A DNA stretch of 59,524 nucleotides, from positions 1 through 59,524 of the forward strand of contig CATKZK010000006.1 in the NCBI GenBank assembly GCA_949841325.1, given 5' to 3'. Origin of the DNA: an uncultured Bacilli bacterium (GTDB lineage: Bacteria; Bacillota_I; Bacilli_A; RF39; UBA660). This document shows positions 1-59,524 of this stretch, one piece after another. The first letter of the stretch is position 1. The number at the start of each line of letters is the position of its first letter. The position numbers were made by a program, and so were the translations under genes. The notes beneath the pieces are model-generated. The model did no database searches. It was not told the DNA's origin and worked only from the letters and a program-made list of their open reading frames with translations.

Positions 1-22
1 GTTAAAGGGGGATGAACTAGCT

Positions 23-268
23 ATGGAGTATAAAGACAAGATAGAAGAGATCAACCAAAGTGGAGAATTCCGAGCATTTATAACAGTAGAAGAAGACATT
101 AGAAAAAAGATGAACACGGAAAGAGAATTAGGTAGAGAAGAAAAATCAAAGGAAATGATTTTAAAAATGAATTCATCTGACATTCCTATCAAGAAAATTG
201 CTGAAATTGTGGGGATTCGACAGGAAGAAGTAAAAGAAATTATAGAAGAATCTTTTGCAAGTGATTAG
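23..268 (+). CDS. C-terminal tail of an Rpn/PD-(D/E)XK nuclease family transposase-like protein (probably truncated or a fragment)
   Basis: Charged IRKKMNTERELGREE... tail followed by a helical IKKIAEIVGIRQEEV segment, typical of Rpn-type C-termini; lies at the window edge. Confidence 0.5.
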   Translation: MEYKDKIEEINQSGEFRAFITVEEDIRKKMNTERELGREEKSKEMILKMNSSDIPIKKIAEIVGIRQEEVKEIIEESFASD

Positions 269-351
269 AAGAGAGCTATTTTAGCTTTTTTTCTTTTCAT
301 TTTCATATTTAGGTGTTAAAATGAATAAGTGTTTAAGAAAGGAAAAATAGG

Positions 352-2517
352 ATGAAGGAAATTGTGAGTATTATAAAAAAATATAGTTTGGGTATTTTTT
401 TTGTTGTCATTTTTCTTGTCATTCAAGCAAGATGTGATTTAAAACTACCAGAATACACTTCTAATATTATAAATGTTGGAATTACACAAAAGGGGATTCA
501 GGATAATGTTCCAGAAGCATTAAGTAAGAATAGTTTTGATGTTTTAAGTGTCCTAGTTGGTAATGAATTAAGTTATTTCTATGAAAGAGTACCTGAAGCA
601 AATTCTGAAATAATAGAAAAATATCCTTATGCCAAAGAGGAAGATATCTATCTTTTAAAAGAAATGGATGAGAAAAAGCGAAAAGAATTATCTGAACTTA
701 TAAAAAAAGCAGAAGTCTTTTCTTTGATGCTTTCAACTAATCAACAGTTTGCAGAAAAAGGATATAAAGTAGATGCCACTATTTTAAAATATTATATGGG
801 ATTAGAAGAAGAAAATGAAATCAAGACGATGTTAGAAAGCATTAATTCTATAGACGAACAGATTCTTAATCAATATAGTATTCAATATGTCGTGATGGAG
901 TATAATACTTTGAAAATAGATATTGAAAAGAAACAATTAGATTATTTAATCAGTACGGGTGTTAAGATGCTTGTTTTTGCCTTATTTATTATGTTAGTCA
1001 TCATAATTACAACATATATTTCAGGGAAAATTGCCGCATCAGTTGCCTATGATCTTCGTGAGAAGGTAGTAGAAAAAGTAATGCAATACTCCAATAGTGA
1101 ATTTAATGAATTTTCAACATCTAGTTTAATTACTCGTTCGACTAATGATATTAGTCAAATTCAAATGCTTCTTACCATGCTTTTAAGAATGGTTTTGTAT
1201 GCTCCTATTATCGGAGTTGGAGCTTTGATTAAAGTGATTGATATTGATATGATTTGGGTCATCGGTATTGCCATTGGCGCTATTATGTTATTAATCATTA
1301 TTCTTCTTCTCTTTGCTATGCCAAAGTTTAAAGTGGTGCAAAAATTGATCGATCGAATTAATCTTGTTGTTAGAGAAACCTTAAATGGGTTACCTGTTAT
1401 TCGAGCATTTGCAAATGAAGATTTTGAACAAAAGAAATTTAAAAAAGCAAATATAGACTTAATGAAAGTGAATCTCTTTACTCAAAGATTAATGGCCCTT
1501 ATGAATCCCTTTATGATGTTTATTATGAATGGCATTTGTGTTCTCATTATGTGGGTAGGTGCAAATCACGTGGATGCAGGAACCATGCAAGTAGGAACAC
1601 TTACTGCACTTATTTCTTATACGATGCAGATTATTATGGCCTTTTTAATGTTATCCATGATTTCAATAATGGCACCAAGAGCTATGATTTCGATTAATCG
1701 TGTGGGAGAAATATTGAAAAAAGACTCTTCTATAAAGAATGCGAAGAATGCCAAACACATAGAAGAAAATGATGATTTTGCTTTAGAATTTGATCATGTA
1801 TCTTTTCAGTATCCTGATGGAGATGAACTCGTATTAAAAGATATCAATTTTAAGGTTCCTGCGGGATCAACACTTGCTATTATAGGATCTACAGGTTCGG
1901 GAAAATCTTCTATTATCAACTTAATTCCTAGATTTTTTGATGTGACAGAAGGAATGATTAAGTTGAATGGAGTCGATATACGTAAATTTGATTTAACAGA
2001 TTTACGTAATACAATGGGGATTGTGCCTCAAAAAGGACTTCTCTTTAGTGGAACGATTGCATCGAATATTAAATTTTCAGATGAATCTATGAGTGATGAT
2101 GTAATGAAGGAAGCTGCTAGAGTAGCTTGTGCAGAAGATTTTATTTTAAAAAAAGAAGGGCAGTATGATGCGCCAATTTCGCAAGGAGGAACAAATGTTT
2201 CTGGTGGACAAAGACAAAGACTCGCCATTGCAAGAGCAGTCGCATCGAATCCTAAAATATACTTATTTGATGATTCTTTTTCTGCACTTGATTACAAGAC
2301 AGATGCAAGTGTTCGTAAAAATTTAGCTGATTATTGCAAAGATGCAACGAAAATTATTGTTGCACAAAGGGTAGGAACAGTTATGAATGCAGATCAAATT
2401 GTTGTTTTAGAAAAGGGCTGCGTTGTAGGCATCGGAACCCATAAAGAACTCTATGAGAATTGTAAAATATATAAAGAAATTGCCTTATCTCAATTAAAAG
2501 AGGAGGAATTAGTATGA
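352..2517 (+). CDS. ABC transporter, fused permease/ATP-binding (multidrug exporter type)
   Basis: TM domain plus Walker A GSTGSGKSS, signature VSGGQRQR and Walker B IYLFDD. Confidence 0.92.
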   Translation: MKEIVSIIKKYSLGIFFVVIFLVIQARCDLKLPEYTSNIINVGITQKGIQDNVPEALSKNSFDVLSVLVGNELSYFYERVPEANSEIIEKYPYAKEEDIYLLKEMDEKKRKELSELIKKAEVFSLMLSTNQQFAEKGYKVDATILKYYMGLEEENEIKTMLESINSIDEQILNQYSIQYVVMEYNTLKIDIEKKQLDYLISTGVKMLVFALFIMLVIIITTYISGKIAASVAYDLREKVVEKVMQYSNSEFNEFSTSSLITRSTNDISQIQMLLTMLLRMVLYAPIIGVGALIKVIDIDMIWVIGIAIGAIMLLIIILLLFAMPKFKVVQKLIDRINLVVRETLNGLPVIRAFANEDFEQKKFKKANIDLMKVNLFTQRLMALMNPFMMFIMNGICVLIMWVGANHVDAGTMQVGTLTALISYTMQIIMAFLMLSMISIMAPRAMISINRVGEILKKDSSIKNAKNAKHIEENDDFALEFDHVSFQYPDGDELVLKDINFKVPAGSTLAIIGSTGSGKSSIINLIPRFFDVTEGMIKLNGVDIRKFDLTDLRNTMGIVPQKGLLFSGTIASNIKFSDESMSDDVMKEAARVACAEDFILKKEGQYDAPISQGGTNVSGGQRQRLAIARAVASNPKIYLFDDSFSALDYKTDASVRKNLADYCKDATKIIVAQRVGTVMNADQIVVLEKGCVVGIGTHKELYENCKIYKEIALSQLKEEELV

Positions 2518-4334
2518 GCGAAAGAAAAGCCCCTATGAGAAGAGGCCCTATGGGCATGGGTGGGGGAGAGAAAGCAAAAGATTTCAAAGGAACCATAAAA
2601 AAGATTATTGCTTCATTAGATGGCTACAAAAAAGCAATAGGTATTGTGTTTGTTTTTGCTATTGCATCCACTCTTTTTTCCATTGTAGGACCTAAAATTC
2701 TTGGAAATGCAACAGAAGAAATATTCTCGGGAATAATGCGTAAATTTGGAAATACAGGAAGTATTGACTTTGTAAAGCTTCATCGTATCTTACTCTTTTG
2801 TTTAACTCTTTATATCATCAGTGGAATCTGTAGTTACATTCAAAGTTTTATTATGTCAACACTTACACAGAAATACACTTATCGCTTAAGAGAAGCCATT
2901 AATGATAAAATTCATAAATTGCCATTTCGTTATTTTGACGGAAAAAGCAATGGAGAAGTATTAAGTATTATGACGAATGATGTAGATACGATGCAGATGA
3001 GTTTTAATCAAGCACTCATGCAACTCATCACTTCAATTACGACGATTATAGGTGTTTTAGTGATGATGATAAGCATTAATATTCCTATGACTTTTATTGC
3101 TCTTCTTATGTTGCCTTTAAGTGCAATTTTCATGATGTCTATCTTAAAAAGATCTCAAAAATACTTTGCAAAGAATCAAGAGTATTTGGGACATATTAAC
3201 AGTAATGTGGAAGAAATGTATGGTGGACATAATGTCGTAAAAGCTTTTAATGCAGAAGAAAAAATGTTAAGTGTCTTTAAAGAAAATAATAAAAGTCTTT
3301 ATGAGGCTGGATGGAAGAGTCAATTCTTTTCAGGGCTTATGCATCCAATTATGCAATTTATTGGAAATTTAGGCTATGTTTTTGTCGCCATCTTTGGAGG
3401 ATATTTTTGCATACGTGGAAAAATTACTGTAGGAAATATTCAATCTTTTATCTCCTATACTAAGAACTTTACTCAACCAGTAACCCAACTTGCACAAGTA
3501 TCGAATCAAATTCAATCAATGGTGGCTGCTGCTGAGAGAATCTTTGAATTCTTAGAACTAGAAGAGGAGATTTATGAAAAGGCGTCATCTGATATAACGA
3601 AGATAAAAGGGGACGTTGAATTTAACCATGTTTCCTTCGGATATACAGAAGATAAGATCGTCATTAAAGATTTCAGTGCTAAAGTGGGGGCTGGACAAAA
3701 GGTTGCGATTGTTGGTCCTACTGGAGCAGGGAAGACTACAATAGTAAAACTGTTGATGCATTTTTATAAAATTAATGGAGGTCAAATCTTAATTGATGGT
3801 AAATCTATTGAGACATATGATGTACAAGCTTTAAGACGAGCTTTTGGAATGGTTTTACAAGATACTTGGCTTTATAGTGGAACAATAATGGAAAATTTGC
3901 GATATGGAAGATTAGAAGCAACAGATGAAGAAGTTATAGAAGCAGCACGTATTGCTAATGTCGATCATTTTATTCGTACGCTTCCAGATGGTTACCAAAT
4001 GATGATTGATGAAGAAATGAACAATATTTCTGGAGGACAAAAACAGCTTCTAACAATTGCCCGTGCGATCCTTGCAGATACAAAAGTGCTAATATTAGAT
4101 GAAGCAACGAGTAATGTCGATACACGGACAGAAGAATTGATACAAGAGGCAATGGATAAATTGATGGTTGGAAAAACGTCTTTTATCATTGCGCATCGCT
4201 TATCTACAATTAAAAATGCTGATATGATTCTTGTGATGAATGAAGGCGACATCATCGAAATTGGAAATCATGAAGAACTCTTAAAGAAGAATGGTTTTTA
4301 TGCAAATCTCTATAATTCACAGTTTGAAAACTAA
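2514..4334 (+). CDS. ABC transporter, fused permease/ATP-binding; heterodimer partner of the preceding gene
   Basis: GPTGAGKTT, ISGGQKQ, LILDEATS; ATGA overlap with the upstream gene. Confidence 0.92.
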   Translation: MSERKAPMRRGPMGMGGGEKAKDFKGTIKKIIASLDGYKKAIGIVFVFAIASTLFSIVGPKILGNATEEIFSGIMRKFGNTGSIDFVKLHRILLFCLTLYIISGICSYIQSFIMSTLTQKYTYRLREAINDKIHKLPFRYFDGKSNGEVLSIMTNDVDTMQMSFNQALMQLITSITTIIGVLVMMISINIPMTFIALLMLPLSAIFMMSILKRSQKYFAKNQEYLGHINSNVEEMYGGHNVVKAFNAEEKMLSVFKENNKSLYEAGWKSQFFSGLMHPIMQFIGNLGYVFVAIFGGYFCIRGKITVGNIQSFISYTKNFTQPVTQLAQVSNQIQSMVAAAERIFEFLELEEEIYEKASSDITKIKGDVEFNHVSFGYTEDKIVIKDFSAKVGAGQKVAIVGPTGAGKTTIVKLLMHFYKINGGQILIDGKSIETYDVQALRRAFGMVLQDTWLYSGTIMENLRYGRLEATDEEVIEAARIANVDHFIRTLPDGYQMMIDEEMNNISGGQKQLLTIARAILADTKVLILDEATSNVDTRTEELIQEAMDKLMVGKTSFIIAHRLSTIKNADMILVMNEGDIIEIGNHEELLKKNGFYANLYNSQFEN

Positions 4335-4367
4335 GAACTTACTAAAAAAGTGAGTTCTTTTTTTGAG
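4334..4367 (+). terminator. Rho-independent terminator after the ABC pair
   Basis: aagaacttact-aaaaa-agtgagttctt followed by a T run. Confidence 0.8.
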
Positions 4368-4459
4368 AGTAAGATAAAAGAATTTTCTCTTGAAAAAACT
4401 GTAGTACGATAATTCTTGAGATTTTTGTCAAAGGGAAAATAGACGAATGCACTAACGGA

Positions 4460-4485
4460 CATTTCTTTTCTTGCATACTATATTG
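4460..4485 (+). promoter_or_regulatory. Candidate mother-cell sigma (SigE/SigK-like) -10 element for the coat-like gene
   Basis: CATACTATA matches the -10 pattern CATAnnnTA just upstream of a CotD-like gene. Confidence 0.4.
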
Positions 4486-4502
4486 TAGAAAGGAATGTGT
4501 TT

Positions 4503-4808
4503 ATGAATCCAAGATGTGTTGAAAATGAAGTAAGTCAAACAACTGACTTTACAGCAACAAGTATGAACATGCAAGGGATGAACATGGGAATGAATATGAA
4601 TCCTGGAATGGCTTGTCCGCCTATCTATGAATGTCCAACGGAAAGAGTATGTGAAAGAGTCATTATGCATGAAGTTCCTCATGTAGTTCCAATTAATACA
4701 AAAATGGTAAATCATCATGTTTATCGTCATACGTATACACCTTGCTATACTTATGAAGAATGTGATACCATTCAAAATGTATATGATCCATGTTGTAAAA
4801 ACTTCTAA
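4503..4808 (+). CDS. CotD-like spore coat protein
   Basis: Small Met/His/Cys-rich protein with HEVPHVVPINTKMVNHHVYRHTYTPCY; start chosen at the ATG inside the ORF. Confidence 0.55.
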   Translation: MNPRCVENEVSQTTDFTATSMNMQGMNMGMNMNPGMACPPIYECPTERVCERVIMHEVPHVVPINTKMVNHHVYRHTYTPCYTYEECDTIQNVYDPCCKNF

Positions 4809-4888
4809 GGAAGTTTTTTCTTTTGCTAAAAATAAGGATTAAAAGTGAAAAGGAATTGACAAATGTATAAACTTTGTATATACTATAA

Positions 4889-5167
4889 ATGAATGGGGAT
4901 GATTCTATGGAGGCAAAACTTCAAAAATGGGGAAATTCTGATGGTGTTAGAATTCCTAGTAGTTTTTTAAAAGCACTTAACTTAAAAACGAATGATATCA
5001 TCGATTTAATTCAAGAAGAAGATAGAATTATTATATCAAAGCAAAAAAAGAAACATAAAACGATTGAAGAAAGAATTAAAATGTTTGAAAGTTTACCTGA
5101 TGAAGAAAAAGGGAATATCGAGTCTTATGATTGGGGAGACGACTTAGGAAAGGAAAAACTAGATTAA
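4889..5167 (+). CDS. AbrB/MazE-family antitoxin
   Basis: KLQKWGNSDGVRIPSSFLKALNLKTNDIIDL SpoVT/AbrB fold signature; overlaps the next ORF. Confidence 0.85.
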   Translation: MNGDDSMEAKLQKWGNSDGVRIPSSFLKALNLKTNDIIDLIQEEDRIIISKQKKKHKTIEERIKMFESLPDEEKGNIESYDWGDDLGKEKLD

Positions 5168-5499
5168 TGTATATACCAAAGCAAGGAGATATTTGTTATA
5201 TGGATTTTGCTCCTACAAAAGGACATGAACAAACAGGACTAAGACCAGCTATTGTTATTAGTAGAGATTATTATAATAAATACACTGGATTAGTTGTTTT
5301 ATGCCCAATAACTAGCAATACAAAAAACTTTCCTACTCATTATGAATTAAAAAATACCAAAAAGATAAAAGGCGCAGTTTTATGTGAACATATTAGAAGT
5401 GTTGATTTTAAAGCTCGTAAATTATCCTTTGTAGAAAAAATATCCAAAGAGGAGTTAGACGAGGTTATTGACATTATAAATGGAATAATTGAGATTTAG
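5167..5499 (+). CDS. MazF/PemK-family endoribonuclease toxin
   Basis: PKQGDICYMDFAPTKGHEQTGLRPAIVIS signature; start taken at the internal ATG near 5167. Confidence 0.9.
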   Translation: MYIPKQGDICYMDFAPTKGHEQTGLRPAIVISRDYYNKYTGLVVLCPITSNTKNFPTHYELKNTKKIKGAVLCEHIRSVDFKARKLSFVEKISKEELDEVIDIINGIIEI

Positions 5500-5627
5500 T
5501 CTGTCAAAATTATTAGGTGCTTGTAGGTTCTATTAAAACAAAGACTTTAATCTTGCGGATCTTTCAAAACGTATATGATCCGTGTTAAAACTTCTAAGGA
5601 AGTTTTTTTCTTTTTCTAAAATAAGAC

Positions 5628-5710
5628 TTGACATAATTGCCTTCTAACTTTAGAATAGTGGACTAAATGAATGAAAGAGAAGTGCTGAAAACTGTACTTC
5701 TCTTTTTTTA
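5628..5710 (+). promoter_or_regulatory. Promoter (TTGACA-17-TAGAAT) followed by a short leader and terminator-like hairpin
   Basis: TTGACA 5628-5633, TAGAAT 5651-5656, AGAGAAGT/ACTTCTCT stem 5676-5703 then T run. Confidence 0.55.
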
Positions 5711-5766
5711 GGAGGCGATTCAAGAGATTAAGTGCTTGCAGTACAAGAAATAGAAAAGGAGAAACT

Positions 5767-7839
5767 ATGAAGAATTATAGAAAAAGGAGTATGAAGTTTA
5801 TCATATTGCTTGCGATTCTTTTTTTAGGAATCAATGTAGTACATGCAAGTAATTATAATGGAGTCATTTATGAAGGGGAAGAGATTGATGGCATTTATTT
5901 TTATAAACATCGTAGTGATACAGCAGATACTATTTATGAAACGCATCATTTTCATGAACCTGCACGCTTTTTTAGAAGGAGTAGTGATGGTGCTTATGTT
6001 TATTGCATACAAAGTTGGAATGCTTTAACAGGAGCCCAAAATGGAGATTATCAAGAAAGTTCTAGTTATACGAGTCGTCTAACGAAAGAACAGATTGAGA
6101 TGATTTCTCTTTTAGGATATTATGGATATGGATACAAAGAAAAAGAAATTGATCATACAGATCCGAAGTGGTATGCCATTACGCAATATTTAATTTGGCA
6201 AATAGAGGCACCTTCTATTGACCATTATTTTGTTTCAAGCCTCACATCAAAGACACCTATTTATCCTTTTAATAATGAGATTAAAGAATTAGAAGAATTA
6301 GTAAAAAAACATAGGATATATCCTGATTTTAATAGAAAAAAAGTGGATATGATTAAAGGAGAAAGTTTGTCTTTTCAAGATACAAATGAAGTGTTTAATA
6401 CCTATACTTTTAGAGCTACTCCAGGTATTACAACTTCTAGAAGGGGAAATACTCTTTCTATTTTTGCTAATCGTGTAGGAGAACATACCATAACGATTGA
6501 AAAAACAACAAAGAGATTTACACACAATGCGATTTATTATATCAGCGATCAATATCAAGATGCTATTTTAATTGGTAACTTTACACCTAGTAAAATGACA
6601 ATTGATGTTTCTGTTATTGGAGGAAGTGCAAGAGTTACAAAAACAGGAGAAAAACTAGTAGGATTTGATGATGGACGATTCACTTATGAAGATGAACTTG
6701 CTTCTAATGTGACACTTGAACTATATGCTGCAAAAGACATTGTAAACAATACAAATTATTTGTTCTATCATAAAGATGAAAAAGTTTCCTCCCTTATTAC
6801 AGGCAAAGAAAATATTTTTGAAGAACTTTATCCAGGCAGTTATTACATTATTGAAAAATCCAATCAAAGTGGATATGTACTTGATAAAGCGCGTCATTCT
6901 TTTACTATCACGAAAAATAATTTAGATGTCGATGTCCTCATAAAAAATAAATATCAGGATGCCATAATAGAATTTGACAAGTATGAAGAGCACTTTAAAA
7001 TAGAAGAAAATGAACCTATTTTTTCGTATGACTTAGAAGAAGGCATTTTCTTTGGGCTTTATGCCAATCAAACTATATGGAGTGAAAAGACAAATGCTTT
7101 ACTGTTTGAAAAAGATGATATAATTTGGAAAGGAATAAGCGATAAAAATGGCCATGTTATCATTGATATAGATTTACCTTATGGTTCTTACTATATTCAA
7201 GAAATAACAGCTAAAGAGGGATACTTTCCAAATCAAGAAAAATATGTAATTTCTTTTTCTTTAGAAGGGGAAGAACTTTTTAGAACGTTTAAAATAGAAA
7301 ACATTTATAATCAATTAAAGAAAGCGGATTTTAAACTTAAAAAGTATTCAAATTCATCGAATCAACCCATGAAAGGTGTAATCTTCTCATTTTATGATGA
7401 AGAAGGACAATTTCTTTTTACGAAGGCAACGAATGAAGAAGGAGTGATTTCTCTTCTATTTCCTTTAAGAAAATTTTTCTTAAAAGAAGAAGTAACCTTT
7501 GATGACTATATCTTAGATGAACAAACGTATTTACTGAATTTTTTAGAGTTAAAAGAAATTACACTTCAGCTCTTTAATCATGAAAAACCAAAAGAAGAAA
7601 ATCCAGTAACTCCACCTAATAAAGAGGAAGAAAAGAAACCAGAAGAAGATTCTAAAGAGAATGTCTCAAAAGATGAATCACTTGAAGAATCCATTGGAGG
7701 AAGTCTTATTCCAATTGATAAGAAAAATGAGGTTGATACGATTCTCTCTGTACCGAGGACAGATCAATATTCTTTTTGGTTACTTATTCTTTTGTTTATT
7801 CTTCTTTGCTCATTTGGTGTATTTTATGAAAAAGAGTAA
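5767..7839 (+). CDS. Cell-surface adhesin: thioester domain, SpaA/Cna-B-like repeats and C-terminal sorting signal
   Basis: Signal peptide; YVYCIQ and YLIWQIEAP Cys/Gln thioester motifs; repeated FxLxxxYANQTIW...GxYYIxE domains; C-terminal VPRTD plus hydrophobic stretch. Confidence 0.8.
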   Translation: MKNYRKRSMKFIILLAILFLGINVVHASNYNGVIYEGEEIDGIYFYKHRSDTADTIYETHHFHEPARFFRRSSDGAYVYCIQSWNALTGAQNGDYQESSSYTSRLTKEQIEMISLLGYYGYGYKEKEIDHTDPKWYAITQYLIWQIEAPSIDHYFVSSLTSKTPIYPFNNEIKELEELVKKHRIYPDFNRKKVDMIKGESLSFQDTNEVFNTYTFRATPGITTSRRGNTLSIFANRVGEHTITIEKTTKRFTHNAIYYISDQYQDAILIGNFTPSKMTIDVSVIGGSARVTKTGEKLVGFDDGRFTYEDELASNVTLELYAAKDIVNNTNYLFYHKDEKVSSLITGKENIFEELYPGSYYIIEKSNQSGYVLDKARHSFTITKNNLDVDVLIKNKYQDAIIEFDKYEEHFKIEENEPIFSYDLEEGIFFGLYANQTIWSEKTNALLFEKDDIIWKGISDKNGHVIIDIDLPYGSYYIQEITAKEGYFPNQEKYVISFSLEGEELFRTFKIENIYNQLKKADFKLKKYSNSSNQPMKGVIFSFYDEEGQFLFTKATNEEGVISLLFPLRKFFLKEEVTFDDYILDEQTYLLNFLELKEITLQLFNHEKPKEENPVTPPNKEEEKKPEEDSKENVSKDESLEESIGGSLIPIDKKNEVDTILSVPRTDQYSFWLLILLFILLCSFGVFYEKE

Positions 7840-8362
7840 AAGAGTTATTCTTTTTACGAGTTCGCTTCTTTTTATAAGTGTCTTGATTGCTTCTGAGACG
7901 TTAACTAAAGAACAAATAGAAAAGAAAAATGAAGAGAATATAATAGCTTATTATAATGAAAAGGAGATAGAAAAAGAACATTATTTAGGTATTTTATCGA
8001 TTCCTAGTATCAAGTTAAAAAGGGGATTTTATGACGAATTATCTTCTCTTAATCAAGTCAATAAAAATATCTTGGTTGTCTATGATAAGATGCCAAATAT
8101 TTTGGTCCTTGCAGCTCATCGTGGGAATTCAAGTGTTTCCTTTTTTAATAACTTAGATCAAATGAAAATGGGAGATTCTCTTTTTTTAGATTATCAACAT
8201 GTCAAAAGAGAGTATCTTTATTTAGATCATTATATGGTAGAAAAAAATGGTAACGTTCCCTTATCGTATGACAAATCGAAAAAAACACTTGTTTTAATCA
8301 CTTGTTCTAAAAAGGATAAGCAAAAGCAAATAATTTATTTAGCCTATGAAAAAAGGGAATAA
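7826..8362 (+). CDS. Sortase, overlapping the adhesin gene
   Basis: LGILSIPSIKL...LAAHRGN...KTLVLITCSK (catalytic His, TLxTC-like Cys). Confidence 0.85.
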   Translation: MKKSKRVILFTSSLLFISVLIASETLTKEQIEKKNEENIIAYYNEKEIEKEHYLGILSIPSIKLKRGFYDELSSLNQVNKNILVVYDKMPNILVLAAHRGNSSVSFFNNLDQMKMGDSLFLDYQHVKREYLYLDHYMVEKNGNVPLSYDKSKKTLVLITCSKKDKQKQIIYLAYEKRE

Positions 8363-8473
8363 AAAATCAAAGGAACATATACTATAATATGTAAAGCAGA
8401 CGTCAATATTTCGCATAATCTGTTTCTATTAACCTCAGATTGTTGTATAGTATTAATATAGGAGAGTGATAAC

Positions 8474-8674
8474 ATGATATATCCATCAATTGATAAAATA
8501 TTGAATACGGTAGGCTCTAAGTATATTCTTGTTCATGTAGCCTCAAAGAGAAGTAAAGAAATGAAAGAAACTGGACATATGCAAATGAAAGAAAATGAAT
8601 ATGTTTCAAAAAGGGAAATAGGACGTGCTTTAGAAGAAATAGAAAAAGGATTAATTCATATTCATACAAATTAA
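8474..8674 (+). CDS. rpoZ: DNA-directed RNA polymerase omega subunit
   Basis: IYPSIDKILN.VGSKYILVHVASKRSKEM, REIGRALEEI. Confidence 0.85.
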   Translation: MIYPSIDKILNTVGSKYILVHVASKRSKEMKETGHMQMKENEYVSKREIGRALEEIEKGLIHIHTN

Positions 8675-8703
8675 TCTTTTTTTATTGAGAAAGGAAGTCA
8701 AAT

Positions 8704-11292
8704 ATGACGAGTAAGTCAAAAGAAGATGTTTATGAGGAACTTCAAACTGGAGATGAGGGTCTATCTAATGAAGAAGCTTTAAGGCGTCTAAATCAGTATG
8801 GATTCAATGAAATCAAAGAGGCAAAGAAAAAATCTGTTTGGCTCATGTTTATAGGTCAGTTTAATGATTTAATGATTATTATTTTACTTATTGTTGCAGT
8901 ATTTATGGGAATTTATGGCTATTTTTATTCTCATGAGTATACAGATACTATTGTCATTGCCGTCGTGGTTTTCTTAAATGCTATCATGGGTTTTTTGCAA
9001 GAGCAAAAGGCTGAAGTTACTTTAGAAGGATTAAAAAAATATGCGAAAGTCACTTGCAAAGTAAAAAGAGCAGGGGAGATTATTTTTATAGATGCAAAGC
9101 AGTTGGTACCAGGAGATATAATCATTTTAGAAGCAGGGGACACTGTGCCTGCAGATGCACGTGTATTAGAAGAGGCAAATGCGAATGTCGATGAAGCCAC
9201 TTTAACAGGAGAATCAATTGCTGTAAAAAAAACAAGTCAAATATTAAAAGAGGGGCTATCGATTCAAGAGAGTAAGAATATGGTCTTTTCAGGAACCAAT
9301 GTAACAAATGGAAAAATTGTTGCAGTTGTAACCAAAACAGGAATGGAGACTGAACTTGGAAGTATTGCTAAATCTTTAAATACACCTTACGAAGTCAAAA
9401 CTCCTCTCGCCATAAAAATAGAGGAAATTAGTCGAACGTTAACTATAATCATCTTTTTTATTCTTCTCTTTGTTTTCTTTTATGGGTTATTTAAAGGGTA
9501 TGAAATTTTAGAAATTATCATGTTATGTATTTCTTTAGCTGTTGCCGTTATTCCAGAAGGTTTGCCTGCTGTCATTACCATATCTCTTTCAAACGGTGCA
9601 GGGGAACTAGCGAAGAAAAAGACTATTGTTAGAACGATGAGCGCTGTTGAAACTTTGGGAGCTACTGATATTATTTGTTCAGATAAGACAGGAACAATTA
9701 CTCAAAATAAAATGCAGGTAAAAGAAAGTATTCTTTATGATGAAGCCATATTTTCATATATTGCTGCCTTAGATAATGATGTTATTTTAGAAAAAGAACA
9801 GTTCTTAGGGGATCCAACAGAAACCTCTTTATGTTATTTTTTAGAAGAAAAAGGAATCAGTGTTAGTGATTTAAAAAGAACATGTAAACGTTTGATGGAT
9901 GCTCCTTTTGACAGTGAACGCAAGCGAATGGCTACGTTAAATTTGATTGATGAAAAAGAACTTGTACTCGTAAAGGGAAGTATTGAGAGTTTACTTTCTG
10001 TTTCTAATTATGTAATGGAAGATGGAATGAAAAAAACGTTAGATGAAAAGAAGCGAAGTGAGATTTTAGCGTTAGAACAAAAGATGGCAAGTAATGCTTT
10101 ACGTGTGTTAGGTTTTGCTTATAAAGAAAATAAGAGTCAAGTGACTTCCTCTCTTGACCTTTTAAAACAAGAAAGTGACTTAATCTTTGTTGGTCTTGTT
10201 GGCATTATTGATCCACCTCGCGAATCTGTTACTACCAGTGTAGCTAAATGTTTAACGGCTGGAATAAGACCTGTAATGATTACTGGAGATTCTCTTATTA
10301 CAGCTTGTGCAATTGCCAAAGAAGTAGGTATTATCTCTTCAAACGAAGAAGGAATTTTGGGAAGCGAACTAGATCAATATACCGATGTAGAAATGCAAGA
10401 AATTGTTAAAAAATACAATGTGTATGCAAGAGTCAGTCCAGATCATAAAAGAAGAATTGTTGCAGCTTGGCAAGCCAATGGAAAAGTAGTCGCGATGACT
10501 GGAGATGGTGTCAATGATGCGCCTGCTATAAAGGATGCACACGTGGGAATTGGAATGGGAATTACAGGAACAGAAGTGACAAAGTCTGTTGCTGATGTTA
10601 TTTTGATGGATGATTCTTTTTCTACCATTGTAGATGCTGTAGAGGAAGGGAGAAGAATTTATGGAAATATTCGCAATAATTTAGTTTATTCTCTTTCAAG
10701 TAATTTTGCAGAATTATTTGTTGTATTTATTGGAATGTTTACAGGACATACGTTATTAATTCCTATTCATATTTTATTTATCAATTTAGTGACAGATTCT
10801 ATTCCAAGTATTTGTTTATCTTTTGAAAAAAGTGATAAAGAGATTATGAAAAGACCCCCAAGAGGAATGGATACGCCCATCTTTACTCCTTTTATAAAGG
10901 CTCATATTTTTTACTCTGCCGTTATTGAAACCATCGTAGTATTTCTCACATTCTTTATTGGGCTTCGATATTTTTCTCCTTCTATAGCAGGAAGTCTCGC
11001 TTTGTTTTCTATGGTTGTTCAAGAGATCTTATATGCCTATGTTTGTCGCGATTTAAAAGATACGATTTATAAACAGGGATTTTTTTCAAACCGATATATG
11101 AATATGGGAATCTTAGGAATTATTGTAATAGAGGCTCTAGTCTTTTTAACACCTATTGGACATCTTGTAAAGGTAGAGACACTTACAGTTCCCATTATTG
11201 GCGTTGTATTATTAGGAAATCTACTTACATTTTCCCTTTATGAAGGAATGAAACCTTTTATTAGACATTTTTTTAAAGATAAAAAGAACTAG
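8704..11292 (+). CDS. Calcium-type cation-transporting P-type ATPase
   Basis: TGES, CSDKTGTITQNKM, MTGDGVNDAPAIKDAHVGIGMG; 862 aa. Confidence 0.92.
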   Translation: MTSKSKEDVYEELQTGDEGLSNEEALRRLNQYGFNEIKEAKKKSVWLMFIGQFNDLMIIILLIVAVFMGIYGYFYSHEYTDTIVIAVVVFLNAIMGFLQEQKAEVTLEGLKKYAKVTCKVKRAGEIIFIDAKQLVPGDIIILEAGDTVPADARVLEEANANVDEATLTGESIAVKKTSQILKEGLSIQESKNMVFSGTNVTNGKIVAVVTKTGMETELGSIAKSLNTPYEVKTPLAIKIEEISRTLTIIIFFILLFVFFYGLFKGYEILEIIMLCISLAVAVIPEGLPAVITISLSNGAGELAKKKTIVRTMSAVETLGATDIICSDKTGTITQNKMQVKESILYDEAIFSYIAALDNDVILEKEQFLGDPTETSLCYFLEEKGISVSDLKRTCKRLMDAPFDSERKRMATLNLIDEKELVLVKGSIESLLSVSNYVMEDGMKKTLDEKKRSEILALEQKMASNALRVLGFAYKENKSQVTSSLDLLKQESDLIFVGLVGIIDPPRESVTTSVAKCLTAGIRPVMITGDSLITACAIAKEVGIISSNEEGILGSELDQYTDVEMQEIVKKYNVYARVSPDHKRRIVAAWQANGKVVAMTGDGVNDAPAIKDAHVGIGMGITGTEVTKSVADVILMDDSFSTIVDAVEEGRRIYGNIRNNLVYSLSSNFAELFVVFIGMFTGHTLLIPIHILFINLVTDSIPSICLSFEKSDKEIMKRPPRGMDTPIFTPFIKAHIFYSAVIETIVVFLTFFIGLRYFSPSIAGSLALFSMVVQEILYAYVCRDLKDTIYKQGFFSNRYMNMGILGIIVIEALVFLTPIGHLVKVETLTVPIIGVVLLGNLLTFSLYEGMKPFIRHFFKDKKN

Positions 11293-11534
11293 TGGATAAG
11301 TTCTTTTTCTTTGTATGAAATCATTTCATCTGTGAGACCTAGAATATAATCTGCAGATACATCAAAGTATTTACAGATTTTTGCTAAATAAGTAATAGGC
11401 ATTACATTAATCCCTTTTTCATATCGTGCATATTGCTGTTGTTTAATGCCTAAATATTCGGCAATTTGCTTTTGGGAAATATTTTTGCAATCTCTTATCC
11501 ATTTAATTCTATCTGTATAATACATATTTATCAC
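11289..11534 (-). CDS. XRE-family helix-turn-helix regulator
   Basis: IKWIRDCKNISQKQIAEYLGIKQQQYARYEKG. Confidence 0.85.
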   Translation of the reverse strand: MINMYYTDRIKWIRDCKNISQKQIAEYLGIKQQQYARYEKGINVMPITYLAKICKYFDVSADYILGLTDEMISYKEKELIH

Positions 11535-11751
11535 CTGTTTAAATTTAACAATGATTTACAAATAAAAGGTTTGTTAATGAACAAATGTGTTGTGAAAGTA
11601 CCAAAAATATTTTATATCTTATCCATATTCTTTTTTTATTTGTCAATAATTTAGAAGTGTCAATTGAAGTATAAAAGTGAACTCATTTGTTATGTCGAAA
11701 GTCTTTATGTAGAAAATAATTTGAATTATGATGAAGTAAATAGGTGAGCAT

Positions 11752-11949
11752 ATGAAAAGAAAGAGTATTTTAGTTTTAACCATTATCTTAATGGCAATCG
11801 GATTTGCAGCAGTCAGTACAACATTATTTATAAATGGAAATACGGATGTTGCAAGTAATATCCAAGACTTCGATGTGTACTTCAGTAAGGCTAGTCTACG
11901 TTTCTGCATTCATGTCACATTTGTTTTACATAAGATGACAAAAAATTGA
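11752..11949 (+). pseudogene. Truncated secreted protein N-terminus (signal peptide plus start of repeat/camelysin-like protein)
   Basis: MKRKSILVLTIILMAIGFAAVSTTLFINGNTDVASNIQDFDVYFSKA then unrelated SLRFCIH... and stop. Confidence 0.5.
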
Positions 11950-11969
11950 TATCTTTTTTTTTACAAGTC

Positions 11970-12029
11970 TTGACAAATGAATATCTGTTCAACTATAATT
12001 TTAAATAGTTGAGAAATTATTCAACTATT
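11970..12029 (+). promoter_or_regulatory. cadC-type promoter with ArsR/SmtB-like operator
   Basis: TTGACA-18-TATAAT; perfect IR AATAGTTGA-N8-TCAACTATT 12004-12029 plus an additional half-site TTCAACTAT overlapping the -10. Confidence 0.75.
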
Positions 12030-12057
12030 AAGCATAGTATATTAGAGGAGGGAATGT

Positions 12058-12420
12058 ATGTCTAGGAATGAATTTTCTTGTGATTGTAATGTTATTCATC
12101 AGAATGTAGTTGATAACGTTTTAAAAAAAATGCCAAATGAGGATACTTTTAACAAATTGGCTGATTTATTTAAACTAATAGGAGATACGACAAGATGCAG
12201 AATTCTTTTTGCATTAGATCAAAGTGAAATGTGTGTCTGTGATTTAGCTAATGTTTTAAATATGACAAAGTCATCTATTTCACACCAACTTGCTGTATTG
12301 CGAAGAAGCGGGGTAGTGAGGTGTAGAAAAAGTGGAAAAGAAGTCTATTATACTTTGGATGATGAGCATATTGTTAAATTGTTTGAAATTGGTCTAGAAC
12401 ATATTAACCATAAAGGTTAA
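12058..12420 (+). CDS. ArsR/SmtB (CadC-like) metalloregulator
   Basis: LFKLIGDTTRCRILFALDQSEMCVCDLANVLNMTKSSISHQLAVLRRSGVV. Confidence 0.9.
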   Translation: MSRNEFSCDCNVIHQNVVDNVLKKMPNEDTFNKLADLFKLIGDTTRCRILFALDQSEMCVCDLANVLNMTKSSISHQLAVLRRSGVVRCRKSGKEVYYTLDDEHIVKLFEIGLEHINHKG

Positions 12421-12441
12421 AAATAAGAAAGAAGGATTAAA

Positions 12442-12666
12442 ATGAATACTTATAAATTTAAAATAAAAAATTTAGACTGTGCAAATTGTGCAAATGAATT
12501 AGAAAGATATTTTAAAAAAATTGATTCAATAGAGAATGTTAGTATCAGCTTTATGACACAAAAATTAACTTTTCTATGTACTGAGGAAAATAAGGAACAG
12601 GCATTAGAGGAAATTAGAAAAGTGATAAAAAAAGAAGAGCCTGATGTAACAATTGAGGAGATATAA
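12442..12666 (+). CDS. Heavy-metal-associated (HMA) domain protein
   Basis: KFKIKNLDCANCANELERYF. Confidence 0.85.
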   Translation: MNTYKFKIKNLDCANCANELERYFKKIDSIENVSISFMTQKLTFLCTEENKEQALEEIRKVIKKEEPDVTIEEI

Positions 12667-12671
12667 TCATC

Positions 12672-14525
12672 ATGAACCGAAAAATGAACAGACAATTAAT
12701 TAAGATTATTGTTTCTCTTTTATTGGTTGTCATTTCTTTATTCCTCAAATTTGATATAGAATTATATCATAACATTTTATATATAATAGCCTATCTAATT
12801 GTAGGATATGACATTGTGTTAAAAGCAATAAGAAATATTTTTAAAGGTAAAGTTTTTGATGAAAACTTTTTAATGGCTGTAGCAACAATTGGGGCCTTTT
12901 GTATAGGAGAATTTCCAGAAGCAGTTGCAGTGATGCTTTTTTACCAAGTAGGAGAATTATTTCAAAGTTATGCAGTAGATAAGTCAAGAAAATCTGTAGC
13001 AAATCTTATGAATATAAGACCAGATTATGCGAATGTATATCGTGGAGATGAAATGATGCGAGTAGATCCAGATGAAGTCAATATTGGAGACATTATATTA
13101 GTAAAACCTGGAGAAAAAATTCCTTTAGATGGAGTAGTAGTGGAAGGTGAATCAATGCTTAATACACAGGCTCTAACAGGAGAAGTGGTACCAAGAAAAG
13201 TATCTGTAAATGATGAAGTATTAAGTGGTTGCATAAACAATAATGGAATTTTGAAAATTAAAGTAAGTAAAGAATTTGGCGAATCAACTGTTAGTAAGAT
13301 ATTAGATTTAGTAGAAAATGCTAGTAGCAGAAAATCAAAATCTGAAAACTTTATTAGCAAATTTGCAAAATACTATACTCCAATTGTAGTTATAGTAGCC
13401 GTTCTTTTAGCAATAATTCCACCTCTTGTTATTAAAGATGCCTTATTTAGTGATTGGTTATATCGGGCACTATCATTTTTAGTTGTTTCTTGTCCATGCG
13501 CTTTGGTAATTTCTATTCCATTATCATTCTTTGGAGGAATAGGAGCCTCTTCTAAAATAGGAGTTTTGATAAAAGGAAGTAACTATCTAGAAGCTATTGC
13601 AAGTGCTGAAATTGTTGTATGTGATAAGACAGGGACATTAACAGAGGGAGTATTTAAAGTTCAGAAAATTGATGCTGTTGGATACTCTGATGATGATTTA
13701 TTAAGGTATGCTGCTTATGCAGAAGGCTTTTCTAATCATCCAATTTCTCTTTCGTTGAAACAAGCATATAACAAAGAAATGAATGAAAAACTTGTTACTA
13801 AAACACAAGAAATTTCAGGTAAAGGTGTGAAAGCATTAGTTGATGGAAAGATAGTTTTAGTTGGAAATGAAAAATTAATGAAAGAATACAATATTAAATT
13901 TCAAAAGAGTGAAGAAACAGGAACGATTGTTTATGTCGCAATAAATGATGAATTTGCAGGAACAATATTAATTGCTGATAAAATTAAAGAAGATTCTTAT
14001 AAAGCCTTAAAATTATTTAAAAATAATAATGTAGAAAAAGTTGTTATGCTAACAGGAGACCTTGAGAATATTAGTGAGTCTGTAGCTAATGAACTTCATT
14101 TAGATGAGTATCATGCAGAATTGCTACCACAAGATAAAGTACATTGGGTAGAAAAATTAATGACACAAAAATCATCTAGAGGAAAACTTATCTTTATTGG
14201 AGATGGGATTAATGATGCCCCTGTTCTTGCTCTTTCAGATATAGGAGTTGCAATGGGAGGCCTTGGAAGTGATGCTGCAATTGAAGCTGCTGATGTTGTC
14301 ATTATGACAGATGAACCTTCAAAGATTGCAAATTCTATTCATATAGCAAAAAAGACTATGCATATCGTTAGAGAAAATATTTTCTTTGCTATAGGGGTAA
14401 AAATAGGAGTACTCGTTTTAAGTGCATTTGGGCTTGCTAGTATGTGGGGAGCTGTATTTGCCGATGTGGGTGTTTCTATTTTAGCTATTATAAATGCTTT
14501 AAGAATTTTAAAGATAAAGAAATAA
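12672..14525 (+). CDS. Cd/Zn/Pb-type P1B heavy-metal ATPase
   Basis: SCPCALVIS, CDKTGTLTEG, GDGINDAPVLALSDIGVAMG; linked to CadC-like regulator. Confidence 0.9.
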   Translation: MNRKMNRQLIKIIVSLLLVVISLFLKFDIELYHNILYIIAYLIVGYDIVLKAIRNIFKGKVFDENFLMAVATIGAFCIGEFPEAVAVMLFYQVGELFQSYAVDKSRKSVANLMNIRPDYANVYRGDEMMRVDPDEVNIGDIILVKPGEKIPLDGVVVEGESMLNTQALTGEVVPRKVSVNDEVLSGCINNNGILKIKVSKEFGESTVSKILDLVENASSRKSKSENFISKFAKYYTPIVVIVAVLLAIIPPLVIKDALFSDWLYRALSFLVVSCPCALVISIPLSFFGGIGASSKIGVLIKGSNYLEAIASAEIVVCDKTGTLTEGVFKVQKIDAVGYSDDDLLRYAAYAEGFSNHPISLSLKQAYNKEMNEKLVTKTQEISGKGVKALVDGKIVLVGNEKLMKEYNIKFQKSEETGTIVYVAINDEFAGTILIADKIKEDSYKALKLFKNNNVEKVVMLTGDLENISESVANELHLDEYHAELLPQDKVHWVEKLMTQKSSRGKLIFIGDGINDAPVLALSDIGVAMGGLGSDAAIEAADVVIMTDEPSKIANSIHIAKKTMHIVRENIFFAIGVKIGVLVLSAFGLASMWGAVFADVGVSILAIINALRILKIKK

Positions 14526-14572
14526 AAAAAACTTATATAAAAAAAATTTTTATGTTAAAATGAATATTGTCT

Positions 14573-14636
14573 GATCCAGCTTTATGCGTATAAACAAGAC
14601 TGTTTATACGCATTTTTTATTGCCCAAGGTTGGATC
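14573..14636 (+). promoter_or_regulatory. Attenuator-like leader upstream of MATE remnant
   Basis: 13-bp perfect hairpin ATGCGTATAAACA-AGAC-TGTTTATACGCAT plus T run, nested inside GATCCA...TGGATC. Confidence 0.5.
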
Positions 14637-14655
14637 GATAAGAAGGAGGAAAATT

Positions 14656-15283
14656 ATGGAAAGTAACAACAAATATCTAGGAAGTGAAAAAGTATCAAAA
14701 TTATTATTTAAGTTTTCTATTCCTTGTATATTGTCATTACTAATAAGTTCACTTTATAATATTGTGGATCAAATATTTATTGGAAATAGTGAACTTGGTT
14801 ATTTGGGAAATGCAGCGACTGAACGCTATTATCAGAGCAGATGGAAGTCCTGGTTTTTCGATGGCATCAACTCTTATAGGCGCTATTACAAATATTATTT
14901 TAGATCCCTTATTTATCTTTGGATTTAAATGGGGAATTGCGGGAGCTGCATGGGCGACAGTTATTGGGCAATGTCTATCGCTTATAGTATCTATCCTATA
15001 TTTTACAAAAACAAAAACTTTTAAATTATCAATAAATAGTTTTAAAATGAATTTTCAAATATTTAGTCGTGTTATTCTCTTGGGCATTTCAACTTTTATT
15101 ACGCAGATGAGTATTGTCATCATCAGTCTTGTCTGTAATATCATGCTTGCAAAATATGGTGCAATATCAAAATATGGAGCAGATATTCCAATTGAAGTTA
15201 TAGGAATTTGTATGAAAGTATTTACGATTGTCATAAATATTGCCATCGGGATTATTTTATGGGCACAATCTATCTTAGGATAA
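14656..15283 (+). pseudogene. MATE-family efflux pump remnant (internal deletion and frameshift)
   Basis: N-terminal LLFKFSIPCILSLLISSLYNIVDQIFIGNSELGYLGNAAT in one frame; LNAIIRADGSPGFSMASTLIGAITNIILDPLFIFGF...AQSILG* in another. Confidence 0.8.
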
Positions 15284-15469
15284 GAGTCAATTATTAGAAG
15301 ATAAAAAATAAGAGATAAGCAAGTATTCATATGAATATTTGCTTTTTATCTGGCATAAAAGTGTAAAAGACAAATAATGGAGTAAACTAAAGAAAAATAG
15401 AGCACAAAAAGGGATATCCCATATTTTCACTTTATACATTTTATATTATAATATTATTGGTGGTGGAAA

Positions 15470-15770
15470 ATGGAAGAAAAAAACATGTACAAAAAGAAAA
15501 ACACATAGGGGAGATAAGGATCTTGAGCTGATTAACAAACGCTTGGATCGTATAACGGGACAAGTGAAAGGGATTAAGCGAATGATCAATGAAGATGTCT
15601 ATTGTAATGATGTTTTAATTCAACTATCAGCAGTAGAAAAAGCCATTAAAAATTTATCAAATATTATTTTAGAAGATCATCTTTATAGTTGTATTACTGA
15701 TGATTTAGAAAAGGGAAATTTGGAAACCATTGATGAGATGATCTGTTTATTTAAGAGATTTAATAAATAA
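15470..15770 (+). pseudogene. CsoR-like copper-sensing repressor with N-terminal frame disruption
   Basis: Body KDLELINKRLDRITGQVKGIKRMI...YCNDVLIQLSAVEKAI...DHLYSC; the ATG at 15470 (MEEKNMYKKKNT*) is in another frame. Confidence 0.65.
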
Positions 15771-15783
15771 AGGGAGGAAAAAG

Positions 15784-15993
15784 ATGAAAGAGATTTGTTT
15801 TAAAGTAAAAGGAATGGTATGTACAGGATGTGAAAATAGAATCAAAAAAAGCGTCATAAAGCTTGAAGGTGTAGAAGATGTCAAAGCAAGCTATGAAGAG
15901 GGTAACGTAATTGTGCTCTTAAAAGATGGTTCTATAGAAGAAACTGTTAAAGAGGCTATTTTAAATTTGGGATTTGAAATAGAAGAAGGTTAA
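15784..15993 (+). CDS. copZ: CopZ-like copper chaperone
   Basis: KEICFKVKGMVCTGCENRIKKSVIKLEGVEDVKASYEEG. Confidence 0.85.
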   Translation: MKEICFKVKGMVCTGCENRIKKSVIKLEGVEDVKASYEEGNVIVLLKDGSIEETVKEAILNLGFEIEEG

Positions 15994-15995
15994 AA

Positions 15996-18212
15996 ATGAA
16001 AAAAATTATTTTAATGATTGATGGGATGACTTGTTCTGCATGTTCTTCAGGATTAGAAAAATACTTAAATAAGCAAGAGAAAGTTCACCAAGCAACGGTG
16101 AATTTAGTTTTGTCACAAGCCCTTATTGAGTATGATGACTCTCTTGCCATAGAAGAGCTTGAGAAGTTTATAGAAGAGGCCGGTTTTGAAAGCTTAGGAA
16201 TCTATGATGAAAAGCAAGAGACAAAGAAAGAACATAGCAAATTATGTGTGCTCCTGTATGGCGTTTTAGCTTTTATTATTCTTTATATTTCAATGGCTCA
16301 TATGTTTAAACTTCCAGAAATTTCTTTTTTAAGTAAAACATATTATCCATTACACTATGCACTTGCATTATTACTTTTAACGATTCCCTTTTTACTATAT
16401 GGAAAAGATATCTTTATAAGTGGTATTAAAAATGCAGTTCATAAAACACCTAATATGGATACTTTAGTTACTCTAGGAGTATGGACTAGCTTTTTTTATA
16501 GTCTTTTTAGTACAAGTATGATTTTTCTTAACCCAGAATCCATAGTTTATCGGGAAAGTCTTTATTTTGAGTCGTGTGCAATGATTGTTTATTTTATCAA
16601 ACTAGGTAGAACTATTGATAGAAAAAATAAAGAAAAGACAAAAGAAGCTTTAAAAGAACTCGTTCAAATTACGCCAAGAGAAGCTCTTCTTAAAAAAGGT
16701 AATAAGGAAGTGCTTGTCTCTCTTGACGAAATAAAAAAGAATGACATTTTGATTGGTAAACCAGGAATGAAAATCGCGGTTGATGGCGTTATTTTAAAGG
16801 GTGAAACACATTTAGATGAGGCATTTATCACAGGAGAATCCATTCCTGTTAAAAAAAGCGTAAATGAAAATGTCATTGCAGGAAGTATGAATATTGATGG
16901 GTATATTGAATATAGAGCAGAAAAGATAGGTCAAAATTCTACTATTTCAGAGATTGTGAAATTAGTAGTGGAAGCAACCAATACAAAAGCGCCAATTCAA
17001 AGACTTGCGGATCTCGTGAGTGGGTATTTTGTACCTACTATTATCATTCTTGCAATTATTACATTTATCAGTCTTCTTCTCCTCGGGAATTCTTTGAGTG
17101 AAAGTATTGCCACCTTTGTTACCGTATTAGTTGTTGCTTGTCCATGTGCTTTAGGAATTGCAACTCCTTTAGCTATTGTAGTAAGTGAAGGATTATGTGC
17201 TAAAAGTGGTATTTTAGTGAAAACAAGTGAAACGTTAGAACAGGCACATAAAGTAGATACCATTGTTTTTGATAAAACAGGAACATTAACCTATGGAAAT
17301 TTAAAAGTCTTTAAGATATTTAACTATAGTGAATATACAGATGATGAATTAATGGCCGTTGTTGCTAGTGTCGAAGAAAAGATTACACATCCTATTGGTA
17401 AAGCTTTTGTAAATTATAAATTGGAACATGGTTTAAAAGAGAAGACAGTTTCCAATTTTAAAAATATAGCAGGAATAGGGATAGAAGGTATCATCAATAA
17501 GAAAAAAATATCGATTGGAAATAGTAAATTATTTGCCAAGTTAAAGATAAAAAAAGAACAAGAACAAGATGAGTTAGAACTGCGTATTTCTGGAAATAGT
17601 ATTGTCTACGTTTTTGAAGATGATCGAGTAATTGGTTTGATAGGTGTTAAGGATATTGTAAGAGAGAATGCTAAAAAAACGATAAATGAATTACACCGAT
17701 TAGGAAAAGAAACCATTATGCTAACAGGTGATAATAAGGAAACTGCTCATCTTATAGCAGAAGCGATAGGAATAAAAACGGTCATTGCCGATGTACTTCC
17801 TATGGAGAAGACAAAAGTTATAAAAGAGCTTCAGAGTCAAGGAAAAAATGTCATGATGGTAGGAGATGGCATTAACGATGCTCCATCGCTTGCAACTGCG
17901 CATATTGGGGTCAGTATCAATGGAGGTACAGATATTGCAGGGGATTCCGCTGATGTTATTTTGATGCATGATAACCTTGAAAGAATCATCTCCTTACTTG
18001 ATATTAGCAAAAAGACCATTCAGAATATAAAAGAGAATTTATTTTGGGCTTTTTTCTATAATCTTTGTATGATTCCTATAGCCATGGGATTATTAAAATC
18101 CTTTGGAATCATGATGAATCCCATGTTTGCTGGTTTAGCTATGACATTAAGTAGCTTAACCGTTGTTCTAAATACTTTGAGATTAAAAAAATGGCGAGCA
18201 AACAATTTGTAG
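15996..18212 (+). CDS. copA: Copper-translocating P1B ATPase
   Basis: HMA GMTCSACSSGLEKYL, ACPCALGIATPLAIVV, DKTGTLTYG, GDGINDAPSLATAHIGV. Confidence 0.92.
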   Translation: MKKIILMIDGMTCSACSSGLEKYLNKQEKVHQATVNLVLSQALIEYDDSLAIEELEKFIEEAGFESLGIYDEKQETKKEHSKLCVLLYGVLAFIILYISMAHMFKLPEISFLSKTYYPLHYALALLLLTIPFLLYGKDIFISGIKNAVHKTPNMDTLVTLGVWTSFFYSLFSTSMIFLNPESIVYRESLYFESCAMIVYFIKLGRTIDRKNKEKTKEALKELVQITPREALLKKGNKEVLVSLDEIKKNDILIGKPGMKIAVDGVILKGETHLDEAFITGESIPVKKSVNENVIAGSMNIDGYIEYRAEKIGQNSTISEIVKLVVEATNTKAPIQRLADLVSGYFVPTIIILAIITFISLLLLGNSLSESIATFVTVLVVACPCALGIATPLAIVVSEGLCAKSGILVKTSETLEQAHKVDTIVFDKTGTLTYGNLKVFKIFNYSEYTDDELMAVVASVEEKITHPIGKAFVNYKLEHGLKEKTVSNFKNIAGIGIEGIINKKKISIGNSKLFAKLKIKKEQEQDELELRISGNSIVYVFEDDRVIGLIGVKDIVRENAKKTINELHRLGKETIMLTGDNKETAHLIAEAIGIKTVIADVLPMEKTKVIKELQSQGKNVMMVGDGINDAPSLATAHIGVSINGGTDIAGDSADVILMHDNLERIISLLDISKKTIQNIKENLFWAFFYNLCMIPIAMGLLKSFGIMMNPMFAGLAMTLSSLTVVLNTLRLKKWRANNL

Positions 18213-18273
18213 AAAGTTTGCTTTTTTCGTGGTACAATAAAGGTACATTTGTGAGTCAATTGAGGAGGAAAAA

Positions 18274-19032
18274 ATGATTGTTGTAGAACATGTAACAAAA
18301 GAGTTTGAAAAAAATATAAATAAACGCGAAAAAGTAAAATTTTTTGCTGATCAGGACATTTCTTTTAGTGCAAGTGATGGAGAAATTATTGGCATATTAG
18401 GGCCAAATGGGGCAGGAAAAACAACACTTCTTAGAATGCTTGCTGGTATTTTAGAGCCAACAGAGGGAGTGATTACATTTGACCATTTAAATTATCAAGA
18501 AAATGAAATTGAAATCAAACAGCAAATTGCATACCTTTCTGGAAATACAAAAATTTATGATACATTAACGACTTATGAACTTTTAAAAATGTGTTGTGAT
18601 TTATATGATGTACCAAAGGAAAAACAGGAAAATAGAATAAAGGAAATTACGGATATTTTAAAAATGACGCCTTTTTTATACAATAAAATTGCGAATCTAT
18701 CGACGGGGCAAACACAAAAAGTAAATTTAGCAAGATGCTTGGTTCATGATCCAAAGTATTATATTCTTGATGAAGCAACAACGGGGCTAGATATTATTGC
18801 CAGTCAAATTATATTAGATTTTATCAAAAAGGAAAAAAAACGTGGAAAGACGATTCTTTATTCTACTCATTATATGGAAGAGGCAGAAAATATCTGTGAT
18901 CGAGTTATTATGATAAACAAAGGAAAAATCATCAAAGAGGGAATACCTGATGGAATTAAAAAGGAAACAAAGACGACAAATTTAAGAGATGCCTTTTTTT
19001 CCTTGTTAGGAGGTCATAATCATGAAGAGTAA
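18274..19032 (+). CDS. ABC transporter ATP-binding protein (NatA-like)
   Basis: GPNGAGKTTLLRML, LSTGQTQKVNLARCL, YILDEATTGLD. Confidence 0.88.
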   Translation: MIVVEHVTKEFEKNINKREKVKFFADQDISFSASDGEIIGILGPNGAGKTTLLRMLAGILEPTEGVITFDHLNYQENEIEIKQQIAYLSGNTKIYDTLTTYELLKMCCDLYDVPKEKQENRIKEITDILKMTPFLYNKIANLSTGQTQKVNLARCLVHDPKYYILDEATTGLDIIASQIILDFIKKEKKRGKTILYSTHYMEEAENICDRVIMINKGKIIKEGIPDGIKKETKTTNLRDAFFSLLGGHNHEE

Positions 19033-20182
19033 AATTTTCGTTATTTTAAAGAAAGAAATGCGTGAATTATTTCGAGATAAAAAATCTCTTGCTATGATGC
19101 TTATTATCCCATTTTTGATTCCTGTTCTTGTATTAGGAATGTCTGCTTTATTTGAATTTCAAATGAAAGAAGACGAGGAGAATAAACAGCTTTATTTTGC
19201 CTATGAATTAACAGAGATGGAAAAAGAAATAGCCGAAGCATTAGAGTTAAAAGTCATCATCCAAAGTGAAGAAGAATTAACAGAAAATCTTAAACAAGAA
19301 AAAATTGACTTTTATATAGGAAAGGATAAAAATAAAAATCCAAATAGCTTTGTGATCAATAAGGGAGATATAACAACTAATACAGCACTTGCTACTTTGT
19401 TTATTGAACATTATAAGCAACAACTACAATCTAATTACTTGATTGAAAATAATCTTAATCCCAATCTTGTTTTGAATATGGTAACAGTAGAAGAAAACGT
19501 AGTAGATGAAAAAGCAACAGAGGAGAATTATTTTGCTAATTATATTAAAAACTATGCTTTCTTATTTATCATGATGGCCATTGTTGTCTCTGCAACATAT
19601 CCAGCTACAGATACAACGGCAGGAGAAAGAGAAAGAGGAACTCTTGAAACTTTGCTTACATTTCCTGTAAAGAGTCGTGATATTATTATTGGAAAATATT
19701 TAAGTATTACGTTATCTTCTATTATAACGGGGATTATCAGTTTATTACTAGCTACGGTTTCCTTAGGTATTAGTCAGCAATTATTTTCGCTTTATAAAGG
19801 ATTACATATGATATATAGTATGGAAAGTATTTTCTATGGAATTGTCGTTATTATCGTTTATTCATTCTTTATTAGTGGATTATGTATCGCGATTGCATCA
19901 AAATCAAAAACATTCAAAGAGGCTCAGAGTGCTTTAACACCACTCAATTTTATCTCGTTTTTTCCAGGGATGATAGCTTTTATGATTGGAACAAAATCAT
20001 CGCTTCTTTTATCTTGTGTTCCCTTTTTAAACTTTACAATGTTATTTACGGATATAACAAATGGGACAATTCACTTCGGAAATATTCTTGTAATGATTCT
20101 TTCATCTGTTTTCTATATTAGTTTAGTTCTTGTATTTATTATCAAACAATACAAATCTGAAAGAGTACTGTTTGTAAAATAA
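19022..20182 (+). CDS. ABC-2 type permease (NatB-like)
   Basis: FVILKKEMRELFRDKKSLAMMLIIP; TAGERERGTLETLL; coupled to ATPase gene. Confidence 0.85.
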   Translation: MKSKIFVILKKEMRELFRDKKSLAMMLIIPFLIPVLVLGMSALFEFQMKEDEENKQLYFAYELTEMEKEIAEALELKVIIQSEEELTENLKQEKIDFYIGKDKNKNPNSFVINKGDITTNTALATLFIEHYKQQLQSNYLIENNLNPNLVLNMVTVEENVVDEKATEENYFANYIKNYAFLFIMMAIVVSATYPATDTTAGERERGTLETLLTFPVKSRDIIIGKYLSITLSSIITGIISLLLATVSLGISQQLFSLYKGLHMIYSMESIFYGIVVIIVYSFFISGLCIAIASKSKTFKEAQSALTPLNFISFFPGMIAFMIGTKSSLLLSCVPFLNFTMLFTDITNGTIHFGNILVMILSSVFYISLVLVFIIKQYKSERVLFVK

Positions 20183-20192
20183 GGGGATGAAC

Positions 20193-20329
20193 TTGTCAAA
20201 AAAATGTTATTATGTTATGATGAATTTGTCTAGGAAACTTAGACAAAAAAAGGGAATACTTAATTGAACGGAATTGAGTACATACCTTTTATGCGTGTGC
20301 ACTTATTAAGTTAAGTGCTCTTTTCTTAT
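20193..20329 (+). ncRNA. Candidate antitoxin RNA convergent to the small hydrophobic peptide gene
   Basis: TTGTCA 20193-20198, 17 nt, TATGAT 20216-20221; 8-bp 5' hairpin TTTGTCTA/TAGACAAA; terminator GCACTTA-N6-TAAGTGC + TCTTTTCTT ending about 20329. Confidence 0.65.
20299..20318. terminator. Central shared hairpin between the two convergent transcripts
   Basis: GCACTTA-TTAAGT-TAAGTGC; T-rich 3' flank on the + strand, weaker on the - strand. Confidence 0.7.
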
Positions 20330-20418
20330 ATAAATCTTTTTATTAAAGTAAACATCAGAATGATTAATAAGAAGATAATGAGAAGTAAGGAAAGAATTAA
20401 AAAATCTTTCTTATACAT
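20326..20418 (-). CDS. 30-aa hydrophobic peptide, candidate type I toxin
   Basis: Translated by hand: MYKKDFLILSLLLIIFLLIILMFTLIKRFI; strong SD GGAGGAG 7 nt upstream of ATG; not in ORF track because of length. Confidence 0.7.
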   Translation of the reverse strand: MYKKDFLILSLLLIIFLLIILMFTLIKRFI

Positions 20419-20425
20419 CGGATCT

Positions 20426-20500
20426 CCTCCTTTCGGAGGTAAGTACTCAGGAATTAAGTTTCCCTAGAAATATCATAACATAATTCACCGAATAAGTGAA
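20426..20500 (-). promoter_or_regulatory. Promoter and structured 5' leader of the 30-aa peptide gene
   Basis: -35 TTCACT (20495-20500), 17-nt spacer, -10 TATGAT (20472-20477); SD-masking hairpin CCTCC-GAAA-GGAGG (20426-20439). Confidence 0.65.
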
Positions 20501-20533
20501 CGTCTTTTTGTAAAAAAAGAGTAAAGAGGAAAT

Positions 20534-21167
20534 ATGAATGAAAAAGTAATAGAAAAAATTAAGCAAAATAATCGAAAATATGAGATGAATGATGGCAATG
20601 GTTTCGTTCAGTCTGATAAGAATTACAATTTTGTTATCTGCACCGCATGCTGTTAAAAAGGTTAGAAATGAAGTAACGAAGGGTGAAGATAGATTGACTG
20701 GTGGTATTGTCGAATACTTGTGTGAGGTCTTCCAAGTATTTGGTATTGTGAGAACAGGAAACTTAAGAGATGACCCCAGTTATTATAATGGTTCGGACTA
20801 TAAAGAGGCTATACTTGAGGTAATTAAAGAATACGGAATTGTCTATTTATTTGATATTCATGGCTGTACAAATGACCATGGTTTTGATATAGGGATTGGA
20901 ACATTTTATGGGAAGAATATTTCCCATGAGATCAAAGAAGTAGAGCATATAAAAAACGTGCTTTCAAAGGATTTTTTAGTATAAGTAGACAAAACATTTA
21001 TTGCACCACCAAATACCGTTTCACATTTTATTCATGATATTTCAGGAATTAAGTGTTTACAGTTTGAATTAAGCCAAAAAGTGAGAACAGATGATCATTA
21101 TCTTCATCATTTTATAGAAAATTTCGGAAAAATAATAAACGATATAGAAATATCTATGATAAAATAA
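20534..21167 (+). pseudogene. N-formylglutamate amidohydrolase-like remnant
   Basis: SAPHAVKKVRN.VTKGEDRLTGGIVEYLC...GNLRDDPSYY...DIHGC..DHGFDIGIGT; N-terminal frameshift near 20635 and in-frame TAA at 20982. Confidence 0.6.
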
Positions 21168-21186
21168 ATAAAGATGAGAGGTATTT

Positions 21187-22893
21187 ATGAAACTGATAGA
21201 TAAAATAAAACAACTTGAATTTCAAGAGAGTGATCTTGATACATTACTTGCGGATTTATCTTTTTCTATTGATGAATTAAAAAGACAAGATGATTTGGAA
21301 GAACAAAAGAAATGGATGGATAAAATAAATGCTTTAAGGGATCACTATCTGACTTTGTATTGGTGTAGCTATCTTGGTTATCTAAAAGATATAACGGATG
21401 AAAAGTATCAAAAAAGCGAAGAGCTATTTGGAAGTATTGACGCTAAATACAATCATTTAGTTTACTCTTATTTTGATTTTTTAGATAAACATAAGGAGGA
21501 TAAAGGATTAAATTCATTTTTACCACCAAGAACTTTTGCATTGGCGGAAAATCAAATGCGTCTATCCAGTGATGATAATATTGAGCTCATAAAAAGAGAA
21601 AAAGAATTATGTCGTGCTTATCGAAAATTAATTGTAGGAACTTATTCTTCATTTAATGGCGAAAAAGTCAATGCGAATAAATTGATGAAATATTATAAAA
21701 ATAAGGATTCTAAAGTTCGAAAAAAAGCATATGATAAAAGATTTGAAATCTTAACAAAAATTAGTTCTGAATTAGCTAATATTGCAGATGAGTTAATTCA
21801 TATAAGAAATGAAATGGCACATCAATTAGGTCTTAGTAATTATAAAGAATATGGTTTTATTAAAATGAATCGTCTTGGCTATGACGAAAAAGATCTGATA
21901 TTGTTTAAAAGGAATATAAAAAAGTATTTTGTTCCTTTATTAAAACAATTAGCAGAGCATCAGTGTCAACGACTTCAAATAGATAAAATAGACTACTATG
22001 ATGAAAAGTATTTGTTTTCTGATGGAAATGCCTCTGTTGATCTGTCTTTAAAGGAATTATTAGAAAAGTTAAAAGGGATTTTTAAAGAATTAGATGCAGA
22101 AATCTATCATCTGTTTATAAAAATGGAAAAAGAGGGACTTATTGATTTAGAAGATCGCGATACGAAAAGTGCAGGTGGACTTTCCACTTATTTGCCAGAT
22201 TATCAAATGCCTACTTTTATAAAAAAATATTTGGGGGTAGAAGAAAATATTACTAGTATTTCTCATGAGTTTGGACATTGTACTCAGTTATTTTTAAGCA
22301 AAGATAAAAAATATCATGAGAATAGATGGCCAACGTTTGATATCTGTGAAATACATTCTACTTCAATGGAATTGTTTATTTATCCTTATTTAGATATTAT
22401 TTTTAAAGAAAATATTTCTAAATATTGTATTAGTCATTTAACATCTTTAATTGATTTAGTCGTAAAAATGTGTGCGATTGATGAATTTAATTCGTGTCTA
22501 TATGAACATCCATCTTATAGTCATCATGAGCGAAATGAACTATGGAAAAAGATTTATGCAGAGTATTATCCACATCATCAATATAAACACGAATATTATG
22601 AATCGGGAATCATGTGGCAAAGTGATTTGAATCGTATAGATGATCCTTTTTATGCTATCGATTACAGTTTAGATGCAATCTGTGCTTTTTCTTTCTATCA
22701 GAAGTCATTGGAGAATAAAGAAAGTGCCTTTGATCTATTTCTCGATTTCTGTAAAGAAGGAGGCGATATCTCTTTAAAAGAAATAATAGAAAAATATCAG
22801 CTATTGAGTCCCTTTGAAGAAAAAGATATTCATGATTTATGTGCATTTTTAGAACAAGAAATAAAAAAATCTAGTATGAAGTTAGAAAGGTAA
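21187..22893 (+). CDS. M3-family oligoendopeptidase
   Basis: HEFGH metal-binding motif (ISHEFGHCTQLF) and M3-type C-terminal region. Confidence 0.9.
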   Translation: MKLIDKIKQLEFQESDLDTLLADLSFSIDELKRQDDLEEQKKWMDKINALRDHYLTLYWCSYLGYLKDITDEKYQKSEELFGSIDAKYNHLVYSYFDFLDKHKEDKGLNSFLPPRTFALAENQMRLSSDDNIELIKREKELCRAYRKLIVGTYSSFNGEKVNANKLMKYYKNKDSKVRKKAYDKRFEILTKISSELANIADELIHIRNEMAHQLGLSNYKEYGFIKMNRLGYDEKDLILFKRNIKKYFVPLLKQLAEHQCQRLQIDKIDYYDEKYLFSDGNASVDLSLKELLEKLKGIFKELDAEIYHLFIKMEKEGLIDLEDRDTKSAGGLSTYLPDYQMPTFIKKYLGVEENITSISHEFGHCTQLFLSKDKKYHENRWPTFDICEIHSTSMELFIYPYLDIIFKENISKYCISHLTSLIDLVVKMCAIDEFNSCLYEHPSYSHHERNELWKKIYAEYYPHHQYKHEYYESGIMWQSDLNRIDDPFYAIDYSLDAICAFSFYQKSLENKESAFDLFLDFCKEGGDISLKEIIEKYQLLSPFEEKDIHDLCAFLEQEIKKSSMKLER

Positions 22894-22897
22894 TTAG

Positions 22898-23500
22898 ATG
22901 GAAAAATTTTATTTTGAAGTACCAAGCTTGGAAAGAAAAGAGGAGGCAATAGATTATATCAATGAGTTATATGAGTATCATTCAGACACTAATGGAACAG
23001 GTGGACTCGAACGATATTTAGACGATTATGAAGGATGGCTTGAAAAGTTAGAAGATGATTATACAAGAGAACCAAATGAAGAAAAAGTTCCTGCAAGAAC
23101 TTACTTTCTAGTTCGAGAAAATGATCAAAAGATCATTGGCATGATTAATATTCGCCTTGCTTTAAATGAAAAATTAAAAAGAATTGGAGGACATATTGGC
23201 TACAGTATTCGTCCTACAGAAAGAAAAAAGGGTTATAATAAGATCAATTTGTATCTTGGTTTAAAAGTCTGTCAAGAATATGGAATTGATAAGGTTTTAA
23301 TGGATGCAGATACAAGTAATAAAGCCTCTTGGAAGACAATGGAGGCATTAGGTGGCATTAATATTCGAGAATACTATGATGATGAATTTTCTAAATGCAT
23401 GGTAAAAGATTATGAAATTGACGTGTTAAAAGCTTTACAAGAGCATAAAGAGGAATATGAATCCTTTATTGTTTTAAAAGAAGTAGCTAAAAAGAAATAA
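22898..23500 (+). CDS. GNAT-family N-acetyltransferase
   Basis: IGGHIGYSIRPTERKKGYNKINLYLGLKVCQEYGIDKVLMDADTSNKASWKTMEALGG. Confidence 0.88.
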   Translation: MEKFYFEVPSLERKEEAIDYINELYEYHSDTNGTGGLERYLDDYEGWLEKLEDDYTREPNEEKVPARTYFLVRENDQKIIGMINIRLALNEKLKRIGGHIGYSIRPTERKKGYNKINLYLGLKVCQEYGIDKVLMDADTSNKASWKTMEALGGINIREYYDDEFSKCMVKDYEIDVLKALQEHKEEYESFIVLKEVAKKK

Positions 23501-23509
23501 GGGGAAGTT

Positions 23510-24295
23510 ATGACGAATCAAGAATATTTAGATTTTGCAAAAAGTGTTGCTTTTTATGCTGGCAAAACCATGCTAGAGCATTATCAAAGTCACTTAGATT
23601 TTCATTTTAAAGAAGATAAGACTGTTGTGACTAGGGTTGATAAAGAAATTAATAAATATTTAATAGAACGTGTAAAAGAAAGGTATAAACATCATGGTGT
23701 AAACGGGGAGGAAGAGACCTATAATCCTGATTCTGAATACACTTGGGTATGTGATCCATTAGATGGAACAGGAATGTATACAAATCATATTCCTGTATTT
23801 GTCTTTTCGTTAGCGTTAGTATACTGTGGAGAACCTATTGTAGGAGTTGTCTATAATCCAGTAGAGGATAAATTATATAGCGCAATTCAAAATGAAGGTG
23901 CTTACTGTAATGGGGAAAAAATTCATGTAAATCAGAAGCGATTAGGTGATTTAGGGTATCGAACAAATGTGGAAATTTTTCATAATACTTTAATCGATGA
24001 AATGCTTCTTATCAAAGAATTAAAAGAATGTTCAAAAATTTCATCTATTGGAAGTGTTGCAAGAAGCTCTATGGCGATTGCAACAGGAGATTTCTCTTGT
24101 GATATTTTTCCGGGAAGTAAGCATGGGAATTGTGATATCGCAGCATCTTCCTTAATTGTTAAAGAGGCGGGAGGAAGAGTGACAAACCTTTATGGAGAAG
24201 AACAACTTTATGATAAAGCTATTAAAGGTGCTATTATAACAAATGGTATTTCTCACTCACAAGTGTTAGATATTGTTAAAAAATATACTTTATAG
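23510..24295 (+). CDS. Inositol monophosphatase / 3'(2'),5'-bisphosphate nucleotidase family
   Basis: EEETYN...VCDPLDGTGMYTNHIPVFVFSLALV; GNCDIAASSLIVKEAGG. Confidence 0.88.
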   Translation: MTNQEYLDFAKSVAFYAGKTMLEHYQSHLDFHFKEDKTVVTRVDKEINKYLIERVKERYKHHGVNGEEETYNPDSEYTWVCDPLDGTGMYTNHIPVFVFSLALVYCGEPIVGVVYNPVEDKLYSAIQNEGAYCNGEKIHVNQKRLGDLGYRTNVEIFHNTLIDEMLLIKELKECSKISSIGSVARSSMAIATGDFSCDIFPGSKHGNCDIAASSLIVKEAGGRVTNLYGEEQLYDKAIKGAIITNGISHSQVLDIVKKYTL

Positions 24296-24297
24296 AG

Positions 24298-24318
24298 AAG
24301 AGGAATATCCTCTTTTTT
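24298..24318 (+). terminator. Rho-independent terminator
   Basis: AAGAGGA-ATA-TCCTCTT followed by T run. Confidence 0.85.
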
Positions 24319-24448
24319 TATTTATAAGACAGTTACTTGACAGTACTTCGTTATTTTATGGAAGTTTATAGATGCAAAACAATGACTTCTTTGTTATAAT
24401 TTATACTAGGAAGAAAATAGAAAAATTGAATAAAAAGAGGTTTTGAAT

Positions 24449-25966
24449 ATGAATTGTAAAAAATGTGGATCACCTTTATCAGGTGGAGAAAAAGTATGTA
24501 AAATTTGTGGTGAAGTTGTAGAAACAAATGAGTCAGCAAATCCATCAACAAATGGAGCTTTTAACAATGGGCAAAATACGGTAAATGCACAACCTATAAA
24601 TATACCAAGCAGAAATGCAACACTAGAAAATAATTTATCATCAGGTTTTACTTTTATAGATACAGCATCTGCATCACAAACTACTGAGAATACGTCTGTT
24701 CAAAACTCATCTGTTCAAAACAATGAGGGAACAGCAAATGTAGTGAGTCCAACAGCACCAAATGCTTCAATTCCAAATGTAGTAACGGATATAAATGTTC
24801 AAAACCCACCAGTTATGAACAGTGAAATAGCAGGAAATGTGATAAATCAAAGTACAATTCCTGTATCTTCTCAAACTCCACCAAGTGTTCCAACTGCAAT
24901 ACCAGATATAAATGTTCAAAACTCTTCAGTTATGAACAATGAACAAGCACCTGTTTCCCAAAATGTAAATCCACAAGTGGTTCAAGCACAACCTATAAGT
25001 GAACAAAATGGAATAACTCCAGTTTCACAAAATAGTAGCGAAAACCAAGGGGCAAGCATCTCAGACGCAATGAGTGCCTCTCCTGCAACTGCTGTTTCAC
25101 CAGTAGCGCCAGTGAATGAGAGTCAAGGACAACCTTTTAATCAAAGTCCTACTCCTGTAGAACAAGTACAGATGATTTCACCTGAAAGTATCGTTTTAGA
25201 TTCTAACGAAGAACAAGACAAGAAAAAGAAACCTAACAAAGTAGTAAAAATGATTCTTCTTGTGATTGAATTTGCACTAGTTATCGTCATTGGTATTTTG
25301 GTAGGGAATATGATTTATAAAAATCTTGGAAATTCTAAAACGACGGTGCCAAATACGACGAATCCAACAACACCTCAAACGACAGAACCAGTAACTAATG
25401 GAAATGAACAAACAGAAAATACGAATAAAACGGAGCCAACAACAAATAGTACAACAACACCAACGACTACTCCAGCAGCTACAGGAACAACGACTACTTC
25501 ACAAGCGGTTGGAACTGCAGCGAAATGTAGTGCCATAGAATGTATTAAACTCATTAAACCAGAAAATAAAGTAGAAGAGATTAATAATATTATTGGAATA
25601 AAAGGAGAAATTACAGATAGCAAATATAACCGCTATTACTGGAAAATTACAGAGGATTCAGGAATTGAAGTTGCTTATTATTCAGGAACTAAAGGAAATA
25701 TCTTCCTAAAAGTAAATAACAACACATTAGTAAATGAATCTGTCACATTCTCTAAATTTGAATCAGATATTAAACCTCGTGTAAGTACAGGTATTACCTA
25801 TAAGGAAATTGTTGAATTGATAGGAAAAGTGGAAGGAACTCTTGTTGAAAAATCTAGTTATTCAACAAAATACCAATGGGTATCTAAAAGTGGTGAAACG
25901 CTTAAAGTAACGATTAATAATCAAACTGAAAAATGTACATTCGCGACTGTTGTAAAGGGAAATTAA
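24449..25966 (+). CDS. Zinc-ribbon membrane protein with Asn/Gln/Thr/Pro-rich linkers
   Basis: MNCKKCGSPLSGGEKVCKICGE; single TM segment VVKMILLVIEFALVIVIGILVGNMIY; low-complexity spacer. Confidence 0.7.
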   Translation: MNCKKCGSPLSGGEKVCKICGEVVETNESANPSTNGAFNNGQNTVNAQPINIPSRNATLENNLSSGFTFIDTASASQTTENTSVQNSSVQNNEGTANVVSPTAPNASIPNVVTDINVQNPPVMNSEIAGNVINQSTIPVSSQTPPSVPTAIPDINVQNSSVMNNEQAPVSQNVNPQVVQAQPISEQNGITPVSQNSSENQGASISDAMSASPATAVSPVAPVNESQGQPFNQSPTPVEQVQMISPESIVLDSNEEQDKKKKPNKVVKMILLVIEFALVIVIGILVGNMIYKNLGNSKTTVPNTTNPTTPQTTEPVTNGNEQTENTNKTEPTTNSTTTPTTTPAATGTTTTSQAVGTAAKCSAIECIKLIKPENKVEEINNIIGIKGEITDSKYNRYYWKITEDSGIEVAYYSGTKGNIFLKVNNNTLVNESVTFSKFESDIKPRVSTGITYKEIVELIGKVEGTLVEKSSYSTKYQWVSKSGETLKVTINNQTEKCTFATVVKGN

Positions 25967-26094
25967 TAAATTTCCTTTTTTTTATCCAAACTAAAAGAAG
26001 TCTTTTTTGTCATATTTTTTCTTCTTTTTATATCCTTTGTCGAAGCTCTTTAAAAGGATGAATGAAAGGGCTACAATAAAATTAGGTGATAAAT

Positions 26095-26412
26095 ATGTTG
26101 AAAATGAATTTGGAATATCGAAAGGGAATTCTTTTTGTGAGACTCAAGGGAAATTTAAATGCCAATACAGCATCTAGGTTTTCAGAATACACATTGCCAA
26201 TTATCAAGGATTACAAAGTCAAATATATGGTGTATAATCTAAATGACTTGGTAAGCATAGATAAAACGGGAGAAGATGTTTTGCTAAAAAGTAGCACATA
26301 TGTCGAAGATCATAAAGGAAAAGTATTGATTGTAAATAATAAAATCAATACTCCATTACATTTTGAAAATATATCGAATGAATTAGTGGCTTTAAGTCTA
26401 GTTAATAGCTAA
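26095..26412 (+). CDS. STAS-domain anti-sigma factor antagonist (SpoIIAA-like)
   Basis: LEYRKGILFVRLKGNLNANTA...YMVYNLNDLVSIDKTGEDVLLKS; directly before sigma factor; start may be 26086 or 26095. Confidence 0.75.
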   Translation: MLKMNLEYRKGILFVRLKGNLNANTASRFSEYTLPIIKDYKVKYMVYNLNDLVSIDKTGEDVLLKSSTYVEDHKGKVLIVNNKINTPLHFENISNELVALSLVNS

Positions 26413-26414
26413 CT

Positions 26415-27035
26415 GTGGATGAATATACAAAAACACAAGATGAACTTATTCATCGTATAGCTAGAAAATTCTACGGAGTAGAACGAGAAGACTTATATCA
26501 AGCCGGACGTTTGGGACTAATTAAAGCATATAAAAACTATAAGGAATGTGAAGTACCTTTTGAAGCATATGCAAGTAAATATATATTTGGAGAAATGTAT
26601 GACTTATCAATGAAAAGTCGAAATATAAAATTAAATAAAGAATACTTAAAATTATATAAATTAATGAATCAGACATATGCTCATTTAACCCAAACTCTAG
26701 GAAGAGAAGTGACCATAGAAGAAATCAGTGAATATTTAGGGGTTCCTGTTCACGATTTAGAAATGGTAAAAATCTTAATGGATGAAGTATTTTATCTAGA
26801 TGATGAGAATGAATGCATTCAAATTGGTGTAGAACAAAATCAAGATGATCATATTCTCTTTGAAGAATCATTAGAATCGCTTAACGACCCTTTATCATCT
26901 GCAGTGATTCGTTATCGATATCTTTATGATTTAACTCAAAGAGAAGTAGCTGAATTACTTGGAATCAGTCAAGTGAATGTTTCTCGAATCGAGTCTAAAG
27001 GTAAAAAGAAAATTCTCGAATATATTTCCGCATAA
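26415..27035 (+). CDS. sigF: Sporulation-type sigma factor (SigF-like)
   Basis: EREDLYQAGRLGLIKAYKNY...FEAYASKYIFGEMYDLSMKS; region 4 YLYDLTQREVAELLGISQVNVSRIESKGKKKI. Confidence 0.8.
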   Translation: MDEYTKTQDELIHRIARKFYGVEREDLYQAGRLGLIKAYKNYKECEVPFEAYASKYIFGEMYDLSMKSRNIKLNKEYLKLYKLMNQTYAHLTQTLGREVTIEEISEYLGVPVHDLEMVKILMDEVFYLDDENECIQIGVEQNQDDHILFEESLESLNDPLSSAVIRYRYLYDLTQREVAELLGISQVNVSRIESKGKKKILEYISA

Positions 27036-27066
27036 CTTCCATACTAGTAATGGAGGTTTTTCGTTT

Positions 27067-27468
27067 ATGACATATAATGAAGTAGTAAAAAGCATAACAC
27101 CTAAGGAAAAAAGACTGGAAAATGCCATAAGAGCATTTGTATCTGGAGGTATTATAGGAAGTATATCTGAACTTTTAGTTTCTGCTGTCTCTCCTGAATT
27201 TATGTTGATTGTTTGGATTGCCATAGCTGCATTCCTAACAGGATTTGGTCGTTTTGATGATGTGGTAGATTTTTTAAAGATGGGTGCTATTATTCCTATA
27301 ACTGGATTTGCTCATTCTGTTGCGGCTTCTTCTTTAGAGTATAAAGAGGAAGGACTTATTACAGGAATAGGTGCAAACTATTTGAAACTTGCGGGAAGTG
27401 TCATTCTTTATGGAGTTTTAACAGCTGCTATTTTTGCAGGAATAAGAGGTGTTTTATGGTTACTTTAA
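27067..27468 (+). CDS. spoVAC: Stage V sporulation protein AC
   Basis: AFLTGFGRFDDVVDFLKMGAIIPITGFAHSVAASSLEYKEEG. Confidence 0.9.
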   Translation: MTYNEVVKSITPKEKRLENAIRAFVSGGIIGSISELLVSAVSPEFMLIVWIAIAAFLTGFGRFDDVVDFLKMGAIIPITGFAHSVAASSLEYKEEGLITGIGANYLKLAGSVILYGVLTAAIFAGIRGVLWLL

Positions 27469-28421
27469 AATATAGTAATGTGTATTTAAATGATTGGTTT
27501 TCAATTGCATCTCCTGATGAAGAAAAAGGCAATATCAAAAATGTCAATCTCTATATGAAAGATTATTACTATGGAGAAAAAACGGCTGAAGAAGCAGAGA
27601 TAAAAATGCAAAAGACGGTATTAAATCATTTATTACAAAAATATTCATTTCCTCTTGTAATAGGAGGAGATCTTTCAAATCAGCTTGCGACAATGAATAC
27701 CACTTTAAAGTGTTTTGATAAATCCTTTTTAGGGATTTACAATGCTTGTTCGACTTTTATTGAAGGAATGATTATAGCTTCTCAGTATATTGATGCAAAA
27801 TCAATTGATACAGCATGTGTTCTTACAAGTTCTCATATTTTAGCAAGTGAAAGACAATTTCGCTTCCCTAATGAATATGGCTCTTTAAAGTCTTGCTACA
27901 CGACTGTTACGATTACAGCAGCTGTTGGGGGTGTTCTTTCTAATCAAGCAAGTAAATATAAAGTCGTTTCATCGACCATTGGAAATGTCGTTGATTATGG
28001 AGTAAAAGATGTTAACAATATAGGTGCTATCATGGCTCCAGCAGCAGCAAAAGTATTTTACGAACATATGAAAAATAGTGGAAAAACGCTAGATGATTAT
28101 GATTTTGTTTTAACGGGAGATTTAGGACGTCTTGGCTTAGAGCTGTTTCTTCATCTTCTTAAAACAGAATATGGCATTCATGAGGAAGAAAAGTTTATGG
28201 ATGCTGGAGCAAGTATCTATAAAGAAAATCAAAAGAAATTACAAGGAGGAAGTGGACCTTCTGTCATTCCTTTTGTACTTTTTAACAAAGTGCTTACAAG
28301 TAAAAAAGTAAAAAAGGTATTGGTTATTGGAACAGGAGCCTTACATAATCCTACATTAGTCAATCAAAAGAAAAGTATTCCAGCCATAGCGCATGCGATA
28401 GAAATAGAGGTGCTAAAATGA
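27456..28421 (+). CDS. spoVAD: Stage V sporulation protein AD
   Basis: Thiolase-like fold: GGDLSNQL..., LGIYNACSTFIEGM, HILASERQFRFPNEYG. Confidence 0.92.
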   Translation: MVTLKYSNVYLNDWFSIASPDEEKGNIKNVNLYMKDYYYGEKTAEEAEIKMQKTVLNHLLQKYSFPLVIGGDLSNQLATMNTTLKCFDKSFLGIYNACSTFIEGMIIASQYIDAKSIDTACVLTSSHILASERQFRFPNEYGSLKSCYTTVTITAAVGGVLSNQASKYKVVSSTIGNVVDYGVKDVNNIGAIMAPAAAKVFYEHMKNSGKTLDDYDFVLTGDLGRLGLELFLHLLKTEYGIHEEEKFMDAGASIYKENQKKLQGGSGPSVIPFVLFNKVLTSKKVKKVLVIGTGALHNPTLVNQKKSIPAIAHAIEIEVLK

Positions 28422-28741
28422 TTATTAAATCATTCCTATTTACAGGTTTTATCTGTCTTATTGCTCAAATAATAAAAGACAATACAAAATTAACTAGTGG
28501 TCATATTACGAGTTTATTTGTATCCCTTGGTGCTTTTTTAGGGTTCTGTGGTGCTTATGATAAAATTATCGATTGTGTCGGTGGAGGAGCAAGTGTCGTC
28601 ATTATGTCTTTTGGAAATACCCTATATAATACGGCAATAGAAAAGGGCATTCTTCATATGTTAGGAGGAGTTTCCACAGGAATTGTGGCAACAATTTTAC
28701 TTGCATTTGCGATTACTTTATTATTCCGAGTAAGAGACTAA
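28418..28741 (+). CDS. spoVAE: Stage V sporulation protein AE/AEB
   Basis: TSGHITSLFVSLGAFLGFCGAYDKIID..GGGASVVIMSFGNTLY; overlaps spoVAD. Confidence 0.9.
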   Translation: MIIKSFLFTGFICLIAQIIKDNTKLTSGHITSLFVSLGAFLGFCGAYDKIIDCVGGGASVVIMSFGNTLYNTAIEKGILHMLGGVSTGIVATILLAFAITLLFRVRD

Positions 28742-28796
28742 TGTCTCTTTTCTCTTGTAAAGAAGACAATTCTTTTTTATAATAATAGTGGTGAAG

Positions 28797-30029
28797 ATAA
28801 TGAAGAAAAAAGGAATGTTTTTTTTACTTTTGATTACTGTTGGAATTCTCCTTTATAGTATGACACGTATTGAAAAACATGAAAAAACAATTTCCGATTA
28901 CACACATGATGTAAAAGAAAAAGTAGTGATAGGTAAACAAGAACTCGAAGTAGTTTATGTAAAAGGAAATGGCATAGATGAAACTTTAACGTTTGGTAAT
29001 ATTTCAAGTAAAAGAATAAAAATTAAGAATTTAGGACAAGAGATTGTCAGTTTTGCGATTGCCCTAAAGAATGCTGAAATAAGTAATCAACTTTTGACCT
29101 ATGATGTCTCTTTTGCAAACAAAGAAGATGATTCATTTGAAATCATCTCTACAAATAATACGTTTAATTCAAATAAGAATTTAGTCTATAATATGGGATT
29201 AAAAAGTGGAGAAGAGATGGTGATTGAAATATCCTTTAAAGCCAATTTGGAATTTGAAGAGACAAAGATAAAAGGGATTATTGAAGTGAAAAACAATTTA
29301 TCAGAAATAGAACTTTTTTTAGAACAAGTCTTTGAAGCTCATCAAGTCTTAGAAGAAAAGATTAGTCGTTTAAAAGGCATTAGTGAAAAGGGGATCTATA
29401 CTGTTTCTGTTGATGAACTTTTGGAAGAGAGTAAGGATTTTAAGGGAATAATTTTAGTTGATGCTCGCGATATTGTTGATATCAAATATTATGACTCTAT
29501 TACAAATGGAAAATATAGTCTTGATCATGTCTTATTTAGTAATACGTTAAGTAAAAAGAGTGTAGGAAAATCAGGGGATATCGATATAAATGAGGAAACT
29601 TTATGTAAAGCACATAGTCGTGAATCTTGTCAAAAACTATCTATATTAAAGGAAAATCCATATGGGGGAATGAATACATTTACCTCTAATGTTGCCTCAC
29701 TACTTGAAAAGGCAAAACAGGTCACTCTTTTAAAAGATAAAGAGGTGATTGTTTTAGATATAAAGGCAGATTTACAGGAGTCAAATGGTCTAGAAGGATA
29801 TATATTGGTGCACCAAAAAGAACAAGCCGAATATTATCTATATATAACCAATAAATTATATATGGTTTCTGGTTATAATGTAACAAAATATGGAATGTTT
29901 AATGAAACATCAGGAACCATTCGTGCATTCAATGAAACGGCTTTTAACGTAGCTGCTTTAAATGCAGGAAAAGTATGTGAGTTTACAGGCTTTACAGATT
30001 GTTATAACTTGAAAGGAGAAAAAGTGTAG
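28797..30029 (+). CDS. Secreted/membrane-anchored protein of unknown function
   Basis: Signal anchor then no recognised family. Confidence 0.55.
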   Translation: MMKKKGMFFLLLITVGILLYSMTRIEKHEKTISDYTHDVKEKVVIGKQELEVVYVKGNGIDETLTFGNISSKRIKIKNLGQEIVSFAIALKNAEISNQLLTYDVSFANKEDDSFEIISTNNTFNSNKNLVYNMGLKSGEEMVIEISFKANLEFEETKIKGIIEVKNNLSEIELFLEQVFEAHQVLEEKISRLKGISEKGIYTVSVDELLEESKDFKGIILVDARDIVDIKYYDSITNGKYSLDHVLFSNTLSKKSVGKSGDIDINEETLCKAHSRESCQKLSILKENPYGGMNTFTSNVASLLEKAKQVTLLKDKEVIVLDIKADLQESNGLEGYILVHQKEQAEYYLYITNKLYMVSGYNVTKYGMFNETSGTIRAFNETAFNVAALNAGKVCEFTGFTDCYNLKGEKV

Positions 30030-30077
30030 TCAATAGACTCCTTTTTTTGTATAATAAAATCAAGAGGATGGGGTATT

Positions 30078-30944
30078 ATGAAAAAGATAATAGTGAGTGT
30101 GATTGGTGTTTTTATTGTAGGTCTTCTTTTTATTGGAACCATCGGTTTACATGTGGAAAACAAAAGAGTTATCAACAATGAAACACAAGAATTTAATACG
30201 TTTTTAACAAATTTTTTACAAGCATGTCAGAAGTTTTCTCTTGGAGAAAAAGGGGAAGTGAAAGTAATAGCTGATTATAAGGGGGCTCATGGAGAATCTC
30301 TTCCTCATGAGTTTCAGTATTCCTTTTTAAATTTAAATACAGAACTTTTATTTGAAAGTGAAGCAGGGTATACGATGTTGTTTGCTGATCAAGAAATTTT
30401 GTACTTTTTAACAAAAGAATATCGTGTTCCAAAAGAGGCTTTTAAGATTAAAAATGAGGTAAGAAAAAATACATATGAACTTGACGTAGAAAACTTTAAC
30501 AAAGAGATGAATACAGAATATCAAAAAGGAGAAATAAGTTTTTCAATTGAAGGAAAATTAAGAAAAAAGATAAAAAAGATAACCGTAACACTTGATGATA
30601 TCATATATACTTGGGAAGATGATAAACTGACAATAAATCAAAAGGGAAATGAAACTTTGATTCTAAAAAATAGTAATGGATATAGTCTTTCTTATAATAA
30701 TGATGCAAAGATTAATTTATTTGCAAATACAGAAGTACGTGCTGATATTGTAATGAAGCAATATAGTTATTCATTTGAAAAAGTAGGACAAGAAATAAGG
30801 GTAACCATGAATACCCCTGCTTCTATTTATAATCGTTTAGAACTTATCTTTATAGCAAAAGAGGTTGAGATAAAGAAAGAAAAAGTGGCAGATGATAAAG
30901 CGAATCCTATTTATCGATATTTTGATGAGATAAAGGGGGAATAA
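30078..30944 (+). CDS. Secreted/membrane-anchored protein of unknown function
   Basis: Signal anchor; no recognised family; directly upstream of sulfotransferase-like gene. Confidence 0.55.
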   Translation: MKKIIVSVIGVFIVGLLFIGTIGLHVENKRVINNETQEFNTFLTNFLQACQKFSLGEKGEVKVIADYKGAHGESLPHEFQYSFLNLNTELLFESEAGYTMLFADQEILYFLTKEYRVPKEAFKIKNEVRKNTYELDVENFNKEMNTEYQKGEISFSIEGKLRKKIKKITVTLDDIIYTWEDDKLTINQKGNETLILKNSNGYSLSYNNDAKINLFANTEVRADIVMKQYSYSFEKVGQEIRVTMNTPASIYNRLELIFIAKEVEIKKEKVADDKANPIYRYFDEIKGE

Positions 30945-30945
30945 G

Positions 30946-32847
30946 ATGAAAAAGAAGACAGGAGTGGTCGTTGTTCCCATTTGTATTTTACTTCTAGTGA
31001 GCTTAGGCCTTTTCGTTTTTAGTTATAAAGAAACAGAAAAAATGGTCGATTATTTTGAAGGAGAAGAACAGTCTTCTATCATCGCTTTAGTAAAGAATCA
31101 AGAAGAAGTGAACAGTCGCTTAGAAAAAGTAAGCAATAATCAATCTTATACTTTCGACAATGCTTATTTAGAGTTAAATCCTTATGAAATAAGTCCTTTA
31201 TCAGGCATATTAATCTATACCTCTAAGACTAAAGAACCTGTGGAGTTATGGATTAATGATGAGTTAAAAACGATCTTTGAAGCGAGTGCGAAACATGTCA
31301 TTCCTCTATATGGTCTGTTTGAGGATTATGAAAATAAAATTACAATAAAAAATGGAACTAAAGAAAAAACTTATTCTTTAAAGACAGAACCTAGTCATAT
31401 CAAATACCCATTAGAAGTATCGCAAAAAATCGAAAATGATGATGAAATGATTTTTACAGTGGCTTCTTATGAAACTTGGCTTACAGGATGGGATAAAACA
31501 GGTCGACTTCGTTTTTATTTAACAGAAGATTTGCGCATGGATGTTGAGTGGCTTTCAAATGGACATTTTATTATTGGGACAACCCAAGGGCAATTTGCAG
31601 AAAACTTTGTAGGTTTTGTGGAAATGGATTATTTAGGGAAAATATATCATCAATACACTTTAGAAAATGGATATTCTTTTGAGTCTCAAGTCTTAAAAAA
31701 TGGACATATTTTAAGTGCAGGAGGAAGTAGTCCTGTTTATATTAAAGAGCAAGTGATTTATGAACTTGATTTAGAAACAGGAAAAGTGGTTGATCAAATA
31801 AATCTTGCAGAAGTATTTAAAGCAATTGATCCTAGTTTTAATGAGAAGTATTTAGGACAAGCAGCTATACGCAATGGCTTTTACTATGATGAAAAGACAA
31901 ATGAAATGATTGTTTCTTTTAGAGGGATTGATACAGTTTTTTGTGTAGACTTTAGAACGAAAGAAATGAAATGGATTTTTACATCTCCTTCAAATGAAGT
32001 CTTTCAAAATGAAGTTTGGGAGTCTTATAAAGTAAAGAGTAGTGGAGAAAATTATCCTTGGGGACAGCATTCCCCACAAATTACTTCAAATGGACTTATT
32101 GCATTTTTTAACAATGGTTATGAACGCTATCGAGGATTTGAAGTAGGGGGAGAAGATTTAGTAAGTGCCTATAGCAATCATTATTCAAGAGCTGAAGCCT
32201 ATGAAATAAAGGATAAACAAGCCAATTTAGTATGGTCTTATGATGCCAATAAGGAATTGTTTTCTCACCAATATGGTTCTATTCGTATTGATGAATTAAA
32301 TCACAAGTTTATTAATTTTGGGTACGTTTTAAATAAGGATTATCGCAGCTCTAAAACAGGTCGACTTTCAGAATCTGAGAAAAATCCAGATCATATTCAT
32401 GCTGAAATTATAGAACTTGATGAAAACGATAGGGTTATTTTTAAAGCGACATGTGAAGAGGGAAAATATCGTGCCTTTAAACATGCTTTGTATGAAAGTA
32501 AAACAGCTTATATAGACATAGGGAACCTTACTTATTTCAACACAATACCTGCTGATGAGTTAAAAGAGACAACTATCAAAACTCTTTCCTTAGAAAATGC
32601 CATTCCTTGGATTAATTCATTGAAATTTAGTCAAAATACTTTTGAGACAGACAAAGTGATGAATGAAACGGATGATATTTCCTTTTATTTCATTAATAAA
32701 GCAGGAAAGGTGTATGTTCTTCAGTATAAGGAAAAAGAAAATATGCAAATAAATCGAATTTTTCATCTTGATTTAACGGGAAGTTATGCTTTTTATATCA
32801 ATATAAATGGTGAAATTTATAAAACAAATCGCATTATCAAATTTTAA
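30946..32847 (+). CDS. Aryl-sulfate sulfotransferase (AssT)-like protein
   Basis: N-terminal SPLSGILIYTSKTKEPVELWI... and beta-propeller-like repeats WLSNGHFIIGTTQ, HSPQITSNGLIAFFNNGYERY, NPDHIHAEIIEL. Confidence 0.65.
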   Translation: MKKKTGVVVVPICILLLVSLGLFVFSYKETEKMVDYFEGEEQSSIIALVKNQEEVNSRLEKVSNNQSYTFDNAYLELNPYEISPLSGILIYTSKTKEPVELWINDELKTIFEASAKHVIPLYGLFEDYENKITIKNGTKEKTYSLKTEPSHIKYPLEVSQKIENDDEMIFTVASYETWLTGWDKTGRLRFYLTEDLRMDVEWLSNGHFIIGTTQGQFAENFVGFVEMDYLGKIYHQYTLENGYSFESQVLKNGHILSAGGSSPVYIKEQVIYELDLETGKVVDQINLAEVFKAIDPSFNEKYLGQAAIRNGFYYDEKTNEMIVSFRGIDTVFCVDFRTKEMKWIFTSPSNEVFQNEVWESYKVKSSGENYPWGQHSPQITSNGLIAFFNNGYERYRGFEVGGEDLVSAYSNHYSRAEAYEIKDKQANLVWSYDANKELFSHQYGSIRIDELNHKFINFGYVLNKDYRSSKTGRLSESEKNPDHIHAEIIELDENDRVIFKATCEEGKYRAFKHALYESKTAYIDIGNLTYFNTIPADELKETTIKTLSLENAIPWINSLKFSQNTFETDKVMNETDDISFYFINKAGKVYVLQYKEKENMQINRIFHLDLTGSYAFYININGEIYKTNRIIKF

Positions 32848-32865
32848 ACAAATAAAAAGGAAACT

Positions 32866-33033
32866 CTATGCTTCCTTTTTTATTGTCTTCCATTCACTAG
32901 CAGCTAAAGTCACTTTTACACCATTAATTCTCTTTGTTTGATAATTAGGTTTCTTTTTAACATTCGTTTTTCTATGAGAATGTGAAACTGTTTTTAAAAA
33001 TGCAGGTTTTTTTGCTGATAATTTATTTGCCAT
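32866..33033 (-). CDS. rpmB: Ribosomal protein L28
   Basis: TVSHSHRKTNVKKKPNYQTKRINGVKVTLAASEWKTIKK; start at internal ATG. Confidence 0.75.
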   Translation of the reverse strand: MANKLSAKKPAFLKTVSHSHRKTNVKKKPNYQTKRINGVKVTLAASEWKTIKKEA

Positions 33034-33222
33034 ATAATTTCCCTCCAATCAGAATTCCATAAAATTATATCAATTATATGAAATATAGTCAATCTTTTTC
33101 TAAGATTATCATTTCTTCTTACTGTATTTTATGCAATTTTTAGCAAAGTTATTTCATTTTCCCTTTAAATCACTTTTCTATCAAGATTTTTATTGGGACT
33201 AGTGCTTTATTCATTAAAGTGA

Positions 33223-34098
33223 TTATTTTTTTAATTTTGTGTGATTTGTTTTCAAGACTTCTTCAAAATAATCATGGATTTCAGAAATCCACATTTCATC
33301 GGAAATAAGACTCATCATCGCACGAATATAAAGCATGTGATATTGTGCATCAAATTCAGTTTGTTCACTCAACTCTTTCATTTTAGAAAGATAATCTAAG
33401 TGCAATTTTATATAGTCTACAGCTTCTTCAATGCAATACGTTTCAAAATCCTCCATATTGCGTTTCATTAAAACATGCATTAATTCTTCAAAATAAGCAA
33501 TACACACGATATTTTGTGGATGTTTTATGAGATGATTTTCTAAGCTATGAGAAGTTGCAATATAATCATATTTTAATTGAATGAATCTATTTTTCTTGGC
33601 TGTATTTGTTTCCTTTTCGATTTCTCTCATCAGTCCTTCTAAAAAGAGATGGTCTGTAATTAAGAATAGATTTAGCTCATCAGCTATTTCAATATTATGT
33701 TCTATATTGTATTCTTCTGAGAGTTCATCATCATTAGAACTCGTTTTTAGTTCTTCTATATCAATAAAACATTGATGATTCATCACTCCATAATAATAAA
33801 GGTCTGTAAGCATGCGAATGACGTCTTTATGCTGATTATCGATATTTGATAAATGAAAGAGAGGTTCAAAATCTGCACTAAATCCGATTCCTTTTAAAAG
33901 AGATGTACCAAATCTATGATTTTCTGCTCCTGTTAAATAAATACCGCGCCATTTTCTAGCAATAATGTCACAGATAAGCTTTATTTGCAAGACAATTTTT
34001 TGATATTCATCGCTATAGAGGTTGCCTTTTATTTCTAAATCTGCAAGAGCGTCATAATTTTTCATAAGAATCTTTTGAAAATGCATAATGTTTAACAA
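33223..34098 (-). CDS. Hypothetical protein
   Basis: Long ORF; no recognised family. Confidence 0.55.
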   Translation of the reverse strand: MLNIMHFQKILMKNYDALADLEIKGNLYSDEYQKIVLQIKLICDIIARKWRGIYLTGAENHRFGTSLLKGIGFSADFEPLFHLSNIDNQHKDVIRMLTDLYYYGVMNHQCFIDIEELKTSSNDDELSEEYNIEHNIEIADELNLFLITDHLFLEGLMREIEKETNTAKKNRFIQLKYDYIATSHSLENHLIKHPQNIVCIAYFEELMHVLMKRNMEDFETYCIEEAVDYIKLHLDYLSKMKELSEQTEFDAQYHMLYIRAMMSLISDEMWISEIHDYFEEVLKTNHTKLKK

Positions 34099-34234
34099 AT
34101 ATTCTTTTTTTCTTTTGTTTCTTGTGCCATATCTATTTCTCCTTTAGAATTGTTTTTATACTATCATAAAAGAAAATGGGAAGTCAACACAAATCTATTG
34201 CACCTTTTTCTTCTTTAAGATACAATTTAAATAG

Positions 34235-37129
34235 GTGAAGTTTATGTATACACCATTAGGCGTAAAAACAGATTATAGTTTACTTCAAAGTCTTATTAAA
34301 ATCGAAGACTATCTTTCTTATGCTAAAAAAAATGGGTATACTTGTTTAGGAATTTTAGATGATTCATTATGTTCTGCTCATGCGTTTTATGAAGCTTGTA
34401 AAAAGGCAAACATGAAATGTGTGATTGGACTAGATATAATAATAGAAGAAACTAAAATGTATCTTTATCCCAAAAATTGGCAAGGACTTACGAATTTATT
34501 TAAGTTGACTAAAAAGGGGTTAGAAGTAGACTTAAAAATAGAAGATTTAAAGGCTTTTAAAGAAGAAATCATCTGTGTATTGCCCTTTGAAAGTTATTCA
34601 CTTTATGATAAGCTAGATCCTTTATTTCAAGACTGTTTTCTTTCCTTTTTAAATAAAGAAGAAGAAATAGAAGCTAAAATGAAAAGCAAACATACACTCT
34701 ATCTTCATCCTATCTATGCATTAAATAGTGACTCTGCCAAGTATGTAAACTACTTGCATATGATCGATAAAAATCTCAAACTCGGAGATATGGAACTTAA
34801 AAATTATCAAGACTATGTCTTAAAAGAAGAAGAGATAGATAATACGTATTTTACGAATCTTATCCATATTGACTATCCTAAAGGAAATCGCTATATTCCT
34901 CATTATGATGCATCAATTATTGATTCAAATCTGTATTTAAAAGAACTTGCTTCTAAAGGATTAAAAAAGCGATTAGGAGGAGTTATACCTAAATTATATC
35001 AGGATAGGTTAGCATATGAACTTGATGTCATCACAAAAATGGGATTTACGGATTATTTTTTGATTGTTTTAGATTATGTCCGTTTTGCCATTAAGAACAA
35101 TATATTAGTGGGTGCAGGGCGTGGTTCTGCTGTTGGCTCATTAGTGGCTTATTCTTTAGGTATCACGTGGATTGATCCTTTAAAATATAATTTATTATTT
35201 GAACGTTTTTTAAATCCAGAACGCATTACGATGCCCGATATCGATATTGATTTTGTCGATAATCGAAAAGATGAAGTCATTGATTATGTGAGAAAGCGTT
35301 ATGGAGAAAAAAGAGTAGCCAAAATTATGACATATGGAACGATGACAGCAAAAGAAGTATTAAGAACAGTTGGGAAAATCAACGATGTCAGTGAAAATAC
35401 GATGAATAGTTTACTTAAACTCATTGATTCAAAAGCATCACTTTCGCAAAATAAGAGTGAGGCTGTTAATGCTTTATTGAATCGCAATTCAAGTTTGCAT
35501 AAAGTATACACAGAATCGATGGTTTTAGAGGGACTTAAAAAGCATATAGGAACAGGAGCAGCAGGCGTTGTTGTTTCAAGCGAAGATTTAGAAGAACTTA
35601 TTCCCTTAATGAAAAGTGGGGAAGAATATATAACAGGAATAACAAAAGATGAAGTAGAGGATTTGGGGCTTCTTAAAATGGACTTTTTATCAATCCGAAA
35701 TCTAACACTTCTTTCTAATGTATTAGAAGATATAGAAAAAGTAAGTGGAAAAAAGATAAATATCAATACGCTTCCATTGGATGATAAAGCGACATATGAT
35801 TTGTTTAGAAAAGCAGATACTGTAGGAATCTTCCAATTTGAATCAGTAGGTTTGCGCAATTTTCTAAAAAGATTACAACCTACTTGTTTTGAAGATTTAG
35901 TTGTCTGTTTAGCCCTTTATCGACCTGGACCTATGCAATTTATCGATACTTTCCTAAGTCGTAAAAATGACAAAGAAAAAGTAGAATATATCGATGAGTC
36001 TTTAAAGTTTATTTTGGAAAGTACGTATGGAATTATCGTCTACCAAGAACAGATTATGGAAATTTTACGCTTTATGGCAAACTATTCCTATGCAGAGGCC
36101 GATATTGTAAGAAGAGCGATAAGCAAAAAGAAACACGAGGTTTTAGAAGCAGAAAAAACGCGTTTTATTGAGAAGTCTGTAAAAAACGGTTATCAAAAAG
36201 AAAAAGCGGAGGAAGTATTTGCCTTGATTGTTCGCTTTGCTGATTATGGGTTTAATAAATCGCATTCTGTTGCCTATGCTTTTATTGGCTATCAAATGGC
36301 CTATTTAAAGGTGCATTTTAAGGAGATTTTCTATATTGAACTTTTAAATGCGAATGTAGGTGGGGAAGCTAAGACAAAAGAGTATATAGATGAAGCGAAG
36401 AAGAGTGGGATAAAAGTATTAAAACCCGATATCAATTTATCAACTGATCAATATGAGAGCTGTTCTGAGGGAATACGACTTCCTTTAAGAACGATAAAAG
36501 GTTTAGGAATTGCTTCAAGTGATGCCATCCTTTCAAAAAGAGGTAATGAACCCTTTGTCGATTTCTTTGACTTTATTGGAAGATGTTATGGCTTTAATGT
36601 AAATAAAAAGACTTTAGAATGTTTGATTTTATCGGGAGCATTAGATGCCTTTGGTTACAATCGAGCAACCCTTCTTAAAAATATTGCCTCATCGATTACT
36701 TATGCAGAACTCATTCGCGATTTAGATGATTCTTTAGTCAGTAAACCAGAGATAATAGAAGTGTCAGAACTTCCAGAAATTGATCTGATGAATAAAGAAC
36801 TCGAATTATTTGGCTATTTTGTTTCGACCCATCCAGCGAGTAAATATCCTGACGCTTTTAAACAAATAGATATTGCTGCTTATTTTGACAAAAGAATAGA
36901 AACTGTTGTATTATTAGAAGCTATCAAAAAAATTATGACAAAAAATAATAAAGAAATGGCATTTATCAAGGCAAGTGATGAAACTCTTAGTGGAGAGTTC
37001 ACTTTATTTCCTGATAAAATGCAAGAATTAAAAGGAATAAAAGTAGGCGATCTTGTAAGAATTAAGGGGCACGTTGAAAAAAGATATGCCAACTATCAAA
37101 TCATTATTCAAAGTATAGAAAAAATATAG
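34235..37129 (+). CDS. dnaE: DNA polymerase III alpha subunit
   Basis: GAGRGSAVGSLVAYSLGITWIDPLKYNLLFERFLNPERITMPDIDIDF; FNKSHSVAYAFIGYQMAYLK. Confidence 0.95.
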   Translation: MKFMYTPLGVKTDYSLLQSLIKIEDYLSYAKKNGYTCLGILDDSLCSAHAFYEACKKANMKCVIGLDIIIEETKMYLYPKNWQGLTNLFKLTKKGLEVDLKIEDLKAFKEEIICVLPFESYSLYDKLDPLFQDCFLSFLNKEEEIEAKMKSKHTLYLHPIYALNSDSAKYVNYLHMIDKNLKLGDMELKNYQDYVLKEEEIDNTYFTNLIHIDYPKGNRYIPHYDASIIDSNLYLKELASKGLKKRLGGVIPKLYQDRLAYELDVITKMGFTDYFLIVLDYVRFAIKNNILVGAGRGSAVGSLVAYSLGITWIDPLKYNLLFERFLNPERITMPDIDIDFVDNRKDEVIDYVRKRYGEKRVAKIMTYGTMTAKEVLRTVGKINDVSENTMNSLLKLIDSKASLSQNKSEAVNALLNRNSSLHKVYTESMVLEGLKKHIGTGAAGVVVSSEDLEELIPLMKSGEEYITGITKDEVEDLGLLKMDFLSIRNLTLLSNVLEDIEKVSGKKININTLPLDDKATYDLFRKADTVGIFQFESVGLRNFLKRLQPTCFEDLVVCLALYRPGPMQFIDTFLSRKNDKEKVEYIDESLKFILESTYGIIVYQEQIMEILRFMANYSYAEADIVRRAISKKKHEVLEAEKTRFIEKSVKNGYQKEKAEEVFALIVRFADYGFNKSHSVAYAFIGYQMAYLKVHFKEIFYIELLNANVGGEAKTKEYIDEAKKSGIKVLKPDINLSTDQYESCSEGIRLPLRTIKGLGIASSDAILSKRGNEPFVDFFDFIGRCYGFNVNKKTLECLILSGALDAFGYNRATLLKNIASSITYAELIRDLDDSLVSKPEIIEVSELPEIDLMNKELELFGYFVSTHPASKYPDAFKQIDIAAYFDKRIETVVLLEAIKKIMTKNNKEMAFIKASDETLSGEFTLFPDKMQELKGIKVGDLVRIKGHVEKRYANYQIIIQSIEKI

Positions 37130-37194
37130 AAGGAAAAATTTGTCTTTTTTTTCTTTTATGTTATAGTCATTACTCGAAAGAGGAGGGGGCTTTC

Positions 37195-38447
37195 ATGTTA
37201 ACGACAAAACAAGCTGAACAGTTGATTCATGCAAAAGAAAATATAAAGGAAGTCAAAAAAATACTACTTCCTTATTATATAGAGGAATATGGGGAAAAGT
37301 ATCAGGACCTCATTAAAGACCAGTTAGAACATATTCTTTTTTCTGTTGATTCTCTTCCTGAATTTACTTTTGATGCATTGAAAGAATTTCCTCATGCTTT
37401 TGATAACATTCGTGATTATCATGCAATGGAAAAAGAATATTTTGATTATCAGAAGAAAAACCGTAAATTGGAACAACAAAAACAACAAAAGATCAATGAA
37501 CTTTATCGTGAGTATTATCAACTGTCCAAGTATGAATTAAGAAAAATGGACATGGAGGATTTATTTGTAGATAGTTTTTCTAGTGAAACGAATGAATTAC
37601 TTGAAAACAAAAATATCGAACAAGTTTCAAAACATACCATTAAAGACTATCGAGAACAATACATTAGACAATGTCAACGTCTTGGACGGGACCTCTCACC
37701 TATTCAAATAAGGTCGATTCTTTTTTAGCAACTAAAAGAAAGATAGAAAAAGACTATCAAGCTCAAATAATAAAGAAAACAATATGGGGGCAAAGAAATG
37801 CGCAATCTATTTTAAATAAGATGGGATTTTCTAACAGTGAAAGCAATTTAAATTATTTCAGGAGGCTATACGTGAGTTCTTATTTTTGCCAAAACATATG
37901 ATTTGTAATCGAAGAATTTCTTTTCGAAGAAACGATGTTATAACCGATACGTTTAATTGGATTTTATTTCCTTTGGTAAGGTGTATGGACTGGGATATCA
38001 ATGTATCCTTTTACCATGAAATGCGTCATGCTATAGAACATAAAAATAATTATGCGGAATACTTTGAGATGTTAAATGAATTTCGAACTGAGCTACATGC
38101 TATGAAAGACGAAAGGGTCCTTCCAAGTATTTTTGATAATCAAAAGGGAGTCTCTTCTATCTATTTAAAGATGTTACCTTTTACATGTGGTTTATTTGAG
38201 GAATATGGTCATTGTTTTGATGAATGGATTATTTCAAAGCAAATGGATGAAATGGAAAGAGTTATCCCGTTTGCTTTATTAAAGCAGTATAATGATATCT
38301 TTTAAACTACTATGAATTCTGTCGATGCTTTTCTCGCTTTGGAGAATATCAAGAACACAAATTTTACTATAGGGTTAGATGGGATCTTGCAAAAGACCTT
38401 ACGAATGAAATCAAAAATAGAATTGAAAAACACTTAGTCAGAAAATA
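37195..38447 (+). pseudogene. Multiply frameshifted gene of unknown function with a metalloprotease-like motif
   Basis: Consecutive overlapping ORFs in different frames (37195-37728, 37671-37901, 37886-38305) reading as one protein; FYHEMRHAIEH motif. Confidence 0.65.
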
Positions 38448-38463
38448 ATAAGGGTAAAAATGC

Positions 38464-38490
38464 ACTTTCTAGAGATAGAAAGTTTTTTTG
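38464..38490 (+). terminator. Rho-independent terminator
   Basis: ACTTTCTA-GAGA-TAGAAAGT plus T run. Confidence 0.8.
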
Positions 38491-38499
38491 AAAATTAAT

Positions 38500-38542
38500 T
38501 TAGCACTTAAATATTGACAGTGCTAAAAAGAAGTGGTATATA
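38500..38542 (+). promoter_or_regulatory. CIRCE operator overlapping the htpG promoter
   Basis: TTAGCACTT-N9-CAGTGCTAA (38500-38526) versus consensus TTAGCACTC-N9-GAGTGCTAA; -35 TTGACA 38514-38519, -10 TATATA 38537-38542 (17 bp). Confidence 0.88.
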
Positions 38543-38582
38543 TGTTAGTAGAGAGACAAACTCTCGAGGAGGATAAAGATTT

Positions 38583-40457
38583 ATGGCAAAAAAGCAATTT
38601 AAAGCAGAATCAAAAAAATTAATGGATTTAATGATTAATTCAATTTATACAAATAAAGAAATTTTCTTAAGAGAATTGATTTCAAATGCGAGTGATGCAA
38701 TTGATAAATTGCATTATAAATCTTTAACAGACGATTCCGTTAAAGTCAATAAAAAGGATTTTGAAATTCGCATTGCATTAGATAAAGAAATGCGAACAAT
38801 TACCATCTCTGATAATGGAGTTGGAATGAACCAAGAAGAACTTGAGAATAATTTGGGGACGATTGCTAAATCAGGTTCTAGTTTGTTTAAAGAAGAAAAT
38901 GCCCCTAAAAAGAATATTGATATTATTGGTCAATTTGGTGTTGGTTTTTATTCCGCATTTATGGTAGCAGATAAAATTGAAGTTCTATCAAAAGCAATAG
39001 GGGAAAAAGAAGCTTACAAATGGGAGTCTTCAGGAATTGATGGTTATACAGTAAATAAGTGCGAAAAAGAGGATGTTGGAACGGTTATTATTCTTACATT
39101 AAAAGAAGATACAGAGGATGTAGAGTATTCTGAATTCTTAGAAGAATATAAAATAGAAAACCTCATTAAAAAGTATTCTGATTATATTACATATCCTATT
39201 AAGATGAATGTTACACATCGTGAATTAAAAGAGGGAAGTGAAGATGAATATGAAGATATTGTCGAAGAAAAGACTTTAAATGATATGGTTCCTCTATGGA
39301 AACGAAATAAAAGTAAGATTAAAGAGGAAGATTACAATACTTTCTATTCAGATAAATTCTTTGATTATGAGGCTCCACTTACAAAGATTCATACCTCAGC
39401 AGAGGGTCTTGTCAGTTATCATTCCTTACTCTTTATTCCAAGTCATGCGCCTTATGATTATTATACAAAAACGTATGAAAAAGGATTACAGTTGTATTCA
39501 AATGGCGTCCTTATTATGGAAAAATGCAAGGAACTATTGCCTGATTATTTCAGCTTTGTAAAAGGAATCGTAGATTCTCCAGATTTATCTTTAAATATTT
39601 CTCGTGAGATTTTACAACAAGACAAGAGTTTAAAAACTATCGCGAAATCTATTGAAACGAAGATAACAAAAGAACTGGAAACGATGATGGAAGAAAATCG
39701 TGAAGAGTATGAAAAATTCTTTAAAGCATTTGGCAGTCAAATTAAATATGGGATTTATGATCAATATGGAATTAATAAAGATAAATTAAAAGATTTATTA
39801 ATCTTTGATACGAATGAATATAAGAAAGTTTCTCTAAAAGAATATGTCGATAATAAAGTAGAAAAGCAGGATAGTATTTATTATATATGTGGAGAAACAG
39901 TAGATAAGATTGATTTACTTCCACAGGTAGAAAGTTTCAAAGATAAAGGATATATGATTCTTTATTGCACAGATTATATGGATGAATTTGTCCTTCAAAC
40001 ACTAGGTGCTTATCAAGAGATGAAACTTGTAAATATTTCAAAAGAAAACATTGATCTAAGTGATGAAGAGGATAAGAAGAAAATTGAAGAAAAAAATGAA
40101 AAGGAAAAAGAATTACTCAAAGTGATGGAGGAAGCTTTACCTGATGTTCTATCCGTAAGATTTACAAATCGTTTAAAATCACATCCTGTATGTCTTGTGA
40201 GCTCAGGAGATGTTACGATTGAAATGGAAAAAGTCATTAATGCGATGCCAACAGATGAGGAAGTCAAAGCAAATAAAGTATTAGAAATCAATGCAAGTCA
40301 TGAGATTGTCAAAAAATTAGAAAGTTTATATAAGGAAAATCAAGATGCATTAAGAAATTATAGTAAGATTTTATATGCACAAGCTAGATTAATCGAAGGA
40401 TTACCTATTGAAAATCCAACAGAACTTGCCAATCTTATCTGTGATGAATTAGTTTAA
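38583..40457 (+). CDS. htpG: Hsp90-family chaperone HtpG
   Basis: NKEIFLRELISNASDAIDKL, SDNGVGMNQEEL, GQFGVGFYSAFMVAD. Confidence 0.97.
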   Translation: MAKKQFKAESKKLMDLMINSIYTNKEIFLRELISNASDAIDKLHYKSLTDDSVKVNKKDFEIRIALDKEMRTITISDNGVGMNQEELENNLGTIAKSGSSLFKEENAPKKNIDIIGQFGVGFYSAFMVADKIEVLSKAIGEKEAYKWESSGIDGYTVNKCEKEDVGTVIILTLKEDTEDVEYSEFLEEYKIENLIKKYSDYITYPIKMNVTHRELKEGSEDEYEDIVEEKTLNDMVPLWKRNKSKIKEEDYNTFYSDKFFDYEAPLTKIHTSAEGLVSYHSLLFIPSHAPYDYYTKTYEKGLQLYSNGVLIMEKCKELLPDYFSFVKGIVDSPDLSLNISREILQQDKSLKTIAKSIETKITKELETMMEENREEYEKFFKAFGSQIKYGIYDQYGINKDKLKDLLIFDTNEYKKVSLKEYVDNKVEKQDSIYYICGETVDKIDLLPQVESFKDKGYMILYCTDYMDEFVLQTLGAYQEMKLVNISKENIDLSDEEDKKKIEEKNEKEKELLKVMEEALPDVLSVRFTNRLKSHPVCLVSSGDVTIEMEKVINAMPTDEEVKANKVLEINASHEIVKKLESLYKENQDALRNYSKILYAQARLIEGLPIENPTELANLICDELV

Positions 40458-40593
40458 TATTTCTATGAAGTATATAAATTGGATGATTAATCATCCTTTT
40501 TTGTTTATTCTTTTTTTTTCTTGTTGTATAATAAAGATATCAAGGAATCAGAACAAAATAAAACTCACACAATGTGTGAGTAAATAACTTAAG

Positions 40594-40670
40594 TGGGGCG
40601 AAATATGGGGATCGAACCCATGCATACTGGAGCCACAATCCAGCGTGTTAACCACTTCACCAATTCCGCC
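40594..40670 (-). tRNA. tRNA-His(GTG)
   Basis: Cloverleaf read on minus strand, anticodon GTG, G-1:C73 and encoded CCA. Confidence 0.93.
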
Positions 40671-40742
40671 ATGACACACTTAATTCTAACAAAAAAAGTG
40701 GATGTTTGCAAGTAGTAATAGTAAAAAAATGGAGGTTAAGAA

Positions 40743-41234
40743 ATGAAAATAGAAAGTGCACAAGAAAAAAAGAAGAAATTTGTCATTGTAATAGGTTGTA
40801 TTTTGCTCATTATTGGAATTGTTATCCTTTATCAAATCAATCATGAAAAGGAAACTTTTCTTGTTTGTACAATTAGTGATGAAACTTATAAGAATTATCA
40901 AGAAGTCATTACCTATCATTATAAAGGTGATGTTTTAAAATCTTTCAAAAGAGAAGAAGTTGTTTCTTCAATAACCAAAGATGAAGTAGATGATAGATAT
41001 CAATATTTTCTAGATATTAAAGAAGAACTTGAAGAAAATGATTACTTGCGTTATACAGTAGAAAAAAACAATTTAGATGTATTGATTGAAACTGATATTG
41101 AAATCAGTGCTATTCCATCCTTCTTTGACAATTATATGCAGGCAACAAGTATCAAGGCAACTTCTAAAAAAGAAGAAGTCAAAGCCTATTATAAAAAGGA
41201 AAACTACAATTGTGAAGAAAAGAGAAATAAATAA
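40743..41234 (+). CDS. Membrane-anchored hypothetical protein
   Basis: Single N-terminal TM segment; no recognised family. Confidence 0.55.
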   Translation: MKIESAQEKKKKFVIVIGCILLIIGIVILYQINHEKETFLVCTISDETYKNYQEVITYHYKGDVLKSFKREEVVSSITKDEVDDRYQYFLDIKEELEENDYLRYTVEKNNLDVLIETDIEISAIPSFFDNYMQATSIKATSKKEEVKAYYKKENYNCEEKRNK

Positions 41235-42160
41235 TGGAAATCACATTAATTAAGAGTAGCAGTTATCGCCTTTTAAATCAATCAATTGATCAAATAACAA
41301 AAGATGTGATGAATAAAACTGTATTTTCATTAAATGAAGTTTCTATACAAGAAGTGATAGATGATGCTTCATACTTTGGATTATTTGATGAAAGAAGAGC
41401 GATTATTGTAAAAGATGTAAAATTATTTGGTGGAAAGTTTGCTTATGAAGAAGAATCAAATGCGCTTTTAAAATTTTTACAATCGGTAAAAGATGATACG
41501 ATTTTTGTCTTTATCTGTGATGATATTAAAAAGACAAAAGATTTAACGAAAAATGTTATAGGGCTAGGGGCAAAAGTAATCGATATTTCTAATATTGATG
41601 ATGCAAAGTTTAATGAGCTTATTGCCCATTATACAGAAGAAGAGGGTATTCTTCTTGATGATAAAGCGCGTGATATGATTAAGAAAAATGTTCTTTCTAA
41701 TATTGATATTGCGATACAAGAAATCGATAAGATTCGTTTAGTAGATCAACATATTACAGTTGATTTAGTCAATCAGTATGGCTCTTCTGAAGACGATGAT
41801 GAAACTTTTGCCTTCTCGAATGCTGTGATTGCAAAAGATTTTAAATCTGCTTTCTCCATTTTAGAAATTCTTTTAAAACAAGGAGTAGAAGTCAATGCCT
41901 TAGTGGGCATTCTGGCAAGTAGTTTTAGTAATATGTTTATGGTTAAAGAAGCAGTAAATCATGGGATGGATGATGAGACGATTGCCAAAACACTTGGATA
42001 TTCAGGAACAGGTAGAGTTTATGTGATGAAAAAAAATGCGCGTATTTACACATTAGAGCAATTAAAAGATATTCTTCTAGCTTTGAGTACATTAGATATA
42101 AAGATAAAAACAGGAGCGAATCCTGTTTATGGGTTAAAAGAATTCTTACTTGATTTATAA
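41234..42160 (+). CDS. holA: DNA polymerase III delta subunit
   Basis: HolA-like layout: FSLNEVSIQEVIDDASYFGLFDERRAIIVKD; LLKQGVEVNALVGILASSF. Confidence 0.82.
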   Translation: MEITLIKSSSYRLLNQSIDQITKDVMNKTVFSLNEVSIQEVIDDASYFGLFDERRAIIVKDVKLFGGKFAYEEESNALLKFLQSVKDDTIFVFICDDIKKTKDLTKNVIGLGAKVIDISNIDDAKFNELIAHYTEEEGILLDDKARDMIKKNVLSNIDIAIQEIDKIRLVDQHITVDLVNQYGSSEDDDETFAFSNAVIAKDFKSAFSILEILLKQGVEVNALVGILASSFSNMFMVKEAVNHGMDDETIAKTLGYSGTGRVYVMKKNARIYTLEQLKDILLALSTLDIKIKTGANPVYGLKEFLLDL

Positions 42161-43123
42161 GAGTTCTTTTATTTTATCAGTGTTTTTAAAGTTTAATTTT
42201 GCAACATCTTCAAGTTTAGCCGTACCATGTTGTTTTACAAGAAGAGCAGCAACTCTATCTACTTCAACGCCAGCTCCTTTAGGAATTTTCATTCCTAAAT
42301 TATCACTTAATTTATCCATTTCTTTTAAAAAGACATATCTTGAAATAATACTCGACACTGCAACAGATAAGCATTTATCTTCAGCATGTGTTGTAAACGT
42401 GATGTTTTTTACCTTTTCCACTGCACGATGAATATGTTCATAATATTTTGCAGGATAGACAAATTGATCTACTACAACTAAATCATAAGGATGATTTTGT
42501 TTTGTTAAAGCGACAAGTACTTTATTGTGTAAAATCGCTTTTACGGTATTCATATTTGTAATGCCATTTTTATTATAATCTTTAGGCGTTAAAATAAAAG
42601 TCGTATGAGGAAATTCTTTAATGAGAGTAGGTGCTATAGAAAGGATTTTATCATCTGTTATTTTTTTAGAATCTCGAACACCTAGCTCATAAAGCAAAGA
42701 GATTTTACTTTTATCGACAAAAGAGGCAGTAACGACGATGGGACCAAAATAATCACCTGTACCCACTTCATCACTTCCAATTGTTGACTTTCCTTTGAAA
42801 AAAGAGGAAGTTAAGTCGTCTTTCTTTTCTTTTTTTTCTTTTGTTTTGTCTATTTCACTTAAAATATCTCGTTTATTTCTTATTCTTTCTTGTTCCGTCC
42901 AATAAGAGGCTTCAATATCAGCACCGATTCCTTGAAACATGACTTTTCCTGATTCATAAAGGGTTATAACACAGTCAAAATCTTTGACTTGAAAGATAGA
43001 ATAAGGAGGTTTCTTTTCTAAGAAACGATCTTGATAAAAAGAAATCATTTCATTTTTTAAATTATCAGATAGTTTAAATACAATCGTACTTTGTTTCACT
43101 TGTGCATCACCTAGTAAAATCAT
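42155..43123 (-). CDS. rnhC: Ribonuclease HIII
   Basis: STIGSDEVGTGDYFGPIVVTASFVD; SVAVSSIISRYVFLKEMDKLS. Confidence 0.92.
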   Translation of the reverse strand: MILLGDAQVKQSTIVFKLSDNLKNEMISFYQDRFLEKKPPYSIFQVKDFDCVITLYESGKVMFQGIGADIEASYWTEQERIRNKRDILSEIDKTKEKKEKKDDLTSSFFKGKSTIGSDEVGTGDYFGPIVVTASFVDKSKISLLYELGVRDSKKITDDKILSIAPTLIKEFPHTTFILTPKDYNKNGITNMNTVKAILHNKVLVALTKQNHPYDLVVVDQFVYPAKYYEHIHRAVEKVKNITFTTHAEDKCLSVAVSSIISRYVFLKEMDKLSDNLGMKIPKGAGVEVDRVAALLVKQHGTAKLEDVAKLNFKNTDKIKELL

Positions 43124-43185
43124 ATCACATTTTATTGTATTTTCAAAACGACTAACGTATAATGAATAGTAGGAGTGTGAATAAT

Positions 43186-43911
43186 ATGAATATACTTGAT
43201 CTCATCGTGGTCGTTATCATTTTGTTTGGTGCTTTCAAGGGATTTAAACAAGGAGTCATTCGTTCTTGTATTTCTCTTGTTGGAACGGCTGTTGTCTTTG
43301 TGCTTGCTTATTTACTGAAAAATCCAATTAGCATCTTGCTTTATGAAAATCTTCCTTTTATCTCATTTGGTGGTTTATTTAAGGGAGTGTCTTCTTTCAA
43401 TATTATTGTCTATGAAGCCATTGCCTACTTTATTTGTCTTTCTTTACTGTTTGTCGTATTAAAAGTCATTTTAAAGGTAACAGGTATTGTGGATCGTTTA
43501 GTCAAAATGACGATTATATTGGCTTTACCATCAAAATTGTTAGGAGCATTATGTAAGGGGCTAGAATACTACTTATATGTCTTTTTCTTCCTTTTTATCC
43601 TTGCTCAAATTCCAAAGACAACGGGATATTTTCAAGATTCTAAATTGGGGAGTGAAATGGTTAAAAATACGCCTGTACTTTCTGCTACGACAAAAGATAT
43701 GTATAAGTCAGTAACAGAGATTTATACGATTGTTAAAGATCGTGAGGGAAAGAGTGCTGATGAAGTGGACTATGCTTCCTTAGATGTTTTACTGAAATAC
43801 GATGTCGTTTCTGTTCGTTCAGTGGAACGCTTAAAGGAAAAAAAGAAGATTCAGTTTGAAAATGTTGACGTCTTAATTGAAGAATACAAGAAAGGAGAAA
43901 ATTATGATTAA
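43186..43911 (+). CDS. CvpA-family membrane protein
   Basis: MNILDLIVVVIILFGAFKGFKQGVIRSCISLVGTAVVFVLAYL. Confidence 0.85.
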   Translation: MNILDLIVVVIILFGAFKGFKQGVIRSCISLVGTAVVFVLAYLLKNPISILLYENLPFISFGGLFKGVSSFNIIVYEAIAYFICLSLLFVVLKVILKVTGIVDRLVKMTIILALPSKLLGALCKGLEYYLYVFFFLFILAQIPKTTGYFQDSKLGSEMVKNTPVLSATTKDMYKSVTEIYTIVKDREGKSADEVDYASLDVLLKYDVVSVRSVERLKEKKKIQFENVDVLIEEYKKGENYD

Positions 43912-44197
43912 ATATTTAAAAGAAGATCAATTTTATGAAGAAGTAGAGAAGGGGATTACGCTTGTAGATTTTTATGCTGATTGGTGTGGACCTTGTCAAA
44001 AGATGGGAGAAATTTTAGAAACCGTTGATGTCAATGTGTTAAAAGTCAATACGGATGAATTTCAAGAACTTGCCATTCAACATGGAGTCATGAGTATACC
44101 TACACTTATCTTATATAAGGACGGAAGTGAAGTAGATAAGCGTATAGGTTTACAAAGTCGTGAAGAAATTTTAGAATTTGTAAAGAAAAATACATAA
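43904..44197 (+). CDS. trxA: Thioredoxin
   Basis: LVDFYADWCGPCQKMGEILE; SIPTLILYKDG. Confidence 0.92.
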   Translation: MIKYLKEDQFYEEVEKGITLVDFYADWCGPCQKMGEILETVDVNVLKVNTDEFQELAIQHGVMSIPTLILYKDGSEVDKRIGLQSREEILEFVKKNT

Positions 44198-44293
44198 AAG
44201 AGACAAATAAGTCTTTTTTTTTGAAAAAATGGCAATAAATGCCTTTATTATTTAAAAAATTTGGTATAATAAGATATATAGAGGTTTTGTAGT

Positions 44294-45745
44294 ATGAGAA
44301 ATATTTTGAACAATAATAAAATGATGGCGATTATTTTTACACTTATTGTGATAAGTGTTCTTTTACTTGCTTACTTTTTTATAAAACCAGAAGTAAAGGA
44401 AAAGGAAATTCATGTTTTTTTAAATGGGAATGAACATCAAGCAATTTCTTTGCTCTCAGAATATGTAGATGATGGATTTAAGATGAAGATAGGTAAAGAA
44501 GAAGTCGATACGATGAATTTAGATTATAAAATGTCTTCTACTATCGACCCTTCAGTTCCTGGGAAATATGAAGTCAATTATGAGATTATGTATGATAATC
44601 AAATCTATCATTTAAAAAGGGTAGTTGAAGTAAAAGATGAAGAGGCTCCCGTTTTAACAATAGAACAGGAAGTGGCTGAAAAATATTTCTGTAAAAAGAC
44701 AAATAAGATGAATTTAAGTTATCGTGCAGAAGATAATTATGATGGAATTATTACAGATAAAGTCAAAGTAGAAGTAGGAGAAAAAAATGTTATTTTAAGT
44801 GTTTCTGATTCATCAGGAAATGAAACACGAAAAGAAATTCCTCTAAAAGAGATGGATGATCAAAAGGTCGCGATTATTGAACTAAAGGGAAAAGAGACGG
44901 TTTATATTCCTTTAGGAGGAACTTATGAAGAAGAGGGTGCAACTTTAATTGATGGATGTGGCGATGAAAAATCAGAGGAGATTACCATCACAGGAAATGT
45001 AGATACTCAAACCCCTGGCGAGTATGAGGTTAACTATCAGTATAAAGATGACAATCAAAAGGTGACAAAGACACGTAAAGTTATTGTTTATGAAATTAAG
45101 AAAAATGAAAATATTCAAGAGAATAGTAAAAAAATCGTCTATTTGACTTTTGATGATGGTCCTGGGCAGTATACGGAAGAGTTATTAAACATATTAAAAA
45201 AACATGATGTAAAAGTTACATTTTTTGTGACTAATCAATTTAAAAAATATGTACCTTTGATAAAGAGGGAAAGTGAAGAAGGACATGTTGTGGCGGTTCA
45301 TTCATTAACCCATAATTGGAAAATTTATCAGAGTGTGGAAACTTATATGAAAGATTTTAATGATATGAATGAAATTGTTGCTAAATATACAGGAGAGAAA
45401 AGCAAACTATTTAGATTTCCTGGAGGAAGCAGTAATACGATAAGTCGCAAATATGCGAAGGGAGTGGTATCTTCTATTGCCAGTCATATGACAAAAAATG
45501 GGTATACCTATTTTGATTGGAATGTGGATTCAGAAGATGCTGCAGGTGCTTCAAGTAAGCAAATATTAAGTAATGCAATAAATGGAATCAATAGTAGGGA
45601 TGTATCAGTTGTTCTTATGCATGATATAAAGAAGAATACCATTGCGGTGATTGAAGAGTTTATCGTGTATGCTAAGGAGAATGGATTTACCTTTAAAACA
45701 CTATCTCCATCTGCACAAACTGTACATCATCATATTAATAATTAA
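44294..45745 (+). CDS. Polysaccharide deacetylase with N-terminal Ig-like domains
   Basis: VYLTFDDGPGQYTEELLNILKKHDVKVTFFVTNQF; HSLTHNW; RFPGG. Confidence 0.92.
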   Translation: MRNILNNNKMMAIIFTLIVISVLLLAYFFIKPEVKEKEIHVFLNGNEHQAISLLSEYVDDGFKMKIGKEEVDTMNLDYKMSSTIDPSVPGKYEVNYEIMYDNQIYHLKRVVEVKDEEAPVLTIEQEVAEKYFCKKTNKMNLSYRAEDNYDGIITDKVKVEVGEKNVILSVSDSSGNETRKEIPLKEMDDQKVAIIELKGKETVYIPLGGTYEEEGATLIDGCGDEKSEEITITGNVDTQTPGEYEVNYQYKDDNQKVTKTRKVIVYEIKKNENIQENSKKIVYLTFDDGPGQYTEELLNILKKHDVKVTFFVTNQFKKYVPLIKRESEEGHVVAVHSLTHNWKIYQSVETYMKDFNDMNEIVAKYTGEKSKLFRFPGGSSNTISRKYAKGVVSSIASHMTKNGYTYFDWNVDSEDAAGASSKQILSNAINGINSRDVSVVLMHDIKKNTIAVIEEFIVYAKENGFTFKTLSPSAQTVHHHINN

Positions 45746-45763
45746 GAAATCAGGAGGGTTTAT

Positions 45764-46747
45764 ATGGCAAAGGAAAGAGAAGAAAAGAAAGAAGAGACAT
45801 TAACTAGACGTGAAAAGAGTAAATTAAAAGAAAGTATAATTGAAGAGATTGAAACTGATGTAAAAAGTGAAATCGTTACAAGTGTTATAGAAGATGTTAA
45901 AAAGTCATTTGACAGAGAATACAAAGAGGAGATAAAACAAGCTCTTACAAAAGAAGTAAAGGAAGATATAAAGGAAAGTATCTGGAAAGAACAGAAAAAA
46001 TTACTTCGTCATAAGAATTTTAAGATTGTTCGTTTGACACTTTATGTATTTTTGCTTCTATTGACATCAGTCTATGCGATTTATTGTCTATATAGAGTAG
46101 ATCAATTGGAAGTATTAAAAAATCCTCGAGAAATCTTGCAGACAACCACATCTAAAGTGACGACGACAACAGAGTTAATGAAAGACTTAGAATGGTATAA
46201 AAATGAATATGGTTATTTGTTAGATACCGTTCAAATTACGAATCTTGATTTGTATAAAGGAAACTACAAAATAAGTAGTTTAGAAGAAAAAGAGAAGCTC
46301 GCCTTGGCTTACAAGAATCTAAAAGCGGATAAAATTGAAAAAGAAGGCATTATTCGAACGATTAAAGAAGCCGATTTGGTGGATGCTTATCAAGCATTGT
46401 TTGGAAGTGATCAAGATTATAAAGGTGTTGATTTTGCTGTTGAGGGAGTAAACTTTGCTTACCGCAGTCAATATGGAGAATATATAAGTGTTGATAAGAA
46501 TGATACAAAAGAGAAAATCGTTCAACAAATAATCGAAATTAAAGAAGAAAAGAATAAGATTTGTTTTGTTACAATAGTTGGTATTCTAAAGAATAATCAT
46601 CTTTATAACGTAATTGATGATACTTTAGTCGCTGAAAAATATAATGAAGAGGATTTAGAGCAATATGTCAAAAAACTATCTAAAATGGAATATCAGTTTA
46701 CAAAAAAGGGCAGTGAGTATTTTATAAGTGAGTGGACAGGGAAATAA
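45764..46747 (+). CDS. Coiled-coil membrane protein of unknown function
   Basis: Charged N-terminal helix, one TM segment, unknown C-terminus. Confidence 0.55.
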   Translation: MAKEREEKKEETLTRREKSKLKESIIEEIETDVKSEIVTSVIEDVKKSFDREYKEEIKQALTKEVKEDIKESIWKEQKKLLRHKNFKIVRLTLYVFLLLLTSVYAIYCLYRVDQLEVLKNPREILQTTTSKVTTTTELMKDLEWYKNEYGYLLDTVQITNLDLYKGNYKISSLEEKEKLALAYKNLKADKIEKEGIIRTIKEADLVDAYQALFGSDQDYKGVDFAVEGVNFAYRSQYGEYISVDKNDTKEKIVQQIIEIKEEKNKICFVTIVGILKNNHLYNVIDDTLVAEKYNEEDLEQYVKKLSKMEYQFTKKGSEYFISEWTGK

Positions 46748-46825
46748 TTGGATAAATTCCAATTTTTTTTTGAAATAAATTTAGAACAATAAAAAAAGCA
46801 ACATTTGTTGCTTTAACTGACTAAT

Positions 46826-46902
46826 TGGTGACCCGTACGGGATTTGAACCCATGAATGCATGCGTGAAAGGCATGTGTGTTCAACCACTTCACCAACGGG
46901 CC
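46826..46902 (-). tRNA. tRNA-Glu(TTC)
   Basis: Minus-strand cloverleaf, anticodon TTC, encoded CCA. Confidence 0.92.
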
Positions 46903-46909
46903 GTATAAA

Positions 46910-46986
<77 letters not shown>

Positions 46987-47141
46987 AATTACTCAGTACT
47001 AGTTCATTTTATCAAAACATTTTCTATTAATCAAGAGATTTTTGTTAAAAAAGAACTATTTTTAATAAATTATGCAATTTTTTTCAAAAAAGAACTAATT
47101 TTAGCTATAAAATACACCTATTTAATAGAAATTTTCTTTCA

Positions 47142-47711
47142 TTATCTTAGTTTGTTTCGATCTTTTATCGAATTGATTCTTTCTTGATTTAGTTTTAATG
47201 ACTCTTCAAGATTCTCGTGATAAAAAACATTTCCTTTAAAATTGTAACCTATTAGATCTTCTGAAATCGTATCAATAGGAATACCTCCAATCGATTCATG
47301 AAACTTATTTGCAGGATTTCCGACTAAACATTCGGCTATTAGTGTTGTATATCCTTGATTTATAAGTTCTTGCAGAAGAGATATGGTAAGCATTCTACCA
47401 ATATGAAGCCCTTGGTATTCTTCTAAAATATAAATGGAATATATTTCACCACTTCTTGGATATTTTTCATTTAGTGATTTTCCATATGAAGCAAAACCGA
47501 CTATTTGACCATTAAAAATTGCGACATATGTATTTTGTTTTTCAGCAATATCTAATTTCTTCTTTTCGATTCGTTGTTGAGTTTTTACTTGTAATCTTTC
47601 TATTAATTCATTTGGAATTAAATCTTTATATGTGGAGTGCCATACGTCAATAGTAATGTCGATTATTTTTTCGGCATCTTCCACAGTAGCTTTTCGGATT
47701 TTTATGTTCAT
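47142..47711 (-). CDS. GNAT-family N-acetyltransferase
   Basis: IRKATVEDAEKIIDITIDVWHSTYKDLIP; EEYQGLHIGRMLTISLLQELINQGYTTL. Confidence 0.9.
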   Translation of the reverse strand: MNIKIRKATVEDAEKIIDITIDVWHSTYKDLIPNELIERLQVKTQQRIEKKKLDIAEKQNTYVAIFNGQIVGFASYGKSLNEKYPRSGEIYSIYILEEYQGLHIGRMLTISLLQELINQGYTTLIAECLVGNPANKFHESIGGIPIDTISEDLIGYNFKGNVFYHENLEESLKLNQERINSIKDRNKLR

Positions 47712-47885
47712 AATTTATTACCTTTCTATATTATAATAGCACAAAATAGAATGGATAGAAATCATTTTGTGTATTTAAAAAGTTCTTACTTTACTATTTT
47801 CATCACTAAAGTTTATCAATCATTATTCTTTCATAAATCTAATGCATATTAAAACTCGAATTTCCATTCGAGCTATTATTCAATC

Positions 47886-47961
47886 TGGTGTCCCCTTAGG
47901 GATTCGAACCCTAGACCCACTGATTAAGAGTCAGTTGCTCTACCAACTGAGCTAAGGAGAC
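47886..47961 (-). tRNA. tRNA-Lys(CTT)
   Basis: Minus-strand cloverleaf, anticodon CTT, encoded CCA. Confidence 0.93.
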
Positions 47962-48044
47962 ATCTCTAATACTTCTTCATTATAGCATAAATTTTAAAAA
48001 AATCTAGCAAAAATGCAAAAAAAAATGCAGTATCTATAAAAAAG

Positions 48045-48296
48045 CTATTTTTTATAAATCACTTCATGGTGTAATACGCTTTTTGGATACGGCTTCTTTT
48101 CATCAGTTAAGCTGAGTAAATAATCTACTGAAACTTGATAAAACTTAGCCAGTATTGTGAGTTTATCGATGGGAATGAGTCTAATTCCTGTCTCATATCG
48201 AGAATAAACGACTTGTGAGATTTTTAATACGCGGGCAATGTCTCTTTGTAATAAATCACGATCTTCTCTTATTTCCTTTAATCTATCAATATTCAT
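48045..48296 (-). CDS. XRE-family helix-turn-helix regulator
   Basis: LKEIREDRDLLQRDIARVLKISQVVYSRYETGIR. Confidence 0.88.
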   Translation of the reverse strand: MNIDRLKEIREDRDLLQRDIARVLKISQVVYSRYETGIRLIPIDKLTILAKFYQVSVDYLLSLTDEKKPYPKSVLHHEVIYKK

Positions 48297-48604
48297 ATAA
48301 TCACCTTTTATATAGTTAATTTACAATCAAGTTTAGGAAAATTTAAAAATCTATAACCAAATAGTTATAACAAATTTTGAAAATTTGTATAAAAAATAAA
48401 TGGAGAGAGTAGAATAAACTATCTTATTTTAAAATATGTAGAAGTGTTTTAAAACAAAGGGAAACAAATAGTTCCATAAATGGTGCTCTCCTAAGACTTT
48501 CTATTTCTACTTTGTTGAAAAAAAGAAAGATTAGTGCTAAAATAAATACTAATTTTTGAATAAAAGAAGAGAAAAAAACATAGAATGAAAAGAGATGAGT
48601 AGTT

Positions 48605-51600
48605 ATGTTACAAATTAAAAATGTCTGTAAAGAATATAAAACGGGAAAATTAGTACAAAAAGCTTTGGATAATGTGAGTTTAAATTTGCGTGATAATGAA
48701 TTTGTTGCTATTCTTGGTCCATCAGGTTCAGGAAAAACAACTTTATTAAATATTATTGGTGGACTTGATCGATATGATTCAGGGGATTTAATTATTAACA
48801 ATATTTCCACAAAAGAATACAAAGATAAAGATTGGGATTCATATCGTAATCATACGATTGGTTTTGTCTTTCAAAGCTATAATTTGATTCCACATCAAAG
48901 TCTTTTATCTAATGTTGAACTTGCTTTGACTATATCGGGTATATCAAAAAATGAAAGACGTAGACGAGCAAAAAATGCCTTAGAACAAGTTGGTCTTGGA
49001 TCACAAGCACACAAAAAGCCAAATCAATTATCAGGTGGGCAAATGCAAAGGGTCGCGATTGCACGTGCATTGGTCAATGATCCCGATATCCTTCTTGCTG
49101 ATGAACCAACAGGAGCCTTAGATAGTGCCACTTCTATTCAAGTCATGAATTTGCTAAGTGAAGTAGCAAAGGACCGACTTGTTGTTATGGTTACTCACAA
49201 TCCAGAACTTGCAGAAGAATATGCAACACGTATCGTCAATCTTAAAGATGGTGTTATTTTAAGTGATTCAAATCCATGTAAAGGAAGAAAGACGGAAAAA
49301 AGCGAAATCAAATATCAAAATCTTGGTCATACATCGATGTCTTTTCTTACCTCACTTCTTTTAAGCTTCCATAATTTAAAAACAAAAAAGGGAAGAACTC
49401 TTCTTACTGCCTTTGCGGGCTCGATTGGCATTATTGGCATTGCTTTGATTTTGTCTTTGTCAAATGGAGTAAATGCCTATATTAAAAATATTGAGGAAGA
49501 AACATTATCAGAATATCCTATTCAAATACAAAGTACAGGATTTGATATCAGTGCCTTTATGAACATAGAAAGCAAAGAGACAAAGAAGAATCAAGAAAAT
49601 GAGATGGAAGTGAGCAAGAGAATTGTCAATATGTTCTCAAAAATTGGTAAAAATGATTTAGCTTCTTTAAAAGAATACTTAGAGAGTGATGAAAGTGGCA
49701 TTAAAGAATACACAAAGGCAGTGGAGTATACCTATAATGTTACTCCTAGAATATATAGTAATGATACAAAGAATTTACGACAATTGAATCCAGATATGAC
49801 GTTCAATAGCTTAGGTATGGGGTCTAGTGTGAGTTCAAATAGTATGATGTCTAGTATGATGAGTACAGATGTTTTCTTTCAAATGCCTAGTGATACATCT
49901 CTATATGAACATCAATATGATGTCAAAAAAGGAAGATGGCCTAAAAACTATAATGAGTGTGTCCTCGTATTGACAAGTGAAGGGAACATAATCGATTTAC
50001 TTCTATATACGCTTGGATTAAGAGATTATAAAGAATTAGATGATATTGTTGAAGAATTTATGGTAGGAGAAAATGTCACAACACCTGATTTTACGGAGAC
50101 ATATTCTTATGATGATATTTTAGGGCATACTTTTAAACTGATTAACAGTACTGATTTATATCAATACGATAAAAAATACAAAATATGGAAAGATAAAAGT
50201 GACAATAAAAAATATATGAAAAAACTGGTAGAAAAGGGAGAAAATTTATCCATTGTTGGAATCGTTGCCCCTAAAAAAGATGCAACGGTTACAATGTTAC
50301 AACCAGGTATTGGATATTCTTCTTCTTTAATCAATCACATCATCGAAAAATCCTCTGAGAGTGATATTGTCAAAAAACAACTTGCAAAGAAAAATGTCAA
50401 TGTGTTTACTGGGAAAAAGTTTGATGATACTTCAAAAGACAATGGATTTAAAATGGATTCTTTGATGAAAATAGACAATAAGAAACTCAAGAAAGCTTTT
50501 AAAGTGGATGCTTCCAAGATTAAAGTTGATTTTAGTCAATTGGAAAATGTGGCAGAGAATATGAATATACCACCTATCGATATAGAAACGATTTTAAAAA
50601 ATCTTCAATTTTCTATTTCTGAGAAAGAGATGAATACCCTTATTCAGGAACTATTGAAAGGATATGAAGAGTATCTCAATACATCTTCAGGAAATGGAAT
50701 GCATGAGCTTACCAAACAGCTCAGTGAATACTTATCCTCCAAAGAGGCCAGTGAGATTATTCAAGAAGAGATTGAAAAAGCGATTCAAGAAAATGGAAGT
50801 TTTACGATAACACAAGAACAGATGCAAAAAATATTGGATCGTGTTTTAGAAGGATATGAACAATACGCAAAAGATCATGGGTATATGAACATTGAAATGA
50901 TGGAAAAAACTTTTTTAGAGTTTTTAAACTCTAAAGAAGCTAAAGAGATTTTAAGTAAAAGTTTAACAAATATTATAAAATCACAAAATTTAGATAAACA
51001 AATAAAGAAGATTATAGAAACTTATATGAAATCGGCGATAAAAGTGATGAGTAAGTCTATTGAAAAAGAAATGACTTCTTCTATCTCAGCACTTAGCAAA
51101 TCAATGGCTCAAGCCATCAGCATAGATACAAAAACTTTTGCAAGTGCATTCAAAATGAATATGAGCGAAGAAGAATTAACTGAATTAATGGCCTCTTTAA
51201 TGAGTAAAGAAGTAACTACTTATGAAAACAATTTGAAAAAACTAGATTATGCAGATTATGATGAACCATCAGGAATTAATTTATTTCCTCGCGATTTTGA
51301 AGGAAATAAGGCTATTACAAATCTATTAAGTGAATATAATGAAAGAATGAAACAAGAGGGTGAAGAAGACAAAGTTATTTCGTATACTGATATGGTTGGA
51401 ACTTTAATGAGTTCTGTTACAACGATCATTAATGTTATTAGTTATGTTTTAATTGCCTTTGTTAGTATATCACTTGTTGTCTCTTCTATCATGATTGGTG
51501 TTATTACGTTTATTAGTGTGTTAGAGAGAAAGAAAGAAATTGGAATCTTAAGAGCGATGGGAGCTAGTAAGCAAAATGTTGCTCAAGTATTTAATGCTGA

Positions 51601-51841
51601 AACCTTTATTATTGGAGCTTGTGCTGGATTTATGGGAATTGGCATTACTCTGATTCTTTTGATTCCTATCAATAAACTTATCGCGATAATATCTGATGGG
51701 GCTAATGTAAAAGCTTTATTACCATTTGGCTCCTCAATTATCTTAATTGTTTTAAGTACTATTTTAACCCTTATAGGAGGTTTAATTCCTTCTAGAAAGG
51801 CAGCTAAAGAAGATCCTGTATTAGCCTTAAGAAGTGAATAA
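48605..51841 (+). CDS. Large fused ABC ATPase-FtsX/MacB-type permease
   Basis: [44 protein letters not shown]-terminal FtsX-like [14 protein letters not shown]; ~600-aa region between TM1 and TM2. Confidence 0.9.
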
Positions 51842-52031
51842 ATGAAAATGAAAAAAGAAATGAAATGCATTTCTTTTTTTGATGAAAACGGTTATTTAAC
51901 AAAATAACTATCTTGAACTAAAGAGTAAAATAGCTTACAATATAAGTAGTGTAGTAGGATTGAATAAGGAAATATGACCCATTTATCCTACAATAAAGGC
52001 ATGGCTGAATTTTTTGAATGGGGATGAAGAT

Positions 52032-52871
52032 ATGAATGATAATAAGAATAATGAGAATATTGTAAAACCAGAATTAGTGAATTTAAATAAGGTGCCAGTT
52101 GGAAATGAAAATCCAACATTAAATCAAGAGAGAGCAAATATTGTAAGTGCAAGTATTCAAGCGAATAAGGCCATTGATGAGAAAAAAGCGAAAGAAGTCA
52201 ATAATACAATTAAGAATGGAAAGCATAATAAAGCATGGTATACCCTTGTCGTACTCTTTTTCTTAGGAGTAACTGCTGTTTGTCTTTTTGGGGTGTATTC
52301 TCTATCTAAATACTTAATGAAAGATACAGATGAATCAAAGACAACGACAACCACGAAGATAAGTGATTTATCTCATTTCTTAAATTACTTAAAGGATGGA
52401 ACTAAGGTAAGAAAATACCAAAGTGAACATTATATCTTGCTTTTAGGAAAAGATAATCTTGACTTAAATCAAAAAAAGAACTATTATTTGCTTTTACAAA
52501 CTGGGGAAAATGGTATTCTAAATAAGAAAGATGGAACATATACTATTAGTGAGGATGGTGTTTTACTTGATGGCAATAAATATACTTTTAATGAAAAAGG
52601 TATCTCTTATCAAGGAGAAGTATTAGCATCGAAAGATTCCGAAATGAAATACTATCAATACCAAGATAATGAAAAATCTTATTTCCTTTTGATTAATGGA
52701 ACTATAAAAGGAGAATATGCTCAGTTTATTGTCTCTTCTACGAATCAAACTCAAGTGATGTCGGGAGTTTATACAGAAACAAAAGATAGTATCAAGTTTT
52801 TAAATTATGAATTTAAAAAGAACAATGAAGGGATTATTTACCAAAACTATACACTAAAAATGTATAGCTAA
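52032..52871 (+). CDS. Membrane-anchored hypothetical protein
   Basis: Asn-rich N-terminus, TM segment, unknown C-terminus. Confidence 0.55.
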   Translation: MNDNKNNENIVKPELVNLNKVPVGNENPTLNQERANIVSASIQANKAIDEKKAKEVNNTIKNGKHNKAWYTLVVLFFLGVTAVCLFGVYSLSKYLMKDTDESKTTTTTKISDLSHFLNYLKDGTKVRKYQSEHYILLLGKDNLDLNQKKNYYLLLQTGENGILNKKDGTYTISEDGVLLDGNKYTFNEKGISYQGEVLASKDSEMKYYQYQDNEKSYFLLINGTIKGEYAQFIVSSTNQTQVMSGVYTETKDSIKFLNYEFKKNNEGIIYQNYTLKMYS

Positions 52872-52923
52872 GTAGACAAGGTTGTTTTTAGATGGTATAC
52901 TTTAAAAAGTGGAGTGATAAAAC

Positions 52924-53445
52924 ATGAAACATACATTAGATTTTGATACAATAGCTGAAGAGTTTTTATCTAATCGTAATTTTCAAAGAATTAGTCGTGA
53001 AAGTCACCATGGAATTACGAGGATGGAGCATTCAATGCGTGTAGCAAAATATGTTTATAAAATCAGTAAGAAATTAAAGTTAGATTATAAATCAGCAACA
53101 AGAGCCGCTATTGCTCATGATTTTTTCTCAGTAGAAGAGTTTGGAAAATGTAGGGGACTTATTCAGGGAGTTGTTCATCCAGATATTGCCCTTTCTAATG
53201 CAATGGGGGAATTTTCTTTAAATAAAGTAGAACAAAATGCCATTGCATCTCATATGTTTCCCCTTAATATGACTTTACCAAAGTCAAAAGAAGCTTGGGT
53301 ACTTACAGCTGTTGATAAAGTTGTTGCCATTTATGAGTATTTTAGCTATAAATTTAGTTATACTAAAGTGACATCAAAGGTTAGTAATGCGTTTTCCTTT
53401 ATGGGGATTCTTTGTTTTAATATATTAACAATGGGACATAAATAA
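52924..53445 (+). CDS. HD-domain phosphohydrolase
   Basis: GITRMEHSMRVAKYVYKISKKLKLDYKSATRAAIAHDFF. Confidence 0.78.
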   Translation: MKHTLDFDTIAEEFLSNRNFQRISRESHHGITRMEHSMRVAKYVYKISKKLKLDYKSATRAAIAHDFFSVEEFGKCRGLIQGVVHPDIALSNAMGEFSLNKVEQNAIASHMFPLNMTLPKSKEAWVLTAVDKVVAIYEYFSYKFSYTKVTSKVSNAFSFMGILCFNILTMGHK

Positions 53446-53494
53446 GTCCTTTTTTTTTCGCCTATTTTATGATATAGTAATTTTGTTATTAAGA

Positions 53495-53597
53495 GTTGTC
53501 CTCGTAGCTCAGTAGGATAGAGTAATCGCCTCCTAAGAGTTTCTTTAGGTTAGGATTATGGAGGAAAGAAACTCTTATAAAATAAGGGAAGGACAAC
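53495..53597 (+). other. Degenerate tRNA-Arg(CCT)-like element with inserted hairpin
   Basis: GTCCTCGTAGCTCAGTAGGATAGAGTAATCGCCTCCTAAG matches a tRNA-Arg 5' half; then 13-bp stem TAAGAGTTTCTTT/AAAGAAACTCTTA; outer GTTGTCCT/AGGACAAC pairing. Confidence 0.6.
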
Positions 53598-53663
53598 AAT
53601 TTAAAGTTAGAAATAGTCGCAAAAATGTCGCGAATTTCTGTCCCTGTCTTTAAAAAAAACAAA

Positions 53664-53701
53664 TTGATTTTAAAAAAGTGGAATACAATTTTTAAAATCA
53701 A
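53664..53701. repeat. 13-bp perfect inverted repeat just upstream of tRNA-Arg
   Basis: TTGATTTTAAAAA...TTTTTAAAATCAA. Confidence 0.8.
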
Positions 53702-53707
53702 AAAAAT

Positions 53708-53784
53708 GTTCCCGTAGCATAACAGGAAAATGCAGTCGCCTCCTAAGCGACCGAGTGGGTGTTCGAGTCACCTCGGGAACACCA
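53708..53784 (+). tRNA. tRNA-Arg(CCT)
   Basis: GTTCCCG/CGGGAAC acceptor, anticodon CCT in GTCGC-CTCCTAA-GCGAC, encoded CCA. Confidence 0.88.
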
Positions 53785-54043
53785 TTTAGTCATTATGCAC
53801 ACTTTTATTTCATAAAAAGACATAGTATAATGTTTATAAGAAATGAGAGTGTGATTTTTTTTGAAACAGGGAAATAAAAATAGTAATAGTAAAAAATCGT
53901 GATGAACTATTAAAGAAAATAGCTATTAATACCTTAGACTTAAAAGAGACAACTCAAGTGATAATATCTAATCATTATACAAAGAACAACAATGATGAAA
54001 ACAAATTAGAATTAAAATAAAAAAGCCATTACATATGCGGCTT

Positions 54044-54988
54044 TTATTTTTTTAAACTCTTACATGCTGGTTTATAATCAACGAAATATGTAGTTGTTTC
54101 ATTACTAATAGGTTGATTATTTTCGATCGCATCTAATATTCTATCTATATTATATCCATTATAGAATGAAGCTTTCCATGTATATTCATCTAAGAATTCT
54201 ACATTAATATTAATAAATTCATCAACTTGTTCTTGAGTTTTTAAAGTAGCAATTCGTTCACCATCTTTATTAAATACGTAGTATCTTGTGATAATACCCA
54301 TTTTATTTTCTTCACCGACAGGAGCATCTTGATAGATATTAGAATATATTGGGTAAGAACCATTAATTTCTGTTAAACCTAATCTATAATTATTTGCTTC
54401 TAAATCAAGTTCTTCATTAGCTTCATTATAATCATCAGTCACTGTAAATGAATGAAATACATCATTAGCATTAAACATACTACAGTTGGATATACGTAAA
54501 TTCTTATTATCAAAGTTTGGGGCAGCAAATGTTTCATAAGTATAATCGTATAAGTCATCCATTCCCCAAAGTTTTACTGTATCTTGAGTAATGCTAAATC
54601 TATTTACTAATTCATTAGCTTCTTCTTGTGTAATAAAATCGGCATTCTTTAATTCATCTGGTAAAACATTTTGAATTTCCGTATAAAGAATTTCTGGATA
54701 TTTAAGATACTCAGAAATATTAGTAAAATTGTAGATTTTTCCATTTCTAACATCTTCTACATATACTGCACTATCTTTTACGAATACATATCCAACGGTT
54801 ATTTCTTCATGATCATTAATTATCATTCCAATCATATGAAGCATTTTTCCATTTTCATCAAATAATATTTTTTCTTCATCATTTTCCTTTGCATAGACTG
54901 TAGATAAACTGCTTCCAATAATACCATTAGATAATTGTAATGCTATTAAACTACCTAATAAAAATTTCTTTAAAGATACCTTTTTCAT
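54044..54988 (-). CDS. Secreted protein of unknown function
   Basis: N-terminal signal peptide MKKVSLKKFLLGSLIALQLSNGIIGSSLSTVYA; no recognised family. Confidence 0.6.
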   Translation of the reverse strand: MKKVSLKKFLLGSLIALQLSNGIIGSSLSTVYAKENDEEKILFDENGKMLHMIGMIINDHEEITVGYVFVKDSAVYVEDVRNGKIYNFTNISEYLKYPEILYTEIQNVLPDELKNADFITQEEANELVNRFSITQDTVKLWGMDDLYDYTYETFAAPNFDNKNLRISNCSMFNANDVFHSFTVTDDYNEANEELDLEANNYRLGLTEINGSYPIYSNIYQDAPVGEENKMGIITRYYVFNKDGERIATLKTQEQVDEFININVEFLDEYTWKASFYNGYNIDRILDAIENNQPISNETTTYFVDYKPACKSLKK

Positions 54989-55127
54989 TATTAATCCCTT
55001 CTTTCAATGCTCGATATAATATAACAAAAAATATAAGAAGTCAATAGTTGATAAATTGCATAATATAGACAAAAATATTAGTCTAATTTCTTTTACTCGC
55101 ACACTATAGAATAGAAGGGAAGTTATT

Positions 55128-55250
55128 ATGAACCCAAGATGTATTGAAAAAGATGCAATGCCTGAAGATAATAAAATATATAATATAGAGGACAATATAC
55201 TCTCCTTATCAAAAGACCTTGTTAAATTATCTATAATAGGTTCAAATTAA
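55128..55250 (+). CDS. 40-aa ORF sharing the N-terminus of the CotD-like protein at 4503
   Basis: MNPRCIEKDAMPEDNKIYNIEDNILSLSKDLVKLSIIGSN; MNPRCvE start as in MNPRCVENEV; upstream CACACTATA resembles CATACTATA at the other copy. Confidence 0.45.
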   Translation: MNPRCIEKDAMPEDNKIYNIEDNILSLSKDLVKLSIIGSN

Positions 55251-55372
55251 GAGTTGTTGCGTCCTTCCTTAGGGCACCAGAAGAATATCTATGTCTTGAA
55301 ATTACAATGGTTTCAAGGCATTTTTAATTTTTTTAAAAGTATTATAAATTCATGTTATAATGCAGGTAAGGA

Positions 55373-56059
55373 GTGATGATTTTGAAAAATATTAGTATAA
55401 AAAATTTTGAAACTGAAAAATTATTAATAAAAAAACCAACCATGGATGAACAATTTACTTTATGGGATATATTAAGAGATGAGAATGTTAACAGGTTCTA
55501 TTTTCCAACACCAGATAGAATTTTTATAAAAAATGGTTTAAATAAAGATAATATAGTAGATTTAAAACAAGCAAGAAGAATTTTTATGGAACAACTTAAT
55601 GATTGGGAAAGACAGAAACCATTTTATGAAAAAAAGATAGACTCTATTAATTCTGAAGATAATAGTCAAAAATTTACTTGGAGCATTTTCTTAAAAAGTG
55701 GTGAAGTAATTGGACAAATAACTGTTCAACCAAATGATGAATATGCAGAAAATCCCGCAATAAGAGATATAGGGTGGTTTATTAGTCCAAAATATCAAGG
55801 TCAAGGACTTGGAACAGAAGCTGCTATAGAAGTTTTAAAATTTATGTTTGACGAAGTTGAAATTGAACAAATAATTACTTCTGCAGCAATAGATAATCCT
55901 GGTTCATGGAGAATTATGGAAAAATTAGGATTTGAAAGAACTGGAGAAAAGCAATCTACATATTTTGATGACGATGATAATATTTTAATGTGTTATTGTT
56001 ATAGTGGTAATAAGGAAAATTTTTTGAATAGACCATCATCTAAATCAAAAGGGCTTTAG
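55373..56059 (+). CDS. GNAT-family N-acetyltransferase
   Basis: IGWFISPKYQGQGLGTEAAIEVLKFMFDEVEIEQIITSAAIDNPGSWRIMEKLGF. Confidence 0.9.
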   Translation: MMILKNISIKNFETEKLLIKKPTMDEQFTLWDILRDENVNRFYFPTPDRIFIKNGLNKDNIVDLKQARRIFMEQLNDWERQKPFYEKKIDSINSEDNSQKFTWSIFLKSGEVIGQITVQPNDEYAENPAIRDIGWFISPKYQGQGLGTEAAIEVLKFMFDEVEIEQIITSAAIDNPGSWRIMEKLGFERTGEKQSTYFDDDDNILMCYCYSGNKENFLNRPSSKSKGL

Positions 56060-56143
56060 TTGGAAAACTTGAATACAAATGATGAAGATTTAGTAAATAC
56101 ACTTGCAAATTGACATAGTCAATTTTGAAAAGGAGGATAGCTT

Positions 56144-56914
56144 ATGTGAGGTGCAATAATAGGAGATTTAGTTGGATCTATATATGAGTTCGGACAAGTA
56201 AAATAAGTGTCGTCTATAACATTAGACACACTTATTCAAGAAGATAGTTTTTTTAGTGATGATACAATTTTAACAGTTGCTATTTTAGATGCTATTTTAA
56301 ATGATAAAAATTATGAATACTATTTAAAAAAGTATGCTAATGATTATAAAGAATACAAGCCTAATTTTAAACCATATTTTAAGGGTGTTTTTTCACCTGG
56401 ATTTACTAGGTGGGCAAATAGCAATGAAGTTGGTAATAGTATTGGAAATGGTGCTATGATGAGAATTTCTCCTGTTGGATACTTATTTGATTTAGAAAAT
56501 GATGTAATTGATAATGCCAAGTTGGCAACAATTCCATCTCATAATTCCGAAGAAGCCATTAAATGTGCAACAAATATTGCTCAAATAATTTATTTAGCAA
56601 AAAAAGGCTATAAAAAAGAAGAAATAATTGCAAAATTAAATTTAAGTTATGTATATTCAACCTTTGAAAAATTTAATAGTACATGTTATAAAACGATAGA
56701 TAATTGTTTATATGCGCTTTTTACATCTAATAGTTATGAAGAGGCTGTTATCAAAGTAATCACATTTGGTGGAGATACCGATACTAATGCTTGTATTGTT
56801 GGTTCAATGGCTGAAGCCTTATTTGGAATTAATGATACTATAATTGAACAAGCAAAACAAAAAATTCCAAAAGATTTTGTAAAAAAATTAGAACAAGGAT
56901 ATTCTGGGATATAA
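56144..56914 (+). pseudogene. ADP-ribosylglycohydrolase-family gene with two in-frame stop codons near the start
   Basis: ATG-TGA-GGTGCAATAATAGGAGATTTAGTTGGATCT (M*GAIIGDLVGS) ...VK-TAA-VSSITLDTLIQEDSFFSDDT...GGDTDTNACIVGSMAEALFG; all in one frame. Confidence 0.78.
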
Positions 56915-57057
56915 AACTTAAAATAAACAAACAATATAGAAAAAAGTTGTTGGGTGACCTTCTTTAGGACATCAGATTGAGTGTTACTCGAACTTTTATA
57001 GTAGAGTTTTAACATGCATAGAAATCAAATTTTATAAAAATATAGAAAGGGAAACAA

Positions 57058-57717
57058 ATGAAAAAAATCTTAATTATTGAAGATGATGAGAGTATTCATC
57101 AGATTATTGAAGAGTTGTTGAATAAACATGGATATCAAACTTATAATGCCTATTCTGGGACAGAAGCCATTCTTTTATTAGAAAAAGAATCTTATGATTT
57201 AATATTACTTGATTTGATGTTGCCAGGTTTGACTGGAGAAGAAATACTTGCAAAAGTAAATGCAATTCCCATCATTGTACTTTCTGCTAAAATATCTAGT
57301 GACGACAAAGTAAATTGTCTATTATCGGGTGCTAATGACTATATTACAAAGCCTTTTGATAGCAAAGAATTACTCGCAAGAATAGAAGTTCAATTAAGAA
57401 ATCACAAGAATGAGGGGAGAAAAAATTTAAAATACAAAGATTTAGAGTTATTAAGTGATCATCATACATTACTTGTTTGTAATCATAAAGTAAATTTAAC
57501 CAAGACAGAATATGCAATATTAAAGCAATTATTATTAAATCCTACACAAGTTATTCCTAAAAATAAATTATTGGACTTAATAAGTTTTGATACGGAGGAT
57601 TGTAGTGAATTTTCTTTAAAAGTGCATATAAGTAATTTACGAAAAAAGATTAGAAGGTATACTGAAGATGAATATATTGAATCTATCTGGGGAATTGGCT
57701 TTAAGATGAGCGAATAA
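57058..57717 (+). CDS. OmpR-family response regulator
   Basis: ILIIEDDESIHQIIEELL, DLILLDLMLPGLTG, SAK, KPF; winged-helix C-terminus. Confidence 0.93.
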   Translation: MKKILIIEDDESIHQIIEELLNKHGYQTYNAYSGTEAILLLEKESYDLILLDLMLPGLTGEEILAKVNAIPIIVLSAKISSDDKVNCLLSGANDYITKPFDSKELLARIEVQLRNHKNEGRKNLKYKDLELLSDHHTLLVCNHKVNLTKTEYAILKQLLLNPTQVIPKNKLLDLISFDTEDCSEFSLKVHISNLRKKIRRYTEDEYIESIWGIGFKMSE

Positions 57718-57798
57718 ATCTTAACAAAATCTTAACCATTTATTAACCATTTTCTTAACACTTTTTTACTAAAATGAATATTGGAAAGGAGAGAGATT

Positions 57799-58713
57799 AT
57801 GGAAGTGATTTTGGAAACGAATAATCTTGAAAAAAAATACAAGGACTTTAGAGCCTTAAATCATACCAATATTCATGTTGAAAAGGGCGCTATATATGGT
57901 CTTATTGGCAAAAATGGTGCAGGGAAAACAACCCTTATTAGAATCATATGTGGTTTACAAGAACCTACAAATGGTGAGTATTCTATTTATGGAGTAAAGA
58001 ATAACAGTCATATGATTTCAAATGTTAGAAAGAGAATGGGCGCAATAATTGAAACTCCATCCATTTATGGAGAGATGACTGCTAGAGATAACTTAATAGA
58101 ACAGTATAAATTAGTAGGAATGCCTTCGTTTGATAGTATAGATGAACTATTAAAATTAGTTGGACTAGAAGGAACAGGAAAGAAAAAAGCTAAAAACTTT
58201 TCTTTAGGAATGAAACAAAGACTAGGAATTGCAATTGCACTTGCAAATAATCCTGATTTTTTAATTTTAGATGAACCTATTAATGGATTAGATCCACAGG
58301 GGATTATAGAAATTAGAGAATTGATTTTAAGACTAAACAAAGAGAGAAGAATAACGATTTTAATCTCAAGTCATTACTTAGATGAGCTATCTAAAATAGC
58401 AACCCATTACGGATTTTTAGATAGTGGTTCTATTATAGAGGAAATTACAAGTGAAGAACTAATGAAAAAGATGGAACACAAAATAATATTGAAAGTAAAA
58501 GATACAAAAGAATTTGTTCAGTATTTTGAAGAAAATAAAATGTCTTATGAAGTAATGGACAGTAAAACTATAAATGTTTATGGGAAATATAATTTGGCAA
58601 AATTCGTGAGTGAATTATCCAAGAAAAACTTAATAGCAGATGATATTCATGAGCAAGAAGAATCGCTAGAAAATTATTATATGAATTTAATTGGAGGTGC
58701 CAATAATGATTAA
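57799..58713 (+). CDS. ABC transporter ATP-binding protein (BcrA/lantibiotic-immunity type)
   Basis: GLIGKNGAGKTTLIRIICGL, FSLGMKQRLGIAIAL, LILDEPINGLDPQGI. Confidence 0.92.
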   Translation: MEVILETNNLEKKYKDFRALNHTNIHVEKGAIYGLIGKNGAGKTTLIRIICGLQEPTNGEYSIYGVKNNSHMISNVRKRMGAIIETPSIYGEMTARDNLIEQYKLVGMPSFDSIDELLKLVGLEGTGKKKAKNFSLGMKQRLGIAIALANNPDFLILDEPINGLDPQGIIEIRELILRLNKERRITILISSHYLDELSKIATHYGFLDSGSIIEEITSEELMKKMEHKIILKVKDTKEFVQYFEENKMSYEVMDSKTINVYGKYNLAKFVSELSKKNLIADDIHEQEESLENYYMNLIGGANND

Positions 58714-59524
58714 ATTATTAAATGCAGGATTTACACGACTTCGAAAAAATAAAATATTTTGGTTACTTTCTATTTTTAGTATTGGTTTTGCTTTAGTTTT
58801 AGTAAACGGGCAATACGGAAATATGAAAACATATGGGGAGACAGTTGAAATGGGAACACTTCTCCTTAGTTATCCGCCAATAATTGGAATCGTTATTGCC
58901 GTATTTATAAGTTTATTTTTAGGAGCAGAATATTCGGATGGAGCGATTAGGAATAAAATTAGTATAGGTCATAAAAGAGGAAATATTTATCTATCTAATT
59001 TCGTTATCTCTTCTATTGTAAGTGTATTCTTTTATGCGATATTTTTAATAGCAACATTAGCAATTGGACTTCCGTTATTTGGAAGTGGAACTATTTCCAT
59101 ATCATTAATTTTAATGAGAATATTTGTTGTGTCATTTACAATTATTGCTTGTTCTGCTATATTTACTTTTATTGCAATGCTATGCTCTAATAAAACAATT
59201 ATAGCTGTTATTTCGATTTTATCAGCGTTTGGCATGATGCTTTTTACAACATACTGTTTTAATGTTTTAAATACACCAGAGTATATTCAAATTGCTTCAC
59301 TTGTTGATGGAGAAACAAAAATTACCGAGGAATATAATCCGAAATATCCAAGCCCAGAAAAAAGAAAAGTGTATGAGACATTAATTGATATAATTCCATC
59401 TGGACAAACATTACAAATACCAGAAAGAGAAGCAAATTTAGGATTTCTGTTAGTATATTCAATTGGTATTATAGTAGTTTTTACATGTAGTGGATTACTG
59501 TTATTTAAGAAAAAAGAATTAAAG
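58706..59524 (+). CDS. ABC-2 permease, runs off window end
   Basis: Hand translation MIKLLNAGFTRLRKNKIFWLLSIFSIGFALVLVNG...; overlaps the ATPase stop; no stop before 59524. Confidence 0.8.
   Translation, partial: MIKLLNAGFTRLRKNKIFWLLSIFSIGFALVLVNGQYGNMKTYGETVEMGTLLLSYPPIIGIVIAVFISLFLGAEYSDGAIRNKISIGHKRGNIYLSNFVISSIVSVFFYAIFLIATLAIGLPLFGSGTISISLILMRIFVVSFTIIACSAIFTFIAMLCSNKTIIAVISILSAFGMMLFTTYCFNVLNTPEYIQIASLVDGETKITEEYNPKYPSPEKRKVYETLIDIIPSGQTLQIPEREANLGFLLVYSIGIIVVFTCSGLLLFKKKELK

What the first reader, a model, noticed from the sequence alone, without database searches (positions are those of the whole stretch)
20193..20500. Candidate new type I toxin-antitoxin cassette: 30-aa hydrophobic peptide with convergent RNA (absent from ORF track)
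Seen directly: a minus-strand ORF at 20326-20418 (MYKKDFLILSLLLIIFLLIILMFTLIKRFI) with a strong SD, its own promoter (TTCACT-17-TATGAT), and a convergent + strand promoter (TTGTCA-17-TATGAT). Both transcripts head into one central hairpin (20299-20318). Established knowledge: convergent RNAs over a shared bidirectional terminator encoding a small membrane peptide is the par/Fst type I TA layout. Inference: the peptide has no Fst-like Pro or charged tail, so this may be a distinct family sharing the layout.
Basis: partly seen in the sequence, partly recalled or inferred. Interest (0 to 1): 0.88.

Follow-up and report, generated by a model that had tools for sequence, protein, structure and literature searches.

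The report
New toxin–antitoxin RNA family, gut Bacilli
A 30-residue membrane peptide gene facing a small antisense RNA belongs to a previously unnamed, many-copy family of probable toxin–antitoxin modules in uncultured gut bacteria; many copies look switched on by DNA damage, and about a third sit right behind tRNA genes, some of them visibly at the end of tiny mobile elements.

Summary
The 30-aa hydrophobic ORF (20326-20418, minus) and the convergent plus-strand promoter are real and conserved. The central hairpin (20299-20318) terminates only the plus-strand RNA. The toxin-strand terminator lies further on (about 20246-20280), so the RNAs overlap by about 80 nt.

The cassette belongs to a multicopy family: 7 DNA-level copies in its own genome, 25 of 60 related genomes hit, essentially restricted to one family of uncultured gut Bacilli. 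At least five peptide families share one antisense-RNA chassis. The peptide is under purifying selection. The antisense promoter, a 5' hairpin and two covarying stems are conserved. The toxin mRNA closes 5' to 3', and these arms co-vary between families.

Best reading: a new family of type I toxin–antitoxin modules with 3'-overlapping RNAs (BsrG/SR4-like layout). It is not Fst: PXXXG motif and shared bidirectional terminator fail. Toxicity is untested.

Two further features: about 39% of toxin promoters carry a LexA-type box, usually next to the -10 (not the window copy). And 43 of 126 copies begin right behind a tRNA gene; where both ends are visible they are the tRNA-proximal end of 0.35-2.3 kb integrase-less insertions. 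The window copy lacks these flanks.

The parts
20326..20418 (-). toxin ORF, 30 aa, MYKKDFLILSLLLIIFLLIILMFTLIKRFI (family A)
   Evidence: in-frame substitution ratio 0.20 against 0.55 and 2.23 in the other frames
20426..20439 (-). SD-sequestering hairpin CCUCC-GAAA-GGAGG
   Evidence: sequence; equivalent SD hairpin seen across homologues
20437..20463 (-). 5' UTR arm that pairs with the mRNA 3' arm (long-distance closure)
20472..20500 (-). toxin promoter TTCACT-17-TATGAT, no LexA box in this copy
   Evidence: not sequence-conserved
20246..20288 (-). toxin mRNA 3' arm and intrinsic terminator (hairpin arms 20254-20264/20270-20280, then T7)
20299..20318 (+). central hairpin = terminator of the antisense RNA (U-run on + only)
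   Evidence: helix 2 covaries
20193..20221 (+). antisense (antitoxin) promoter TTGTCA-17-TATGAT, extended -10
20223..20325 (+). antitoxin RNA (predicted, about 100 nt), covariance model hit 68.9 bits, E=1.2e-8 (the window sequence is one of the 31 used to build the model)
20225..20247 (+). 5'-terminal hairpin of the antitoxin RNA (-9.5 kcal/mol)
20246..20466 (-). predicted toxin mRNA, about 220 nt, overlapping the antitoxin by about 80 nt
   Evidence: inferred ends
20534..21167 (+). broken ORFs directly after the cassette, in the orientation of cargo genes of sister elements; possibly a decayed cargo gene
   Evidence: no Pfam hit

Best explanation
This is a chromosomal type I toxin–antitoxin module. 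The minus-strand mRNA (about 220 nt) encodes a 30 aa single-span membrane peptide (23-31 aa in the family). It folds closed: its 5' arm pairs with its 3' arm, and its SD sits in a local hairpin. A convergent plus-strand RNA of about 100 nt, from a conserved promoter and starting with a 5' hairpin, is fully complementary to the last ~80 nt of the mRNA. It is expected to pair there, block or destabilise the mRNA (RNase III), and so keep the peptide off. The peptide, if made in excess, is expected to harm the membrane. Shown: ORF, promoter, hairpin and pairing conservation, family structure, distribution. Inferred: transcription, pairing in vivo, RNase III, toxicity.
For: The cassette is a multicopy family. 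Five peptide families share the same chassis. The peptide is under purifying selection. The antisense promoter is conserved with uninformative flanks, and is found 100-135 nt past the stop in 26 of 28 cassettes recovered by peptide alone (background 99th percentile 3.3). Antisense stems covary (cells with both sides changed 55 against 19.7 shuffled), with G-U outnumbering A-C, which points to the antisense strand as the folded one. The 5' hairpin is kept (35 of 39 against 9% of shuffles). The mRNA 5'-3' closure is own-family specific (means -31 to -36 kcal within own cassette against -8 to -26 across families). 22 of 106 antitoxin loci have lost an intact toxin by truncation, frameshift or start loss, as expected if the toxin is the dangerous part.
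Against: No transcript or toxicity data. The loss asymmetry is suggestive only: toxin without antitoxin promoter 2 of 28 against antitoxin without toxin 22 of 106, Fisher p=0.16, and the two searches have different biases. Removing the 3' arm in silico does not free the SD, so the release step is unknown. The window's toxin promoter is a modest consensus match and is not conserved in sequence. No curated toxin family matches.
Confidence: 0.77

Rival explanations
1. A non-toxic small membrane protein (stress or transport regulator) whose expression is tuned by a cis-antisense RNA; regulation is type-I-like but the peptide is not a toxin.
For: Toxicity is untested; many small membrane peptides are not toxins; purifying selection on the peptide fits any useful peptide.
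Against: Five different hydrophobic peptide families on one antisense chassis, repeated loss of the peptide while the antisense gene stays intact, tandem copies and variable position fit addiction modules better.
Confidence: 0.15
2. The inverted repeats and hairpins are primarily the ends of a miniature mobile element (MITE-like), and the ORF and RNA are incidental.
For: Copies sit next to tRNA genes in a fixed orientation, vary in position between congeners, and are multicopy.
Against: Codon-level selection in one frame; promoter architecture and strand-specific G-U covariation; element ends lie outside the TA part.
Confidence: 0.04
3. A divergent member of the par/Fst superfamily.
For: Convergent RNAs, small membrane peptide, SD hairpin, a short direct repeat.
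Against: No PXXXG, no Trp, no acidic tail, no Pfam Fst hit at E up to 10, no shared bidirectional terminator; Rfam no credible hit.
Confidence: 0.04

Closest known systems
bsrG/SR4 and txpA/RatA (Bacillus subtilis type I TA)
   Same: Convergent genes, RNAs overlapping at their 3' ends (about 120 nt in bsrG/SR4), small membrane toxin, SD in a hairpin; PMC4147584 states that the Gram-positive type I pairs known then overlap at 3' ends.
   Different: Peptide 23-31 aa with no sequence relation; 5'-3' closing arms; no match in the phage records, plasmids or viral contigs searched; many copies and five toxin families per chassis; LexA boxes in many toxin promoters.
par/Fst (Enterococcus pAD1) and Fst/Ldr superfamily
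   Same: Convergent promoters, about 220-230 nt toxin mRNA, SD-sequestering 5' stem (PMC7472228).
   Different: No shared bidirectional terminator, no PXXXG, Trp or charged acidic tail, antitoxin about 100 nt rather than ~40.
tisB/IstR-1, dinQ/agrB, symE/symR (E. coli SOS-controlled type I TA)
   Same: LexA box in the toxin promoter (many sister copies), small toxin, antisense RNA.
   Different: Gene layout, lineage, no sequence similarity; PMC6563280 names SOS-inducible type I systems from E. coli only. The window copy itself has no LexA box.
hok/sok and aapA1/IsoA1 mRNAs
   Same: mRNA 5' and 3' ends pair (for both from memory).
   Different: Antitoxin lies at the other end there (from memory); here removal of the 3' arm does not expose the SD in silico.
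C. difficile CD2517.1/RCd8-type modules
   Same: Multicopy convergent type I modules with previously unannotated small toxins (PMC6563280).
   Different: Toxins 34-53 aa, CRISPR or prophage association; here tRNA-gene association.
tRNA-targeted genomic islands (Islander, PMC4383910) and integron gene cassettes
   Same: Insertion at tRNA 3' ends with a displaced end (sister copies); small units with zero or one cargo gene and a recurring end sequence.
   Different: 0.35-2.3 kb, no integrase in the units examined, displaced end is a recurring motif rather than a copy of the target tRNA 3' half.

Membership tests
type I toxin-antitoxin system | small (<60 aa) hydrophobic membrane peptide under coding selection | tested here: met
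type I toxin-antitoxin system | cis-encoded antisense RNA gene with its own promoter and terminator | tested here: met
   promoter and hairpin conservation, (prediction, no RNA data)
type I toxin-antitoxin system | peptide is toxic when expressed | not testable with these tools
   needs an expression experiment
type I toxin-antitoxin system | antisense RNA neutralises the toxin by pairing | not testable with these tools
   about 80 nt perfect complementarity by sequence only
par/Fst | PXXXG motif, Trp and charged C-terminus | tested here: not met
   definition PMC7472228
par/Fst | shared bidirectional terminator | tested here: not met
   U-run on one strand only at 20299-20318; separate toxin terminator
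par/Fst | convergent promoters | tested here: met
par/Fst | direct repeats DRa/DRb giving a second pairing region | tested here: inconclusive
   one 10-nt direct repeat GGAATTRAGT; stems are near-palindromic so trans pairing with the 5' UTR is possible
bsrG/SR4-like 3'-overlap layout | convergent RNAs overlapping at their 3' ends | tested here: met
   predicted overlap about 80 nt
bsrG/TxpA toxin families | sequence similarity of the toxin | tested here: not met
   no credible hit in Pfam, NCBIfam or PHROGs
SOS-controlled type I TA (tisB-like) | LexA box in the toxin promoter | tested here: not met
   not in the window copy; present in 54 of 139 copies against 0.48 expected, mostly in a fixed register at the -10, matching the boxes upstream of lexA in the same lineage
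tRNA-targeted mobile element | insertion directly behind a tRNA gene with a marked distal end | tested here: not met
   no tRNA, tRNA-3'-like end or native tRNA terminator near the window copy; met for 43 of 126 sister copies on the tRNA side and for about a dozen on both sides

The most novel reading that the evidence does not exclude
These type I TA modules are a recurrent part of a gene-cassette-like mobile system of uncultured gut Bacilli: tiny integrase-less units (TA module, zero or one cargo gene, and an end motif close to AGTTGTTGNACKTCYTYCYTTAGGGCACCA) insert exactly between a tRNA gene's CCA and its native terminator, at many different tRNA genes. The TA module, often with its toxin under LexA control, would keep the cassette in place. 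The window copy would be a decayed or relocated relative.
Probability: 0.5. Interest if true: 0.86.

Novelty: new variant of a known kind. Interest (0 to 1): 0.74.

Why it matters
It adds a chassis with at least five toxin families to the small set of known type I systems, in a lineage for which I found no characterised member, and gives covariance and peptide models to find more. It offers candidate LexA-controlled type I toxins outside the E. coli examples named in the reviews read here. If the tRNA-cassette reading is right, it exposes a gene-cassette system stabilised by RNA-regulated toxins.

Tried and rejected
Rfam at gathering and relaxed thresholds: nothing credible. Pfam, NCBIfam, PHROGs, PADLOC: only chance hits, e.g. 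HokA E=0.33. Phage, plasmid and viral-contig searches: no match, so not obviously phage- or plasmid-borne. 3'-processing as an activating switch (hok-like): not supported in silico, SD stays paired after removing 48 nt. Antisense-model hits at 53197 and 53557 in the window: weak (E 0.38 and 0.99); the first lies in an ordinary ORF and the second just upstream of a tRNA-Arg, and neither is a cassette. The first 99% background for the promoter matrix was contaminated by cassettes and was redone. A first regex that classified tRNA adjacency gave zero adjacent genes and was dropped in favour of direct distance counts; a too-strict regex on the tRNA-Leu site was relaxed.

Full report
What is in the sequence. 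The ORF at 20326-20418 (minus) encodes MYKKDFLILSLLLIIFLLIILMFTLIKRFI with an SD in a CCTCC-GAAA-GGAGG hairpin. The central hairpin is followed by a U-run only on the plus strand. The toxin strand runs on to a second hairpin and a T7 run at about 20246-20280. The predicted RNAs are therefore about 220 nt (minus) and about 100 nt (plus), overlapping by about 80 nt (ends inferred).

It is a family. A DNA search with the 338-bp cassette hits 25 of 60 genomes (the own one and relatives) and 7 places in the window's own genome of 1.34 Mb. Most well-resolved hits carry a related 23-30 aa peptide (consensus MxKKDFLIxSLIIIIFLLIxLLF) with an SD just upstream. The same chassis carries at least four further peptide families: B (MKTKTFIIKVLKLIAIILFLLIIMIVVIKK), C (MTKREFSQFIIILLLFLVVIILLLK), D (MRKQEKYLCTIIILLIIVILIILIKIVPTV) and E (MKKKDLLISFLILIIILLIVSLMILCIKK). 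By peptide model 14 of 296 genomes of the class match, all in the window's own family. By covariance model of the antisense RNA 23 match, 22 in that family and one elsewhere at a contig end, with at most 12 candidates per genome scored.

It is coding. In nearest-neighbour ORF pairs, single-difference codons are 271 synonymous to 178 non-synonymous in frame (ratio to expectation 0.20), against 0.55 and 2.23 in the other two frames.

The antisense gene is real by conservation. In 122 distinct sequences the promoter upstream of the searched pattern reads cTTGnnAAAA..TTTTATGtTATtATG with uninformative flanks. Cassettes recovered by peptide alone have this promoter 100-135 nt past the stop in 26 of 28 cases with enough flank. 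The RNA begins with a hairpin in 35 of 39 distinct forms (9% of shuffles), and its two other stems covary. G-U pairs on this strand outnumber the A-C mismatches that would be G-U on the other (49 to 18 and 21 to 10). In many copies a hairpin with a U-run overlaps the antisense -35, an apparent insulator (63% at or below -4 kcal against 9% shuffled), but not in the window copy.

The toxin mRNA. In 118 predicted mRNAs the first 14 nt pair with the 3' end with mean probability 0.82-0.90 per family. Own-arm duplexes average -31 to -36 kcal/mol, against -8 to -26 between different families. A and E, which are related, account for the strong cross-family values. The set was filtered for at least weak arm pairing, but that removed only a few cassettes. 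The SD is paired at about 0.8. Deleting the last 48 nt barely changes SD accessibility, so I do not claim a hok-like processing switch.

Loss pattern. Of 106 antitoxin loci with enough upstream DNA, 22 have no intact toxin, with frameshift, lost start or 5' truncation visible in many. Two of five antitoxin hits in the own genome look like this. From the toxin side 2 of 28 lack the promoter. The difference is not significant (p=0.16) and the searches differ in bias, so it is suggestive of toxicity only.

LexA. 54 of 139 toxin promoter regions contain RAAC-N4-GTTY (0.48 expected), mostly in a fixed place ending at the -10, e.g. AGAACAAACGTTTGATATAAT. LexA is present in all 19 genomes of the family that were scanned, and lexA itself carries AAACAAATGTTTG-type boxes upstream. 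One sister copy in the own genome has the box (G000:C24). The window copy does not.

tRNA association. 43 of 126 antitoxin promoters lie directly downstream of a tRNA gene, all in the same orientation, most 72-88 nt from the tRNA 3' end (random points 2.6%; p=7e-36, which ignores relatedness between loci). In the own genome (G000:C26) the order is tRNA-Leu CCA, spacer, antitoxin/toxin, a 210-aa ORF, an end motif TGTTGTTGTACGTCCTCCCTTAGGGCACCA, then a native-looking tRNA terminator 1107 nt from the CCA. At what looks like the same tRNA-Leu gene, G001 and G007 have the terminator right after the CCA, G006 has a cassette, and G004 and G005 have other sequence. The end motif occurs four times in the own genome, all on contigs with cassettes, and 0 times in the reversed-pattern control. 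Elements with both ends span about 0.35-2.3 kb. The eight or so inspected carry zero or one clear cargo gene (SDR, MazG/PRA-PH-like, DUF1653, a transposase-like ORF, unknowns) and no integrase. The window copy has no tRNA or end motif in the region checked, but is followed in the cargo orientation by broken ORFs (20534-21167). In four congeners the neighbouring ABC permease is followed by other genes.

Comparison. Fst fails on toxin signature and shared terminator. The layout is that of Gram-positive 3'-overlapping pairs such as bsrG/SR4. SOS-inducible type I systems named in the review read are from E. coli. No curated family or Rfam entry covers it. The literature library is open-access only, so a subscription paper could already describe it.

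Verdict. A real, conserved, new type I TA-like family; most likely toxin-antitoxin (0.77), toxicity unproven. The tRNA-cassette system is the most novel reading (0.5).

Noticed in passing
G000:C26 (L026, L268, L288); L112, L138, L120, L100, L109, L074, L058, L131: TA cassettes form the tRNA-proximal end of small integrase-less insertions behind tRNA genes, with a recurring end motif and, in some, a displaced native tRNA terminator.
   Followed up: partly
toxin promoters of L015, L031, L036, L044, L097 and others: LexA-type box RAAC-N4-GTTY in the toxin promoter spacer next to the -10, in about 39% of copies.
   Followed up: partly
L014, L039, L046, L071, L081, L116, L127: A second toxin promoter class with GTTCGMTTGTTT around the -35; regulator unknown.
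   Followed up: no
L003, L007, L020, L022 and many antitoxin promoters: A terminator-like hairpin with U-run embedded over the antisense -35, conserved and apparently covarying.
   Followed up: partly
L093, L117, L101, L057, L011, L020: Tandem arrays of 2-4 cassettes, sometimes of different toxin families.
   Followed up: no
L225 (G242:C32): One family-B cassette in a genome of another family, at a contig end; transfer or mis-binning.
   Followed up: partly
L034, L035, L226, L227, L021, L192, L224: Divergent peptide subgroups (MKKDFLILSLLSIIFMLFILLFQA, MKKDFLIFALIILIFLLILLQLVK and similar); the standard antisense promoter was not found in those tested (L021, L034, L035, L192, L224).
   Followed up: no
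window 20534-21167: Broken ORFs (frame changes and stops) after the cassette; looks like a pseudogene, no Pfam match.
   Followed up: partly
window 53498-53784: A tRNA-Arg(CCT) gene at 53708-53784 preceded by a tRNA 5'-half-like copy at about 53498-53540.
   Followed up: partly
G000:C3, C5, C25 (L242, L252, L246): Three Xer-like tyrosine recombinases of 293-297 aa in a 1.34 Mb genome; one might serve the cassettes.
   Followed up: no
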